Source: Candidatus Bathyarchaeota archaeon (GTDB taxonomy: Archaea > Thermoproteota > Bathyarchaeia > Bathyarchaeales > Bathycorpusculaceae). Taken from it: a stretch of DNA of 64,000 nt. Of this stretch, positions 1-64,000 are shown one piece after another. The stretch's first letter is position 1, and every line of letters begins with the position of its first letter. The notes under the pieces were generated by a model. That model saw nothing but the letters and a program-made list of their open reading frames with translations, was not told the origin of the DNA and did no database searches. The translations under genes were made by a program, and so were the position numbers. The DNA lies in the NCBI GenBank assembly GCA_026014615.1, contig JAOZHZ010000028.1, positions 248,001 to 312,000 of the forward strand. Reading direction: 5' to 3'.

Positions 1-1
1 G

Positions 2-2104
2 CTTGACCTGCATGCTTTAAACGGTGCAGCCTTGGACCCTAAGGATGTCCCGGTTATTCGAACATTATTGACTGGAAAAGCGGTTCAGAGCGAAGAAATA
101 AGTTTTGGCAGGTCTGAAAGAAGCACCTATGTTAGAGCAAGCGCGGTACCCCTGTATGATGAAAACGGAGAAGTTACGTCTGCAGTGGGCATCTTCGAAG
201 ACATAACCGAGCGCAAAAAAACTGAAGAAGCAATGAAGCGTTTTTCGGATGCCGCCAACCGCTCTCTGGATGGCATTGTGCTTTGCGATGACGAAATGAG
301 GATTATCGAGGTTAATGGTGCTGCCTTACGAATTTATGAGGCTACTTGCGAAAAAGATTTGGTTGGTAAACACGCCCTGAGTGTACTGCCGCCTTCGGAG
401 TGGGAGAAAGCTGCCAAAAACTTAGCTTTACTTTTAGAAACTGGACACGCAATTGACGAATATTCTATTCTAACTAAGAAGGGCAATGCAATTCAGATTG
501 AATACAGCGGCGCCGTCATGAAAGATGAGGAAGGAAGCATTTCAGGTTTTTTTAATGTTCTAAAAGATTTAACCGCGAGAAAAAAAACGGAGCAGGCATT
601 GATGCAAGAGAGCCGTGAATGGAAACGAACTTTTGACAGTCTCCCTGACCTAATAGCGATTATCGATAACAATTACAGCGTCCGTAAAGTTAACCAAGCT
701 ATGGCTCAGCGAATTGGTGTAGCCCCTGAAGAATGTGTCGGGTTGAAATGTTACAAATGTATTCATGGAACCAATGATCCACCTGATTATTGCCCACACA
801 CCAAAACCCTGCAGGACGGCAAAGAGCACGCAGCTGAATTTAATGAGCCGCATCTGGGCGGGTGTTTTTTGGTTAATACTGCGCCTTTGAAAGATGAAAA
901 TGGGAAAATGGTTGGTTCGGTTCATGTAGCGCGAAACATCACGGATTGGAACCATTTAAAGGAACAATTAAAACTCAGCCAAGACCGCTATCGCGCAGCA
1001 GTGGAAGGCTGCAACGATGGTATATGGGACAGGGATCTGAAAACGGAAGAGGTGTTTTTCTCTGATCAATGGAAGAGAATCCTTGGTTACGAACCTGAGG
1101 AGGTCGAAAATAAGATTGAGGAGTTTGACAAGCTTATTCACCCTGATGACCGAGAGGAGACTTGGCTTAAAATTGATGCGCATATCCGTGGTGAAACGCC
1201 CTACTACACAACGGTTTTTCGGATGAAACATAAGGACGGAAGTTGGCGATGGATTCGTAGTAGAGGCAGCGCAATCAGAGGCAAAGACGGTGTTGCTTGC
1301 AGGATTGCTGGTTCCCACACGGACATTACTGAACGAAAACGTATTGAAGAAGAACTTGCACGGTATACAAGGGAACTGGAGGCATTGGTTGAGGAACGCA
1401 CTAAAAAACTGAACGAGGCGGAGCGGTTAGCTGCTGTAGGTCAAACGGCAGGTATGGTGGGGCATGATATTCGTAATCCCCTACAATCAATAATTGGTGA
1501 AATCTTTTTAGCTGAAGCAGAATTGAAAACGTTACCTGACAGCAAAGAGAAGGCGAATCTTAAAGAAAGTTGTGCCTCAATTGCTCGGTCCGTCGATTAC
1601 ATTAACAAGATTGTTTTAGACCTTCAAGACTATGCCAGACCCCTAAAACCAGTTGCTCAAGAAACCAACTTAAAAGATGTAATTGAGGAAACACTGGAAA
1701 AAGGCGTAATCGCCCAAAATATAAGCGTAAGCAGCAAAGTTTCTGAAAACGTCGCCGTCTTTAATGTTGACTCGACTTTTCTTAAGCGCGTTTTGGACAA
1801 TTTAGTCATAAACGCTGTTCAAGCTATGCCCAACGGCGGAAAATTGGTGATAACTGCGAGAAAAGAAAAAAACAAAGTGGTCATCAAAGTGGAGGACGAT
1901 GGTGTTGGAATACCCGAGGAAATTAAGCCGAAACTGTTCACTCCGTTGTTCACCACTAAATCCAAGGGGCAAGGATTTGGCTTACCCGTGGTTAAACGGT
2001 TAACTGAAGCTTTAAACGGGACCATAACCGTGGAAAGCCAAGAAGGAAAAGGCACAAAATTCACCGTGAAAATACCCCTTGCCAGTAAAACAAAACATAA
2101 ATGA
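2..2104 (+). CDS. Multi-PAS sensor histidine kinase (5' partial; frame open to window edge)
   Basis: Repeated PAS/PAC modules (..GxxxDITERKK..), H-box GHDIRNPLQSI, HATPase N/G boxes (NLVINAVQAMPNGG, VEDDGVGIP, GQGFGLPVVKRL). Codons are open upstream of the TTG at 32. Confidence 0.93.
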   Translation, partial: LDLHALNGAALDPKDVPVIRTLLTGKAVQSEEISFGRSERSTYVRASAVPLYDENGEVTSAVGIFEDITERKKTEEAMKRFSDAANRSLDGIVLCDDEMRIIEVNGAALRIYEATCEKDLVGKHALSVLPPSEWEKAAKNLALLLETGHAIDEYSILTKKGNAIQIEYSGAVMKDEEGSISGFFNVLKDLTARKKTEQALMQESREWKRTFDSLPDLIAIIDNNYSVRKVNQAMAQRIGVAPEECVGLKCYKCIHGTNDPPDYCPHTKTLQDGKEHAAEFNEPHLGGCFLVNTAPLKDENGKMVGSVHVARNITDWNHLKEQLKLSQDRYRAAVEGCNDGIWDRDLKTEEVFFSDQWKRILGYEPEEVENKIEEFDKLIHPDDREETWLKIDAHIRGETPYYTTVFRMKHKDGSWRWIRSRGSAIRGKDGVACRIAGSHTDITERKRIEEELARYTRELEALVEERTKKLNEAERLAAVGQTAGMVGHDIRNPLQSIIGEIFLAEAELKTLPDSKEKANLKESCASIARSVDYINKIVLDLQDYARPLKPVAQETNLKDVIEETLEKGVIAQNISVSSKVSENVAVFNVDSTFLKRVLDNLVINAVQAMPNGGKLVITARKEKNKVVIKVEDDGVGIPEEIKPKLFTPLFTTKSKGQGFGLPVVKRLTEALNGTITVESQEGKGTKFTVKIPLASKTKHK

Positions 2105-2151
2105 AAAAGAATTTTCCACAAAAAACACAGAGCGTGGAAGCAAATTTTTGG

Positions 2152-2790
2152 TCAGGATGCATTGATGCGTATTTTTTTGCCGCGTTCAAACAGGAATATT
2201 TTTCCAATGAAAGAAAAAACGCCGTTGTCGTAAACAATTGCTGAACGTTGAGGAATCGCGTACACCTTTTCTTTTTCCGAGTAATCCAAAAGTAGGTCAT
2301 CTTTGGAGTGTTCGTAGTGGACTTTTACGCTGAAATCTACCCGCTCAAGCCCCGCAACAACTTTTGGACTGCCACTGTACCTGTTTGTTACTAAACAGTT
2401 TCTGCCAAGAACCAAGGCGCCGGCGCTTCTTCCAACAATCACCCCGCTGTATTCCCGCAAAATTTTGTCCGCGCATGTTTTCCGCAAACGACTAAGAAGC
2501 GTGCTCACTTGACCTCCAGTTAAATAAATCAAGTCCGAGCATGCTGCTCTAGCGGCGGTTTCCTCGAAAGATTCTGAATAATCTGCGAATTCAACGCTGC
2601 GTGCGCCTATGCTTCGGAAGTATTCGGTAAGTCTTTTGCGGCGTCTGTAGCGTGCATCACAGGAGGGGCGTGCCCATGGGAAAACAAGCACATCTGGAGC
2701 CCCGCCTGCATCTTCAAAGGCTGACACGTTGATTTCTTTTGCGTCTTGTTTGGCAACGTTTTCTCCGCCCAGAAAATACAGTCGCGCCAT
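2152..2790 (-). CDS. Peptidase S51 / dipeptidase E-like (type 1 GATase-like) protein
   Basis: LTGGQVSTLL and GVIVGRSAGALVLG nucleophile-elbow motif, 212 aa, ATG start. Confidence 0.75.
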   Translation of the reverse strand: MARLYFLGGENVAKQDAKEINVSAFEDAGGAPDVLVFPWARPSCDARYRRRKRLTEYFRSIGARSVEFADYSESFEETAARAACSDLIYLTGGQVSTLLSRLRKTCADKILREYSGVIVGRSAGALVLGRNCLVTNRYSGSPKVVAGLERVDFSVKVHYEHSKDDLLLDYSEKEKVYAIPQRSAIVYDNGVFSFIGKIFLFERGKKIRINAS

Positions 2791-2923
2791 GGAGGTAACT
2801 TGGTTTTTTCCTCTTTAAATATACACTTCATTTTTCTGTGATGTTGTAGTGGTTTCTGCTGAGCCTGATTGGGTGTTCTTTTTCAGTTTCAACATACTTT
2901 AAAATAAGAAATTTGTCAATAGG

Positions 2924-2973
2924 GTAGACCCCCTATCGTTTCTGCATACAATTGCTAATAGCACCCAAATAGG
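2924..2973 (-). repeat. Dispersed repeat copy A (50 bp)
   Basis: Reverse complement CCTATTTGGGTGCTATTAGCAATTGTATGCAGAAACGATAGGGGGTCTAC matches 54261-54310 at 47/50 positions. Confidence 0.9.
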
Positions 2974-3055
2974 CAGCAAATAGGTTTATTGTAGGGTCAC
3001 TAAAAGCGATACGGAACTGCTGTCTGTTGCGGCACGTTGTTGAAAGCAGTCATCC

Positions 3056-3829
3056 CTATGATGACTCGACAATAACAGTTGGGCTACGTTTCCTGCTCAA
3101 CAAGAAGACTGCAAAGATAGCTACGCCGATTGTTACCGTTGCTGCTCCGAGGAGGTATTCGATGGGAAGATTCCATGGGCGCTCAGAAACTGTAGGGGTT
3201 AGCTGTGCCGTATGTGTGTGTTGCGGAGTTGAGTGCGTAGGCAATTGGTTTGGGGACACAGAAGGCGTGATTGATGTTGTTGAAAGCATTGTGGAATTAG
3301 ATGTTGGTTCGGGTGTTAATGTCGGCTTTTGGGTAAGGGTTGGTGTAGGGGTTGGTGAAAGCGTCGCCGAGGCTGTTAGACTCGGTGCCGACTGGTTAGC
3401 GATTTCGTAAGTTAGGGGTGCAGCGGCATCGTACTCCACCACGAGAGTGTACTGTTTGATGTTTTCCGCTGTAATTTTTAGTTTAATTGATGCGGGTCCG
3501 CGTTGACTTGAGAATTCGTTAAGCCCCACCTCTTTAAGCCCAGAAGACCCGTATTCATGCATAACTCCACCTCCGCCGCGAAATAAGCCGAATCTGGCTT
3601 TGCCTTCGCCTCCTGTACAGTTGCCAACTATGTGCCAGTGCGCAATGTTTGGCAGGTCAATTTCAACGGTTTGGCTGTAGGCACCCTTTATGGTGGTGAC
3701 GTATACCCAGTCTGCGCCTTCGTATTGCCAGTTCGGGTTTGCTTGCGTTACGCCGCCAATGCAGCCAGCGTTCAAGACGAGAAACACGGAGAACAGTACC
3801 AACATGCAAACTAGTTTATGTTTATCCAT
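3056..3829 (-). CDS. Secreted/membrane-anchored protein with lipobox-like N-terminus, Thr/Pro-rich linker and C-terminal TM
   Basis: N-terminal hydrophobic segment ending LNAGC; TPTPTLTQKPTLTPEPT linker; C-terminal TM plus RKR. Confidence 0.7.
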   Translation of the reverse strand: MDKHKLVCMLVLFSVFLVLNAGCIGGVTQANPNWQYEGADWVYVTTIKGAYSQTVEIDLPNIAHWHIVGNCTGGEGKARFGLFRGGGGVMHEYGSSGLKEVGLNEFSSQRGPASIKLKITAENIKQYTLVVEYDAAAPLTYEIANQSAPSLTASATLSPTPTPTLTQKPTLTPEPTSNSTMLSTTSITPSVSPNQLPTHSTPQHTHTAQLTPTVSERPWNLPIEYLLGAATVTIGVAIFAVFLLSRKRSPTVIVESS

Positions 3830-4943
3830 GTTTTTCCTTTGCCTCGGATTTTCCTAGAAAATAGAAAATTAATGCTGTGGCAACGGCTGTTGCAGCGACC
3901 GCTGAAAATACAACAAGTAGGGCGTAGCCGATTTCTATTGGCTGATCTAAAGGTGACTGCCCCGCGGGTGGGTCTTCGCTGGTTGGCGGTGTCGGTGTGG
4001 CTGTTTGTGTTGGTGTGGGGGAATCGGTGGGGGTTGGCGAAGCTGCGGGTGTGGATGTTTTTTCGGATGTTGATGCGGCGGGTTGAGGAGCGGTAACCAT
4101 TAGGGGTTTGATTGGGGGTGGCGGGGTCTTTGGTGCCGATGGGGAAGGCGGTGCTGTTTCGTTGTTGGTGTTTGTCACATTAAATGGTGTTGAAATGGTT
4201 GTGAAAGTGTTGTTCACTGAAAGTATGAGCACGTAGTTGCCGACGGGTATTGACTTGAGGGTTGTGTTTCCCGTGATGTCTTCGTGAGCAAAATAGTCCC
4301 GTCCTGAAACGCTGTACTGCATCCAAGAAGCTGTTCCACGTATTCCGATAGTCAAGAGGATGTCAATGGAGGTGCCATTTGTAACATAGTTTTTGGGTTG
4401 AGGTGACATCAACGTAACTGTTTCGACATCAGTTATGGGAAAGGGAGTTGTTGTCGGTTCGGCTTGGGTGGAGAAGGAAACTGTTTTGGAGTTGCTTGAG
4501 CCGTACATTGTATTGCGGCTTGCCAGCACCACTCCGCCCGCGTCGATTCTGATGTAGTGCCCACCTTTAGGTAGGGTTAGGTTAACGGAGTATGTGAATT
4601 CGGGAAGACCCGGCGGAGAGCCCGAGCTGTATTGGTTGCAGTAGTATGCGGTTTTGCGTTCATCGTCGACGGAGTAGAAAACGCTGGATACACCTGATTC
4701 TACGTCGGTTGGCGGCACAGGTTTAGATACTTTGAAGCTGAACAATACGGTTCCTGAATCGTAATCAACTTTGTTCTTTGGGCTTAAGATGGTGATTTCT
4801 GGCGGGGTTGTGTCGGGAAGTGGGTCTACTGTTTTGAAGAACATCCATGGGTTGGCTTTCACCATCTGAACGGAGTATGCTCCTGCCGCTGATGAAATTA
4901 GGAATGCAGAAGCAAACAAGACGAAGATACATTGTTTTTTCAT
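3822..4943 (-). CDS. Secreted membrane-anchored surface protein with Ig-like regions
   Basis: Signal peptide, PTPTDSPTPTQTATPTPP linker, C-terminal TM. Overlaps the neighbouring ORF starts/stops, so probably one operon. Confidence 0.7.
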   Translation of the reverse strand: MKKQCIFVLFASAFLISSAAGAYSVQMVKANPWMFFKTVDPLPDTTPPEITILSPKNKVDYDSGTVLFSFKVSKPVPPTDVESGVSSVFYSVDDERKTAYYCNQYSSGSPPGLPEFTYSVNLTLPKGGHYIRIDAGGVVLASRNTMYGSSNSKTVSFSTQAEPTTTPFPITDVETVTLMSPQPKNYVTNGTSIDILLTIGIRGTASWMQYSVSGRDYFAHEDITGNTTLKSIPVGNYVLILSVNNTFTTISTPFNVTNTNNETAPPSPSAPKTPPPPIKPLMVTAPQPAASTSEKTSTPAASPTPTDSPTPTQTATPTPPTSEDPPAGQSPLDQPIEIGYALLVVFSAVAATAVATALIFYFLGKSEAKEKHG

Positions 4944-6685
4944 TTAGGCTTGCTCCTCTTGTAGAACACAAGAAATGCTGAAACGCCCATAAGTAAGGGC
5001 AGAATGATCCATGCTGAAAACTCGGGCAGCGGGTCATTTTCGGTGCTAAACACAAAGGCTACCCCTGCTATGGAGGGCTTACCGAATTCGGAGAGAACAT
5101 CAAATGTCACTGTTTTACCTGAAGGGTCACTTTGGAGGGTGTAGTTTTGGGGTGTAAATTGTCCTGCATCGTTTACGGCTGATACGTTAAGGTCTGAGCA
5201 GTCGGCAGGCAGGCGGACGGTGAAGTGCGCGGTGGAGTTTGGTGAGGAAAGAGACAAAGTTGCCAGAGTGTAGTCAGCTTCAAAATCGTACAGAAACACG
5301 TAGCTGCCGTTGATTGTTTCGATGGGGTGCTCGTAGTGAAATTCAAGGATTAGATTGTCTGGAACTTCAACAATGCTATAAGCTATTGTGGACCATTTCC
5401 CGACGGCGGTTTGATGCAGAGTCTGTGAAGACTTCGGATAGTACCAACCAGTTTTTGCTGCTGTACTGGCTGATTGACTGTAAGGGATTTCTGCATCATT
5501 TAGCCGCAGTGAAATGTTAATTGTATCAGGCGGTATCGGATAGCTGATGCCACCCACACTTAACCCTCCACTCAGATTCTTGTGCATAAAGCGCGCCACG
5601 TCGACCTTCGCCCAAAAAGTTTCGTTCACGTCAGTTATGGTATAGTTGATATATTGGTTGGGCATCTCAACGGAGGAGGGGTTTGGGTCTTGATTAGTAT
5701 AATCTATTAGTCGTTGAGGCGGGTCTGGAAATGCTGGTTCGACTACGCTTACGGGTTCAATAAGCGGGTACTCGTCGAGGTTATCGTTATCAATTACTTG
5801 AGCGTCATCGCCTATGCCGTCGCCGTCTGCGTCGGTGCCGTTGTAGTTACTCCAGAAATTGCCGTTTCCACCTAACTCCCAGACGTTCGGGTTAGACAGG
5901 GAGAGGTTAGCTTCGACTTGGATTTGGTTGGCAACAAAGTTGTTGCAGAAAAAGGTGTTATTTGAGGCATGTTCTAAGGCGACCCCTACACTGTAGGATG
6001 TTATGGCGTTTTGGGTGACTTTGTTGAACATGGATTGTCTTAGTTGGATGTCGACAAAATTCGAAGACGAACGCGCGGGATTGTAGTTTCTTGAGAGTAC
6101 GTTTTGCATTATCAAGTTGCCGTCTGACTTAACCAACAAAACCTCGTCAAGGAAAGCATCGGAAAAGCTGTTCCTTAAAACTGAGCTGCCTGCACAGTTT
6201 TCAAGCTTCACTCCGACAGAGCACCCTGATATTCGGTTCTCAACGACAACTACCTTGGAGGAATTAATTGCAGAAATTCCGAATGTAAAGTCCCTTATCT
6301 CAACGTTTTTGATGGTTACATTGTTGCAGTTGGTTAGCTGGATTCCTGCTTGCCCTTCGGTTTTTGCCCCTTCTAGAATGTAGCCTGCGCCGTCAAGCAC
6401 GATGTTATCTCTCTGGATGACGATGTAGTGGAAGTTGTATATGGTGGGCCATGGTGAAAAGCGGCGCATGCTTCCTTTGAAGGTGTATACGTCGCCTTGT
6501 CGTGTGAAAGGGGCACCTTTGGGGTCTAGGCTTCCGTCGGGTAAGATGGTGAAAGCCGTTATGTTTGAAGCAAAGGGGTTTGCAGAGCATAAGTCAATTA
6601 AGAGGGTTGCAGCTGTTGCTGAAAACAGCAGAAGAGATAGGGTGATTGCTGCCATGAATACGTTTTTACCCATAGGCACCATCAA
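4940..6685 (-). CDS. NosD-like right-handed beta-helix surface protein with C-terminal TM
   Basis: IVLDGAGYILEGAKTEGQAGIQLTNCNNVTIKNVEIRDF... parallel beta-helix coils; C-terminal TM and KRSKPK. Confidence 0.8.
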   Translation of the reverse strand: MMVPMGKNVFMAAITLSLLLFSATAATLLIDLCSANPFASNITAFTILPDGSLDPKGAPFTRQGDVYTFKGSMRRFSPWPTIYNFHYIVIQRDNIVLDGAGYILEGAKTEGQAGIQLTNCNNVTIKNVEIRDFTFGISAINSSKVVVVENRISGCSVGVKLENCAGSSVLRNSFSDAFLDEVLLVKSDGNLIMQNVLSRNYNPARSSSNFVDIQLRQSMFNKVTQNAITSYSVGVALEHASNNTFFCNNFVANQIQVEANLSLSNPNVWELGGNGNFWSNYNGTDADGDGIGDDAQVIDNDNLDEYPLIEPVSVVEPAFPDPPQRLIDYTNQDPNPSSVEMPNQYINYTITDVNETFWAKVDVARFMHKNLSGGLSVGGISYPIPPDTINISLRLNDAEIPYSQSASTAAKTGWYYPKSSQTLHQTAVGKWSTIAYSIVEVPDNLILEFHYEHPIETINGSYVFLYDFEADYTLATLSLSSPNSTAHFTVRLPADCSDLNVSAVNDAGQFTPQNYTLQSDPSGKTVTFDVLSEFGKPSIAGVAFVFSTENDPLPEFSAWIILPLLMGVSAFLVFYKRSKPK

Positions 6686-6913
6686 CTGGGTATAATGGCG
6701 TGTTTAACTAAAAAGGCGATTTGTAAAGATTTGTTGACACAAGAAAAACTTTGCAGATTTGTCTACAATTTTCTTGTTTGGTTTAGTTTTTAAGCCTTAA
6801 GGAAGCTGAAAACCGTTCTCGAAAAACATTTACCTGAGTGCAGGGAGGCGTTAACATGAGTTATGGAGTCTCATAGAAGCCCAGCTAAAGCCTTCGAAAC
6901 CTAACGCGCTCTT

Positions 6914-8590
6914 TTATTCGGAAATTAACTCGAGTATCCTCTTCACCACGTCGATTCCTGAAATCACGCCTGTCAGCTTACCGTGGGTGTTGGAAATGAA
7001 AACGTGGTCTTGCTGAGTGTCCATCATTTGCTGGGCAACCTGCTCTAAACTGGTTTCTTCACTAATCATGACGGGCTTATGCATTATGGTTTCGGAGAGA
7101 GTCATGTTTTGTCGCCGCATATCCACGTATCCTAGGTCTTCAAGGTTAACAACGCCCATGACAGAATTATCGTCGTCAACCACAGGCAGCACTCGCAGTT
7201 TGGTTCCTTCAAAGGTTTGTACAGCAACTTTTACTGAAGTTCCATGATGTAACGTTACAGGTTTTTTGGTCATGAATTGTTTTGCCTTGGTTTCTTTAAG
7301 TTTTTCAGGAATCAGCTCTTGACCTTTTAGGAAGAATCGTTCCAGTGCAAGCTCTTCTGTCTTTAGCCGTGTACGTGGTTGGAGAGGATAAAATGAGTGC
7401 TTACCGGACAACACGTAGCTTACGCCGCTTGCTAAAAGTGCAGGTATTGCAAACACGCCGCCCAAGGTTTCTACAACGAAGGCAACAGGTGTTAAGAGCA
7501 CCTTATGGGTGCCCGCGAGCAACGCAGCCATGCCTACTGCTGTAAACATTATGGCGAAGTTGACGCTGAAAAAGGAGGCAAATATGTAGCCTATCCCTGC
7601 GCCGACGACAATAGTGGGGAAAAAGAGGCCTCCGCTGCCTCCGAAGCTGAGGGTGGTTGCTGTGGTAAACGTCTTAAGCAAAACCACCAAGATCAGAACA
7701 GCCAAGCTGAAGCTGGATTCCTGAATGAGTGCTGAGACAAAGTGTAACCCGATACCGATGGAGTACACGGATAAAATGCCTGATAAGCTTAAGATGGCGC
7801 CGCCCAGCAGAACCAAACCGAGGTTTCCTACTCTTTTGCGCAGTTTGAAGCTTAGAAGCTGCACCCACGAGAACGTTTTGGTGAAAAAGACCGCGTATAA
7901 ACCGCAGATTAAACCCAGAACCATCGAAAGCCCAATTTCGTATACGGATACGGATGTGTTGGCTATTGCGCCAAAGAAAGGTTCACTGCCAAGCACGGTA
8001 ATTGACAGCAGGTAAGCGGGAACAGAAGCAACTACGGCTTCAATGAAGGTTTCTCTGTCTAAATCGTTTTTGTAGGGAATTTCTAACGCAAAAAGAATGC
8101 CCGTCAAAGGAGTTTGAAAGGTAGCTGCCAAACCCGCCGCTGCTCCCGCGATGAATAGTCTTCTTCGCAGGTCAGCCTGAATCCTAAAACGCCTAGAAAG
8201 AGCAGCAGCTATGCCGCCTCCTGCGAGCAAACTTGGCCCTTCAGGACCAGCGCTTCCTCCAAGCCCGATGGTGAGCATGGCGGCGGTGGGTTTCACCACA
8301 GTGTCTTTTAAAGGTACATCGCCGTTTGTTAAGTGGTAGGCTTCCAATACTGTGTGGGTTCCTGAACCAGTGGTTTTTGTGCTTGCAAACAGCCGAACCA
8401 AGGCGTAAGGTAAGCCTATCGCCAGAAAAGCCAGAGGCACGAAAATGAGGATGGAGTAATCCAAGGCGGTTTGGGTGAAACCCCAGACCACTAAATAGAG
8501 CAAATAAAACGCAACAGTGATGGAGGCAACTAATAATCCAAGTCCCGCAACCAACACGTAGTATCTTATGCCGTCTTGAAATTTGCTCAT
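6914..8590 (-). CDS. ClC-family chloride channel/transporter with C-terminal tandem CBS domains
   Basis: GLGGSAGPEGPS (gating-Glu region), FGGSGGLFFPTIVVGAGIGY, C-terminal CBS pair (FMTKKPVTLHHGTSV...). Confidence 0.92.
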   Translation of the reverse strand: MSKFQDGIRYYVLVAGLGLLVASITVAFYLLYLVVWGFTQTALDYSILIFVPLAFLAIGLPYALVRLFASTKTTGSGTHTVLEAYHLTNGDVPLKDTVVKPTAAMLTIGLGGSAGPEGPSLLAGGGIAAALSRRFRIQADLRRRLFIAGAAAGLAATFQTPLTGILFALEIPYKNDLDRETFIEAVVASVPAYLLSITVLGSEPFFGAIANTSVSVYEIGLSMVLGLICGLYAVFFTKTFSWVQLLSFKLRKRVGNLGLVLLGGAILSLSGILSVYSIGIGLHFVSALIQESSFSLAVLILVVLLKTFTTATTLSFGGSGGLFFPTIVVGAGIGYIFASFFSVNFAIMFTAVGMAALLAGTHKVLLTPVAFVVETLGGVFAIPALLASGVSYVLSGKHSFYPLQPRTRLKTEELALERFFLKGQELIPEKLKETKAKQFMTKKPVTLHHGTSVKVAVQTFEGTKLRVLPVVDDDNSVMGVVNLEDLGYVDMRRQNMTLSETIMHKPVMISEETSLEQVAQQMMDTQQDHVFISNTHGKLTGVISGIDVVKRILELISE

Positions 8591-8739
8591 ATCGCCGTTC
8601 CAAACATGCGTAATTAGATATAAACTTTGATGTATCCCCGCCCAATTTTTGTCTCATTAAGCAAATTAGGCAGATTCAATAGTTGCTTTGCTAAACACTC
8701 CAGTTTTACGGTTAGTTTTAGACGCAGTTTTACGAAGTG

Positions 8740-9168
8740 CTACCTTTTTCTGAAGGCTTCCTTTTGTTTTACCCAGCTATCGTATTTCTCTAATAGCGTT
8801 TGTACCTGTTGATTAATGAAGTCTTCAACGCAGCAGAAGGGAGTGTCCATTTCTTCAATGGCTTGCTCCATTTTTTCGTAGTCCTCTTTGGGAATCTCTA
8901 TGTATTCAACTTCGTTTCTGAGAAAGCTTAGGCGGTATCGTATTGCGTCGCGTATGAATTCTTCGCGGGTGGTGTACCCTAATTTTTTGTTTTCTTCGAT
9001 GAAACTTTGGGTTTCGTTAAGCAGTTCGGGTGGCAGTATGACGCTTTGGCTTAGCATGCTTTCGATGGCGTCGGTGTAGGTTTGCATTTTCATGGTTTGG
9101 GCGGTGATTTCGCCTAGCATGCCGGTTAGTTTTTGGTGGGCGTCGTCGCTTATTCGAAGGGTTTTCAT
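8740..9168 (-). CDS. Ribbon-helix-helix type protein with up to three RHH-like modules
   Basis: MKTLRISDDAHQKLT..., ILPPELLNETQSFIEENKKLGYTTREEFIRDAIRYRL, third EYIEIPKEDYEKMEQAIEE...VEDFINQQVQTLL. Confidence 0.65.
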   Translation of the reverse strand: MKTLRISDDAHQKLTGMLGEITAQTMKMQTYTDAIESMLSQSVILPPELLNETQSFIEENKKLGYTTREEFIRDAIRYRLSFLRNEVEYIEIPKEDYEKMEQAIEEMDTPFCCVEDFINQQVQTLLEKYDSWVKQKEAFRKR

Positions 9169-9215
9169 TTTTTGGTCTTTTATATTTTGTTGCGTAAAGC
9201 TAATAAAGCTTTTTA

Positions 9216-9230
9216 GTATACCAAGTATAC
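9216..9230. promoter_or_regulatory. Putative operator: GTATAC-CAA-GTATAC
   Basis: Two perfect GTATAC palindromes 9 bp apart in the intergenic gap between divergent RHH genes. A further AAGCT-AATAA-AGCTT inverted repeat lies at 9197-9211. Confidence 0.6.
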
Positions 9231-9251
9231 GAAGTGTAAGAGGCTCACGAG

Positions 9252-9458
9252 ATGAAGCATAACATCAGCATAACCTTAGAGCAGAAGCTCTTTCGAGAAA
9301 TAGAAAGCTCCCGCGGAAGAGAAAAACGCAGCACATTCATAGAATACCTAATAGTACAAGGACTAAAAAACTACAAAACCAACCCACAGCTAAAAACCAT
9401 GCCCGCACTCCTGGCATTTGCCACATCAACGCCTTTAGAAAAAAGAAAAAGGGAATAA
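9252..9458 (+). CDS. Small ribbon-helix-helix protein
   Basis: KHNISITLEQKLFREIESSRGREKRSTFIEYLIVQGLKNY. Confidence 0.7.
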   Translation: MKHNISITLEQKLFREIESSRGREKRSTFIEYLIVQGLKNYKTNPQLKTMPALLAFATSTPLEKRKRE

Positions 9459-9466
9459 AAAGGCGG

Positions 9467-9850
9467 TTAGTCTATGTGCCAATGTTTTGCAACCTTTACG
9501 GCCAAGAAAACGAGGAAGGCAACAATTATGAAAGTTATTAAGGCAACCAAAAAGTCGCCGACTGCAAATGGTCCAGTGGTGTATGTTGACAAATCTGTTA
9601 TTCCTGGAATCGCCAAGCCAATCGCGGACAACAGCAAATCCTTGACAAGCGCCTGAACTAAGGTTCCCAAATACAAGCCTATGATGAAAGCCACGGCAAG
9701 CCCAAAAACCTTGTACTTTGATAGGAAATCTTTGAATTCGTTCCAAAGCCCTTTTGGTGGTTGAGGGGGTGAAGGCGGCTTGACTTCAAGCACTGTTCGG
9801 ATCCTTTTTAACTCTTCAAGAATCTCTTCGTCTTTGTCCAAAAATAGCAC
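9467..9850 (-). CDS. mscL: Large-conductance mechanosensitive channel MscL
   Basis: FKDFLSKYKVFGLAVAFIIGLYLGTLVQALVKDLL..., TGPFAVGDFLVALITFIIVAFLVFLAVK. Confidence 0.85.
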   Translation of the reverse strand: MLFLDKDEEILEELKRIRTVLEVKPPSPPQPPKGLWNEFKDFLSKYKVFGLAVAFIIGLYLGTLVQALVKDLLLSAIGLAIPGITDLSTYTTGPFAVGDFLVALITFIIVAFLVFLAVKVAKHWHID

Positions 9851-10052
9851 CCCTACTAATTTTAGGTAGTCTTAGCTTAATAAATTTAAAGAAAAGAGGA
9901 TCCGAAAGAATCTTTTGTCTGCCAAACCACATGGCTATTTATGTTACAGACACGTATCAGCCGGATTTTCTCGGGCTGAACCCTTTGAAGAAGCACTTGT
10001 AGGGTTCGAGAAAAAAGATAGGCGTCTTTGGGGATAAACGCGCTGGAGCTGG

Positions 10053-10382
10053 CTATTTTTTCAGCTTAACTGCTGTCCCATAAGCAGTGACAATTATGAA
10101 GCCTTCCAGAATTTCTGTGGTTTCAAAATCTATCGACAATACGGCGTTTGCGCCCAGCCGTTTTGCGTCGTTTTTTAGGTCTTCTACGGCGTCTTTTCGT
10201 GCTTTCTCGATTTCCTCTGCGTAGGCGGTTCCTTTTCCGCCTGTTATGGATTGGATTCCTGAAACAAACCTGCCGCCTATGCCGCGGGTTCGGGTGCTGG
10301 AGCCATAGACGATTCCGAGAACTTTTTCCACTTCACAGTTGGGAATAGCAGGCATCGTTGCCAAAATAAGGTCTTCACTCAA
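10053..10382 (-). CDS. YbjQ/DUF74 family (heavy-metal-binding domain-like) protein
   Basis: LILATMPAIPNCEVEKVLGIVYGSSTRTRGIGGRF... matches the YbjQ family layout. TTG start after GGAG is preferred over the longer ORF-track start. Confidence 0.8.
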   Translation of the reverse strand: MSEDLILATMPAIPNCEVEKVLGIVYGSSTRTRGIGGRFVSGIQSITGGKGTAYAEEIEKARKDAVEDLKNDAKRLGANAVLSIDFETTEILEGFIIVTAYGTAVKLKK

Positions 10383-10533
10383 CGTATTCAACTCCGGATT
10401 TCTCTGGTTTTTACGTTTTCCTTTTTTATAAGATTTTGCACCTCGGGACGAGGGGACTGGCAGCAGCAAAAACGTGTCAAAGATTGGTGAATGAAAAAAA
10501 GAGTGTGTACATGGAAATGCGGTTGTAGTGGAA

Positions 10534-10662
10534 CTATTTTTTGCCTTTAGCGTGTTTGGCGGGTAGCGCAACTTGTTTTCTTTCTTTCCGTTTCTGTTCT
10601 TTTTCGCGTTGTATTTTCTTGTGTTGTTCTAAACCTGCGGCTTTTTTTGCTTTTTTGGACAA
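10534..10662 (-). CDS. Small Lys-rich basic protein (42 aa)
   Basis: TTG start; translation LSKKAKKAAGLEQHKKIQREKEQKRKERKQVALPAKHAKGKK. Below the ORF-track size cut-off. Confidence 0.5.
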   Translation of the reverse strand: MSKKAKKAAGLEQHKKIQREKEQKRKERKQVALPAKHAKGKK

Positions 10663-11008
10663 AGACCATCAACCTTGAAGTACATTAAACGGGGAGCCTC
10701 AAAAACCTACCGTTCACGTGTCACAGATTGTCGCAATCTTTAATACCCAAAAGGCTTCACGCTAAGCTGGGAAGGAACCAAAACGCCGACCAACAAACTG
10801 TGCTGCCCCAAATGTGGCTCTCCAGAAGTGGAGAAAAACCGGAATCAGGAGTTCCACTGCCATGAGTGCGGAGAAATTTTCTATTTTGTTACGCCAAAAT
10901 GCGGGTCCCAAATGGATACCGAAAGATACAAGCTTTAAAACCCAAAGAGCAGAAGCTAAGCCACGGATAACTGCCTAACCGAATTAAACGCTGAAAACGC
11001 GGGAAAGC

Positions 11009-11110
11009 CTATTTTTTGTTGGCTTTTTTGGCGCAGGCGTCGCTACAGTACTTCTTTTTCTTGTCAAAGGTCATGAACACTTTTTTGCAGACAGGACACT
11101 TCTTATCCAA
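11009..11110 (-). CDS. Very small zinc-binding protein (33 aa)
   Basis: TTG start behind GAGG; translation LDKKCPVCKKVFMTFDKKKKYCSDACAKKANKK with a CxxC...CxxxC zinc knuckle. Confidence 0.55.
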   Translation of the reverse strand: MDKKCPVCKKVFMTFDKKKKYCSDACAKKANKK

Positions 11111-11243
11111 ACCAAATCCCTCTACCCAAAAACAAAGGAGACTATAACCTAAAACCTTTCCCTAAAACAGAGCTGTACCCGTCGGTTTCAAAATGGTTTC
11201 TGAACGGCGGATGAAAATTTCTAAAAGAATGAGTGGAGGAAGG

Positions 11244-11561
11244 TTATTCCTGTTCCTCTGGTTTTTGCTGCTGTTTGATCCATTCCTCTTTTGTTGCGTT
11301 AATTATTGTTTCGAGGTTTTGTGGGTCTTGCAGGTCAGCAATAGCATTGGTTAACTCGTACTTGATTAGGTAACTCATTTGGCCGGGCATTAGGGGTTCA
11401 GGGGTGCCTGTCTGGTACAGTTTGAGTGCGCGCATCCCAAATTTAACCATAAGGGCTTGCAGTTCGGCGCGAAGAGTTTCGAGTTCGTTGGCGCTGGTAG
11501 TCATGGTTTGAGCGTATGCTTTCGATTTTTCAGGGTCAGTTAGGTTATCGCGTTCAGTCAT
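11244..11561 (-). CDS. Conserved hypothetical protein, 105 aa
   Basis: Clean ORF with ATG start and helical composition. No family recognised. Confidence 0.6.
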   Translation of the reverse strand: MTERDNLTDPEKSKAYAQTMTTSANELETLRAELQALMVKFGMRALKLYQTGTPEPLMPGQMSYLIKYELTNAIADLQDPQNLETIINATKEEWIKQQQKPEEQE

Positions 11562-11958
11562 CTTTTTTCACGTTCCAAGTAACGTAGATACTGTCAGCGT
11601 CAAATTATAGCTTTTCCATTCTAAACCCAAACAGAACGGTTTCTCAAAACTGTTCTCACATTTAACGCAACAGCTAAAGTAAGGTGAGAAACGCACTCAA
11701 GAATCTCGCAGTTTCAGACAACGCGGTTAATCGCTCAATCGATACAGAAACCTCTTTAGGAACCCCTCTCATTGGGCTTTACTTGCCCCGTTTTGTTAGC
11801 AACTTCGGTGAGTATCTCGGGTGTTGGCAGAGGGTATGCAAAGCCACAGGCACGCCCAAATAATTATCGGTACTAATACAGGCACATCGCTTGCTAGAAT
11901 TTGGTTTTTTGTGTCACTCATCTTTTTATATTAAGAAGCTAGGTACTCGGCGATAATC

Positions 11959-13968
11959 TTGTCTGCTAACTTCAAAGTTAATTGTGGCGAGCATGAGCAT
12001 CAGCAATTACCTGAAAAGTGTACTGAAACTGTTTACGACGCCGTAACTTCCAAGACTGTTGATGAAAACGCTGGTGCAGCTCAAATCACTAAAAGAAAAA
12101 CTCGAAAGCCACGGTTACATGTTGCAAAAAAGAAAAAGCCAGTGGAGAAAAGGTTACTCTGCGAATTAGAGGAGCCAAGCGAAACCAGCGCAAACGCCAA
12201 GCATTTGTATTCATGCACTTTTTCAGACCCCTATGATATACAAAACCTCATTAGAACGAAGGCATTTTCGCCTTTTCGGAAGGTCCAGCTGAGTTTGAAA
12301 GCTAGAGACATAAAACGTGCTGGCAAAATCGACAAGCTGCTTTCCGCAGATGCCATTCGCACAAAACTTGTGCCTTACAATTTTCAGATGCAGACTGCGC
12401 TCCAAGTGATAAACGAAATGAATGGAAACGCTATCCTCGCCGACGAGGTCGGACTTGGGAAAACAATTGAGGCGGGTCTCATAATGAAAGAGTTGCTCCT
12501 GCGAGAGGAAATTAATTCCGTTCTAATTGTTTCTCCAAAGAGCCTGTTGTTGCAATGGAAAACGGAAATGCACGAAAAGTTTGGAGAAGCTTTTTCGATT
12601 GCAAATATCCCCCGTGAACACGTTGACCTGCAGACTAGCGATAGAATAATTTGTTCACATAACCTTTTAACTAGAAAATACGATCAGTTTGCAAGTCGAA
12701 TCTGGGACCTGATTGTGGTCGACGAGGCGCACACATTTAGAAACAGCAAAAGCAAAGGTCGCACTTGTCTAGAAAATCTCCGAAAGAGCCATTTCTTGTT
12801 GCTAACTGCTACGCCGTTGTGCAATAGACTTACTGATTTGTATAGTATTGTAGATTTAATTCAGCCTGGGCTTTTGGATAGTGAGCGCTCGTTTGTTTCC
12901 CGATTTGCTAAAGACACCAAAAGCCGAGTTGTACGACCAGAAGAAGTACATGCGCTAAGGCAAACCATAAGAGCCGTAATGTGTCGAACTCGAAGAGAAC
13001 AAACAGGCATCCCGTTTACCAAACGATGTGTTGATTCTAGAACACTGGAAGCAAATAAGCTGGAACGGGAATTTATTGATCAAGCAACAGAATATTTGCG
13101 AGGCATAAGCCAGAATCAGTTTAAGACGATAGAGACCTTGATGGCGGAGAATCCAACTAGACGAATCAGTGAATCCCAAAGCAGAGCAATTCTAGTTTTT
13201 CAAGCAATTTCTCTTCAGCAGTCCTTCTCAAGTTCCCCGTATGCCTCTATCGAATCGTTAACGAAAAGACAGCAACGCTTTCCCCAAGAAATGGAAGTTA
13301 CCAGTCGACTAATCGAGATGGCTGCAAAAGTTAAGAGCACAAAAATGGAGTTGCTGCGAAACGTTCTGAATGAGATGCCTACTGAACAGGCATTGATATT
13401 TTGCCTACGAAAGATCACGGTACGTAAACTAAAAGAAATGTTGAACGCGGAATTTGGGCGGGCAGAGGTTTACTTAGGCGACATGAGCCAGACAGAGAGA
13501 GATGAAGTTATAGAGAGCTTTCAGAATGGAGGAACCAAATATCTGGTTGCCACGGACGCTGCATCTGAAGGTCTTAACTTGCAGAATTGTTGTGTGTTGT
13601 TTAATTATGATTTACATTGGAACCCCATGAAAATCGAGCAACGGATAGGCCGAATCCACAGGTTCAAACAAGACCGTGATGTCACCGTCTTCAACCTAAG
13701 CGTCAAAGACACCATTGATGACTACGTGCTCCATATTCTATACCAAAAAATAGATTTGTTTACCATGACAATCGGCAAAATGGAAACCGTTCTAGCGGAA
13801 CTAAAAGAGGGCTCTCAGGATATACAAAAGACTATCGCCGAGATATTGCTCAGAAGCAACTCTCGTTTAGACATACGAAGAGAACTTGAAAAATTGGCAA
13901 CTGACCTGAATGTTTCCAAGAAGAATCAGGAATTAGCTGAAAAATTCACTGCGGGGATTCTTGGTTGA
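11959..13968 (+). CDS. SNF2/RapA-like superfamily 2 helicase
   Basis: ADEVGLGKTIEAGLIM (Walker A region), VVDEAH, LLTATP, ATDAASEGLNLQ, QRIGRIHRFKQ. Confidence 0.9.
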   Translation: MSANFKVNCGEHEHQQLPEKCTETVYDAVTSKTVDENAGAAQITKRKTRKPRLHVAKKKKPVEKRLLCELEEPSETSANAKHLYSCTFSDPYDIQNLIRTKAFSPFRKVQLSLKARDIKRAGKIDKLLSADAIRTKLVPYNFQMQTALQVINEMNGNAILADEVGLGKTIEAGLIMKELLLREEINSVLIVSPKSLLLQWKTEMHEKFGEAFSIANIPREHVDLQTSDRIICSHNLLTRKYDQFASRIWDLIVVDEAHTFRNSKSKGRTCLENLRKSHFLLLTATPLCNRLTDLYSIVDLIQPGLLDSERSFVSRFAKDTKSRVVRPEEVHALRQTIRAVMCRTRREQTGIPFTKRCVDSRTLEANKLEREFIDQATEYLRGISQNQFKTIETLMAENPTRRISESQSRAILVFQAISLQQSFSSSPYASIESLTKRQQRFPQEMEVTSRLIEMAAKVKSTKMELLRNVLNEMPTEQALIFCLRKITVRKLKEMLNAEFGRAEVYLGDMSQTERDEVIESFQNGGTKYLVATDAASEGLNLQNCCVLFNYDLHWNPMKIEQRIGRIHRFKQDRDVTVFNLSVKDTIDDYVLHILYQKIDLFTMTIGKMETVLAELKEGSQDIQKTIAEILLRSNSRLDIRRELEKLATDLNVSKKNQELAEKFTAGILG

Positions 13969-15701
13969 GCAAAAGATGCACTGACACAGAAATTCAACAA
14001 TTTGTTGAAGAATACTTCAAGTCCAAAAAGGGCACAGTAACTGAACAATCCGATGGTGTCTTCACAGTAATCTACCCCAATAAAGAGGAAACCCAAGAGT
14101 ACACTTACCTGCGTGCTGTGTCGCGGGAGAAGAATCTTCCTCTTATTTCATTGGGGAGTCCAGCGTTTCAGCAAATAGTAAACGAATGCTTAGACGATGG
14201 TGTTTTGTGCCAAGTTTCACTTAGCCCGAAAGAGGAGATTGAGATCCTGCTGATGAATCTTTTCAAGGCTTCTTCGTGTGCCTGTGAAGACTGCAAAAAA
14301 GTGACTGCAGGAGAAAAAGAGATCAGCATCTGTGTAACGCCTCACCCATGTTACCACAGAATAAACAATGCAAAAGTTGTCTCCTTAAAAATTGTAAAAA
14401 AAGAGCCCGTTAAGTATTACCAATTCTATTTCTCTGCCATATTCCGTAACAAACTACGACCAAAAAATGAAGAAACAATTCCTATACTGATAGACGAAAA
14501 AGGTAACATTGTCAGCAATGACGGTTTTAGTGATCTTGACCTCTTGAAAAACGAAGCGATAAGTGTTCAGGAACTCAAGGCTAAGGTTGACACAAAGCTC
14601 TTTGACGAATTGAAAACTGTTGCAGACCAAAAGCTGGAGTCTGTTCTTAAGCAAAAGTTGGCGCTTTTTGATTTGCCGCTTAGGAAAGAGAAAAAGTCTA
14701 AACTGAGAAGCTTTGATAGACGACTTAAGAAGGAGCGTCGTGAGCAGTTAATTTCAAGAAAGCGTAATTTTGATCAGCGCAGATGGCAAGCTAACTACGA
14801 AGCACTTCTGAAACGAGAAGAAGAATCGTTCATGACTGATATAGAAGTAAATTTCGTCAACCTGCTTGTGGTTAACACAAGTAAGGTTAGATTTGACGTT
14901 AAACTAGATAATAATTCAACCATGCACGCCTGTTTCATCTTAGGCGTGAGTCATATTCCCGAAGTTACTTGCCCTACATGCCGAAAACCCTTCTTTGAGG
15001 GCTACGCAACGGAAGATGCATTTTACGTATGCGGAAACTGCATTAGACAATCCATTGACACAGGTAAAGTTTACTCAACAAAAGCAACTCTAAAGCTCGA
15101 TGAAACATTAAATGAGTATATTGAACGAGACTCAGGCTTCATCTGCGCAGTCTGCGGAAAGAGACACAGTCGATTGCTAGAATTCAAATGCAGCCACGAT
15201 AATTCAAGCGTATGCATCCATCATTACGAACTTTGTGATATATGCGGAAGGGTTTTTTCAAAACTTAATCTTTCGTTCACCCAAGAATTTAAACGTAAAT
15301 TGTGTCCCACTCATGCTGTTGAATGCGTAGACTGTAAATCGATTATCGGCGTGGATGAGGGTAAGCTTTGCAAGGCAAGCGGCAACTGGTTCTGCAACAG
15401 CTGCATGGAGTTCTCAAAATGTTCAGTATGCCAACAAGATTACTCAACTAAATCACTGACAGACGGCAAATGTCCCGCTTGTAATAACCTAAAAGACTTA
15501 AACGATCCAACGCTCCTTCAAACAGTTCAAGATTTTGACAAGTCCGAGCACAAAAAAGCGAATTGGCTGGCAGGAAAAAACACTCTGAATACAGTTGTTG
15601 TCCGAAAAAGCCTTTTTTCAAGCGCATTGTACGTCATCGAAAACGATAAAGTCGTTTCTCAAAAGTCCCTTTCGTTCTTAAACAAATTGAAGGAGCATTA
15701 A
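13965..15701 (+). CDS. Multi-zinc-finger protein of unknown function with basic coiled-coil region
   Basis: Many CxxC pairs (CEDC; CPTC..CGNC; CAVC; CDIC; CVDC; CNSC..CSVC..CPAC). TTG start overlaps the helicase TGA stop. Confidence 0.7.
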   Translation: MSKRCTDTEIQQFVEEYFKSKKGTVTEQSDGVFTVIYPNKEETQEYTYLRAVSREKNLPLISLGSPAFQQIVNECLDDGVLCQVSLSPKEEIEILLMNLFKASSCACEDCKKVTAGEKEISICVTPHPCYHRINNAKVVSLKIVKKEPVKYYQFYFSAIFRNKLRPKNEETIPILIDEKGNIVSNDGFSDLDLLKNEAISVQELKAKVDTKLFDELKTVADQKLESVLKQKLALFDLPLRKEKKSKLRSFDRRLKKERREQLISRKRNFDQRRWQANYEALLKREEESFMTDIEVNFVNLLVVNTSKVRFDVKLDNNSTMHACFILGVSHIPEVTCPTCRKPFFEGYATEDAFYVCGNCIRQSIDTGKVYSTKATLKLDETLNEYIERDSGFICAVCGKRHSRLLEFKCSHDNSSVCIHHYELCDICGRVFSKLNLSFTQEFKRKLCPTHAVECVDCKSIIGVDEGKLCKASGNWFCNSCMEFSKCSVCQQDYSTKSLTDGKCPACNNLKDLNDPTLLQTVQDFDKSEHKKANWLAGKNTLNTVVVRKSLFSSALYVIENDKVVSQKSLSFLNKLKEH

Positions 15702-15702
15702 G

Positions 15703-16623
15703 ATGCAGTATTTAGCGTTTAAAGGGGTTTTAAAGGAAATTATTGAACAGTATCCTGACATTGATCTTTTAGAGTTTCTGTACGATAAACTGCAGATCTC
15801 TTATGGTAAGGCAGAAGAATTAGCTGCCCGAATCGAAAAAGAGTACTGCCGAAAAAACATCCCTGGCGAAAGTTCCGTAAGATTGCTTGTGGAAGAAAAT
15901 AGGAAGTCTGAGGGTCCTTCAAAAGGTAATGTTTACTCAGTTGATTGTCTTTCAGACGATGAATTTGACTATTTCATAACATGGCTTTTCAAAGAGCTAG
16001 GATACGAAATTCCGCCGGGAAAGTGCATAGTTGATTCCGGTGTCGATTTTGTGGCTGTGAAGGACAGCGAAAAAATTGCGGTTCAAGTCAGAAAGTGGCC
16101 CCTAAGTTGCAAAGTTACGGATTCCATTGTTTTGTTGTCCGAAGAAGCAAAGCTTAGGCATGGCTGCAAGAAAGCAATTGTTGTAGCCCCCACATATTTT
16201 ACTCAACAGGCAATTACGGCGGCTCAAAAGCTGAGTGTTGAACTTTGGGACCGAACTGTTCTGGATAGAAAAATTGCGGAGGCAAAAGAAAAGGCGGAAC
16301 TGGAAGTACAGTTTTGTTTCCCACCGTATGAAGGATCACTGCTTCAGAGTCTTCTTCGGCTAAGAGCGACAAAAGAATTCATTATTGAGCCCCGAGCAGG
16401 TGAAAAATATGACATACACCTGCCTGGAGTGAAATTCCCGTTGCTGACGTTTCAGGTTCGTTCTGAGACTGTCGTCCAGTGTGTTTTCAGAATTAAAGAT
16501 AATGAGCCAGTTGGGGAACTTGACGGTGAAGTGCTAATTAAAAGTCGGCGCAATAAGGCGGGTCCTGATGATTTACGCGCTTACACATTGATAGTTCAAT
16601 ATCTTGAACAATTTATAGAGTGA
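15703..16623 (+). CDS. Mrr-like (PD-(D/E)XK) restriction endonuclease-domain protein
   Basis: FKELGYEIPPGKCIVDSGVDFVAVKDSEKIAVQVRKW...AIVVAPTYFTQQAITAAQKLSVELWDRTVLD. ATG one base after the previous TAA. Confidence 0.75.
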   Translation: MQYLAFKGVLKEIIEQYPDIDLLEFLYDKLQISYGKAEELAARIEKEYCRKNIPGESSVRLLVEENRKSEGPSKGNVYSVDCLSDDEFDYFITWLFKELGYEIPPGKCIVDSGVDFVAVKDSEKIAVQVRKWPLSCKVTDSIVLLSEEAKLRHGCKKAIVVAPTYFTQQAITAAQKLSVELWDRTVLDRKIAEAKEKAELEVQFCFPPYEGSLLQSLLRLRATKEFIIEPRAGEKYDIHLPGVKFPLLTFQVRSETVVQCVFRIKDNEPVGELDGEVLIKSRRNKAGPDDLRAYTLIVQYLEQFIE

Positions 16624-16717
16624 AGCTGGTTCTCTGAAATAGACCGTTAATTAAAAGAAGAAACAGTGATTCCCTCAAGAATTCTTTTTTCCAAAGCCCT
16701 CAAAACTACAAACTATG

Positions 16718-17329
16718 TTATTCCTTACCAAGGAAAGCATGTTTAGTAAATACAACCTGGGTCTTTATTTTTTTCTTGGACATTGAGAAAACAAGCAGGA
16801 TGTTTAGCCCAATCAGGTAAGTGGGAAATGCTAGCGCGGAAAACGTCCAAACAGAGGCTACCAGAAAACTCGTCAACGGAGCAAAAACACCAACCACACA
16901 CGGCCATGGGGACTCGGTTTCTGGGCGGCGCCACGCCTTCAGCAAAGTTGGCGCTGCCGCGAGGGCATCACTTACGATCGCAAAAACTATGGCGACGTTC
17001 GGGTTCTGGGTTAGGTACCACAGAAGCAGCGCTAAAGCTGACAGGACGCCGCAGACGTAGTCGAACCGTGACAGTTTCCAGTACGCTCTCTTGTTGAAGA
17101 ACGAGGCTGTAAAGATCAGAAACGGAGATAGCCCCGACATGAACACGGGTACAGCCGCCCACGTCACACCACTGGATACGGCGGCGAATGTTGCGATGAA
17201 GGGCGCAATCGACCACATAAGCCAAGTTACCCTGTTAGGCTTGGTCTGCCCCCTAAACATGGAACGTACGTAAACTAAGGCAGCAAGCAACGCGGCAAAG
17301 GCAGCAACGAACACCAAGAACTCAAACAT
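16718..17329 (-). CDS. Polytopic membrane protein (PQ-loop/SWEET-like organisation possible)
   Basis: About 6-7 hydrophobic segments and two related short motifs (KPNRVTWLMW..., ESPWPCVVGV...). Confidence 0.55.
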   Translation of the reverse strand: MFEFLVFVAAFAALLAALVYVRSMFRGQTKPNRVTWLMWSIAPFIATFAAVSSGVTWAAVPVFMSGLSPFLIFTASFFNKRAYWKLSRFDYVCGVLSALALLLWYLTQNPNVAIVFAIVSDALAAAPTLLKAWRRPETESPWPCVVGVFAPLTSFLVASVWTFSALAFPTYLIGLNILLVFSMSKKKIKTQVVFTKHAFLGKE

Positions 17330-17600
17330 ACGTACTAACTAAAAGCGTAAACCAGATATTTAATGGCATAACGTAAGCAAAGCCATTTTTTGGCGCTCCA
17401 TCTAGATATCAACCAATCAACAAATAAAGAAACAAATCTTTCAAAGAAGAGGGTTTGCTGGGGCTCTGGAACGGAAATCTTAGGAGAGAAAGAAAATGAA
17501 ACCCAACGAGCAAGGTTGTGCCATTTTTCCTGAACCCATTCAGCCCCACTTTGCTATTTTTCGCAACAAAAAAAGGAAAATGGTTTTGTTTGTACATTGT

Positions 17601-20252
17601 TTATTTTCGTCGTTTTAGTGCAAATTCTGCGGCGGCTGCAACGATTATGATGATTGCTGTTCCTATGGCGATGTAGGTGGTTGTTGGCGTGGCACTGGTA
17701 GATGGCTGAGGGGCTTCACTGGGAGAAGGCGAAACTGGCTGCGCTGTAGTTGGAGTGGATACAGTTGGTGCTGCTGTTTCGGCTGGCGGTTGAGTTGGCA
17801 CTATAACTGCTTGGGCTGCTGTTTCTGAAACGACAAAGGAGGTGCCTGCTTCACTGCGATAGTACGATTCGGAGCCTTCGAACGTGGCGGTCACGGTATA
17901 TATCCCTGGAACTGGTGGAGTCCAATCAATAGCGTAGTTGCCCAAAGCGTTACTTGTGGCATAGCCAATGTCTTGATAGTTGCCGTTAGGATCAGTAGCA
18001 GTCAAATGCACTGGAACGCCAACTGTATCCGTTGGTTTGGGCTTCTGCATGTAAACGTACTCCATCCACGCACCCATGTAGTTGTCAGAAACTGCAGGAA
18101 CACCATGTGGAAAACGCTTTGCCTGCTCATTTTGGTTTGTGCCTGCAGCGGTATCGGTGATTCTGCCTTGGATGAGAACACTATTTCCTAAAGGTACACC
18201 CATGTTTGGCGCTGTGACAGTGGTTTCGGTTGGTCCCCTGCCGTAACAGTATAATTGATTTGAGTAACAATCAATGGCTACAAGATAACCATCTGCAATA
18301 GCATCGCCGGCAGTTGTCGGTTGTGAATCGCCAGGTGATCCTACAGCCCAAATTTCCGTTCCGTCAGTTGCGTTTATGCATCGGAGTTTTGCGCCCTTCC
18401 AATATGGTGCCCCCGTCGAGTGTTCACTGGTGGTCAAGTAGATTTTTCCGTCAGCTACAGTTACTATGATGAGGGGATAACCACCATATGGTGTTTCAAG
18501 ACCACTGTTTGCGAAGTAGTGCCACAATAAGCTTCCGTCCTTTTGATCGTAGCAATAGAGGTCTCCACCATAACCGCTCGAGTAAAGTTTGCCGTAAGCA
18601 AGAACCGTCGGCAACATGCTACCAAAACCGCCACTGTTATAGTAGTTCCATGGAGTTTCAGACTGCGTTGTCCACAACAGGTTTCCATCGTCGAGACTGT
18701 AACCCAACGACTGTCTATCCTCTTTATCCCACAGAGTGAATATGCGGGTCTCTAAATCCACGCGGGCAAACCTTAGACTAACGTTACCTGCTGGTGGTTG
18801 ATAGGTCTGCATCCATAACAGTGAACCTAATGAGGTTGGCTCCAGACTCATAGCCCACATCGTGTATGGCTCCCACCCACCAATCGTAGGAAAAGAGCCG
18901 TTCATGCCAAGTAATGTGTCACCTGTAGCACTAAGGATTGTCGCTCCTGCTGGTAGCCAGGGTATTGTTACGTTCCATGAGTATGCGTTGCTCGCGTCAA
19001 CCGTTTTCCCTACAGGCCGCCACTGATAATAGTTAGTGCTGGTATAGTCTGTTGGGTCCGTTGAACCTGTTAATTCGTGCGCGGCAGTGTTATTCCACAA
19101 AGCCAACCATTTGCCATCCGCGTTAAGTATGTATTTTAGTATCTCCCCGTTTGGACCATATACAGTGGTGCCTGTTGAAGGAACGTTTGTCAAGGTGAAT
19201 AGCCACTTTCCTGTTAAGGGGTCATAAGCTTCCCACGTGCTACCGGCAGAGCGCCATAAGTATCCGTTTGGAATGACGCCGTGTTGGTTCTGCGATTCAT
19301 AGTCAAAAAGTTGACCGAATGTTATGCCGGTGATGTTCTGTGTCCACAGTTCCTCTCCTGTACGTAAATCTACGCAGACATAGCCTCCGCCTAAGGGTTG
19401 GTCACTTAGCGGTAACTCATAGTATAGTCGTCCGTTTATGATGATTGGGTTCAGGAATCTGCATTCGTATGATGTCCCATCGTAGAATGTTACGCCGTTG
19501 ATAGGGCTGGTGGTTTCTCCTCCGACAACACCTCCGAACACATATGGCTTTGACCACAGTACGTGTGGGGTGTTAGGTGCAATGCCGTCTGGTTGGACTC
19601 TTCCAACAATTTGATTTCCAGATAGCCAGTTTGATGCTATTTTGGTCCATTGGGTGTTCTGTCCGTTTATTGGGCGTGTCCAGTATTCGGTTGGTAGCGG
19701 AGTGCTTGGGAGGTAAGAGATTTGGTCTTGTTGTACGGTGAGTGTGGCTGTTGCGTTGCTGGATAGATAAGTGTCGTTGAGGTATGGAGTGGTGTTGCCA
19801 GACATGTCTTTAGTGTTAAGAATGCCAGTTCCAGTATCCCCCGTCATTATTTGCCCGGGGAACTCAAGCGTAAAAGTGTAGGTGCCTGTTTGGTCGGGTG
19901 TGTAAAGAGCGTAGCCGCCTCCCACTGGGTCTGATGTGAAAGTTCCAAGCGTTTCTTTGGCGCCGTCAGGTTTTGTGACTTCCACGGTGAATACCCATCT
20001 GTCACCGGCATAACCGGCGGCAGTGGGTGGAACTTGGTTAAGCCAGAACACCAAAGTGGTTTGTTGGTTGACCCCTACTGGGTTGGGCGATAGTGAAAGG
20101 TAGGCGTAGGTTGGGATGTTCCATGCGGGTGTATGGGCGTCAGCTACTGGAATGAGTACAGTAAAAGCAGAAATAGCTAACAGCAGAAACAAAGCAATCG
20201 CAAACACTTTTTGTTTTCTTTGAATTTTCAGTTTTTCAAATTTTATGGTCAT
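17601..20252 (-). CDS. Surface protein with PQQ-like beta-propeller and C-terminal membrane anchor (paralogue 1)
   Basis: Signal peptide, GELYCYDQKDGSLLWHYFANSG / VDLRTGEELW propeller motifs, C-terminal TM plus KRRK. Confidence 0.8.
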   Translation of the reverse strand: MTIKFEKLKIQRKQKVFAIALFLLLAISAFTVLIPVADAHTPAWNIPTYAYLSLSPNPVGVNQQTTLVFWLNQVPPTAAGYAGDRWVFTVEVTKPDGAKETLGTFTSDPVGGGYALYTPDQTGTYTFTLEFPGQIMTGDTGTGILNTKDMSGNTTPYLNDTYLSSNATATLTVQQDQISYLPSTPLPTEYWTRPINGQNTQWTKIASNWLSGNQIVGRVQPDGIAPNTPHVLWSKPYVFGGVVGGETTSPINGVTFYDGTSYECRFLNPIIINGRLYYELPLSDQPLGGGYVCVDLRTGEELWTQNITGITFGQLFDYESQNQHGVIPNGYLWRSAGSTWEAYDPLTGKWLFTLTNVPSTGTTVYGPNGEILKYILNADGKWLALWNNTAAHELTGSTDPTDYTSTNYYQWRPVGKTVDASNAYSWNVTIPWLPAGATILSATGDTLLGMNGSFPTIGGWEPYTMWAMSLEPTSLGSLLWMQTYQPPAGNVSLRFARVDLETRIFTLWDKEDRQSLGYSLDDGNLLWTTQSETPWNYYNSGGFGSMLPTVLAYGKLYSSGYGGDLYCYDQKDGSLLWHYFANSGLETPYGGYPLIIVTVADGKIYLTTSEHSTGAPYWKGAKLRCINATDGTEIWAVGSPGDSQPTTAGDAIADGYLVAIDCYSNQLYCYGRGPTETTVTAPNMGVPLGNSVLIQGRITDTAAGTNQNEQAKRFPHGVPAVSDNYMGAWMEYVYMQKPKPTDTVGVPVHLTATDPNGNYQDIGYATSNALGNYAIDWTPPVPGIYTVTATFEGSESYYRSEAGTSFVVSETAAQAVIVPTQPPAETAAPTVSTPTTAQPVSPSPSEAPQPSTSATPTTTYIAIGTAIIIIVAAAAEFALKRRK

Positions 20253-20437
20253 TTTTTCTTTTTCTCCGAATTTTACAGCAACATTGCCGTCTACGCTACA
20301 TATCGTGTTGCTGCTCGGACGCCTTGAGACTAGTCAACATGCAGCAAATTACGCGGCGACAAAGCAGGTGAGGTTAGTTCAAATATCAAAATGGCGGGTT
20401 GGCGTGTTGAGTAAATATCGGTGGGACGCGCGGTTGG

Positions 20438-21289
20438 TTATGTTTTCTCTTGCAGCTCCATCCATAAGAGGTTGAAGTAGGCTTTGCTGAGGGCTAAGGT
20501 GGTTGGGTTGTTTGACCACAGGTGAGGTCCATGTTTGATGTCGGTGGAGCTGTTGAATGCGAGAATGGTTTGGGTGTTGTCAAATATTGTTGTGACTGCG
20601 GTGGGCGGGGTCTGGAGGGCTTTTAGTTTGAAGTATTCAGACTTCTTGGTTAAGGTATTGGTTGTCCAGTTTGGGGGCGTCTTGTTTGGTGGTTTTTCTG
20701 TTATTACACGGACGGTTACGCCGCGTTTGAGGGCGCTTTCCAGTTGGGTCTCAAAAAGCACAGACGCTTGCCTGAACCGTTTCCATGTGGTAACAACGTC
20801 TATACTTTTGCATGCTTTTTCTATGGCTTGACCGAGTTTTTTGCCTTTGTCACCTTCGAAAACGACTCCCAAACAAGGCTTTTCTTGCGCGTCGGCGGCT
20901 TGCAAGGTGAGTTGGTTGAATTTCTTGGTCAGGCGGCTTGTTTTCTTGCGGATGCTGTAGAGTTCGTTTGTTTTCTGTTGGAGCAACGTTTTGAGGGTTT
21001 CATCAAGTGGGGTTGCAATGAAGGTTGTGGGGCTGGTTAGTTTCCTTTGTATGAGACCACTTTGTTGGAGACTATCCAAGATGAGGTAAATATCTTGCCT
21101 ATTCACCGAAGAAAGATCAGCAATTGCCTTGGCTTTTGCGTCGCCCGTTTTAAGCAAGGCAAGATAAACGCGCGCCTGCCTACCCGTAAGACCCAAAGCC
21201 ATTAATGCATTTACGTCCTCAATCCTTATGTGGCATGCCCGTTTTTGATTAATCGAAGAATCGTGCAGTTTTGTCAAAGTTGGTTGCAT
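20438..21289 (-). CDS. TrmB-family transcriptional regulator
   Basis: LMALGLTGRQARVYLALLKTGDAKAKAIADLSSVNRQDIYLILDSLQQSGLIQ winged HTH plus PLD-like C-terminal region. Confidence 0.85.
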   Translation of the reverse strand: MQPTLTKLHDSSINQKRACHIRIEDVNALMALGLTGRQARVYLALLKTGDAKAKAIADLSSVNRQDIYLILDSLQQSGLIQRKLTSPTTFIATPLDETLKTLLQQKTNELYSIRKKTSRLTKKFNQLTLQAADAQEKPCLGVVFEGDKGKKLGQAIEKACKSIDVVTTWKRFRQASVLFETQLESALKRGVTVRVITEKPPNKTPPNWTTNTLTKKSEYFKLKALQTPPTAVTTIFDNTQTILAFNSSTDIKHGPHLWSNNPTTLALSKAYFNLLWMELQEKT

Positions 21290-21405
21290 TGTTTACCTAC
21301 TGTTTACCCACAACCCATTTTATGCTACTGAGTAGTATTAAAGCATTATAGGTAATATCTTGTAGCAACAATGCTTAAAGAATCAGGACTTATCCATAAT
21401 TCGAT

Positions 21406-21570
21406 ATGCCACGACAAGCAAAAAAGAAAGTAAGCTTATCCATCGACTCAGGACTGCTTAAATGGGTAGACCAAAATGTGGCATGTTTTACTTTTCAAAA
21501 TCGAAGCCATGCCGTAGAACAGGCAATTTATCGCATGAAAAAAGAAATGGAAAAACAAGCAACCCCTTGA
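21406..21570 (+). CDS. Small RHH-like protein (54 aa)
   Basis: MPRQAKKKVSLSIDSGLLKWVDQNVACFTFQNRSHAVEQAIYRMKKEMEKQATP. Below the ORF-track size cut-off. Confidence 0.6.
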   Translation: MPRQAKKKVSLSIDSGLLKWVDQNVACFTFQNRSHAVEQAIYRMKKEMEKQATP

Positions 21571-21740
21571 ACAAGGTACGGCTCACAAATGACCATTTAA
21601 CAATAGGGTTTAAAGAAGGAAAATGAAAAATCAACAAATAAATTCGCAAATCAATTACCCGAGTAATTAACTTCAACTTGAAGCACGTATTCCGTTTTTA
21701 TGTGTAAAAAAGAAAAGGGAAGTGTGAATTGCCCTTCGGT

Positions 21741-22466
21741 CTATGCGGTGGTGGACGGGTTTGTCGGCGGTATTGTTGTTTTCATGGCTTGGTCGTAGAG
21801 CAAACCTATGGTTCTGGCAATGAACAGTCCTTCCAGAACGGAAAGCACGGCACTAACTACCCAACCGAAGGGGCCAAACGCGCTTGAGAGGACGCTGACA
21901 ATCGCCGAGGCGATGAAAGCTACCGCGAAGAATGCCAGATACCGTAGCCAACCGATTTTGCCTATGGCGTTAAGGATTTCTCCGAAGGCAAATGCTTTTC
22001 CAAAAGAGCCAGTTTTGACCATGTGAATTACGCCCATGAACGCAATGATTCCCAGCAGGAAAGCGATGATACCAAAGATGGCTAAGAACGGTCCTAATGT
22101 AAAAAGCCACGCTGAAGTGAAAAACAACGGGTCGGCAAAGCTGCTAAAGAATGCTAACGCAAGAAACGGACGCGCAATGATGACGCTTATAACGCCGATT
22201 ATTAGTGCCCAAATAATGCCGACTACAACGATTTTTAGACCTTCAACGAACATGTCGCCGTACCTTTCAAGTCTAGGCGGAACCTCAGAAGACGAGCCTT
22301 CTTTTACGATGCGTGCGTAGTAGCCTATCGCTATGAAGTTCACTATAGGTATTATTGATATGATGAATAGTACAAGCAAATCTCCCAATCGCTGGAAAAT
22401 TTTCCCAGTGTACCGTGCTGCTTCGTTTAAATTATCTACTAAACTCATTTTAAATCTCCTAAGCAA
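21741..22466 (-). CDS. DUF4013-like polytopic membrane protein
   Basis: GDLLVLFIISIIPIVNFIAIGYYARIVKEG...PPRLERYGDMFVEGLKI. Confidence 0.7.
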   Translation of the reverse strand: MLRRFKMSLVDNLNEAARYTGKIFQRLGDLLVLFIISIIPIVNFIAIGYYARIVKEGSSSEVPPRLERYGDMFVEGLKIVVVGIIWALIIGVISVIIARPFLALAFFSSFADPLFFTSAWLFTLGPFLAIFGIIAFLLGIIAFMGVIHMVKTGSFGKAFAFGEILNAIGKIGWLRYLAFFAVAFIASAIVSVLSSAFGPFGWVVSAVLSVLEGLFIARTIGLLYDQAMKTTIPPTNPSTTA

Positions 22467-22667
22467 TAGTTCACTTATTAGATGTTGATCATTTAAGACT
22501 TTTCTACGCCTTAACCGAGTTTACCCTTGAAATGCAGTCGTGTCTCTGAACGCGTGACAATTGAACGTTAGAGCAGATTGGAGTAAATACCAAAAGCCCA
22601 TCCAGCTACTTTGACGCCCCCAACGCCACTGCTTTTTAGCCTAAAGAAAAAAGGAAAAGAGAAGTTG

Positions 22668-25184
22668 TTATTTTCGTCTTCTAAGCAGAAGCGCTGCTGC
22701 CACCACTATAATCACGACTGCTACACCGACGGCAATGTATGTCGTTGTGGGCGCTGCACTGCCAGGCGGTTGCTCTGCCTGTACTGGGGATGATGTGACA
22801 GCTGGAGCAGCTTGTGCCTCAGTCATTCCAACGGCGGTTTCAGCTGAAGATGCAAAGTACGAGCCGGAACCCTCGAATGTAGCGATAACTGTGTATTTTC
22901 CAGGGATTTCTGGTGTCCAAAGATAGCTGTAGAAGCCAGTTATGTCCGTTGTTGTTCTGCCAATGGGTACAAAGTTGCCGTTGGGGTCAACAGTGTCAAG
23001 CGTTACCTCAACGCCTTTGGCGTCTAATGGCATTGTGTGTTGTTTGTATACGTACTCCATCCATGCGGTCATGCTTTCGTCAGCTACGGCAGCTACACCG
23101 TTTGCACCTGGAGATTCATCAATCACTGTACCTTCGATAAGAACGCTGTCGCCCAGAACTGAGACTTTAGGCGCCGCTGAAACGGTGGTTGCAGTTTCGC
23201 CTTTGCCGAAGCAATATACTCTGTTGTCCATGCCGTTGAGCGTAACCATGTAACCGTCAGCGAAAGCTATCGTGTTCCAAACTCCCGTAATTTCCCAGAG
23301 TTGCTGTCCTGAATTGGCGTCAACACAGTACATGGACCATCCCTTGTACAGCGGTTGCGTATGCGAGTGCTCTCCAGTGGTAACATACATCTTTCCGTCA
23401 GCAAAATAAACGCCTGAGCTCGGCCAATATTCGTATGGTCCTTCAAGTCCATTCTTGCCAGTTCTCCACGTCCAAAGGTGTTCCCCAGTCTTAATGTCGT
23501 AACAGTATACTCCCGCATAGCCGTCAAAGTAGAGCTTATGGTCGTAAATGGTGGACGTACGGTCATACATCATGAAATCGTCTGCACGCTCTGTTGGACC
23601 CCACACTTTTTCGCCAGTATCGATGTCAAAGCCATACCACTGCATCGTTTCCTTCACTTTAAGAACGAAAACGCCGTCTTCTACGCTTCCAAGGTCACCT
23701 TCAAACTGCAGTGTCATGTTCTCTGAAGGCCCTATCGGTGGTGTTGTTAACTTCTTGTTGAACAGTAGTTTTCCTTCGTTGCCGGGCTCGGTACTTAGTG
23801 CCCACACCGTGTATTCTCCCTGTAACGCTCTGGCGCCAAAGCGTTGGAATCCTGAGCCGCCAATTACGCGGTCCTCAAACACTCCGATCAGGTTGCCTTC
23901 TAATCCATAAGGTATTGTGACGTTCCATTCGTAGGCATCACTGCTGTTGACGGTCTTGCCGACGGGTCTCCATTGCCATTGGCCGGTTCCGCTGGTTCCT
24001 CCGAGCAATTCAAACGGTTTTGTTGTATTCCACAGTGCCATCCAGTTGTCTTCTACGTTCACAACGTAAATTAATGGTTCACCGCTTGGACCGACAGCTG
24101 ATACTCCGGTAGGTCTTTCTGTAACGGTAAAGAGCCATTCTCCTGTGAATGGGTCATAGAAGCTGTAGGCGGGAACGTTGGGTCCTATTTCGAAGGTTGT
24201 GATGGTTCCAGAAGCAAGCAAGTATGGAATTGTTCCGTGTTGGTTAGGTGATTCATAGTCGTAGATAGCGCCCTGAGTTATGCTAGTGCGATTCATGAAC
24301 AGCAGTTCCTCTCCAGTTCGTAAATCAACACACATTGTTCCGCGAGTTTGAGGTTGGTCGCTTCTGCCCACTCTGTAGTATAGGCGTCCTTGCATGATTG
24401 AAACTGGTACCCATTTACGTTCGTATGAACTGCCCTCATAGTAGCCTATGGCACCATGTTCACCTCCAGTGAGGCCACCGAAGTCCTGCGGTTTTGTCCA
24501 AACTATGTGCGCTGTTTCAGGCCCCTTAGTGTTCAGGTTTTTTCTTCCGTCGTTTAGCCAGTTCCCGGTGATTTGAGACCACTCTGTTAGCGAGGCATCG
24601 ACTGGGCGTGTCCAGTAACCTGTTGGGGGACCTTCACTGGGTGTTACTTGCAATTGTTCTTCCTGAACAGTGACTGTGTCGGGTAGACTCTCGCTTGGCA
24701 ACAAGATGTCGCCAACATAAACTGCGCTGTAAGGGGTGCCTGTCATGGGGTTGATTGGTTCGCCAGTGTATGTGTGTCCGGGGACTTTGGCGACAAATGA
24801 GTATGTACCTATTTGGTCAGGTGTATAGACAGCGTAGGCGCCGCCCACTGGGTCAGATGTGAAGGGCCCTATCGTTTCTTTGTCCCCGTCTGGTTTGGTG
24901 ACTTCCACTGTGAAGGTAAATCGGTCTCCGTAAGCGCCCTCTGCAGTTCGCGGCAAATAGTCGCGCCAGAACACAATAAAAATGTCTTGTCCGATGCCTA
25001 TTGGATCAGGATAAGCAGCGATGTAAGTCCATGTGGGAATTTCCCACGGCGGGTCATGAGCACTGGCAACGGGTACACCCACAGCAAACATGGAGAAAGA
25101 CAGCAGCAGAATTAACATCAGCGTTTTCAGGTTTTGTTTTTTATATTTTCCTCTCGAAATTGAGTTTTCATGTAGCTTATACAA
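22668..25184 (-). CDS. Surface protein with PQQ-like beta-propeller and C-terminal membrane anchor (paralogue 2)
   Basis: Strong similarity to 17601-20252 (TVEVTKPDGDKETIGPFTSDPVGGAYAVYTPDQIGTYSF). Confidence 0.8.
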   Translation of the reverse strand: MYKLHENSISRGKYKKQNLKTLMLILLLSFSMFAVGVPVASAHDPPWEIPTWTYIAAYPDPIGIGQDIFIVFWRDYLPRTAEGAYGDRFTFTVEVTKPDGDKETIGPFTSDPVGGAYAVYTPDQIGTYSFVAKVPGHTYTGEPINPMTGTPYSAVYVGDILLPSESLPDTVTVQEEQLQVTPSEGPPTGYWTRPVDASLTEWSQITGNWLNDGRKNLNTKGPETAHIVWTKPQDFGGLTGGEHGAIGYYEGSSYERKWVPVSIMQGRLYYRVGRSDQPQTRGTMCVDLRTGEELLFMNRTSITQGAIYDYESPNQHGTIPYLLASGTITTFEIGPNVPAYSFYDPFTGEWLFTVTERPTGVSAVGPSGEPLIYVVNVEDNWMALWNTTKPFELLGGTSGTGQWQWRPVGKTVNSSDAYEWNVTIPYGLEGNLIGVFEDRVIGGSGFQRFGARALQGEYTVWALSTEPGNEGKLLFNKKLTTPPIGPSENMTLQFEGDLGSVEDGVFVLKVKETMQWYGFDIDTGEKVWGPTERADDFMMYDRTSTIYDHKLYFDGYAGVYCYDIKTGEHLWTWRTGKNGLEGPYEYWPSSGVYFADGKMYVTTGEHSHTQPLYKGWSMYCVDANSGQQLWEITGVWNTIAFADGYMVTLNGMDNRVYCFGKGETATTVSAAPKVSVLGDSVLIEGTVIDESPGANGVAAVADESMTAWMEYVYKQHTMPLDAKGVEVTLDTVDPNGNFVPIGRTTTDITGFYSYLWTPEIPGKYTVIATFEGSGSYFASSAETAVGMTEAQAAPAVTSSPVQAEQPPGSAAPTTTYIAVGVAVVIIVVAAALLLRRRK

Positions 25185-25474
25185 AATTTTTCCCTCCTTT
25201 TTTCGTGGATTTAGTATGGCTTTTTGAATTTATAAAAGGTAGTCGGCATTGGTACTGCCTACAGATTTATAGTAAAAAGTGTACTAAATTGAAAAAACTG
25301 CCTTCAGTTGTTACAGAATTGACAATACGTAGTTGAAGGTCGTGAAGATACAATAATTTGTAAAGCTAAAAACAACTTGACAAGGCAGAAAGGGTGAAGT
25401 CTTTGAGATTGCTCACGTTGTTGGTGTTCATTTTCAACCACATATCTTTTAATTGTTTCACGAGCGCACTCAAT

Positions 25475-25745
25475 GAAGTTCGATTTTGGCAGTTTCCCCG
25501 ATACGCCTACCCTGCAAGGTTGACGCCGAAAACATGTACTCGAAAATCCACGAACTACAAACGCTGTAGAAGAAGGCTTCAGACTACACAGCGTTTACGA
25601 AATAACAAGCAAAGCGGGCAGTAGCTTTTTAGAAACAAAAATCGCTACACCCAAGAAAAACTTGAAGAAACAATTCCCCTTATTTGTTTCCTGATACAGA
25701 AGGCAACCACCTTTACAAAATACGCCTTTTGATTTCATTTGGATA
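25475..25745 (+). pseudogene. Degraded ORF spread over several frames
   Basis: KFDFGSFPDTPTLQG / VDAENMYSKIHELQTL / VEEGFRLHSVYEITSKAGSSFLETKI / FPDTEGNHLYKIRL lie successively in different frames. Confidence 0.35.
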
Positions 25746-25828
25746 AACAGCATCAGTTTAGTTGCAGGCTTTTTTATATCAAACTTTTTTTAGCTTCTTC
25801 GAGTTTACTGGTTGTTGGAGGCAAAAAA

Positions 25829-26254
25829 ATGGGGCTAGTAACGCTGGGTTCTGGAAGAGTTCTTCTGGTACGTGTAGACCACGATTCAGACTTAATAGAA
25901 TTCCTAACTAACGTAGCGAAGAAATAGGGGATAACGACAGCAGCTTTCACAGCCGTAGGCGCCGTGAAACATGCGAAGCTAGGCTTTTATGATCAGCAAA
26001 AACACGTGTATTTGGAAATTCCTGTGGTTACGCCTCATGAAATCGTCAACTGCATCGGCAACATCTCCATCAAAAAAGGTCAACCCTTCGTTCATGCACA
26101 CGCAGTCTTGAGCGACCAGAACGGAAACACTAAAGCGGGACATCTGCTGGAGGGAAAAGTTTTCGCAGCGGAAGTTCACATAGTTGAGTTGCTGGGCAAA
26201 AAAGTTGAGCGCAAATTTGATGCTGTGACAGGCTTGTCTCTTTGGACCATATAG
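25829..26254 (+). pseudogene. PPC/DUF296-domain protein with one in-frame TAG (25925-25927)
   Basis: MGLVTLGSGRVLLVRVDHDSDLIEFLTNVAKK*GITTAAFTAVGAVKHAKLGFYDQQK...FVHAHAVLSDQNGNTKAGHLLEGKVFAAEVHIVEL; frame kept on both sides of the TAG. Confidence 0.8.
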
Positions 26255-26255
26255 T

Positions 26256-26654
26256 CTACTGTTTCTCAGAATTCATTGTGCCCTGTGCTTTTTTGAGGTT
26301 TTTCCTGAGATGATACAACTCGATTATTTCCCAAGTTGTACTAGACACCTTCAAGTTTGACCCGTCAAAAAAGTCTAGGTATTTAATTTCGTTTTCGGGC
26401 TCCGCGATGCCCTTTGTTTCCATTAAAAACACTTTATGGTCGTTAGTGAAAGAGGGATACTCAAAAAGGAACCGGCACTTCACTGCCTGCAACCCTGTTT
26501 CTTCCCTTAGTTCTCTCACAGCGGCGTCTTGTCTGCTCTCGCCATCTTCAGCGCCTCCACCTGGCAGATAGAATGTCCTGTTGTTACGGCTAACCACTAA
26601 AATGCCTTCTAAAGTATCAACTATAGCTGTGCCTCTGCGCCGTCTATTTATCAC
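26256..26654 (-). CDS. NUDIX hydrolase
   Basis: Nudix box GGAEDGESRQDAAVRELREETGL. Confidence 0.9.
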   Translation of the reverse strand: MINRRRRGTAIVDTLEGILVVSRNNRTFYLPGGGAEDGESRQDAAVRELREETGLQAVKCRFLFEYPSFTNDHKVFLMETKGIAEPENEIKYLDFFDGSNLKVSSTTWEIIELYHLRKNLKKAQGTMNSEKQ

Positions 26655-27312
26655 TTGTTTCTTCCCGTAATTTAAGAGTCAAGTTTTGCTTAATAGCGTT
26701 TTCTTGCCCTAATCCCCAGTATAACGGTAACTTACTTCAAAACGCAGCTTAGTTACTGAAGAAAAACGCCTCAGAAAAAAAAGTTTGACCTTATCATCTT
26801 GGGAAACAGGGCTAAATCCGTATTCCACTCATACTGACGTGTTTATCATCACAGGCGCTTTTTCAGGTTCGATTTGGCTAAATCGTGGAAAGCCTAACAC
26901 AGACTATGTCAAAAAGACAAACTGTGGGGCACCCTTAGATTTTTTAATTTTACCGTTACTTTTTGTTTTTCCATAGAGTTCCCTATTCTCAGGTTGGAAT
27001 ACTTCTATTAGCTTATTGTAAAAGAAATAAGGTAGGGTACATTTAAACAAGACAGCTTCCTTTTTGAGTTTGTCCACTGCTGCGGCGTGCTCTAAAAGGC
27101 ATCGTAGGGCTTTCTAAAAGCTGTGAATGACGCAGTCGGAGTTTTTGCAGCGTTTATTCTATATTTTATGGCGTGATAAGCGCGGTTTTGTGGTTAATAG
27201 GTTCCTTGTGGCAAAAACATGGTTAGCTACGAATAAGCTTAAACATAGGTGATGTACAATAACTCAGTGTGTAAAGCTAATTGCACTAACAGTAAAAGGA
27301 GTTGAAAAATAA

Positions 27313-27450
27313 ATGTACAATAAAGAATCACACAAGGCAACATGCGCCGACTGCGGAAAGGAATGTGAAGTTCCCTTCAAACCAGACGGTAGCAGGCCAG
27401 TGTATTGTCGCGAGTGTTACGCAAAACGAAGACCACCACGCAGATACTAA
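27313..27450 (+). CDS. Small CxxC...CxxC zinc-ribbon protein (45 aa)
   Basis: MYNKESHKATCADCGKECEVPFKPDGSRPVYCRECYAKRRPPRRY. Correct frame differs from ORF-track 27302..27496. Confidence 0.8.
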   Translation: MYNKESHKATCADCGKECEVPFKPDGSRPVYCRECYAKRRPPRRY

Positions 27451-27754
27451 GCTTTACAAAGTAATCTTAGTTTCTACCGCTCACTTTTTTCTTTAATTTT
27501 TCTTTATCCTTACTTTTATATTCATTATGCTGCTGGGCGGGTGCTCGTTGAAGTAGTTAACCATTCGCCACTATTTACATCTCTTAATTGCTCTGTCGAT
27601 CATCAACTCTCATAAAAAGAGTAGTGTTGGAACCTGCCTGGCGATTGAGATTGTTATTATTTGCCATTATGATTGATTAACCATTATTATTATTCAAGTG
27701 CTTACTGCTAGTTCTTTATAATACGATTAACTATGTGTATGATGTGTGAATTGA

Positions 27755-28057
27755 ATGTCAAAACTTGAAAAAAGCAGGAATACGCAACTAGTAGTTAAAG
27801 CGACTCCAGTGAAAGAAATACCTGAAGGAAGAAAAATGGCCAAGATTCCCGAGTACGACGCAGTTTTTAAGTAGATAATCGAAAGCCCTGAAAAGATGTT
27901 TAAGGTCGAAGTTGAGGGTAAAACTGTAAGATCAATGTACGCCCCATTCTCATTTCGCGTTAAAACGTATAACAAGAAAACAGACAGAAAATACAATGCA
28001 GCACTCAGAGTCCGCAACAAAGAAATCTACATCGTCAAGACAGATAAAAAAGATTAG
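27755..28057 (+). pseudogene. Small conserved-looking protein with one in-frame TAG (27872-27874)
   Basis: MSKLEKSRNTQLVVKATPVKEIPEGRKMAKIPEYDAVFK*IIESPEKMFKVEVEGKTVRSMYAPFSFRVKTYNKKTDRKYNAALRVRNKEIYIVKTDKKD*; 101 codons in one frame apart from the TAG. Confidence 0.6.
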
Positions 28058-28276
28058 ACCATAATCATTCTTTTTTCCGAAGACAAACAAAAAGTGGTCT
28101 TAAAGAACAAATGCTTCACGGGAACCGAGTTTACCCTTATCCAAAGAAGAAACCCTTATCTCTTAAGCAGTGCACATTCTGTGCAAGAAAATTTTCACCC
28201 AATTGGAACAACAAGGCTTTGTCTCCCAGACAAATTCCAACGAAAAATGGGTAGAAAATACGAGTGGATGTAAATA

Positions 28277-29065
28277 ATGTCTGAACATAAACCAGAGTGG
28301 CCTGAACCAGGCGACCTCGTAATTGCCACCATCGAAAGCGTAATGGATTACGGAGCCTACGCTAACCTAGACGAATATGGCAAACGCGGTTTTCTTCACA
28401 TTTCCGAGATTTCAAGCGCCCGCATAAGAAAAATCCGCGACTACGTCCGCGAAAAACAAAAAATGGTTCTTAAAGTTCTACGCGTTAACGTCGGAAAAGG
28501 GCATATTGACTTGTCACTTAGGCGGGTTACCAAACGCGAACGAATCGAAAAAATTAAAGCTTGGAAAAAGGACCGAAAAGCTGAAGTGCTTCTGCATGCG
28601 GTGGCTGAAAAAGTCGGTTTATCCAAAGATGAAGTCTACGAAAAGGCGGGGGTTATACTTGAAGAACGATACGGGTTATACGAAGGCTTCGAGAAGGCAA
28701 TTAAAGACGGCCCAGAAGCCCTAACTAAACTTGACATACCAGAAGACATCGCCCAAGCCTTTGCACAAATTGCTGAAGAACGCATCAAAATTAAAATGGT
28801 TAAAGTTAGAGGAACCTTTGAAGTCCGTTGTCCAAAACCTAACGGCGTGAAATGCGTCCAAAACGCGTTCATTGATGCCAAGAAGGCGCAGAAAGCCCGA
28901 GATGCAAAAGTTGAGTTCAGTGTGATTGCGGCTCCTCGATATAGCATGGAAGTTTTAGCGGACAATTGGAAACGTGCCGAGGATGTTCTGGAGAAAGTCG
29001 GTCAAACTGTTGTTGCAAATATTACTAAGGCAGGCGGAAAGGGCTCCTTCAAAAGAGAGAAATAA
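28277..29065 (+). CDS. eif2a: Translation initiation factor aIF2 alpha subunit
   Basis: S1 domain PEPGDLVIATIESVMDYGAYANLDEYGKRGFLHISEIS...VGKGHIDLSLRRVTKRER. Confidence 0.95.
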   Translation: MSEHKPEWPEPGDLVIATIESVMDYGAYANLDEYGKRGFLHISEISSARIRKIRDYVREKQKMVLKVLRVNVGKGHIDLSLRRVTKRERIEKIKAWKKDRKAEVLLHAVAEKVGLSKDEVYEKAGVILEERYGLYEGFEKAIKDGPEALTKLDIPEDIAQAFAQIAEERIKIKMVKVRGTFEVRCPKPNGVKCVQNAFIDAKKAQKARDAKVEFSVIAAPRYSMEVLADNWKRAEDVLEKVGQTVVANITKAGGKGSFKREK

Positions 29066-29075
29066 CTTCAACCAA

Positions 29076-31820
29076 CTAATTTTTTTTCCTAGTTTTGTTT
29101 CTGAAAATTTTTCTTATTTCCTCAGCTATAAGTATAGTACTTGTAACTAGTATTACGCTTATCCAGTCCCAGATTGTGAGGGCTACTGTACCTAATGCGG
29201 TTTGGAAAAACGGCAAATAGGTTGCTAACACCTGAAGAGCAACCGAGGTTACAATGGCTGCAAGCAGGTATTTGTTTTTGAAGAAGCCGATTTTGAAAAC
29301 TGATTTTGTACGTGAGCGGCAGTTTAAAGCGTTGAAAACTTGGAACATGGCTAAGGTTGTGAAACCAAGCGTTTGAGCACGCAGTATATTTCCCATGCTC
29401 CATTCAGTAACAAAGAACCATAGGGTTCCAACCATCATTATTACGCCGACGAACACTGTATTCAACACAATTTCACGGTTGATTATTTTTTCGTCCACGG
29501 CTTTTGGAGGTTCATTCATCACGTCGCCCTCTTTAGGTTCCATCGCCAAAGTCACATCTAAGAGCCCATCAGTTACCAAGTTCACCCAGAGAATCTGTAC
29601 GGGCGTGAAAATCAAGGGAGCAGTGGGCAAAAGCAGAAGTGCTGTTAGAACAGTCATTATTTCTCCAGTGTTTGTAGATATAAGGTATTTGACGACTTTT
29701 TGGATATTTTGGAAAACAACCCGTCCTTCCTCGATAGCGTTAACGATGCTTGCAAAATTATCGTCGGCTAAAACCATGTCAGCTGTTTCTTTGGTTACAT
29801 CGGTTCCTGTAATTCCCATGGAAATACCAATTTGAGCTGCCTTCAACGCAGGGGCATCATTTACCCCGTCCCCAGTCATGGCTACTATGTGACCTCTCCG
29901 CCGCAGTGACTCCACAATTCGGTGCTTATCAGAGGGAGAAACCCGCGCGAAAACAGACGCCTCATTTATCACTTCATCGAGTTCTTCATCGCTAACATCT
30001 CTGATTTCAGCACCGCTGAAAATCTTGGAATTTTCGTCTAAAAGTCCGATCTGTTTAGCTATCGCTTCTGCCGTAAGCTTGTGGTCGCCCGTAGCCATGA
30101 TAACCTTTATTCCAGCTTTTTTGCATCTTCGAACTGCCTCTTTAGCCTCAGGACGAGGGGGGTCTATCATTCCAACAAGACCAATGAAAATAAGTTTGAG
30201 CTTCTTGTTTTGGATTCTTGTTTTGACTTTTTCTGTTTCTTCTTCAGATATGTTTTTTTGGTAAGCCACTGCTAGCACTCGTAAAGCTTGGCTAGCCATA
30301 TCTTCGTTGACAGCTAAAACTTGTTCTTTTATTTTATCTGTTAATCTTCTTTCTTCGCCTTCTAAGTAGACCGCAGAACACATTTCCAGAATCTCTTCTG
30401 GAGCGCCCTTAGCGAAAGCAACAACAGCATCTCCAGATTCTCTGTGGAACGTAACCATATATTTTGTTTTAGAGCTAAAAGGGATCTCATCCGTTCTGGA
30501 GAAATCTTCCTCAAGCTCGTCTTTTCTCAATCCAGCTTTAGCTGCTGCCACTACAAGGGCGCCTTCAGTAGGGTCACCCCGAATCTCCCATTTGTAACCC
30601 GCCTTATCTTCATGGTCTCTAAGCCGAGAATCATTACATAGGGCAACCGTCTGAAGCAGAAGCTGAACAGCAGAGTCTTCGTTCACAGAAATTGGTTTAC
30701 CATCTTCTTTGAAGGTTCCCTCAGGCTCGAAACCAACTCCTGTAACCTCAATGATTCTGTCAAGCAAAAAAAGTTGTCTAACAGTCATCTGGTTTGTGGT
30801 CAACGTCCCCGTTTTATCGGTGCATATAACGGTTGCTGAGCCCAATGTGTCCACCGCTTGAAGTCTTCGGATTATGGCGTTACGGGCAGCCATTCGGTTC
30901 ACACCAATGGCTAAAGTTATAGTTACCACTGCAGGTAGCCCTTCTGGGATTGCTGATATGGCAGCTGCCAAAGCAAACAGAAATATTTCGTAAAAGTCAA
31001 AGCCATAGAGGAGACCAACAATCAGCACAGCAAGGCTTGAAATTAAAGCGAACAGACCAAGCTTTTTTGTTAAGTTGGATATGCGGTATTGAATGGGAGT
31101 CTTCGTTTTTTCGGTTGTCTGTATTAGTTCAGCGATTCCTCCTATCTCCGTAGACATACCCGTTGAGACCACGAGGGCTTTTCCTCTTCCTTGAGTGACA
31201 ATTGTTCCAGAGTACACCATGTTTTCTCGGTCGGCCACTGGCAACGTTGTTTCTAAGGGTCCGCTAGTTTTTCCTACAGGCAACGACTCGCCAGTAAGCA
31301 TAGATTCATCTATTTCCAAATTAATAGCTTCTATAACACGCGCATCCGCAGGAACCTTATCACCCGTATTCAGAAGTATGACGTCACCAGGCACTAATTC
31401 GCTGGTTTTCACCCTGAACTCAATGCAGCCTCGCTTATCTTGGCAATCACGAATCACATCTGCTTCTGAGGCACTAATCGATTTTAAATTTTGAATTGAA
31501 GTCTCAGCTTTATACTCTTGGAAAAACCCGATCAGTGTGTTGAAAATAATGACTATAGCAATAACTAACGTATCAATAATGTGTCCTAAATACAACGAAA
31601 GTAAAGCAGCTGCAAGAAGCACGCCAACCAATGGATTCTTTAGCTGAGCAAAAAGCAGCGTCCACCAACTAACCTTTTTTTCCTCTATTAACGTGTTTGG
31701 ACCATAATGGTCAAGCCTTTTTTTTGCTTCAGCTATAGACAGCCCCGTTTCGCTGCTTTCAAGTCTGCTAAAGGACTCTTCAACCCCTAAGTTATACCAA
31801 TTTGGCTCTTCTTCATTCAT
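29076..31820 (-). CDS. P2-type cation (Ca2+-like) transporting ATPase
   Basis: DKTGTLTTNQM, TGES, MTGDGVNDAPALKAAQIGISMG, 914 aa. Confidence 0.93.
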   Translation of the reverse strand: MNEEEPNWYNLGVEESFSRLESSETGLSIAEAKKRLDHYGPNTLIEEKKVSWWTLLFAQLKNPLVGVLLAAALLSLYLGHIIDTLVIAIVIIFNTLIGFFQEYKAETSIQNLKSISASEADVIRDCQDKRGCIEFRVKTSELVPGDVILLNTGDKVPADARVIEAINLEIDESMLTGESLPVGKTSGPLETTLPVADRENMVYSGTIVTQGRGKALVVSTGMSTEIGGIAELIQTTEKTKTPIQYRISNLTKKLGLFALISSLAVLIVGLLYGFDFYEIFLFALAAAISAIPEGLPAVVTITLAIGVNRMAARNAIIRRLQAVDTLGSATVICTDKTGTLTTNQMTVRQLFLLDRIIEVTGVGFEPEGTFKEDGKPISVNEDSAVQLLLQTVALCNDSRLRDHEDKAGYKWEIRGDPTEGALVVAAAKAGLRKDELEEDFSRTDEIPFSSKTKYMVTFHRESGDAVVAFAKGAPEEILEMCSAVYLEGEERRLTDKIKEQVLAVNEDMASQALRVLAVAYQKNISEEETEKVKTRIQNKKLKLIFIGLVGMIDPPRPEAKEAVRRCKKAGIKVIMATGDHKLTAEAIAKQIGLLDENSKIFSGAEIRDVSDEELDEVINEASVFARVSPSDKHRIVESLRRRGHIVAMTGDGVNDAPALKAAQIGISMGITGTDVTKETADMVLADDNFASIVNAIEEGRVVFQNIQKVVKYLISTNTGEIMTVLTALLLLPTAPLIFTPVQILWVNLVTDGLLDVTLAMEPKEGDVMNEPPKAVDEKIINREIVLNTVFVGVIMMVGTLWFFVTEWSMGNILRAQTLGFTTLAMFQVFNALNCRSRTKSVFKIGFFKNKYLLAAIVTSVALQVLATYLPFFQTALGTVALTIWDWISVILVTSTILIAEEIRKIFRNKTRKKN

Positions 31821-32131
31821 GGTTTAAACCCTCTGAAAAGGAAAAGGCATCTGAAGCACCAACAGATACTCACATAACACACTGAGAACATCGCTGACTA
31901 CTAAGAATCAAACTTCTTTGTGCGCCTAATAATCTTATAATCTATTAATGAGTGTTATGCATTCGTTCTAACTTCATGTTAAAAATGAAAACAATACCCT
32001 TAAATCTATTTCAGTTCCGTATTGAAAATACGTTTTCACTTAGAAAGGTTCCGAAAGCCTTGGACCAAAACAAAAAAGATGTTGCTGAAAGGCAAAACTG
32101 TCCGTTGAAAAACGTTCAGCATTACCTAAAC

Positions 32132-32524
32132 TTAGTCCACTTTGATTTGTTTGGAGTACTGCCAGAGACCGTGTATGTTGCACAGCGAAACCGCGATTAT
32201 CGTGCCTGGCTTGCTGGTTTTCATCCATGCCGTTACCTTGTGATGAGTGTAAACCGTGCTGGTGTCGGGTCCTTTAACTGAGGCTCCGTGACTGTTGAAT
32301 GCGAATTTACCTATTTGGCAAGGGAATTTTTCTCCTTCGGGAAGGAAGTAAAGCGATATCCAGCATATGTGATGTGCAGTTGTGTTAGGGTGCGCAACCT
32401 CTTTGCCTATAGCTACGGTGACTTCGAAGAACTTGTCTGCTTTGACAGAGTCTGGGCATTCAACTACTGGCACGTGTTTCTCGGATTTCCAATCTGATTC
32501 CTGAATCAATTCACTAATCTTCAT
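32132..32524 (-). CDS. Superoxide reductase (neelaredoxin/desulfoferrodoxin family)
   Basis: EKHVPVV, HPNTTAHHICWI, CNIHGLW. ATG preceded by GGAGGTGA supports a start at 32524. Confidence 0.9.
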   Translation of the reverse strand: MKISELIQESDWKSEKHVPVVECPDSVKADKFFEVTVAIGKEVAHPNTTAHHICWISLYFLPEGEKFPCQIGKFAFNSHGASVKGPDTSTVYTHHKVTAWMKTSKPGTIIAVSLCNIHGLWQYSKQIKVD

Positions 32525-32898
32525 TATTTCACCTCCACAGGCTTCGATGGCGTTAAGGTTACTTTGGGTTAACTTCAGTTTCTTCCAGAAGATGCCCAAA
32601 CATTACCTCGCGGCAGTCATAAACGTGGATTAATACTCTTTAGAGAGAAGGTTTCACAAATATATCTTGTTTCCCCTTCTTCTCACTAATAGACACGGAA
32701 AGAACCCTGCAAAGCCACGGTTACTAAGCAAATTTTTTCAAAAGGTGCTCATAAAAATTCGAAACCATTTTTTGATAGACAAAGTAGGATAAATAAACTG
32801 AATAAGTTATAGCGTACTGGTGTTTGGCAGGTTTTGAGTGGTCAATACTTTTTTATTTACTAACCTTAAATATGGGTGTCAGAGTTTATGGTGATGCA

Positions 32899-33279
32899 AT
32901 GTCTGTTAAGCAGTTGCTTACTTTCAAAAAGGCAGTTGGCATATTGGTGATTGCAGCTTTAGCGGTTGCTATAACCGTTTTGGCAGCCCCCTCTCTTGTG
33001 TCCTTTTTTGAAGGGTCATCAGACGAATCGGAATGCACCACTTTGAACTTGGCTTTATTTCAATCAGTTAACTACAGCCATGGAGACACTCAGTACGTGT
33101 TTAGTTACCGCTCCGCAGTTGCAGGTCAACAAAACCTGTTCTATTTAACTTCTGGGGACCAAACGCGAAGCTTCCTAGCCCTCACAGGAGCTACTTATAC
33201 TGACTTAGGACTAGAAATCAAGGTGTCCGTAGCTAACGAAGGACTCATAGTTTTAATGGTGAAACCATCAGCAGCGTAG
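32899..33279 (+). CDS. Small membrane/secreted protein
   Basis: MSVKQLLTFKKAVGILVIAALAVAITVL hydrophobic N-terminus; internal ATG preferred over the TTG at 32824. Confidence 0.5.
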   Translation: MSVKQLLTFKKAVGILVIAALAVAITVLAAPSLVSFFEGSSDESECTTLNLALFQSVNYSHGDTQYVFSYRSAVAGQQNLFYLTSGDQTRSFLALTGATYTDLGLEIKVSVANEGLIVLMVKPSAA

Positions 33280-34180
33280 ACGAAAAAGCCCTGCAGCTTT
33301 GAGTTGCTTGCGCAATTAGCTTGGCAAGATTCATTTTTTTTGGTTCAAGAAATTCTTTACGCATCACGGCGGGAAGCGGAGGTAAAATCTTTTCCTCAGT
33401 GAACTCTTTCTTCACAAGCTCTGTAACCTCGGATTTGATGAACTCTCCATTTTCGGCGTTGTCAACCCAAAATAACGCTTCAACTTCAGTTGTCCACTCT
33501 TTATCTCGAACAAGGAACCGAAGTTCTCGCTTACGTTTCTCATCAACCACAACATGCTTGTAGTTAAGCAGCACTTTACGAATTACGTTTTTAACCAGAG
33601 AAACCTCAAAAATGTAGTCAACGGCAAAAACCAGCGTAACAACTGTTTCCTTGCCGCCTCCAGTTAGGTTAACTATGCGTTCTTTGAGTACGACCGAGTT
33701 GGGGATGATTATCATGTTGCGGTCGTAGGTTTTCAGAGTCGTGGTTCGTAAACTCAGTTCGGTGACGACGCCCTTCATTTCGCCCACGGCAATGACGTCG
33801 CCGATTTTGTAGGTTTTACCTGAGAATATTAGTAGCCCTGAAACCCAGTTTTCAATAATATCTTTCAAGGCAAACCCAATGACTAATGCCCCTACGCCCA
33901 ATCCTGCTAGTATGCCTGTTATGTCAACATTAAACGTCCACAGGATCAAAACCAGCGCGATTGAGTAACTGAATATTTGAACAAACCGTTGAATGTTAGA
34001 GAGTATTCTTTTTCTGTCTGGGTTTTTTTCGTCAACTATTGTTAGCATTACTCGGTTGACGGCTTTTACGAGAATTACGGCAACGGCAGCTATCAATAAG
34101 GAAGTGAGAATCTGAACTGGAAGCGCAGGGTCAAGTTCAACCATCTTTGCATCACATTGGTGAGCGTTTTCGTAGGGCAC
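33245..34180 (-). CDS. Small-conductance mechanosensitive channel (MscS family)
   Basis: GLGVGALVIGFALKDIIENWVSGLLIFSGKTYKIGDVIAVGEMKGVVTELSLRTTTLKTYDRNMIIIPNSV. Confidence 0.93.
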   Translation of the reverse strand: MPYENAHQCDAKMVELDPALPVQILTSLLIAAVAVILVKAVNRVMLTIVDEKNPDRKRILSNIQRFVQIFSYSIALVLILWTFNVDITGILAGLGVGALVIGFALKDIIENWVSGLLIFSGKTYKIGDVIAVGEMKGVVTELSLRTTTLKTYDRNMIIIPNSVVLKERIVNLTGGGKETVVTLVFAVDYIFEVSLVKNVIRKVLLNYKHVVVDEKRKRELRFLVRDKEWTTEVEALFWVDNAENGEFIKSEVTELVKKEFTEEKILPPLPAVMRKEFLEPKKMNLAKLIAQATQSCRAFSSTLLMVSPLKL

Positions 34181-34362
34181 ACTCAGATTGTTTAACCTTG
34201 TATAAATGAATGCCCTATTTTTTCATCATTTGTATGCTAACAGGCAAAGATTTGATGTGCGAAACCGAGTTGGAAATCTGCTTAGCTCCAGTTTGCAAGA
34301 AGTATTAAATCAATTCCTCAGGTAGATAGGAGCTACATCATGAATAAGGGGACATTTGAAAA

Positions 34363-34734
34363 ATGGTTAGAAGGTCAATATTTAATCAGATATTTAGAGA
34401 AATGCAGAACATCCATCTACGTCTTGACGACCTCGAAAACAGCATGTCAAGCTGGAATCCGCAGCCGATGGAAATCAGCGAATCCAAATTAATCGCTTTA
34501 CCTGACCACCTTCGACGGACATATCTGGTTGTTGTTTCCAAAGGCGAATGCAGCGCCATTCACGTCTCGAACCAGACTGGGCGATGCCGTGCTATTGAAA
34601 GCAACTATCTCAACCAATTATCACGTATGGGCTGGCTGAACAAGCGTCGCGTTTGTAAAACCACGCATTTCCGTGCAGTCTCAGAAAAGATGCTTAGAAA
34701 CACTGAAGATGAAACGGAAGACTTGCTTGCCTAA
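34363..34734 (+). CDS. Probable winged-helix protein, 123 aa
   Basis: LPDHLRRTYLVVVSKGECSAIHVSNQTGRCRAIESNYLNQLSRMGWLNKRR, HTH-like. Confidence 0.5.
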   Translation: MVRRSIFNQIFREMQNIHLRLDDLENSMSSWNPQPMEISESKLIALPDHLRRTYLVVVSKGECSAIHVSNQTGRCRAIESNYLNQLSRMGWLNKRRVCKTTHFRAVSEKMLRNTEDETEDLLA

Positions 34735-34841
34735 TGTGCCTAATAAGCAAAGCCACCGTAGGGGACCTGTAGGCGGCTAAGAGGAGCCTGCACAGTTACC
34801 GTTAAAAGCATCCGCAAAACTATAGTCTGCTGGTGACTTGA

Positions 34842-35189
34842 ATGGGTTCCCCGCCATTATCTCTTGAGGCTGTCCAGAAAGCCGTGGATGATTGGATTAA
34901 CCAATTTGAGGAGGGTTACTGGCCGCCTTTGTCGATGCTTGCCGCCGTGGTTGAAGAGGCAGGCGAGTTGGCAAGGTAAATCAACGACCGCGAAGGCTTC
35001 AAGAAGAAACGTGTACCTGAAGACGGCGCTTTGGGGTTGGAGCTTGCCGACTTGCTTTTCAGTTTGGTCTGCATTGCAAACTACTACAATGTTGATTTGG
35101 CTGAAGCCTTCAAGGCGGTGCTGGAAAAATATTCAAAGCGTGATATGGAACGTTGGACAAAAAAGAAAGGGGCATCGACGCCGACCTAA
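34842..35189 (+). pseudogene. MazG-like nucleotide pyrophosphohydrolase with in-frame TAA (34977-34979)
   Basis: ...LAAVVEEAGELAR*INDREGFKKKRVPEDGALGLELADLLFSLVCIANYYNVDLAEAFKAVLEKYSKRDMERW; EExxE...ExxD motif frame continuous across the TAA. Confidence 0.8.
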
Positions 35190-35264
35190 GTTTCGATAAA
35201 CAGATTGGCTCGCTGCCCAACTCTTTAACTAACTGTGGCCTCAAAAAGAAGAGGGGACAGTTCT

Positions 35265-38200
35265 TTACCGTTTCTTGAGGAAAACCACCGTAGCTACACC
35301 TATCGCTGATGCCGCTGTTACGCCTGCTATAACGTAGATTACCCAAGAGGGCAAAGAATCCGTATTGTTCTCGTTAGGTGTGGGTGTTGGTGTTTGCGTA
35401 GGTGAAGTGGGACTGGCGGAAGGTGTCGATGTGGGTTGATGCGTTTGGTTAGGTGAACTTGTCGGTGTCGGAGAAGGCGTAGGAGTAGTAGTTAGTGTAG
35501 GTGTAGGTGATGGTGTTGGGGTAGGTGATGGTGTTGGTGTGGGTGTTGCAGTTGCCTTAGGGGTGGCTGACGGTGTCGGTGTAGGTGTAACTTTGGTGAA
35601 CGATGCTACTATGGTGTGGGATTCAGCGATTGGGCTGAACGTGTAAGTGCTTTCCGCTATGTTGTCAAGGACTGATTTTCCATCGACCCGAACATCTAAG
35701 ATAGTATAGCCCGCATCTGGGACCAAGGTGAAGCTGGGTTTTTCGCCAAAATTAACTGAAACGTTTCCAAAGGAAGAAATTTGACCGCCAGAACCCTCAA
35801 CCGAAGCTGTGATGGTGAAGTTCGTAAGTTCGAATGATGCGGATATGGTATGTGACTCAGTTATGTTGCTGAAAGTCCAGTTGACTACTGCACCTTGTGG
35901 AACTCCGTCGACGGTGACGTTTGAGATGGTATACCCTGTGTTTGGTTTTATGGTGAAGGTTTGGTTGCTGCTGTAGGTGACGTTTACTGAACCGCTTGGG
36001 CTGACTGCGCCGTCTGCGCTTGCTGTTGCATTGATTATGTAGGTGTTGATTGCGAAGGTTGCGGATATGTTGTGGGCTGTTTGCACGTTGCTGAACTGGT
36101 ATGTGGTAACGGCGCCGACTGATTTGCCGTCCACCAGAACATCAACTACATGGTAGCCCCCGTTAGGCTTTATGGTGAAGCTTTGGCTACTTCCAGAACT
36201 CACCTTAACTGCACCTGAGGGACTAATTGTTCCGTTAGCGGTTTCTAAGACTGTGATTGTGTATTTAGGTGGAGCAGCAGGTGGCGGTACGTATGGTGTT
36301 CCTCCGCCGGTTGATTTGAAGTTAGCTTGCAAAGTGCCGGGTCCATTGAGGGTTGCAGTTGTAGAAGCTGCCGAAGGTGACGCTATGGTTATGTCTCCCG
36401 TTTTAGTCCACGATTCAAATTTGTATCCAGAGTTAGCCGTTGCCGATACTGGTAGGTCTCCAGCATTTACCCACACGTCAGTGCCTGAGGGAGTGGTTGT
36501 TCCAGTAGAGGAGGGATTGACGTTGAACGTTACCTGATACTGGGTTTGGTAGGTTATGCTTTGGGTGGTTTGTGATGGAACCTCAATTGTTCCCGATGTT
36601 ATGGATGCCTTGTATCTGACGCCTGCTTCGCCTGATACGTCGGTTGAAGTGCTCCATGGGTAGCTTCCTTCTTCTACATCGCTGAACACAATGGTGGATG
36701 ACGTTGAACTCTTCGTTTCTTCTTTGAACGTTACACTCCACAATGTTTCAGAGGGCAACCCTTCTTGTGCGAAGGTAACTTGATAAACCTCCGCAACCGC
36801 TTTAACCTGAACCTCAATCACGTTTGAAGCTTTTGTCATTTCGGCTTGGTCTGTAACCTGCAGTTTAAACCGCCAAAGTCCCGCCGCAGTGGAAGCGTCA
36901 GTATGGAACGCATACGTTTCTGAGGTTGCACCCCATATAGGCGCGAAGTTGTCCGAGTCAGGAGCTTTTACCCACCACCGATATGCATAAGGTAAGCTGC
37001 CGCCTGAAAGGTCTGTAACGGTTAGCGTGGAGCTTTGACCTTGGTCTACGGTTTCAGATGAGGCTGAAATTGTAGGGGCGCTCAATTCCGTGTTCACTGT
37101 GCCTAAGGCGGTGTTAGATGTGGCTGTATCTGAATCGCCGTCGCTTACTATGACATAAATTGCGTAATCACCTACCACGATAGGTGAAAACTCGAAATTT
37201 GAAGTGGTCACATCTGAGAGTTTCTCGTCGTTTAGGTACCATTCATACGAGTAGGGTGATGTACCTCCAAAAACAAAGGCGTTAAATGTTCGACTTTGAC
37301 CCACATCCAATGGTCCTCCCGTAGGTATCACAGAAACAGACAACTTATCGTCTGCAGGGTACACCATTAAAGATGCAGCTGAACTACTAAGGGTATCTGG
37401 GGCGTATTTGCTGTCGCCGTTGTACACTGCCCTAAGCAAGTGTATGCCAAATGTTGGAGGTGTATAGGAGGCGGAGGCTAAGCCGTCCCCGTCTAAAGGT
37501 TTGTCGAAAGCAAATGTGCTCCATGTGGAGCCGTCGTCGGTTGAAACTTGAAAATTAACGAAACCTTGGGGGGTATCTTCTGAGCCAGAAACAGTAACAG
37601 TCGCAGTCACGGGGGTATCTACGGTGACCGAGTCGGCGCTTAAGGTAGGAGCAGACACTTCAGCGATGAGGGTGTTGGAAGCGTATGTAGCAGTTAAAGT
37701 ATGGTCAGACTGGACATCAGTGAAGCTTACCGTTTGACCCGCAGGTGAAGTAACTTCTACCTGCTTAGAATCCACCGTTATACTTTCGATATGGTAGCCG
37801 TTATCGGGTTTTATTAGGAAATCTTGGCTGCCTCCGTAAAAGACCGTTGTTGTTCCCGGAATAATCTTTCCAGAGGCGCTTTGAGTAACAGCTATTGTAT
37901 AGAGGTTAGGTTCAAAGAATGCAGCAATCTTGTGCTGCACCTCAGGGTCTTGCGGTAACAAAGTCAACGGGTTGTCTCGTATAAAGAAGATGTCGTCGTA
38001 AGCCCAACCATCAAAGTAACAGCCTTCATCAGGGGTTGCTGAAATCGTTAAAGACCCATCGACGTTGAGTTGCCCAGGTGGGGGGTCAATTACGCCGCCA
38101 AATGAATCATGTATCTCAATTGACACAGACCAAGTTTGAGGTCCCGGGACCAGTTGTGCCATTTCACGAATCATTCCCCAATTCAAATATGCAGGGCTTC

Positions 38201-38972
38201 CCTGATCAACGGTGCCGCCGACGATGAAACTTGTGCCTGTGATGCCGCGTTCCTTGAACATTGGCCAAGCAACACTGTAATCAGTAACGTGGCCGTCATC
38301 GAAGTTGAAAGTGACAACGGCTATGGTGCCATCGTAGGCATCGTAAGCTTGGCGCATCGTCATCACGGAAAGCTGTCCTGAATTCTGTAACTCAACTGCG
38401 TAATCAAGAACTTGTTCCAGCAATTCGGGTGTAATATCCCAGGGTCCGGGAGAATCCACTATTTGATGCGTAAACAGGTTCAGCAACCCTTTTTCCTGAA
38501 CAGTAACATCGATGAGAGATTTGATTTGGCTAAATGTTGAGTCTGCTTGCATACTTAAGGAGCCTAAAGAATACCAGTCGGATACGGGGTACGTTTCAGG
38601 GTTATTGCCGTTTCCAGCTCGTCTTCCGCTCAACCGGTGATTTTCCAATGCGCTAATAACTCGGCTGTCAAAGTCACTATTCGGGTAAGCCAAATGCAGC
38701 GGCGGCGGCAAACCATATGATTGAAAACGTTCATCAATTATCGTAAGTTCATTTAAGATTTCTTCATCCGTTAACTCCGTAAGGCTTGAATGCGTGTAGG
38801 TGTGGTCTTCAAAATTCCATGCAGGAGAAGATACCTGACCAGCTTTTGCCGTAGGAACCAAGACAGGAAGACAAAAAACACTAAACACTAAGAGGGTAAC
38901 AAAAACGATGCTTGCGGCATTGTTGGCCTTTTTAGAAATTGCAGATAAAATCATCTTTAATTCACCAATCAT
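35265..38972 (-). CDS. Giant membrane-anchored surface protein: permuted polysaccharide deacetylase-like domain, Ig-like domains, InlB-type repeats
   Basis: [49 protein letters not shown], repeated [40 protein letters not shown].., TP-rich linker, C-terminal TM. Confidence 0.85.
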
Positions 38973-39487
38973 GTTTCACCAAAATGCAGTTACTTCAAAA
39001 CTTGGTATTCTCAAAACTGGCGTTAAATAGTTAAAGCTGACTCCTTTTGTAAACAAAACAAAATGTGTGGAAAATTGACTGAATTTTTTATACACAAAAA
39101 CCACCTGACTTTGAATACTACCTCTATTGAAAAGTTTTTAAGATAATGTGACTGCCACAAGACAACAACAAATGTTTAATTTCAAGAAGCCTGATTGGCA
39201 ACAAAAAATGTTACCGCTCCGCAAAACCGAAGCGCTCCTTCGAAGTGGGTGTCCACGAATCAATTTGGAACCGGTAGGATTCTCTTCATAATTTTGGGGT
39301 GGAAAAAATTGAAAGCGGGCAACAGACATAAAGGCTAGAACGCGTACATAGATTAAGACAAAGAGTCTAGCCATTGCTTTCCTGCCATACAGATACTGAA
39401 GGTAAAGTATTCAATCTTTGAGAGCGCTTTTCGCGTTGGTTCGCAGAAGGGGAATTTTGGTGATGAACACAAAAAAGGATTGTTGAT

Positions 39488-40657
39488 ATGATTAGAAGAT
39501 TTTCTTCCGTTAGCACCAGTCACACACGTGTAGCTTATCTAAGCACGTATCCTCCAAGAGAATGCGGCATAGCCACTTTTACAAAAGACCTCATAGACGC
39601 CGTCGATGAAGTTAACGGGTACAGATCAACGGTTATCGCCATAAACGAGAAAGGGGCAATCTACGATTACGACCGACGAGTAAAATGGACTGTTGAAGGT
39701 GATTCAGCACAAAGTTACGTTGAAGCAGCCGAGTACATTAACTCATCTAACATCGAGTTAGTCAATATTCAACATGAATTTGGGCTTTACGGAGGCGAAT
39801 GCGGAGAAGACATTAAAGTATTCATGGAAACCGTCCAGAAACCAGTTGTAACGACGCTCCATACCATACATGACAGTTTCAGCCCAAAAGCCTTAGCTGT
39901 ACTGAAATACGTTTCAGAAAAAAGCGCAGCCATAGTCGTCATCACTCATACGGCAACTAAACTGCTCAGAAAACAGGGCATTCGCTACAAGAACTGTCTG
40001 GTTATCCCACACGGCTGCCCAAACATTGAATTCACCGACAACGATTCAGCCAAGGAATCATTAGGTTTAAAGAACCGTTTGGTTGCCTCCACGTTTGGGC
40101 TGATAAGCAGCGGCAAGGGCATTGAGTATGCAATTCGTGCTCTTCCTAAAATTGTGGAAAAGGAACCTCGACTTCTCTATTTGGTTATCGGGCAAACACA
40201 TCCTGAAGTTCGAAAACACGAAGGTGAACGGTATCGGAACAAGTTAATGACGCTGGTAAACGATTTGGGTTTATATGAACACGTTAGATTCGACAACAGA
40301 TACCTTTCTAAACGGGAATTAATTAAGTATCTTCAGGCAACCGACATTTATTTGACTCCTTACGTTTCGCCTAACCAGATTAGCAGCGGCACACTCACCT
40401 ATGCTTTGGGTGCAGGGAAAGCTGTAGTTTCTACGCCTTACTTTCATGCTCAAGATACTTTAGCGAATAACAGGGGACTTTTCTTCAAGTTTAAAGACCC
40501 TGACTCCATAGCGGAAAGTTTAGCTGTACTGTTAGATGATAATCTTCGTAGAGCCATCCAAAAAAGGGTATACAAGTACAGCAGACGTTTCTTGTGGACA
40601 AATGTTGCCAAAAACTACGTTAACCTCTTTAACAAAGTAACCAAAACTAAAGGATGA
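39488..40657 (+). CDS. Glycosyltransferase family 4-like protein
   Basis: [54 protein letters not shown]. Confidence 0.9.
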
Positions 40658-40664
40658 ATTCAAG

Positions 40665-41756
40665 TTGGTTTATCCCCCCCCTATAAAACTTGATTTCCTC
40701 AAAGTGCTCACAGACGACACTGCACTTGTTCAGCACTCAAAATATGCTACCCCTTACCGAAAAGAAGGCTACACAACTGACGACAATGCAAGAGCCCTGA
40801 TTGCCTGCACCAAGCATTATTCGCTGTCCAAAAGTTTAGCCGCACAAAAACTGGTAGATACTTACTTAGGCTTCTTATGTTACATGCAGAGGACAGACGG
40901 TAAAATGCATAACTTTCTTGGCTATAACAGGCAGTTCGCTGACGCGGTCGGTTCTGAAGACTGCATAGGACGAACCATCTGGGCGTGCGGTCACTGTTTG
41001 GATTCAAAACTGCCCCAAGAAACGAATCTGGTTGCCAAAGAAATTTTTGATAGGGCGTTTAAGTGGGCTTCAACTTTTTCTTCACCCAGAGCTAACGCGT
41101 TTTCCATTATGGGTCTGTTTCACTATCAGAAAGCTCACCCAAATGATCCAAATATCTCGCGGAACATGCGAATTTTGGGGGACCAACTGCTTAGACTATA
41201 CGAGAAGGAAGCGTTACCTGATTGGCAATGGTTTGAACCCTACTTGACCTACTCTAACGGGCGCCTGCCGCACGCGCTTTTTCTGGCATACGAAAACACC
41301 AAAGAAGAAAAGTACCTGCAGGTTGCCTGTAACTCTTTAGATTTCGTGCTGCAGGTTCAAATGGTTGACGGAGTTTTTGCGCCTATTGGCAATCGAGGCT
41401 GGTATATGCGAGGCAAAGAAAGGGCAATCTACGACCAGCAATCAATTGAGGCTTCAAGCATGACGGAAGCAGCTATCGCCGCATTTCAGAGTACAAGCAA
41501 AGAAGAATATCGGCAAGCGGCTTCTCGGGTTTTTGACTGGTTTTTGGGTGGGAACCTGAAAGGGGTGAAGGTTTATGATTCCGTAACGGGTGGTTGCTGT
41601 GATGGGATAACGCCTCAGGGGCTTAATTTGAATAAAGGGGCTGAATCGACTGTGGCGTATCTTCAAGCCCATTTAGCCCTAGAAGAAGCTACTTTACTTC
41701 CGAAAGGTTTTGAGCAGGTCAAAAAGACGCCGTTTGCAAAGACCCAAAAAACCTAA
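40665..41756 (+). CDS. (alpha/alpha)6-barrel glycosidase-like protein adjacent to GT4/GH130
   Basis: [54 protein letters not shown]. Overlaps a coherent carbohydrate cluster. Confidence 0.75.
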
Positions 41757-41832
41757 CGCCCCTGAGCGGTCGGAAGTTTGTTTATTAATTTGGAGAACCA
41801 GAGTATATACATAGACTAGGAGTTCTTTTGAA

Positions 41833-42210
41833 ATGTTACTGGCTCACCATATTATGTTGAAGGAAGTTATCACAGCGACAAGCGATATATCTATTCAAGA
41901 ATGCATTGACTTGCTTTTCAAACGACACGTGGGATCAGTAGTTATAGTTGATGAATCTCAACGGTGCATCGGTATATTCGCGGAACGTGACGCCATAAGA
42001 GTTGTTGCCCAGAAAGTGCCTTTGGATGCCCCTGTTAGGGGGGTCATGACTAAAAAAGTTTTTACAGTTAACGAAAATGCCACGTTTGAAGAAGCAAAAA
42101 GCATCATCGACCTTCACGGAATCAGACATTTGCCCGTTGTGGATTCGGAGGGGAAACTGGTAGGTTTAATATCTGTTAGGTACATAATAAACGAATTCTT
42201 CGGGATGTAA
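41833..42210 (+). CDS. CBS-domain pair protein
   Basis: LLFKRHVGSVVIVDESQRCIGIFAERDAIR...IDLHGIRHLPVVDSEGKLVGLISVRYI. Confidence 0.9.
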   Translation: MLLAHHIMLKEVITATSDISIQECIDLLFKRHVGSVVIVDESQRCIGIFAERDAIRVVAQKVPLDAPVRGVMTKKVFTVNENATFEEAKSIIDLHGIRHLPVVDSEGKLVGLISVRYIINEFFGM

Positions 42211-42240
42211 CGTTAGCTGTGCTTTGGATGTGAACAGCGG

Positions 42241-43134
42241 ATGAAAAGATACAATCATAATCCCATTCTTGAACCCATAGGTAGGCATGCTTGGGAGTCG
42301 CGTTTAGTCTTCAACGCAGCTGCATTTGCAGCGAACAGCCGTGTTCATATTCTTTACCGCGCCATGGGCGACGACAACGTTTCCCGCATAGGTTACGCGT
42401 CATCCTCAGATGGCTACAATATTGACGAACGGTTGCCTCTTCCTGTTTTTATTCCGTCAAGCGACAACGAGCAAGACGGCTGTGAAGACCCCCGTTTAAC
42501 CTTGATTGATAACAAACTGCTCATGCCGTACACGGCGTTTGGCGTCCACAGTAAACACCAAGTCTACCAAATCGGAATAACCTCCATAGACTTGGAGGAC
42601 TTCTTGAATAAACGCTGGCGTTGGGGTGAAAGGCATCTGGCTTTTCCAGGAATCCACAACAAGGATGCGGTGTTATTTCCTGAAAAGTTCAACGGCGACT
42701 ATGTAATGTTCCACCGTTTAGAACCTGACTTATGCATAGCCCGCTCCGATGACCTGCGCCGCTGGTACGACTTAAAATTCGTTTTGGGTCCAAGAGTAAA
42801 CAGCTGGGATTCTTGGAAAGTCGGCGCTGCAGGTCCGCCGTTCCTGACAAACGAAGGTTGGCTACTGATTTATCACGGAGTCAGCAATGAACGAGTCTAC
42901 GCTTTGGGCGTGGCTTTGCTTGACAAAAACAACCCTGAAGAAGTCATTTACAGGTCGGAAAAACCTATTTTGACGCCTGTGGAGCATTATGAGCGGTTCG
43001 GGAAGGTTCCTAATGTGGTTTTCAGTTGTGGGCAAGTTATGCTTGACGATGAACTTCTGGTTTATTACGGCGGAGCAGACACCGTACTGTGCGTAGCTTC
43101 TTATGAGTTGGGGGAGCTGCTGCCAAAAAAGTAA
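42241..43134 (+). CDS. GH130-like glycoside phosphorylase/glycosidase
   Basis: NPILEP, VFNAAAF, GCEDPRLTLIDNKLLMPYTAF, HNKDAVLFPEK, YGGADTVLCVA. Confidence 0.88.
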   Translation: MKRYNHNPILEPIGRHAWESRLVFNAAAFAANSRVHILYRAMGDDNVSRIGYASSSDGYNIDERLPLPVFIPSSDNEQDGCEDPRLTLIDNKLLMPYTAFGVHSKHQVYQIGITSIDLEDFLNKRWRWGERHLAFPGIHNKDAVLFPEKFNGDYVMFHRLEPDLCIARSDDLRRWYDLKFVLGPRVNSWDSWKVGAAGPPFLTNEGWLLIYHGVSNERVYALGVALLDKNNPEEVIYRSEKPILTPVEHYERFGKVPNVVFSCGQVMLDDELLVYYGGADTVLCVASYELGELLPKK

Positions 43135-43291
43135 TTCTGGGGAACTTTTTTCAGAAACGAAAGAACGCTCATTTATTATAATAAAGTGGGCTAGTCGCAA
43201 AAGATATGCACTCGTTCTCCTTTAGTCATATCGAAAAAGTTGCCTTTTTGCTCATAAAAAGAAACAAAGAATTTAGAAAGTTTGGGTGTGT

Positions 43292-44041
43292 TTAGGGTAG
43301 CACAGTGGTTATGGTTGCTTCCGAAGCAAAGGTTCCAGTTAAACGAGTTGCTTTAGTGCCCGTTATATTCCATATTGAACAGGTGACATACACGTATGCG
43401 TCGGATACCTCGCTATCAAAAGTTATCTTTGCACCCGAAGGCAAGCTCGGCATAGTTTCTATTTTGTCTGTGTCATCGTTATCGTCAGTTTCTTCAAACA
43501 TTATCGATAAAGCCGGAAGAGTGAATGGTAACGAATCGTTAGCTAAATCCAGAGGGAGCGTTATTTCTACTGGCGCAGTTAAATTAACAAAGAGTGCGTT
43601 ATCCTCATCGCCATCATCTTCGTCATCAAAATCATCATCGCCTAACCACACCTCAAAATCACTGGTGTTAACTAGTATCACGTTTTCGTGATCTGGCGGG
43701 GTCCAAACTGCGGTGCCGTTATAAACCGCCTTGTTGAAATCTAATGATTCTTCATTGTTTGTGATGATTGCAACTGGCACGGGATCTGAAGTGCCATTCG
43801 GCGAAGAGAGGTACAAGTAATCTCCACTTCCCGATGAACCGCTTCGAACGTGGACTGCGAGTATGCTAATGTTGAATGATTCGCCCGAAGGTTCAACATC
43901 GACGGTTCCATAGCTGCCGCGGTCAGTATACGTTCCGCTGTTTGTTGTGTCCTGAGCGAAAACTGGCCCAGCCAAAGCCAAGGCAATAATTACTGATAAA
44001 CAAAACGCCAGAGCATCTCCAAAAATGCGGTGCTTTCTCAT
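43292..44041 (-). CDS. Secreted protein with strongly acidic segment
   Basis: Signal peptide (LALAGPVFAQD), WLGDDDFDDEDDGDEDNALF. Confidence 0.65.
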   Translation of the reverse strand: MRKHRIFGDALAFCLSVIIALALAGPVFAQDTTNSGTYTDRGSYGTVDVEPSGESFNISILAVHVRSGSSGSGDYLYLSSPNGTSDPVPVAIITNNEESLDFNKAVYNGTAVWTPPDHENVILVNTSDFEVWLGDDDFDDEDDGDEDNALFVNLTAPVEITLPLDLANDSLPFTLPALSIMFEETDDNDDTDKIETMPSLPSGAKITFDSEVSDAYVYVTCSIWNITGTKATRLTGTFASEATITTVLP

Positions 44042-44170
44042 GTTTTCACCTCCAATTCAAAATTCTTTAGAATAATTTTTTCTTAAGCGAAAAGTGTTAA
44101 AGGCTGTTTATAATAATAAATGTGGGATAGTTGCTTTTGCTAGTCGCACACGCCGTCGGGAGTGGTCTGA

Positions 44171-45005
44171 TTGGCGGAGAAAAGTATACAAAAAGTTCTT
44201 TGGGATTTTGGACTAACAAAAAAGGAAGCGGAAATTTACGTTTTTTTTAGCAAAGCATGGTGCTCTGAAAGGTGGGGAAGTTGCGCGACGAACCAGAACG
44301 AACAAAGCTGAAGTTTACCGTATTCTGAAAAACCTTCAATCGAAAAACGCTGTAGAGCATACTTTGGAGTCGCCTGCTCGATTCGCGGCGGTTCCCCTTG
44401 AAACAGTCTTAGACATGCGTATCCACGTTAAATATGAAGAAGCCGCATTAATAGAGAAAACAAAAAAAGACATACTGACCAACTGGAGCAAAATTAACAA
44501 ACCCGAACTTGCCCCCCAAATAGAAAAGTTTGCTGTGGTTGAAGGAAATGACAAAATCTTTCCCAAAATTGCCCAGATGATAACTGAAACTAAAACTCAG
44601 TTGTCAACTGTTTTGCCGATTTCAGGTTTGGTGCAAGCTGACCTTTTTGGGCTTCTTGATTTAATTGTCAGTCACCCATTGAAATCTACGCTTAACATTC
44701 GTTTTCTAACTGAATTATCCACGCAAGATACTGAAAAAGTGAAGGTGCTTCTTAAACAGATACCAGACGGCAGATTTGCTTTTAGGATAAGACACCCTGA
44801 CGCGGATTTGAGGATGTTTCCAAAAATGGTCATAAGAGACAATGAAGAAATAATGTTTTTTATAACCCCCAAAGCAGCCACACGTTTGTCCGAACAGGAA
44901 AATGTGTGCCTTTGGACAAACTGTAACTCGCTTGTGCAGACTTTTTCAGATGTTTTCGAGGAGTTATGGCAAAACGCAACCGACTTCAAGAGCGTCATGC
45001 CGTAA
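44171..45005 (+). pseudogene. TrmB-family regulator with +1 frame disruption at a T8 run (44241-44248)
   Basis: Frame 1 LAEKSIQKVLWDFGLTKKEAEIYVF continues after removing one T as LAKHGALKGGEVARRTRTNKAEVYRILKNLQSKNAVEHTLESPARFAAVPLETV. Confidence 0.8.
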
Positions 45006-45071
45006 TCTGAATCTACCAAAGTTTCAATTAGAGACAGTTAACAAACAGCGCATTTAACACACTAAGTCAGT

Positions 45072-47948
45072 TTAGCCAAACCGTTTGCCCAGCGTCTTGC
45101 GTTCTTCTTCCAATACTAATTCGTAGAATTTGTCTGTTGTTTTAGGTTCCTTTTCCAGTACGCCCGCGATGTTTGATGCCATAACTTTTCTAGCGCTTAA
45201 CGCTACCGCGGCGGGTTTCCCGTACTTCTCAATCAGCTTAGCTGTATCCACCGCGATATTCCGCAGTCGTTCCTCGTCTTTGGTTAGTTTTTCGCCGTGT
45301 TTCTCGATAAGCGGGTCAGCTTTTTCTTCTTCAACCTTCAACAACCCCAACGCTTGGCTACCGCACCTTGGGCATTTGGGGTTAGCAGGCAAATCCGCAA
45401 CTCGCAGCATCTCGGAGTAGCTCCAGCAGTTCGTGCAAATAAAGTTCCCTGTTTCGTTCAGAAGTCTAGCTTTGGCGGATTCTACAAGGACGGCGCGCAT
45501 GCGTTCAGGAGGGATAAGGTCGGTTTTCATGCTGACACGTTCGATGCCAGTTCTAGCTACTGGCGTGGCGATGCCTTGATTATCAACAGGTACCAGTTGG
45601 ATTTCGTTGTTGTCGATTTGACGCAGGACCCGAACTAAGTCGTTGGCGTCAAGGTCCTTGGTGAAAATCTCTTTTAACCCCTCCTCGTAGATGGGTGTGC
45701 CTTCGAAGCTTTGGATGAGTTTCTGCAGGCTCACGTTGCTAAAGTCTGCCCACTTCTTCAGGGCGCCAAATCTGCGGGCAACGTGGATGACGCGGCGTTT
45801 GAACAAGCCCGTTTTGATGGCGGATTTTGTCAACGTTTCCTTAATTACCTGCTCAGGCATGGCTTTCAGTTCACTAAACACTTCGACAAGGCGGATTGCG
45901 TCGGCGCGTCCCATAGTCTGCACGAAAATGCGGTAAGGATCATGCTGCACCACGATACCAAAGCCAAGTTTATCGCTGAGAACCTGCCCCAGAAGCTGCG
46001 CCAACGCGCGGTTGGTTAGGCTGCCGAAGTTGCTGTGGATGATGACGAATTCGCCCCAGTCCTCGAAAACTATGCGGCTGGGCGTCGGCATGGGAATGCC
46101 CAAGTTGACCTGCTCTACGGTCTCGGTTAAGGAACGCATTATGGTTTCTTTGTCCGCAGAAAACTCTTCCGAAAGTAACACGCTGGTTTGCTCCACCGAA
46201 AGCCCGCTTTGCAGTTTTTCTTCTACGAAACCGCGGACTCTCGCTACTTCCTGTGCTATCTCGTAGGGCACGGGAATTTCTTCACCTATCCAGCTGGGGA
46301 TAGAGCCGCTGGGGTCTTCGACAGAGCGCACATACACTTTGTCTTCGGTTACGTGGGCGATTTGCCATGGGCTTCCGCGGATAATGAATTTAGTACCTAC
46401 CTTGCCGTACTCCGCCATGAACGCTTCATCTAAAACGCCGATGCTGCTGTCCGTGGACTGGTCGATTACGAGGAACTGCTTCTCCACAGGAATCATCGAG
46501 AGATTATCAAAATAGTACTCAAAAAGTGCCTTGCTTCTAGATGGCTTAAGCACCACTTTATCCTCAAAGCTGACCCACGCAAGCCGCGGAAAACGCGTAT
46601 GCATATACTTGAGGACCTTCTCAACATCGTTCATGTTTAAATCTGCGTATGGGTAGGCGTTTTGGCAGACCGTCAAGATTTCATTGAAGGCTAACCGCCG
46701 AGTTTTCAGAAGCATACCCGCAATTTGATGAGTCAAAGCATCATACGGCTTAGGCGGAACCACCACAGTCTCCATCGTTTCTTTCAAAGCACGTCGTGCA
46801 ATGACGAGGGCTTCAAGGGTATCGTCGCTGTCCATACCGATGATTATGCCCTGTGCGACGTGACCATAACTATGCCCTGCCCGACCAACCCGCTGGATGA
46901 GCCTTGTGACCTGACGCGGGCTCATGTATTGTATGACCAAGTCGATTCTGCCTATGTCTATGCCCAATTCGAGGCTGCTGGTCGCGATTAAGCCTTTGAG
47001 TTCGCCGCTTTTCAGCCCCGTCTCCGCCGCTATACGGCTCGGTTTAGCTAAGCTGCCGTGGTGAATGCTGACGGGAAAATCTATATCCCACACTTTCAGT
47101 CGGCTAGCCAACACCTCGCTGATGGAACGGGTGTTCGTGAAAAGCAAAACCGACTTGTGCTTGACCATATAGTCGCGGATAATCCGCAGCCTAGCCGCAA
47201 CCTCAGGGTGTGTAAACAGCTTTCCCGCCAAACGTGCGTCCTCTTCGTTGGGCTTAGGGTAAAGAATCTGCAGTTTAACCATCTTCGCAACCGAGACACG
47301 AATAATTTCCACGGGGCGTTGTGAGCCTACGAGGACTTGGGCGACTTTCTCGGGGCTGCCTATGGTGGCGGATAACCCGACCATCTGGAAGTCTTTGCCT
47401 ATGAGGTTTCGGATGCGCTCCAACGCCAAGGACAACTGGCTGCCACGTTTGCTGTCGGAAAGCTCATGCACCTCATCAATCACGACCCACCTCAGACTTT
47501 GTAGAGATTGGCGAAGCAGCCACCCCGACAGCATAGCCTGAAGCGTCTCAGGCGTCGTAATCAAGATGTCAGGGGGACTTCTGGATTGACGCAGCCTCTC
47601 TTTGGTCTCTGTGTCTCCATGCCGCACCGCCAGCCTGATGTCCAAATTGTTGCACCACCACGTCAACCTGTCCAGCATGTCACGGTTCAACGCCCGCAAC
47701 GGCGTAACATACAACACCTTAATTCCAGGCGATTTAGGCGCCTGCAGAAGCATACTCAAAACCGGCAGGAAAGCCGCTTCAGTTTTACCCGTGGCAGTAG
47801 GCGAAATTAGTAGAACGTTTTTTCCTTCCAAAATTTTAGGGATGGTTTTTTCTTGGGGCTCCGTAGGTTTAGGAAAACCTTTCTGTTCCACTAACCTTCG
47901 AACGGGCTTTACAAGTAACTCAAAAACGTTCTCAGAAGCTTCCTGCAA
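45072..47948 (-). CDS. lhr: Lhr-type superfamily 2 helicase with C-terminal zinc ribbon
   Basis: LLISPTATGKTEAAFLPVL, VIDEVHELSDSKRGSQLSLALERI, GLSATIGSP, SSLELGIDIG, QRVGRAGH; CTNCW...CPRCGS. Confidence 0.9.
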   Translation of the reverse strand: MQEASENVFELLVKPVRRLVEQKGFPKPTEPQEKTIPKILEGKNVLLISPTATGKTEAAFLPVLSMLLQAPKSPGIKVLYVTPLRALNRDMLDRLTWWCNNLDIRLAVRHGDTETKERLRQSRSPPDILITTPETLQAMLSGWLLRQSLQSLRWVVIDEVHELSDSKRGSQLSLALERIRNLIGKDFQMVGLSATIGSPEKVAQVLVGSQRPVEIIRVSVAKMVKLQILYPKPNEEDARLAGKLFTHPEVAARLRIIRDYMVKHKSVLLFTNTRSISEVLASRLKVWDIDFPVSIHHGSLAKPSRIAAETGLKSGELKGLIATSSLELGIDIGRIDLVIQYMSPRQVTRLIQRVGRAGHSYGHVAQGIIIGMDSDDTLEALVIARRALKETMETVVVPPKPYDALTHQIAGMLLKTRRLAFNEILTVCQNAYPYADLNMNDVEKVLKYMHTRFPRLAWVSFEDKVVLKPSRSKALFEYYFDNLSMIPVEKQFLVIDQSTDSSIGVLDEAFMAEYGKVGTKFIIRGSPWQIAHVTEDKVYVRSVEDPSGSIPSWIGEEIPVPYEIAQEVARVRGFVEEKLQSGLSVEQTSVLLSEEFSADKETIMRSLTETVEQVNLGIPMPTPSRIVFEDWGEFVIIHSNFGSLTNRALAQLLGQVLSDKLGFGIVVQHDPYRIFVQTMGRADAIRLVEVFSELKAMPEQVIKETLTKSAIKTGLFKRRVIHVARRFGALKKWADFSNVSLQKLIQSFEGTPIYEEGLKEIFTKDLDANDLVRVLRQIDNNEIQLVPVDNQGIATPVARTGIERVSMKTDLIPPERMRAVLVESAKARLLNETGNFICTNCWSYSEMLRVADLPANPKCPRCGSQALGLLKVEEEKADPLIEKHGEKLTKDEERLRNIAVDTAKLIEKYGKPAAVALSARKVMASNIAGVLEKEPKTTDKFYELVLEEERKTLGKRFG

Positions 47949-48437
47949 TCAGCTTTAACCTCTACGGGACACCAGTAAAGCAGAAAATCAACGGTAAAAG
48001 CATTTTGGAGACACCAACAACTTTAGGCATAATGACGTCCCGTAAACCTTAACACCATTCTTCCTTTTCGCGAAAGACGTTGGGCTTTTGACCTTCAGTA
48101 GCAATATTTGTGTGTGCCTTGTATTTTTGTTTAAATATCTACAAGAGTGCTGAACAGTCAAAAGCACTAATGCGGGACAAGATTAAAGGGCTTATTCAAT
48201 TCTACAGGGTATATTCTCCTTATCTCTGGCTGAGGTTTTTGATAGATACCCAGAATTTACGGTTAACTGATTATCACTCTGATTATTTTCTTGAAGTGTT
48301 TGTATTGTTCGAAGTAAGGTACAATTTGTGCCCGAATTGGGTCTGAATCGTCCAAAATCTCTTATCGATATGCAGAGTGCTGTAAATCACCGATAAAAAG
48401 GGCTGAAAGAAATGTTAAAACCATTAAGTTTAGAAAA

Positions 48438-48661
48438 ATGGGTACCGTCGTACTGTTATCCGCTTCAATGCTTTCGATGCTGGTGTTGGTACAACCTGCT
48501 CTTGCTAAACCCAAACTGCCCGACCTCCCAAGACATCACTGTATAACAAACTTACGTTATGATTAAGCATCAATCAAAAAGACGCACTCATTATTTTAGA
48601 CGTTAGAAACGAAAATGAATACAACCTTAACCATTTGTACGGGCTTCATCGCAACAAATAA
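48438..48661 (+). pseudogene. Rhodanese-like gene remnant (secreted), frameshifted and truncated
   Basis: Signal-like MGTVVLLSASMLSMLVLVQPALAKPKLPD, then in another frame SINQKDALIILDVRNENEYNLNHLYGLHRNK*. Confidence 0.5.
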
Positions 48662-48688
48662 AAGTGTACAGGAGGTAAAAATACTGGG

Positions 48689-49136
48689 ATGAACCGCGAG
48701 GTCGAAAAAGAGTCCAAGTCGTGGAGGCAGGTCTTGCCTCTGCTCTTTATAGTCTATACCGTTCTTATAGTCGTACAGGTTGCCTTAGTCATCTTATCAT
48801 ATATCGACTTACCCATCTTTTTTGGCGGTGTTCTCGTAACCATTGTAACTGTTCCTCTTGTTTATGCAGTCTGGCATATTCAAACAAAATATCGGCACAC
48901 GCAAACTCTGCATGTTATTAACAAAATTGTCTTCATAGGCAACTGGTGCTTTACTCGGCTTCTCCCTAACTATGTTTTCGGTGGTTTTCATTCTCATAGT
49001 TACAGGCATGACTTACCCATTCAGTGCTCTTGGGTCCGTTCTGTCAATCATCCTCTTAGTTGTTATACCTACCACTGTTGGGGGATTTGTGGGGTACTCT
49101 ATAGGCAAACGACGAAATTACATGCCTTATACGTAA
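48689..49136 (+). pseudogene. Small membrane protein with probable 1-nt frameshift near 48940
   Basis: WRQVLPLLFIVYTVLIVVQVALVILSYIDLPIFFGG..INKIVFIG then other frame TGALLGFSLTMFSVVFILIVTGMTYPFSALGSVLSIILLVVIPTTVGGFVGYSIGKRRNYMPYT*. Confidence 0.6.
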
Positions 49137-49361
49137 CCCTACACACGCTCATTTCCTTTTCATTTCTGAACGAGCCCGAGAAGTTACGGATTTGTTCACC
49201 TTACCGCCATCGTGTTATGGTGAAAAACGGGTTAACCTATTTTAACCTGAAAGCTGCGTTTAGATTCAGAAAATGGCTTTTATACTGCACCAAGTTATCT
49301 GCTTCTCAATCTTCTACGGAAGATAAACGAGTTGAGATATCTATTCAGGTCAATGTGTCTT

Positions 49362-49640
49362 TTACAAAAATGTACGTATAATAGCTTCGCCTTTAGTTGA
49401 AAGGCTATAGAACTTTGAGTCTCCAAAATCTAAGCTTTTTACCAAGTTTTCTTTCTTTAGACGGTGAAGATGTTTTTGGACAGTCCACCAGTTCAGACGG
49501 ACGTCTTTTGCTATGCGATTACAGTTTTTGGGGCCCGAGAGCAAAGTAATCAAAATGTTCTTCCTTGAGTTAGCACCTTTAGTAAGGCTGAGCAAGACTA
49601 AAATCGGTGTTTCAAATTCGGCGTTCTCAGGCTTGCTCAT
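49362..49640 (-). CDS. Winged-helix (ArsR-like) transcriptional regulator
   Basis: ILITLLSGPKNCNRIAKDVRLNWWTVQKHLHRLKKENLVKSLDFGDSKFYSLS. Confidence 0.8.
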   Translation of the reverse strand: MSKPENAEFETPILVLLSLTKGANSRKNILITLLSGPKNCNRIAKDVRLNWWTVQKHLHRLKKENLVKSLDFGDSKFYSLSTKGEAIIRTFL

Positions 49641-49887
49641 AGTAACCCCTCGTTTTTATGGGCATAACTATGAAAACACCCCTATCCCTCATATTGATCC
49701 ATGAAAAACTATCGTCCCTGCTTGTCCTGACTAAGTCCGTCTTCTTCATAGAGTCAACACCAATCCTTATTTTGCTGTATTAGCCTATAAAATTTATCGT
49801 GTGTGTTTAGTGTAAATTCCACTTTTCTGACATTACTTTTTTTTAATGGTTATGTGTGTGCGTTGTGGGTGAATGGTATGAGGGTGT

Positions 49888-49990
49888 CTTTTGAGGCTCA
49901 GTGGGTTTTTGCGGAATCCTTTTTGGTCCACTAAGTCTTCTAATGGACTTTACGAGTACCTAAAAAACGTTTTCTGAAACCTCGAAGGCA
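49888..49990 (-). pseudogene. Remnant of a second lhr 5' end with in-frame TAG (49960-49962)
   Basis: Translation SENVF*VLVKSIRRLSGPKRIPQKPTEPQ aligns with intact Lhr N-terminus SENVFELLVKPVRRLVEQKGFPKPTEPQ; DNA similarity to 47862-47945. Confidence 0.75.
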
Positions 49991-50149
49991 ACGATGAAGT
50001 TTTGCTTTCAAAGAACTTGAATCTTACTTCTGTATCAGCGTGCTTTTGACATCAACTCGTAAATCTGAAACATGCATACAACAACCTTTTAAGCGAAAAA
50101 AACCTTAATTCAATGCAGGCTCACTATCAACCCGTAAGGAGCGCTTAAA

Positions 50150-50476
50150 GTGGAAATAAGCCGAAAAAAACTCAGAGAAGAAGTTTTAGACCGCGTCAAG
50201 TATGTCCGAACCTGTGTCATGGCACGGGAACTATGTCTCCTTGTACGGACCAACCGCGCCATTCTGGAACCCAAAGACGTCCAAGAAATCTGCAATTATA
50301 TCTCGGGCTTATGCAAAGAAGAAGGCTGTACTGAACCCAGTGAACTCTGCCGAAAAGCAGCTGTAGCTGTTGGCTCAGGTAACGAAAAAAAATATTTGGA
50401 GCTCTGTGCGCAAAGCTGTGTTAAATGTGGTGAAGCGAGAAGACCCACTTCAAAGAAAAACGCTTACGTGACCTAA
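50150..50476 (+). CDS. Small Cys-containing hypothetical protein, 108 aa
   Basis: Clean ORF immediately upstream of the methyltransferase; CAQSCVKCGEARR C-terminus. Confidence 0.55.
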   Translation: MEISRKKLREEVLDRVKYVRTCVMARELCLLVRTNRAILEPKDVQEICNYISGLCKEEGCTEPSELCRKAAVAVGSGNEKKYLELCAQSCVKCGEARRPTSKKNAYVT

Positions 50477-50504
50477 GCAAGAAACACTGGGAGGAAAAAT
50501 AACG

Positions 50505-50981
50505 TTGTTTATTGCGCCTTTTGTGCCCAGTCCAATGCCTGTGGTGCAGCATATGCTTGAACTTGCTCAGCTGAAACCTGGTGAAGTTTTTTTTGATTTA
50601 GGCTCTGGAGATGGACGTGCTGTTATTATGGCGGCGAAAACTTTCGGGGCGAAATCAGTAGGCGTTGAGATGCGGGAAGACTTGGCTAAGCGGGCGATGA
50701 GTGTAATCCACGATAACGGACTCAGCAACCGCGTAACCATAGTTAACGGCGACATGTTCAAAGTCGATTTAACCACCGCCGACGTGGTTTACCTCTACTT
50801 AACAACTAGCGCCAACGAGAAAGTGAAGCCAAAAATGGAAGCCGAGCTAAGAAAGGGCGTACGCATAGTCAGTCACGACTACGAGGTTTTAGGTTGGAAA
50901 CCAGTGAAGGTGGAGAACTTCGTAGAGAAACCCGCACTAGGGTACCCATCACATACTATTTACCTATATCATAAAGAGTAG
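50505..50981 (+). CDS. Class I SAM methyltransferase, aKMT-like archaeal protein lysine methyltransferase
   Basis: PFVPSPMPVVQHMLELAQLKPGEVFFDLGSGDGRAVIMAAK, VYLYLTTSANEKVKPKMEAELRKGVRIVSHDYEVLGWKP. Confidence 0.85.
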   Translation: MFIAPFVPSPMPVVQHMLELAQLKPGEVFFDLGSGDGRAVIMAAKTFGAKSVGVEMREDLAKRAMSVIHDNGLSNRVTIVNGDMFKVDLTTADVVYLYLTTSANEKVKPKMEAELRKGVRIVSHDYEVLGWKPVKVENFVEKPALGYPSHTIYLYHKE

Positions 50982-51093
50982 AAGCAACTTTTTTTGTCCT
51001 TTGGGCTCATATATCATGCAACCCGCTGGATGTAAGCCTGAACTGCGCTTCTTTGAAAGCTTAGCTATGTGAGTTCTAAGAATATTTGTTTGT

Positions 51094-51194
51094 CGCGGGC
51101 AAAGTGTGTCCCACGTAACCTAACACTCAGCTTCACAGCGGGGCGAAACGCTCCTCTATGCTAAGCTCTCTCTGGCGTGGGAAGTGTGCCCGCG
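51094..51194 (+). ncRNA. Candidate structured RNA: about 100-nt nested hairpin
   Basis: CGCGGGCA(51094-51101)/TGCCCGCG(51187-51194); CCCACG(51110-51115)/CGTGGG(51176-51181); AGCTT/AAGCT; GGGGCG-AAA-CGCTCC terminal stem. The GU pair in the terminal stem favours the + strand. Confidence 0.35.
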
Positions 51195-51624
51195 TGTCTT
51201 TGCCATGTTGCACGTTTTGGTAAGAGCTAATGTTCACAGGTACAAGGTTTGTAACACTTGCTCCTCTGTTAGTTCCGTCTTACGTGCTTGCTCTCTGGCT
51301 GAGACAATTACAAGAAGGTACCTGGAGTTATTTGTTTATTTCCTCTCTGAAGAATTGCTGCACGTTTATCTCGGTTACTTTCGGTTAACTCAGGTTAGAA
51401 CAAATGGCCCATCTTTTTTCAAACACAGCTTCCTGCTCGGGTTAGGTTGAATGAAATCATTACGCCAAAATCTTTTGCTTGCGACAATTTCAGTTCGTCT
51501 AAACGTCAGGAAATATCTACACCTCAAGGTCTGGAAAGCTTTTGTCGACCAGATGTGCCTTTCCCAGTTTTAGACCTCAAAGAAGTGCTGTCAATTAGAC
51601 CTGTTTTTTGTCCTTGTGTTTTGA

Positions 51625-51702
51625 TGGGGCCGGGGCAGGGATTTGAACCCTGGCGAAAGGCTCCACAGGCCTCTATGCTAACCAAGCTACATTACCCCGG
51701 CC
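51625..51702 (-). tRNA. tRNA-His(GTG) with encoded G-1 and CCA
   Basis: G GCCGGGG TA ATG..CAT A GAGGC CTGTGGA GCCTT TCGC CAGGG TTCAAAT CCCTG CCCCGGC C CCA; anticodon GTG, G-1:C73 identity pair. Confidence 0.92.
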
Positions 51703-52020
51703 ACGCACGTTAGGAGTTGCCGCTTTTTTCGATGCACGTTTTGCTTGGCTCTTACTATTTTCCTTTCCTGAGCGATATTAAGTTGTCCTTTTAGCAGACA
51801 AGTTTGACGCCTGATGCTGTTAAGTTTTTTCTTCAGGGTTCTTCCTTTTGGTGCATGTGGAAGAATGTGTAAGTGTTCGTCATGCTTTTTATGGATTTTC
51901 TTCCGCGTTCCTGCGTAGGTTCTGTCCTTTTGCATTGAGGCGGCTTTTTTGGTGGCTTAAAATCCGTAAGTCGACTGTTTCTGCAAAGCCAATTGCAAAA
52001 ACCGCCCTGCTTTGTCTGGG

Positions 52021-53058
52021 TTATTGCGTGTTGGGTTCCAGTATCACCTTAAGCGACTCGCCCGCTGTCGCTACGAGCCTAAAGCCCTCCGCTGCCTGTG
52101 TAAGCGGCAGCCTGTGTGTAATCATATCTGTCACGTTCACCTTTTTCGCTGTGAGCAACGCCAAGGATTCTTCCAAGTCCTGCGGGGCAGCGCCGTAGCT
52201 GGTTTTCAAGGTGACTTCGTTGCGCCAAAAATCCGTTATAGGCAAGGGAACGCGTACGGTGGGGTCGGGCACAGCAAAGAACAAGATGGAGCCGCCTTTG
52301 TCTACGCACCCCAGTGATGCCGTTGCTGCTTGTGTTGCGCCTGTACAGACGATTACTTGGTCGGCTAAGCGTCCACCGTTGATTTCTTTGAGTTTTTGAG
52401 GGAGATTCTCTTTTGCGTTTATGGTTTGGTCAGCGCCGAATTTTTCTGCCTGCGTAAGCCTAAACGGGTTAATGTCCGCCACAACAACATTTTGGACACC
52501 TTTAGCTTTGGCTAGCTGCGTATGCAGTATGCCCGCTAATCCGCCGCCTATAATCAGCACCGTGTCGTCTTTTTGCAGTGCGGAAAGTCTCTGTCCTCTG
52601 ACCACGCATGCCAAGGGCTCGATGAAGGTGCCTTCCTCAAAAGACATGTCATCGGGTAGAGGGTAGACTCCGTTTTCCACGTTAATTTTGGGCACACGGA
52701 TGTATTGGGCGAAGCCGCCTGGATAATAGTTCGTGGTATGTAGGGTTTGGCATGCTGTGTGGTGTCCTCGTTTGCAGTAGCGGCAGCTGTTGCAGGGTAC
52801 ATGATGGGAGACAAATACGCGGTCACCCATTTGATGTTGAGAGACGTTTTTGCCGACTTGGTCTATGATGCCTGTGGCTTCGTGACCCAACACTTTGGGT
52901 GCTTTTGGTACGCGGTACCATTCGGTGACGTCGCTTCCGCATATGCCCGACGCCATTACTTTGAGTAGAAATTCGTCGTCGCCGATTTCGGGTTTAGGCA
53001 TTTCCTGTATGCGTACGTCGTTGTTGTTGTAGTACATGGCGACAAGCATCAAAGTCAC
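52021..53058 (-). CDS. Zinc-dependent medium-chain alcohol/polyol dehydrogenase
   Basis: GICGSDVTEW, GHEATGIIDQVG, CRYCKRGHHTAC, IGGGLAGILHTQLAKAKG. Confidence 0.92.
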   Translation of the reverse strand: MTLMLVAMYYNNNDVRIQEMPKPEIGDDEFLLKVMASGICGSDVTEWYRVPKAPKVLGHEATGIIDQVGKNVSQHQMGDRVFVSHHVPCNSCRYCKRGHHTACQTLHTTNYYPGGFAQYIRVPKINVENGVYPLPDDMSFEEGTFIEPLACVVRGQRLSALQKDDTVLIIGGGLAGILHTQLAKAKGVQNVVVADINPFRLTQAEKFGADQTINAKENLPQKLKEINGGRLADQVIVCTGATQAATASLGCVDKGGSILFFAVPDPTVRVPLPITDFWRNEVTLKTSYGAAPQDLEESLALLTAKKVNVTDMITHRLPLTQAAEGFRLVATAGESLKVILEPNTQ

Positions 53059-53078
53059 CGAAAAAAGAAAAGGGCAGG

Positions 53079-53873
53079 TTAGGCTTTGCCTGCTTTGACT
53101 TGGTTGTAGAGGTCTTCCGCTTCTTGGGGCGTATAGTTCTTGTGGACTATGGCTTGGATGGCACGCATTGAAGCAACGGGCGCCTCAGTTTGCCAGATGT
53201 TTCGTCCAAGGTTAACGCCTATAGCGCCTTTCTGCATACCGTCGTACACGAAGTCGAAAACTTCACGCTGCGTCTCAGTTTTAGGACCACCGGCGATTAC
53301 GATGGGTACGGGACAGCCATCAACAACCTTCTCAAATTTGTCCTTGCAGTAGTAGGTTTTGACTACTCGGGCGCCTATTTCGGCGGAAATTCTTGCGACC
53401 AACGCCAAGTATCGGGCTTCGCGTTTTTCCAGTTCTTTTCCAACAGAGGTTACTGCCATGACGGGTATTCCGTAGTCTTCGCATTCATCCACCAGTTTGC
53501 CGAGGTTGGTTAAGCTTTTGTTTTCGCCGCCTGTTCCCACGAAAACTGACATTGAAACGGCGGATGCGTTAAGCCTGATGACCTCTTTGACGGAGGTGAC
53601 TATGCTTTCGGCGGTCATGTCACCGATTACGCTTACTGCTCCTGAAACCCGCATAATGTAGGGTTTTGAGATTGTTGGGTCTATGCAGTTTCGCAGCACA
53701 CCCCGTGTAAGCATTAAGGCGTCTGCGTATTGCCAAAGGGGTTTGATGGTTTCTGCGGGTTTTTCAAGGCAGTGAGTTGGACCTTGGAAGTATCCGTGGT
53801 CTACTGGCAAAAACAGTGCTTTGCCGTCTTTCTGGATTAAGTGGGATAAACGGTTTTTCATTCCCCATTCCAT
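53079..53873 (-). CDS. DhnA/LsrF-type class I aldolase
   Basis: LFLPVDHGYFQGPTHCLEKP, ARVVKTYYCKDKFEKVV, PIVIAGGPKTETQREVFDFVYDGMQKGAIGVNLGRNIWQ. Confidence 0.9.
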   Translation of the reverse strand: MEWGMKNRLSHLIQKDGKALFLPVDHGYFQGPTHCLEKPAETIKPLWQYADALMLTRGVLRNCIDPTISKPYIMRVSGAVSVIGDMTAESIVTSVKEVIRLNASAVSMSVFVGTGGENKSLTNLGKLVDECEDYGIPVMAVTSVGKELEKREARYLALVARISAEIGARVVKTYYCKDKFEKVVDGCPVPIVIAGGPKTETQREVFDFVYDGMQKGAIGVNLGRNIWQTEAPVASMRAIQAIVHKNYTPQEAEDLYNQVKAGKA

Positions 53874-53876
53874 GTT

Positions 53877-54110
53877 TCATCGCTCCGTGGATTCTTTGGG
53901 TCGAACGATTAAATAACCTTTTTTGATGAGCCAGTGGTGGAACTGCCAAGTGGAGTAACGACAGGCGGTTTGACAGGTCTGCCTAATCAATTCGTAAGCG
54001 TCAGGATTGTCTTTTAGGGTATTCAGCGTCTCCTGCACGGGGCAGTTTACGTCGTTACAAAATTCACGTCTTTTATACTCGGTGAAGTCTTCTAAGGAGG
54101 ACATGTTCAT
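53877..54110 (-). CDS. Small Cys-containing hypothetical protein, 77 aa
   Basis: FCNDVNCPVQETL...IRQTCQTACRYSTWQFHHWLIKKGYLI, adjacent to the aldolase gene. Confidence 0.55.
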   Translation of the reverse strand: MNMSSLEDFTEYKRREFCNDVNCPVQETLNTLKDNPDAYELIRQTCQTACRYSTWQFHHWLIKKGYLIVRPKESTER

Positions 54111-54164
54111 CGATATTTACTGCTCGCTAAAGGTTAATAAAACTGCCCAGTTCCAGCCACCAAC

Positions 54165-54230
54165 AACCTATTTGCCGTCTATTTGGATGCTAATATCCAA
54201 TCTATGCAGCAGAATAGGAGGGGGTCTATG
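54165..54230 (+). repeat. Dispersed repeat copy B1 (degenerate)
   Basis: AACCTATTTGCCGTCTATTTGGATGCTAATATCCAATCTATGCAGCAGAATAGGAGGGGGTCTATG; shares blocks with copies A and B2. Confidence 0.7.
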
Positions 54231-54260
54231 CTGAAAGAAAAGCGGAAATCAAGGAATCAG

Positions 54261-54310
54261 TCTATTTGGTTGCTATTAGTAATTGTATGCAGAAACGATA
54301 GGGGGTCTAC
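54261..54310 (+). repeat. Dispersed repeat copy B2 (50 bp)
   Basis: TCTATTTGGTTGCTATTAGTAATTGTATGCAGAAACGATAGGGGGTCTAC; 47/50 identical to copy A. Confidence 0.9.
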
Positions 54311-54430
54311 GTTTTCTCTGAAGGTTATTATGTTGCTATTGGCGAATTCTCGGGTCAAAGCAGTTGGAAGAAGTTGTTGTTCCCCGTTCGTTGTTGATTT
54401 GGGGAAATTTATTATAGATTCAACGTCGAG

Positions 54431-57400
54431 ATGCTTTTAGAGGAAAAGGGACCTTTGAAAAAGCTCCACGCGGCAGCATTCAGCATATTTCTGGTTTGTG
54501 CTCTGCTTTTGGTCGGCAGCGCCCTAAACTTTGCCCTAGCCTACCAAACCCAGCCTGAAACCCAATGGTTTGCCCGTCCTCTTTATCTTGCTGAACCAGC
54601 CGCAGCCTATACAGCCGCGGGGTATTCACCTAATCAAATTCGTGCTGCCTATAATTTGCCTTCTTCAGGTGGTGAAGGAACCACCATAGCTATAATCGTA
54701 GCCTACGACGCAGTTACCATTCGGGAAGACTTAAACGTGTTCTGTAACGAGTTCGATTTACCCCCACTGACCGAAGAAACATTCAAAATCCACAAAATGA
54801 GCAAACGCATCGAAACAAACAGCAACTGGTCAAAAGAAGCCGCCTTGGACGTGGAGTGGGCACATGCCATAGCGCCTCAAGCAAACATACTTCTTGTTGA
54901 AGCACGTTCACCCGCGTTAAGCGACCTTCTTTTGGCAATTGATCACGCCAGCGAACAACCTGACGTGGTTTCCGTATCCATGAGCTGGGGCAACGACGAA
55001 TTCTTCCATCAAACCACCTACGACTCCCACCTAACAAACCAGTACGGAACAGTTTTTTTTGCTGCTTCAGGCGATGACGGAGCAGGAGTGCTTTGGCCCG
55101 CCAGTTCAGTGAACGCGGTCGCCGTTGGAGGAACCACTCTTAGCCTTAACGCGGACGGTTCAGTTTCTTCTGAGGCTGCATGGAGCGGCAGCGGCGGAGG
55201 AATAAGCAACTACGAATCTAAACCTGAATATCAAGCTACGTACGGATTAAGCGGAAACAAACGTTCTGTCCCCGACGTATCCTACAACGCCAACCCACAC
55301 ACAGGGGTCGCGGTTTACTGTGACGGCAACTGGTACCGTATGGGCGGAACAAGCGCTGGCGCTCCTCAATGGGCTGCCATACACGCCCTGGGGCAGTCAG
55401 CTTCAAACGCGAACCTGTACCAGAAAGCAAAATCAAACGCCAGCGCCTTCTACTTCAGGGATATTTATTCGGGAACAAACGGCGCATACAGTGCAGTAGA
55501 GGGTTATGACCTTGTTACAGGTTTAGGGAGTCCGTTGACAAGCAACTTTGAGGCAACAACCGAAAACAATTCCGTAACCCTGAGACCCGCCGCCCATTCT
55601 TCGCCGCTGAACGCAGAAAACCAATTCACCGTCAACTACGTTTACAACGGCATGCAAAGGACTGCTTACGCTTCGGACGGTACCTTGACGTTAACTATTG
55701 ACTTAGGCTCCGATTTAACCGTGAGTGGAGCATCCACGGGTTCTTTGGCTCAGGAGAAATGGGTCTTTAACTCAGACGCTGACGCCGTTACAGGTTCAAA
55801 CCTTACGCTTTACTACTACGATTTAGTTGCTCAAGAGGCAAGCTGCACAGGGGCAGACGGAGATAACCCGCCGAACCCACCACTTACGTACACCACAGCC
55901 CCCTCCACGCCGTCGGGTCAGCAGTCACCGCAAACTACCACCTTAAGCTTGAACCCAAATCCACAGACGGTGTGGGCTTTGAAAGGGTCAGAAGCATCCG
56001 TAACAAACCCGCTTCCTGTAAGCTCAACTGAAAGGTGGTTCACCCCCAATAGCTCAGTTCAAATTCAGGGTGCAGGAACATTGTCTTTCTTGTATCAACA
56101 GCAGTGCCTGCTTAGCATCACAGGCACAAAGCAAAACACTCAATGGTACAACAGTGGCGAAACAGCCCAAGTCACCGTTCCAGCAGTTTCAGAAAGAACT
56201 TTTGGCACAGGGCAAAGATTTGCCTCATACTCTATTGATGAAGGCACAGCAGTTCAAGTGCAGCCCACACTGGGAAACGTGAGTATCTTAGTTACAATGG
56301 ATAGTCCGCATACGCTGGAACTGAGTTCAATTAAGCAGTACCAAATAGTGTTGGATGACGCTGCAATGTCAGTTTTGGCGTCTGTGACGCCGCCGACAAT
56401 ACGCGGAGACAACTACTGGTATGACCAAGCCACCCCGATTGTGTTGACCCTCAATGGAGTACGCAACCGTTCAGGAGGCATCGGACAAAGAGTATCCGCA
56501 TTCAGCTTAAATGGCTTATCCACAGCAGTATCTTCAGCTGATTCTGTTACCGTGATAGATATGCCGCTTTTTTCTGCCCAGACCGTTTCAGCCATCCTCG
56601 TCAACCAATACCAACTGCTTACGCCTTCAGGTTCGGTCAACTCAGTTACCTTACCCGCCATAAACGGCGATGCAGGATGGTACGACGCCCAAACCGCCGT
56701 TACCGTGGCATTTGATTACACATGGAATGAAACCCCGACCTCACGACTAAACGCAGTTGGCTATACAATCGGACAAGATACAACAATGGATATCCAGCGA
56801 GCGCAGAACGGAACCTTCCTAGTACAAGTAACCTTAACCAAACCAGAAACCATTGCCGTATTGTCTGTAACCCAGTACCCCGTTTCGTTCCAGTTCATAG
56901 ACCAAAACGGAAACGCACTTACGCCGTCAAAGTTCGAGATAGAAACAGATACCGTAGCAATTGAATCGCCGCGGAATGGCTTGTGGCTTGACGGCGGAGC
57001 AAAATTCCGAATCAACAGCGTCATTTGGCAAAACGCGGAAGTCAAACCCGCCCAACAGTTAAGTTACGAGACGAATGCTGCAGTCGGCGAAGTGGTTCAA
57101 TGCCAAGTTTACGACGCCTCTATATCCGTAAAAGACTTTCTTGGTTTCCCTGTTTCTGGTGCCGAAGTGACAGTGACGCTGGCAAACCAAACCGTAATCC
57201 AAACCGTTACTTCAAACGACGGGGTAGTTACGGTCACAAGGATTCCTGTTGGAACATTCAACGCCAAAGCAACTTATCTGGGAACATCAGCTACAGCAAC
57301 GGGCAACGCCTCCCAGCAACCTGTGACAACGATGCAGGTCCTGCTCAGTTTTCCCACAGTTTTAGCGATTTTGGCTGTAGCGTTTTCAGTTGTGACAGTT

Positions 57401-57451
57401 GTTTTCATTGCAGTTCAGAAACAGAAGGGTTCAAGAAAACATAGGACATAG
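54431..57451 (+). CDS. S53 (sedolisin-like) secreted peptidase with C-terminal repeat region and TM
   Basis: EAALDVEWAHAIAPQANILLVEA, SMSWGNDEF, FFAASGDDGAG, GGTSAGAPQWAAI, GYDLVTGLGSP. Confidence 0.88.
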   Translation: MLLEEKGPLKKLHAAAFSIFLVCALLLVGSALNFALAYQTQPETQWFARPLYLAEPAAAYTAAGYSPNQIRAAYNLPSSGGEGTTIAIIVAYDAVTIREDLNVFCNEFDLPPLTEETFKIHKMSKRIETNSNWSKEAALDVEWAHAIAPQANILLVEARSPALSDLLLAIDHASEQPDVVSVSMSWGNDEFFHQTTYDSHLTNQYGTVFFAASGDDGAGVLWPASSVNAVAVGGTTLSLNADGSVSSEAAWSGSGGGISNYESKPEYQATYGLSGNKRSVPDVSYNANPHTGVAVYCDGNWYRMGGTSAGAPQWAAIHALGQSASNANLYQKAKSNASAFYFRDIYSGTNGAYSAVEGYDLVTGLGSPLTSNFEATTENNSVTLRPAAHSSPLNAENQFTVNYVYNGMQRTAYASDGTLTLTIDLGSDLTVSGASTGSLAQEKWVFNSDADAVTGSNLTLYYYDLVAQEASCTGADGDNPPNPPLTYTTAPSTPSGQQSPQTTTLSLNPNPQTVWALKGSEASVTNPLPVSSTERWFTPNSSVQIQGAGTLSFLYQQQCLLSITGTKQNTQWYNSGETAQVTVPAVSERTFGTGQRFASYSIDEGTAVQVQPTLGNVSILVTMDSPHTLELSSIKQYQIVLDDAAMSVLASVTPPTIRGDNYWYDQATPIVLTLNGVRNRSGGIGQRVSAFSLNGLSTAVSSADSVTVIDMPLFSAQTVSAILVNQYQLLTPSGSVNSVTLPAINGDAGWYDAQTAVTVAFDYTWNETPTSRLNAVGYTIGQDTTMDIQRAQNGTFLVQVTLTKPETIAVLSVTQYPVSFQFIDQNGNALTPSKFEIETDTVAIESPRNGLWLDGGAKFRINSVIWQNAEVKPAQQLSYETNAAVGEVVQCQVYDASISVKDFLGFPVSGAEVTVTLANQTVIQTVTSNDGVVTVTRIPVGTFNAKATYLGTSATATGNASQQPVTTMQVLLSFPTVLAILAVAFSVVTVVFIAVQKQKGSRKHRT

Positions 57452-57536
57452 GTTTTTCCGCCGTTTAGCAACTTGGACACTGTGTATATGTTGTTTTCCG
57501 ATAAGCTTTTTAATTTTCCCAAACAACACTGGATGA

Positions 57537-59267
57537 ATGTTGGAAGAAAGAATGACTCCATCAAATATAGCCTCAAAGAAATCAACCAGACGAGTAACAG
57601 TGGCTTTTTGCGCCGTTATTGTATTAGCCTCGTTTTTTACGCTGATGGCAGTTCAGCCTTTTTCGTTGGCTCAGTCAAATGAGGATTTAGCGTACAAATA
57701 TGCGCCTGTTCTTCATTTTACAGCAAACGAAAAATTCTACCCGACCACGGTAGACTATTTCATAAGCAACTCAGTCCTTAAAGAACGCGACTTTAGCGGT
57801 TCCTCAGTTGTCGACACATCGCCAAAACCCGAAACTTTGGGCACTTATACGCAACCAAACATGTTTCTAGATAACACCCTGTCGACGTTTGAGAGCATAA
57901 CCGTAGATTACGCCGGTAAAGCGTCAAGCCTTGGATACCCTGCATACGTTCACATAGTAAACGAAGGCGGCTCCACGGTTATCCAATACTGGCTCTTCTA
58001 CGCATACAACAACGGTCCCCTAAACAACCACCAGGGCGACTGGGAAGTCATTCAAGTCTTTCTTGATTCCTCAGCTAACCCAACAGACGTCCTGCTGTCA
58101 CAGCACGGCAACGGCGAAAACGCAGTCTGGAACGACGTAGAAAAACTCCAAAATCACCCAGTAATTTACGTTGCAGAAGGCTCCCACGCCAACTACTTCC
58201 GTTCGTTCCAGGGCAAAATAGGTGTAGAAAACGACGTCGTTGGAAACAACGGAAAAACCATCTCATCAGCTGACCTAACACTGGTGATGCTTGGTGAACC
58301 CGGAAATCACCCCGCAGACCAAAGCTGGCTTGATTTTCCAGGACGCTGGGGTTATTGGGGTACTGAAGAAGAAATTGTTTTAGGAAAAGTTGGTCCCTAT
58401 GGCCCAGTTTATAATCAAGACGGAATCAGATGGGCTAAGCCCTCTACGTTCATGGCATCCACATTTTCTGTGGATGGTTCCTACTTTACCCTCGCGTGGT
58501 TAGCAGCAAACTTTCTGCTCTTGTTCATAATTTATTTCGCTGCGAGAACCGCTTGGAAAAGCTGGGGCATAATAAAACTGCACAGAAACGGAGGCTTACG
58601 AACACTGGCTTTCTTGAAGGGACGAGGTGGAATAGGTTTAATCCTTGGCGTTCTCGCGATTTTAGTGACTTTGGTTGCCTTATTCCTGCCGTGGTACTCC
58701 GTAACAGCCCAGTCTGAAACTGGCGCATTAGCACAAAACGGCGGTGTTACTTTGATGGCAATGGACGGAGTCCACGGGGTTGTTGTGAACATGTTCGTTA
58801 CAGGCATGACTTCCGATGCAGTCTCCGGATACACAAACCTCTTCTCGCTTCAAATCCCATTCGCAATAATATTCGGCGTAGGCGCACTCCTATTAGCTTT
58901 AGACGTGGTAGGCGTTAAGAGCGGCAGAAGCATGGGCAAAAAATTCCTATTCGGAACTGTAGTCACTTTGCTTCCGATAATAATTATTCTGCTGTTTATC
59001 TCGCAACTGCCCTCTTTCTTACCCTTTGCTTATGGGCTCTTTCCAGGACAAAGCATTCCTACGCAGGTTTCCGACATGATTTACACGATTGCAGGCAGCC
59101 CAATACAAGGCACAAACAACGCATTAATGCCCATAATTGGAAACACCACCGTAACATGGGGGCTAGGTGTAGGTGCATACCTTTTCATCTTAGCAGCGAT
59201 TTTGAGGCTGACAGGCGGAATAATAATGTACAAAGCACCCGAACTCAAAAAGACCCCAGCACAGTAA
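57537..59267 (+). CDS. Vps62-like domain membrane protein
   Basis: LAYKYAPVLHFTANEKFYPTTVDYF...NNHQGDWEVIQVFL...VIYVAEGSHANYF; several C-terminal TM segments. Confidence 0.8.
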   Translation: MLEERMTPSNIASKKSTRRVTVAFCAVIVLASFFTLMAVQPFSLAQSNEDLAYKYAPVLHFTANEKFYPTTVDYFISNSVLKERDFSGSSVVDTSPKPETLGTYTQPNMFLDNTLSTFESITVDYAGKASSLGYPAYVHIVNEGGSTVIQYWLFYAYNNGPLNNHQGDWEVIQVFLDSSANPTDVLLSQHGNGENAVWNDVEKLQNHPVIYVAEGSHANYFRSFQGKIGVENDVVGNNGKTISSADLTLVMLGEPGNHPADQSWLDFPGRWGYWGTEEEIVLGKVGPYGPVYNQDGIRWAKPSTFMASTFSVDGSYFTLAWLAANFLLLFIIYFAARTAWKSWGIIKLHRNGGLRTLAFLKGRGGIGLILGVLAILVTLVALFLPWYSVTAQSETGALAQNGGVTLMAMDGVHGVVVNMFVTGMTSDAVSGYTNLFSLQIPFAIIFGVGALLLALDVVGVKSGRSMGKKFLFGTVVTLLPIIIILLFISQLPSFLPFAYGLFPGQSIPTQVSDMIYTIAGSPIQGTNNALMPIIGNTTVTWGLGVGAYLFILAAILRLTGGIIMYKAPELKKTPAQ

Positions 59268-59333
59268 CGTAGACCACGGAAAGTTACCTAGACCCCAAAA
59301 CCTAGGTAACTCAAAAAACCCGCAAGGTCTGCG
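59268..59333. terminator. Nested inverted repeat between convergent genes
   Basis: AGTTACCTAG(59282-59291)/CTAGGTAACT(59302-59311), 10-bp arms and 10-nt loop; outer CGTAGACC(59268-59275)/GGTCTGCG(59326-59333). Confidence 0.55.
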
Positions 59334-59343
59334 TCTCGATAAA

Positions 59344-60153
59344 TTACTCCAATATTGCTGAAAACGACAGTTTAAGACCTGCATTCTCTGTTCTGCGAAT
59401 GGACACCTTGTGACGGAATCTTCCTACTGCTAACAGTTCTTTAAGCTCGTCTTCTACGGGGTCTGGTCGGGAACAGAAAATAACTTCTCCCTTATCATTA
59501 GACCATACGATTAAGCCTTCCGCTTTGCCTTTATAGATTAAATGCAAAAAAGCGTTCTCTTGGTCAACCTGCAATAACGCAGCGAAGTTACCTTCCCCTT
59601 TGAGCGTTGACATAAGCTCGTAAGCCGCAGCGTCGGAGTCTTCGGTTTCGTTAAGTATTTCTCCAAAATAATGCGGAATCACTTCAGAATCGATAAAACC
59701 TGCTTTTCCGCTCTCAAAAACGTGCTTCTCAATTTTATCTTTTAGTTCTTCATAGTTTTCCACTTTACCGTTATGAACCGAAACAACCGTCAAATCGGAC
59801 TCAAAATGCCCAATATACGGCTGCGCTGCCTCACGAAACTTGACTGTACCAAAATTGTCTGGAGTAGGAAACCTGACGTGACCCAACAAAACAGAAGCCT
59901 CTGTCAGCTTAGCATTCATGAAAACTTTGTTCCTGACAGTTTCTTCAAGCTGTGCTACGGGGGAATCCGCGTTTTTGCCTACTTTTTCGGCTATGATGTC
60001 GCCGTCTAAAAGCATAACGGCTATGCCTGCACCGTAGCCTCCAAGAGGGTCTTCTTCGTCGGGTTCTTTGCTGACTTCGAGTCTTTTTAGAATTTGAAAA
60101 ACCTTATCCATTGATAATGGTTTTTTGAGTATGAACCCAAAAATTCCGCACAT
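59344..60153 (-). CDS. Class II glutamine amidotransferase-like protein
   Basis: N-terminal MCGIFGFI (Cys nucleophile), LLGHVRFPTPDNFG, VSVHNGKVENYEELK. Confidence 0.85.
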   Translation of the reverse strand: MCGIFGFILKKPLSMDKVFQILKRLEVSKEPDEEDPLGGYGAGIAVMLLDGDIIAEKVGKNADSPVAQLEETVRNKVFMNAKLTEASVLLGHVRFPTPDNFGTVKFREAAQPYIGHFESDLTVVSVHNGKVENYEELKDKIEKHVFESGKAGFIDSEVIPHYFGEILNETEDSDAAAYELMSTLKGEGNFAALLQVDQENAFLHLIYKGKAEGLIVWSNDKGEVIFCSRPDPVEDELKELLAVGRFRHKVSIRRTENAGLKLSFSAILE

Positions 60154-60350
60154 CTTGTGCTTCTCCACGAATTACTCTGTGTGTTCTTGTTAATAGGCTT
60201 TCGCAGAACACAACGCAGCGGCAAGTTTGTCAAGGGTAATTGCAGTTGTTTTGTTTTGCGATTTAGCCGAAAGCCTGCTTTGAGCTACGAAACAGTGGCA
60301 ACTAAACCTTTTTTTGTTTCAAAAAACATGGCAATTGTGAGGTTAAAGAA

Positions 60351-60797
60351 ATGGTAGACTTAACCGTGAAAAGCTCCGCTTTCGAAAACAGACAACAAAT
60401 CCCCAGCAAGTACACCTGCGACGGCCAAGAAATAAATCCGCCATTAACAATCGAAGGTATCCCAGCGGAAACAAAAACCCTCGCCTTAGTAATCGATGAC
60501 CCCGACGCGACCATCGGCACCTTTGACCACTGGGTCGTCTGGAACATTCCCCCAAACGGCAAAATCGAAGAAAACAGCGTGCCGGGCACCCAAGGCCTTA
60601 ACAGTGCAGGTCAACGTGCCTATTACTGTATGGCTCCGCCTTCGGGGAATCACAGGTACTTCTTCAAAGTCTACGCCTTGGACACCACGCTTGATTTGAA
60701 GCCTGAGTCTACAGGAAAGAAGGCTTTGGAGAAAGCCATGCAGGGTCACATCCTCGCAAAAGGCGAACTTGTTGGTCTTTACCGCAGAAAAAGGTAA
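60351..60797 (+). CDS. YbhB/YbcL (PEBP, Raf kinase inhibitor-like) protein
   Basis: IPSKYTCDGQEINPPLTIEGIP, DPDATIGTFDHWVVWNIPP, YCMAPPSGNHRYFFKVYAL. Confidence 0.95.
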   Translation: MVDLTVKSSAFENRQQIPSKYTCDGQEINPPLTIEGIPAETKTLALVIDDPDATIGTFDHWVVWNIPPNGKIEENSVPGTQGLNSAGQRAYYCMAPPSGNHRYFFKVYALDTTLDLKPESTGKKALEKAMQGHILAKGELVGLYRRKR

Positions 60798-61054
60798 ACC
60801 TGATTCTTTCGTTCTTTCAGGATATGACAGCGACCGCCCGAAAAAACGATAGGGTGTAGGTCGCTATTGGCGAATTTTTCAGTCATTAGTATGTTGAGAT
60901 ATGTAAAACGTTAGAGCAGATAAGGAGCTAAGGGTTCGCCTATCTGCACCCTGGGTTTCAAGGGTTCCTTTGTTGAGGCTTTTTTTAGAAACATTCTTAG
61001 AGTAAGACTTTCCACAGTAGTAGCAAATCCGAGGCAACTTGAGTTGATTAACAG

Positions 61055-62239
61055 TTGAATCCGAAGAGAGCAACTCCAGCGTTAGTGCTTATCGCGATTT
61101 TTGCGGTGAGCATATTTTTGACTTTTGACCCCATCAACACTGGCGGCGTTTCGGATTTTTATGTGGGTGTGGAATTCGCTTACAGCCCAGACATAAACGA
61201 CGCAGAAATCAACCTAAACACTTTGAAAACATTGGTGGACGAAGTGAAAGACTACACCAATCTTTTCGTTATTGGTATTCCTGAAGTGTCCCAAAACCAA
61301 GAAGTGCTCAACGAATCATGCAACTACATTTACGATGCAGGTTTGCATATGATTATCCTTTTCACCGACACAACATCCTACAACTATACGCTGAACGACT
61401 GGACAAGTGCAGCCCGACAAAAATACGGTGAAAAGTTTCTGGGCGTTTACCGTTTAGATGAGCCAGGCGGAAAAGAACTAGACAACTACGAGGAAAGAAC
61501 CCTCAATAAAACCGTGCCTTACTTACCAAACGTGCGGAATTACACTGGTGCTTCAGACGAGTATGTGCAGAATTTACAAGTCCACATCGAACACTGGAAC
61601 CACAACTTGTACTCCACGTTACTTACGGCGGACTATGGGCTTTACTGGTTTGACTACAAAGCCGGTTATAACACGATTCTGGCAGAGTTTGGGTGGAACC
61701 ACAGCAGACAAATCACGGTTGGTCTTTGCAGAGGAGCAGCAACAGCTTACAACAGGGAATGGGGAGCAATAATCACTTGGACATACGACCAAGAACCATA
61801 CATAGCATCAGGACCTGAAATATACGAAGACATGGTTTTAGCTTATCAAGCTGGAGCAAAACACGTGGTTGTTTTTAGTTATCCTGATTTGAATAAGTTC
61901 GGTATATTAACTGAGGAGCATTTTGAAGCCATGAAAGAATTCTGGCAGTACATCAATAAACACCCCGAAGACCATGGCTCACAGCAGGCAACAGTCGCTT
62001 ACGTACTACCTCAAGATTACGGCTTTGGCTTCCGCAGAGCCAACGACACAATACGGGGTCTTTGGACCGCTGACGACTTGGTGCCCAAAATCTGGGAAGA
62101 CGTCAACAAACTCTCTGTCACCCACGGTTTAGGTTTCGATATAGTCTACAATGACCCCGAATTCCACGAGTTTATCTTAGCTGGCTATGAAAAAGTGATT
62201 TTCTGGAATGAAACTCTGCCACACGAACAGTTTTTCTAA
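61055..62239 (+). CDS. Secreted, probably TIM-barrel/glycosidase-like protein
   Basis: Signal peptide, then alpha/beta pattern with FLGVYRLDEPGGKELD and WGAIITWTYDQEPYI. Confidence 0.55.
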   Translation: MNPKRATPALVLIAIFAVSIFLTFDPINTGGVSDFYVGVEFAYSPDINDAEINLNTLKTLVDEVKDYTNLFVIGIPEVSQNQEVLNESCNYIYDAGLHMIILFTDTTSYNYTLNDWTSAARQKYGEKFLGVYRLDEPGGKELDNYEERTLNKTVPYLPNVRNYTGASDEYVQNLQVHIEHWNHNLYSTLLTADYGLYWFDYKAGYNTILAEFGWNHSRQITVGLCRGAATAYNREWGAIITWTYDQEPYIASGPEIYEDMVLAYQAGAKHVVVFSYPDLNKFGILTEEHFEAMKEFWQYINKHPEDHGSQQATVAYVLPQDYGFGFRRANDTIRGLWTADDLVPKIWEDVNKLSVTHGLGFDIVYNDPEFHEFILAGYEKVIFWNETLPHEQFF

Positions 62240-62398
62240 AATCACCCTCAGCTCGGAATTGCGTTTTAATAATGCTCCGCGGGGATTATTTTTGAAAGCT
62301 ATCTTTGGGACGTGGTAATTCTGCCTTAACCCTTAGAAAAAAAGATTTTTAAAAAAACATATTATTGCGATTGCCCTTTGAATTGAAGCGAGAGAAAG

Positions 62399-64000
62399 TT
62401 GAGGAATTTGAAGGAGAAAAGGTTCTCTGCGATATTAATATGGCTCTTGCTGATAACCTGCGTTACTTCATTAACATTTTCCATTCCGCCTGCTGCGTCA
62501 CAAAGTGGAATCCATATAGTAGCTGATGGGTCCATAACCCCTTCTACAGCGCCTATTTTGCGAGATGGAGATACATACATTTTCACCGGTGACATTTTTG
62601 AAGGAATTTTCGTAGAGAGCAGCAATATAATAGTGGATGGCAAGGGACACACACTTCAAGGTTCAAAGAGCGAGAACGGGTTCTATTTAGAGGGTGTAAA
62701 CAACGTCACCGTGAGAAACACAGTCATCAAAAACTTTGATTCAGGAATATACCTGCTTGACTCATCATCAAACACCATCCATGAAAACGATATAGTAGAC
62801 AATGATCACGCTGTTACCCTATACGGATCATCTCACAACAGCATTCACCAAAACAACGTTACAAACAGCTACCTCAGAGGCATCGAACTTTACAGTTCTT
62901 CAGATTTCAACACAGTCGCCGAGAACACTTTGACACACAACTTCAGAAGTATGTTTATTTCTGGTTCAACTTGCAACATTATTTCTGATAATGATGTACG
63001 GGGTAGTGATTATGATGGGATATGCATCTATTGGGCACCCAATAACACAATCTCTGGTAACACCATCACAAAATGCAACTACGATAGCATTTGTCTCTAC
63101 TGGTCCACAAATAACACAATCCGGGCAAACAAACTGATAGACAACTACCACAACATCGGACTCTATAGCTCCTGCAGCAACAACATCTTAGAAAACGACA
63201 TCACCAACAGCAGCTGCGGCGTAGACGTTTATGATTCTTCAGAATTCAATGTCATCTCTGAAAACAACATAACACACAATGACATAGGCGTTCACCTTTA
63301 CGGCTCTTCAAAATTTAACAACATCACTGGAAACGAAATGAGTGATAACAACGATGGCGTTCATGTTTACCGCTGCTCAAACAACATCTTATCGGCAAAT
63401 AACATAACCAACGGTGTCCATGGTATACGTCTCTATGGGTCTTCTGGGAACTTAATCTCTGAAAACTACATGGCAAACATCGAGTATGGTATCCACCTTT
63501 CCAGCTCAAACAACAACACACTCTCCAACAACAACATAGACAACGTCAACTATGCCGGTATCTACCTCTTTGACGCTTCTGATTTTAACACAATCTCCAG
63601 AAACAATATAACTGATAGTGAATACGATGGCGTTTACCTCTATTGGTCCGCCAACAACACAATCTTAGAAAACAACATAGAAAAAAACGCTTATGACAGC
63701 ATCTACTTCTACTGGTCTAATAACAACACAATTTCTGGAAACAACCTAACAGAAAATTTTAGAGGCGTGTTCTTCTGGGCTTCTTCTGGCAACGTAATCT
63801 CTGAAAACAGTCATGTGAACAACTACGACGGCATTTGCGTACACGGTGCTGATAACATAATTTCATTTAACAATTTAACAAATAATGATTACGGCATTGC
63901 CCTTCATGGTTCCGGCACAGTGATATTCGGCAACAACATAGTGGGTAATGAATATGGCGTTAGCCTCTACGATTCTGCTATAAACGTAATTAGTCATAAC
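62399..64000 (+). CDS. NosD-like right-handed beta-helix secreted protein (3' partial; runs off window, absent from ORF track)
   Basis: TTG start; continuous frame to 64000; many tandem NTISxNNITNxxYGIYLYxSSN coils after a signal peptide. Confidence 0.88.
   Translation, partial: MRNLKEKRFSAILIWLLLITCVTSLTFSIPPAASQSGIHIVADGSITPSTAPILRDGDTYIFTGDIFEGIFVESSNIIVDGKGHTLQGSKSENGFYLEGVNNVTVRNTVIKNFDSGIYLLDSSSNTIHENDIVDNDHAVTLYGSSHNSIHQNNVTNSYLRGIELYSSSDFNTVAENTLTHNFRSMFISGSTCNIISDNDVRGSDYDGICIYWAPNNTISGNTITKCNYDSICLYWSTNNTIRANKLIDNYHNIGLYSSCSNNILENDITNSSCGVDVYDSSEFNVISENNITHNDIGVHLYGSSKFNNITGNEMSDNNDGVHVYRCSNNILSANNITNGVHGIRLYGSSGNLISENYMANIEYGIHLSSSNNNTLSNNNIDNVNYAGIYLFDASDFNTISRNNITDSEYDGVYLYWSANNTILENNIEKNAYDSIYFYWSNNNTISGNNLTENFRGVFFWASSGNVISENSHVNNYDGICVHGADNIISFNNLTNNDYGIALHGSGTVIFGNNIVGNEYGVSLYDSAINVISHN

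What the first reader, a model, noticed from the sequence alone, without database searches (positions are those of the whole stretch)
11959..16623. Candidate undescribed three-gene system: SNF2 helicase, multi-zinc-finger protein, Mrr-like nuclease
Seen directly: three + strand genes with no gaps. The TGA stop of gene 1 overlaps the TTG start of gene 2, and gene 3 starts one base after gene 2's TAA. Neighbours on both sides are on the minus strand, so the unit is self-contained. A TATA-like run (TTTTTATATT, about 11924-11933) lies about 25 nt upstream of the TTG, consistent with leaderless transcription. Established knowledge: SNF2-type helicases coupled to nucleases recur in prokaryotic defence systems (e.g. 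DISARM's DrmD), and Mrr-family PD-(D/E)XK proteins are type IV or modification-dependent restriction enzymes. Inference: the 578-aa protein with at least 5 CxxC clusters and a basic coiled coil could be the recognition or scaffold subunit. None of DISARM's other components (DrmA/DrmB/DrmC or a methyltransferase) is adjacent, so this is not a standard DISARM locus.
Basis: partly seen in the sequence, partly recalled or inferred. Interest (0 to 1): 0.8.

Follow-up and report, generated by a model that had tools for sequence, protein, structure and literature searches.

The report
Split RapA helicase with dead nuclease
Three always-linked genes in an uncultured archaeon encode a DNA motor protein split into two pieces (one carrying added zinc modules) and a nuclease-like partner that has lost its cutting residues; related gene sets, some with an intact nuclease, occur in other archaea and on plasmids of salt-loving archaea, so this looks like an uncatalogued, probably defence-derived, archaeal system.

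Summary
The three genes are real, adjacent and a conserved unit. Every genome found with gene 2 (26 besides this one, all in one sister genus of Bathyarchaeia) carries all three in the same order, while flanking genes differ. (1) The 'zinc-finger protein' is not only an adaptor: its first ~330 residues fold like the C-terminal half of RapA (top five PDB fold hits are all RapA), and relatives match the C-terminus of a single-chain SNF2 protein. Genes 1+2 are therefore a RapA-type Swi2/Snf2 ATPase split in two, with a zinc tail added. (2) The 'Mrr-like nuclease' has lost the D...(E/Q)xK catalytic set in all 27 Bathyarchaeia copies yet is under purifying selection, so it is probably a binding or structural subunit. 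The same triad occurs in Nitrososphaeria and on three haloarchaeal plasmids; the nuclease is intact in two nitrososphaerial genomes and one plasmid, degenerate in two plasmids. Patchy distribution, plasmid carriage and two-gene relatives beside BREX-related genes suggest a restriction/defence origin. In Bathyarchaeia it is near-fixed (26/32) with no defence island found, so its present role is unproven. PADLOC has no model for gene 2; the literature searched does not describe the system.

The parts
11923..11930 (+). TATA box (TTTTTATA), 28 nt upstream of the TTG start of gene 1
   Evidence: same 8-mer upstream of gene 1 in 10 of 11 loci compared
11959..13968 (+). gene H: Swi2/Snf2 ATPase core of RapA/DrmD type, 669 aa
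   Evidence: Pfam SNF2-rel_dom and Helicase_C; intact DEVGLGKT (aa 162), DEAH (255), QRIGRIHR (561); covers RapA model 129-644 of 959
13965..15701 (+). gene Z: split-off RapA-like C-terminal half plus zinc-knuckle tail, 578 aa
   Evidence: fold search: RapA as top five hits, best E 7.6e-07; profile match to other triad Z proteins E 2.6e-16
13965..14954 (+). Z residues 1-330: RapA-like alpha+beta domains with two long coiled-coil helices
   Evidence: model secondary structure; the homologous region of other triad Z proteins matches residues 698-991 of a 994-aa single-chain SNF2 protein, E 3.2e-10
14970..15320 (+). Z residues 336-452: conserved zinc-knuckle block
   Evidence: invariant C336, C339, C356, C359, C394, C397, C409, C417, H420, C424, C427, C447, H450
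15321..15698 (+). Z residues 453-578: C-terminal domain kept here, absent from the other Bathyarchaeia copies (partial in G101)
   Evidence: alignment; homologous to Z C-termini of nitrososphaerial and haloarchaeal triads, blastp E 4.5e-07 to 3.6e-04
15703..16623 (+). gene M: degenerate Mrr-type PD-(D/E)XK protein, 306 aa
   Evidence: Mrr_cat; best convincing fold hit AF1548 1y88; homologous to an intact nitrososphaerial Mrr, E 4.9e-13
16045..16092 (+). former catalytic stretch of M: D115...Q128-V-R130 in place of D...QxK
   Evidence: no copy of 27 has D plus D/E/Q plus K together
16300..16620 (+). M residues 200-306: C-terminal domain of the Bathyarchaeia copies, most conserved part of M
   Evidence: 15 of 26 invariant columns; mean majority frequency 0.68 versus 0.58 for the Mrr domain

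Best explanation
Shown: genes 1-3 are one unit. Genes 1 and 2 together rebuild a RapA-type Swi2/Snf2 ATPase that is split into a core (H) and a C-terminal half fused to zinc knuckles (Z). Gene 3 (M) is an Mrr-type PD-(D/E)XK protein whose catalytic set is gone in Bathyarchaeia but present in three of five other archaeal triads. Inferred: H+Z form a double-stranded DNA translocase; the zinc array and M provide recognition or docking on DNA. In relatives with an intact nuclease it acts as a restriction-like defence against foreign DNA (translocation plus cleavage). In this organism the nuclease is dead, so the complex acts without cutting: it recognises certain DNA or DNA-protein complexes and uses ATP-driven translocation to strip, remodel or block them (exclusion or silencing of foreign DNA, or a domesticated form of that role).
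For: Strict triad in 27/27 genomes with non-conserved flanks. Split RapA: RapA only, best E 7.6e-07; next other hit E 0.43; E 3.2e-10 to a single-chain SNF2 C-terminus; H stops at position 644 of the 959-position RapA model. Wider triads with intact D...QAK/QVK: G414 and Halocatena, G625; the last is homologous to the Bathyarchaeia M, E 4.9e-13. Patchy in Nitrososphaeria (3 of 250, one of them a pair without M) and carried on haloarchaeal plasmids. Haloarchaeal two-gene forms often lie beside DUF1156/DUF499 genes, components of BREX-related defence (PMC12839542). M dead in 27/27 but dN/dS 0.17-0.37 in close pairs. H motifs intact and H dN/dS 0.01-0.09.
Against: In Bathyarchaeia the locus is near-fixed in one genus (26/32), and of the ten flanking genes scanned three gave matches, to generic helicases or a desulfurase rather than a defence island, which is unlike a typical defence system. 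No phage data exist. The Z model is of low to middling confidence overall (mean pLDDT 58), although its RapA-like part is mostly 70-88. Direct profile comparison of Bathyarchaeia Z with E. coli RapA by sequence gave nothing significant.
Confidence: 0.5

Rival explanations
1. Housekeeping transcription or chromatin factor: the split RapA with zinc knuckles frees or recycles RNA polymerase, or remodels archaeal chromatin, and M is a DNA-binding subunit.
For: Z folds like RapA, an RNA-polymerase recycling factor. In one genus it is near-fixed, H evolves slowly (mean identity 0.76 against 0.70 for aIF2alpha), and no defence island was seen. Some weak fold hits of M are RNA polymerase subunit Rpb5.
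Against: RapA-type architecture is also that of the defence helicases BrxHII and the BREX-related helicases (PMC12839542). Relatives are patchy, sit on plasmids and some keep an intact nuclease. Four genomes of the genus at over 90% completeness lack the triad, so it is dispensable. Z and M evolve fast.
Confidence: 0.27
2. Active modification-dependent (type IV-like) restriction system in this organism, with M cutting despite K to R.
For: D115 and Q128 survive in the window copy; M has Mrr-type fold matches including MspJI and AspBHI.
Against: No copy of 27 keeps D, D/E/Q and K together; the middle position is mostly L and the lysine position mostly R; the Mrr domain is the less conserved of M's two main domains.
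Confidence: 0.1
3. DNA repair or replication-fork helicase complex of this genus, unrelated to foreign DNA.
For: SNF2 ATPases and zinc proteins are common in repair (general knowledge); inheritance within the genus is at least partly vertical (distance correlation with aIF2alpha 0.49-0.58).
Against: As for the housekeeping rival: plasmid carriage and patchiness of relatives; no other gene is conserved beside it.
Confidence: 0.1

Closest known systems
RapA (bacterial RNA-polymerase-associated Swi2/Snf2 ATPase)
   Same: SNF2 core in H; the C-terminal alpha+beta domains with coiled-coil insert match Z by fold
   Different: split into two proteins, zinc knuckles added, Mrr-like partner, H below the RapA family cut-off (174 of 576 bits)
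BrxHII / BREX-related (DUF499, 'Hma') helicases
   Same: RapA-like architecture (PMC12839542); the haloarchaeal split pair related to H-Z often lies beside DUF1156/DUF499 genes
   Different: no DUF499 ATPase or methyltransferase belongs to the triad; helicase split; separate Mrr protein
DISARM DrmD
   Same: best family score of H (247 bits)
   Different: far under the cut-off of 950; no other gene is conserved with the triad
Mrr / type IV restriction endonucleases
   Same: Mrr_cat domain in M; intact in some relatives
   Different: catalytic set lost here; constant partner of a split helicase
Zorya ZorD (SNF2 helicase with Mrr-like domain)
   Same: H and M both score against ZorD1 models
   Different: separate genes; no conserved ZorA/B/C; H is 81 of the 1500 bits required

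Membership tests
DISARM | DrmD above family cut-off | tested here: not met
   247 of 950 and 225 of 610 bits
DISARM | DrmA/DrmB/DrmC and methyltransferase at the locus | tested here: not met
   only H, Z and M are constant in 19 loci; neighbours were not scanned one by one with Drm models
RapA family | SNF2 core followed by RapA C-terminal domains | tested here: met
   met, but split over two genes
RapA family | sequence score above the RapA equivalog cut-off | tested here: not met
   174 of 576 bits
RapA family | binding to RNA polymerase | not testable with these tools
   needs a pull-down
BREX-related (DUF499/Hma) systems | DUF499 ATPase plus DUF1156 methyltransferase plus helicase | tested here: not met
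   no gene besides H, Z and M is conserved at the Bathyarchaeia locus; DUF1156/DUF499 genes seen beside the haloarchaeal two-gene relatives
Mrr/type IV restriction | intact PD-(D/E)XK catalytic set | tested here: not met
   0 of 27 Bathyarchaeia copies; met in G414, Halocatena and G625 relatives
Zorya | ZorD equivalog score and ZorA/ZorB genes | tested here: not met
   81 of 1500 bits; no conserved neighbours
catalogued defence systems (PADLOC 2.0.0) | a model that fits gene 2 | tested here: not met
   no PADLOC match for Z up to E = 1

The most novel reading that the evidence does not exclude
In Bathyarchaeia a nuclease-armed restriction system has been turned into a non-cutting, multi-subunit DNA-translocase complex: an archaeal remodelling or silencing machine built from a split RapA, zinc knuckles and a dead nuclease.
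Probability: 0.3. Interest if true: 0.85.

Novelty: new variant of a known kind. Interest (0 to 1): 0.62.

Why it matters
It adds an uncatalogued gene system found in three distant archaeal groups and shows a RapA-type motor split into two genes. Because the same triad exists with intact and with dead nucleases, it offers natural comparisons for asking how restriction systems change into non-cutting DNA-handling complexes.

Tried and rejected
DISARM, RapA, DpdE and ZorD membership rejected by curated scores. Viral carriage: three IMG/VR scans found no triad relative; the few SNF2 hits are 23-37% identical. Misbinning of the window contig: aIF2alpha alone was ambiguous because of two copies, but Lhr on the same contig is 82-88% identical to five of the six other g1 genomes (77% to the sixth) against 76-78% for g5, so the contig is very probably genuinely g1. 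Lateral gain by g1: the rooted H tree nests the window copy in g5, but the stem to the outgroup is 3 changes per site and the nearby forks are open; retention of the Z C-terminus argues for an old copy; left open. Direct RapA-to-Z sequence profile match: not significant. The apparent match of G101 Z to residue 548 is partly out of gene: its reading frame stops near residue 500 and M starts there. Weak fold hits of M to integrase complexes had low TM-scores and were not used.

Full report
Observation. The three ORFs, the TTGA overlap, the one-base gap and the opposite-strand neighbours are as described. Gene 1 is an SNF2 ATPase with intact motifs. Gene 2 has 9 CxxC knuckles and no Pfam family above cut-off. 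Gene 3 carries an Mrr_cat domain. The TATA run is at 11923-11932, and TTTTTATA is found upstream of gene 1 in 10 of 11 loci compared, so a promoter with a short or no leader is well supported.

Conservation. The window lies in a Bathyarchaeia MAG (relatives are named Bathyarchaeota). Gene 2 was found in 27 of 257 class genomes: this one and 26 of the 32 genomes of one other genus (g5) of the same family. All 27 carry H, Z and M in the same order; in the 91 genomes of the family, H at E 1e-30 is found only in those same 27. Mean identities within the set are H 0.76, Z 0.55, M 0.46, against aIF2alpha 0.70, and the H, Z and M distance matrices agree with each other (r 0.82-0.90) better than with aIF2alpha (0.49-0.58). 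In 19 loci with flanks only H, Z and M are constant; other neighbours recur mainly within sub-groups. Four genomes of the genus that are over 90% complete lack the unit, so it is dispensable.

Gene 2 is half of a helicase. The AlphaFold model of Z (mean pLDDT 58; residues 10-70, 140-180 and 210-310 mostly 70-88) has an alpha-beta domain, a beta sheet and two long helices inserted before the last strands. Foldseek against the PDB returned RapA as hits 1-5 (E 7.6e-07 to 5.9e-03) and nothing else below E 0.4. H covers positions 129-644 of the 959-position RapA model; Z residues 1-330 are the size of the missing remainder. The Z of other archaeal triads, homologous to this one (E 2.6e-16), aligns with residues 698-991 of a 994-residue single-chain SNF2 protein from the same phylum (E 3.2e-10). 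Direct sequence comparison with E. coli RapA was not significant. PMC12839542 describes the same kind of C-terminal domains (an inactive REase-like domain, then a sheet with a coiled-coil insert) in RapA, BrxHII and the BREX-related helicases.

Wider family. tblastn against plasmids found Z-like zinc regions in haloarchaea. Halorhabdus tiamatea pHTIA, Haloferax lucentense pSVX82-3 and Halocatena salina carry H, a long zinc-array Z (1095, 1245 and 676 aa; 38, 48 and 16 CxxC) and an Mrr-like gene. Further haloarchaeal plasmids (nine inspected), a cyanobacterial and an alphaproteobacterial plasmid carry H plus a downstream partner of about 280-400 aa without an adjacent Mrr gene annotated; the haloarchaeal partners are homologous to the first part of Z (E 1e-38) and often lie beside DUF1156 and DUF499 genes. 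In the class of G414, 3 of 250 genomes matched, one of them a pair without M.

The nuclease. D...(E/Q)xK is intact in G414 (GDQGGD...QAK), G625 (GDQGGD...QVK) and Halocatena (GDQGVD...QAK), degenerate in Halorhabdus and Haloferax lucentense, and absent as a set in all 27 Bathyarchaeia copies. M of this lineage is homologous to the intact G625 protein (E 4.9e-13). In close genome pairs dN/dS is 0.01-0.09 for H, 0.06-0.20 for Z and 0.17-0.37 for M (two H pairs could not be estimated), so M is kept as a protein although the active site is not. Its most conserved part is a C-terminal domain absent from the short intact relatives.

The C-terminus of Z. Residues 453-578 of the window Z are homologous to the Z C-termini of the other triads (E 4.5e-07 to 3.6e-04), missing from the other Bathyarchaeia copies aligned and partly present in G101. 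The window copy is thus the most ancestral form seen in Bathyarchaeia. That a domain kept by triads with an intact nuclease is lost in most Bathyarchaeia copies, where the nuclease is degenerate, is suggestive only: the window copy and the two haloarchaeal degenerate copies keep it.

Reading. The best account is a split RapA-type translocase with zinc-based recognition and an Mrr partner, of restriction/defence origin, working without cutting in this organism. The anatomy I hold at about 0.9; the function at about 0.5. A transcription or chromatin role is the main rival (0.27). Absence of gene 2 from PADLOC and of the system from the papers found supports novelty within those sources only; DefenseFinder and haloarchaeal chromosomes could not be searched.

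Noticed in passing
L096 3356-7078 and 13746-14639; L097 4256-8047 and 14282-15178: Two haloarchaeal triads share a larger cassette: a PbeA-like DEAD helicase and a ~280-aa protein on the opposite strand upstream, and a ~298-aa protein downstream.
   Followed up: partly
L099, L100, L101, L102, L104, L105, L107, L108: Haloarchaeal H plus partner pairs lie near DUF1156 methyltransferase and/or DUF499 ATPase genes, i.e. BREX-related loci with a split helicase.
   Followed up: partly
window 28277-29065 and G000 contig C17 426519-427304: Two aIF2alpha copies in this genome, 69% identical; several relatives also have two.
   Followed up: no
window 17601-20252 and 22668-25184: Two related large secreted or membrane-anchored proteins in near-tandem; one neighbour of the triad in G101 belongs to the same cluster.
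   Followed up: no
L064 8988-10490: G101 Z stops near residue 500: an intermediate stage in the loss of the Z C-terminal domain.
   Followed up: yes
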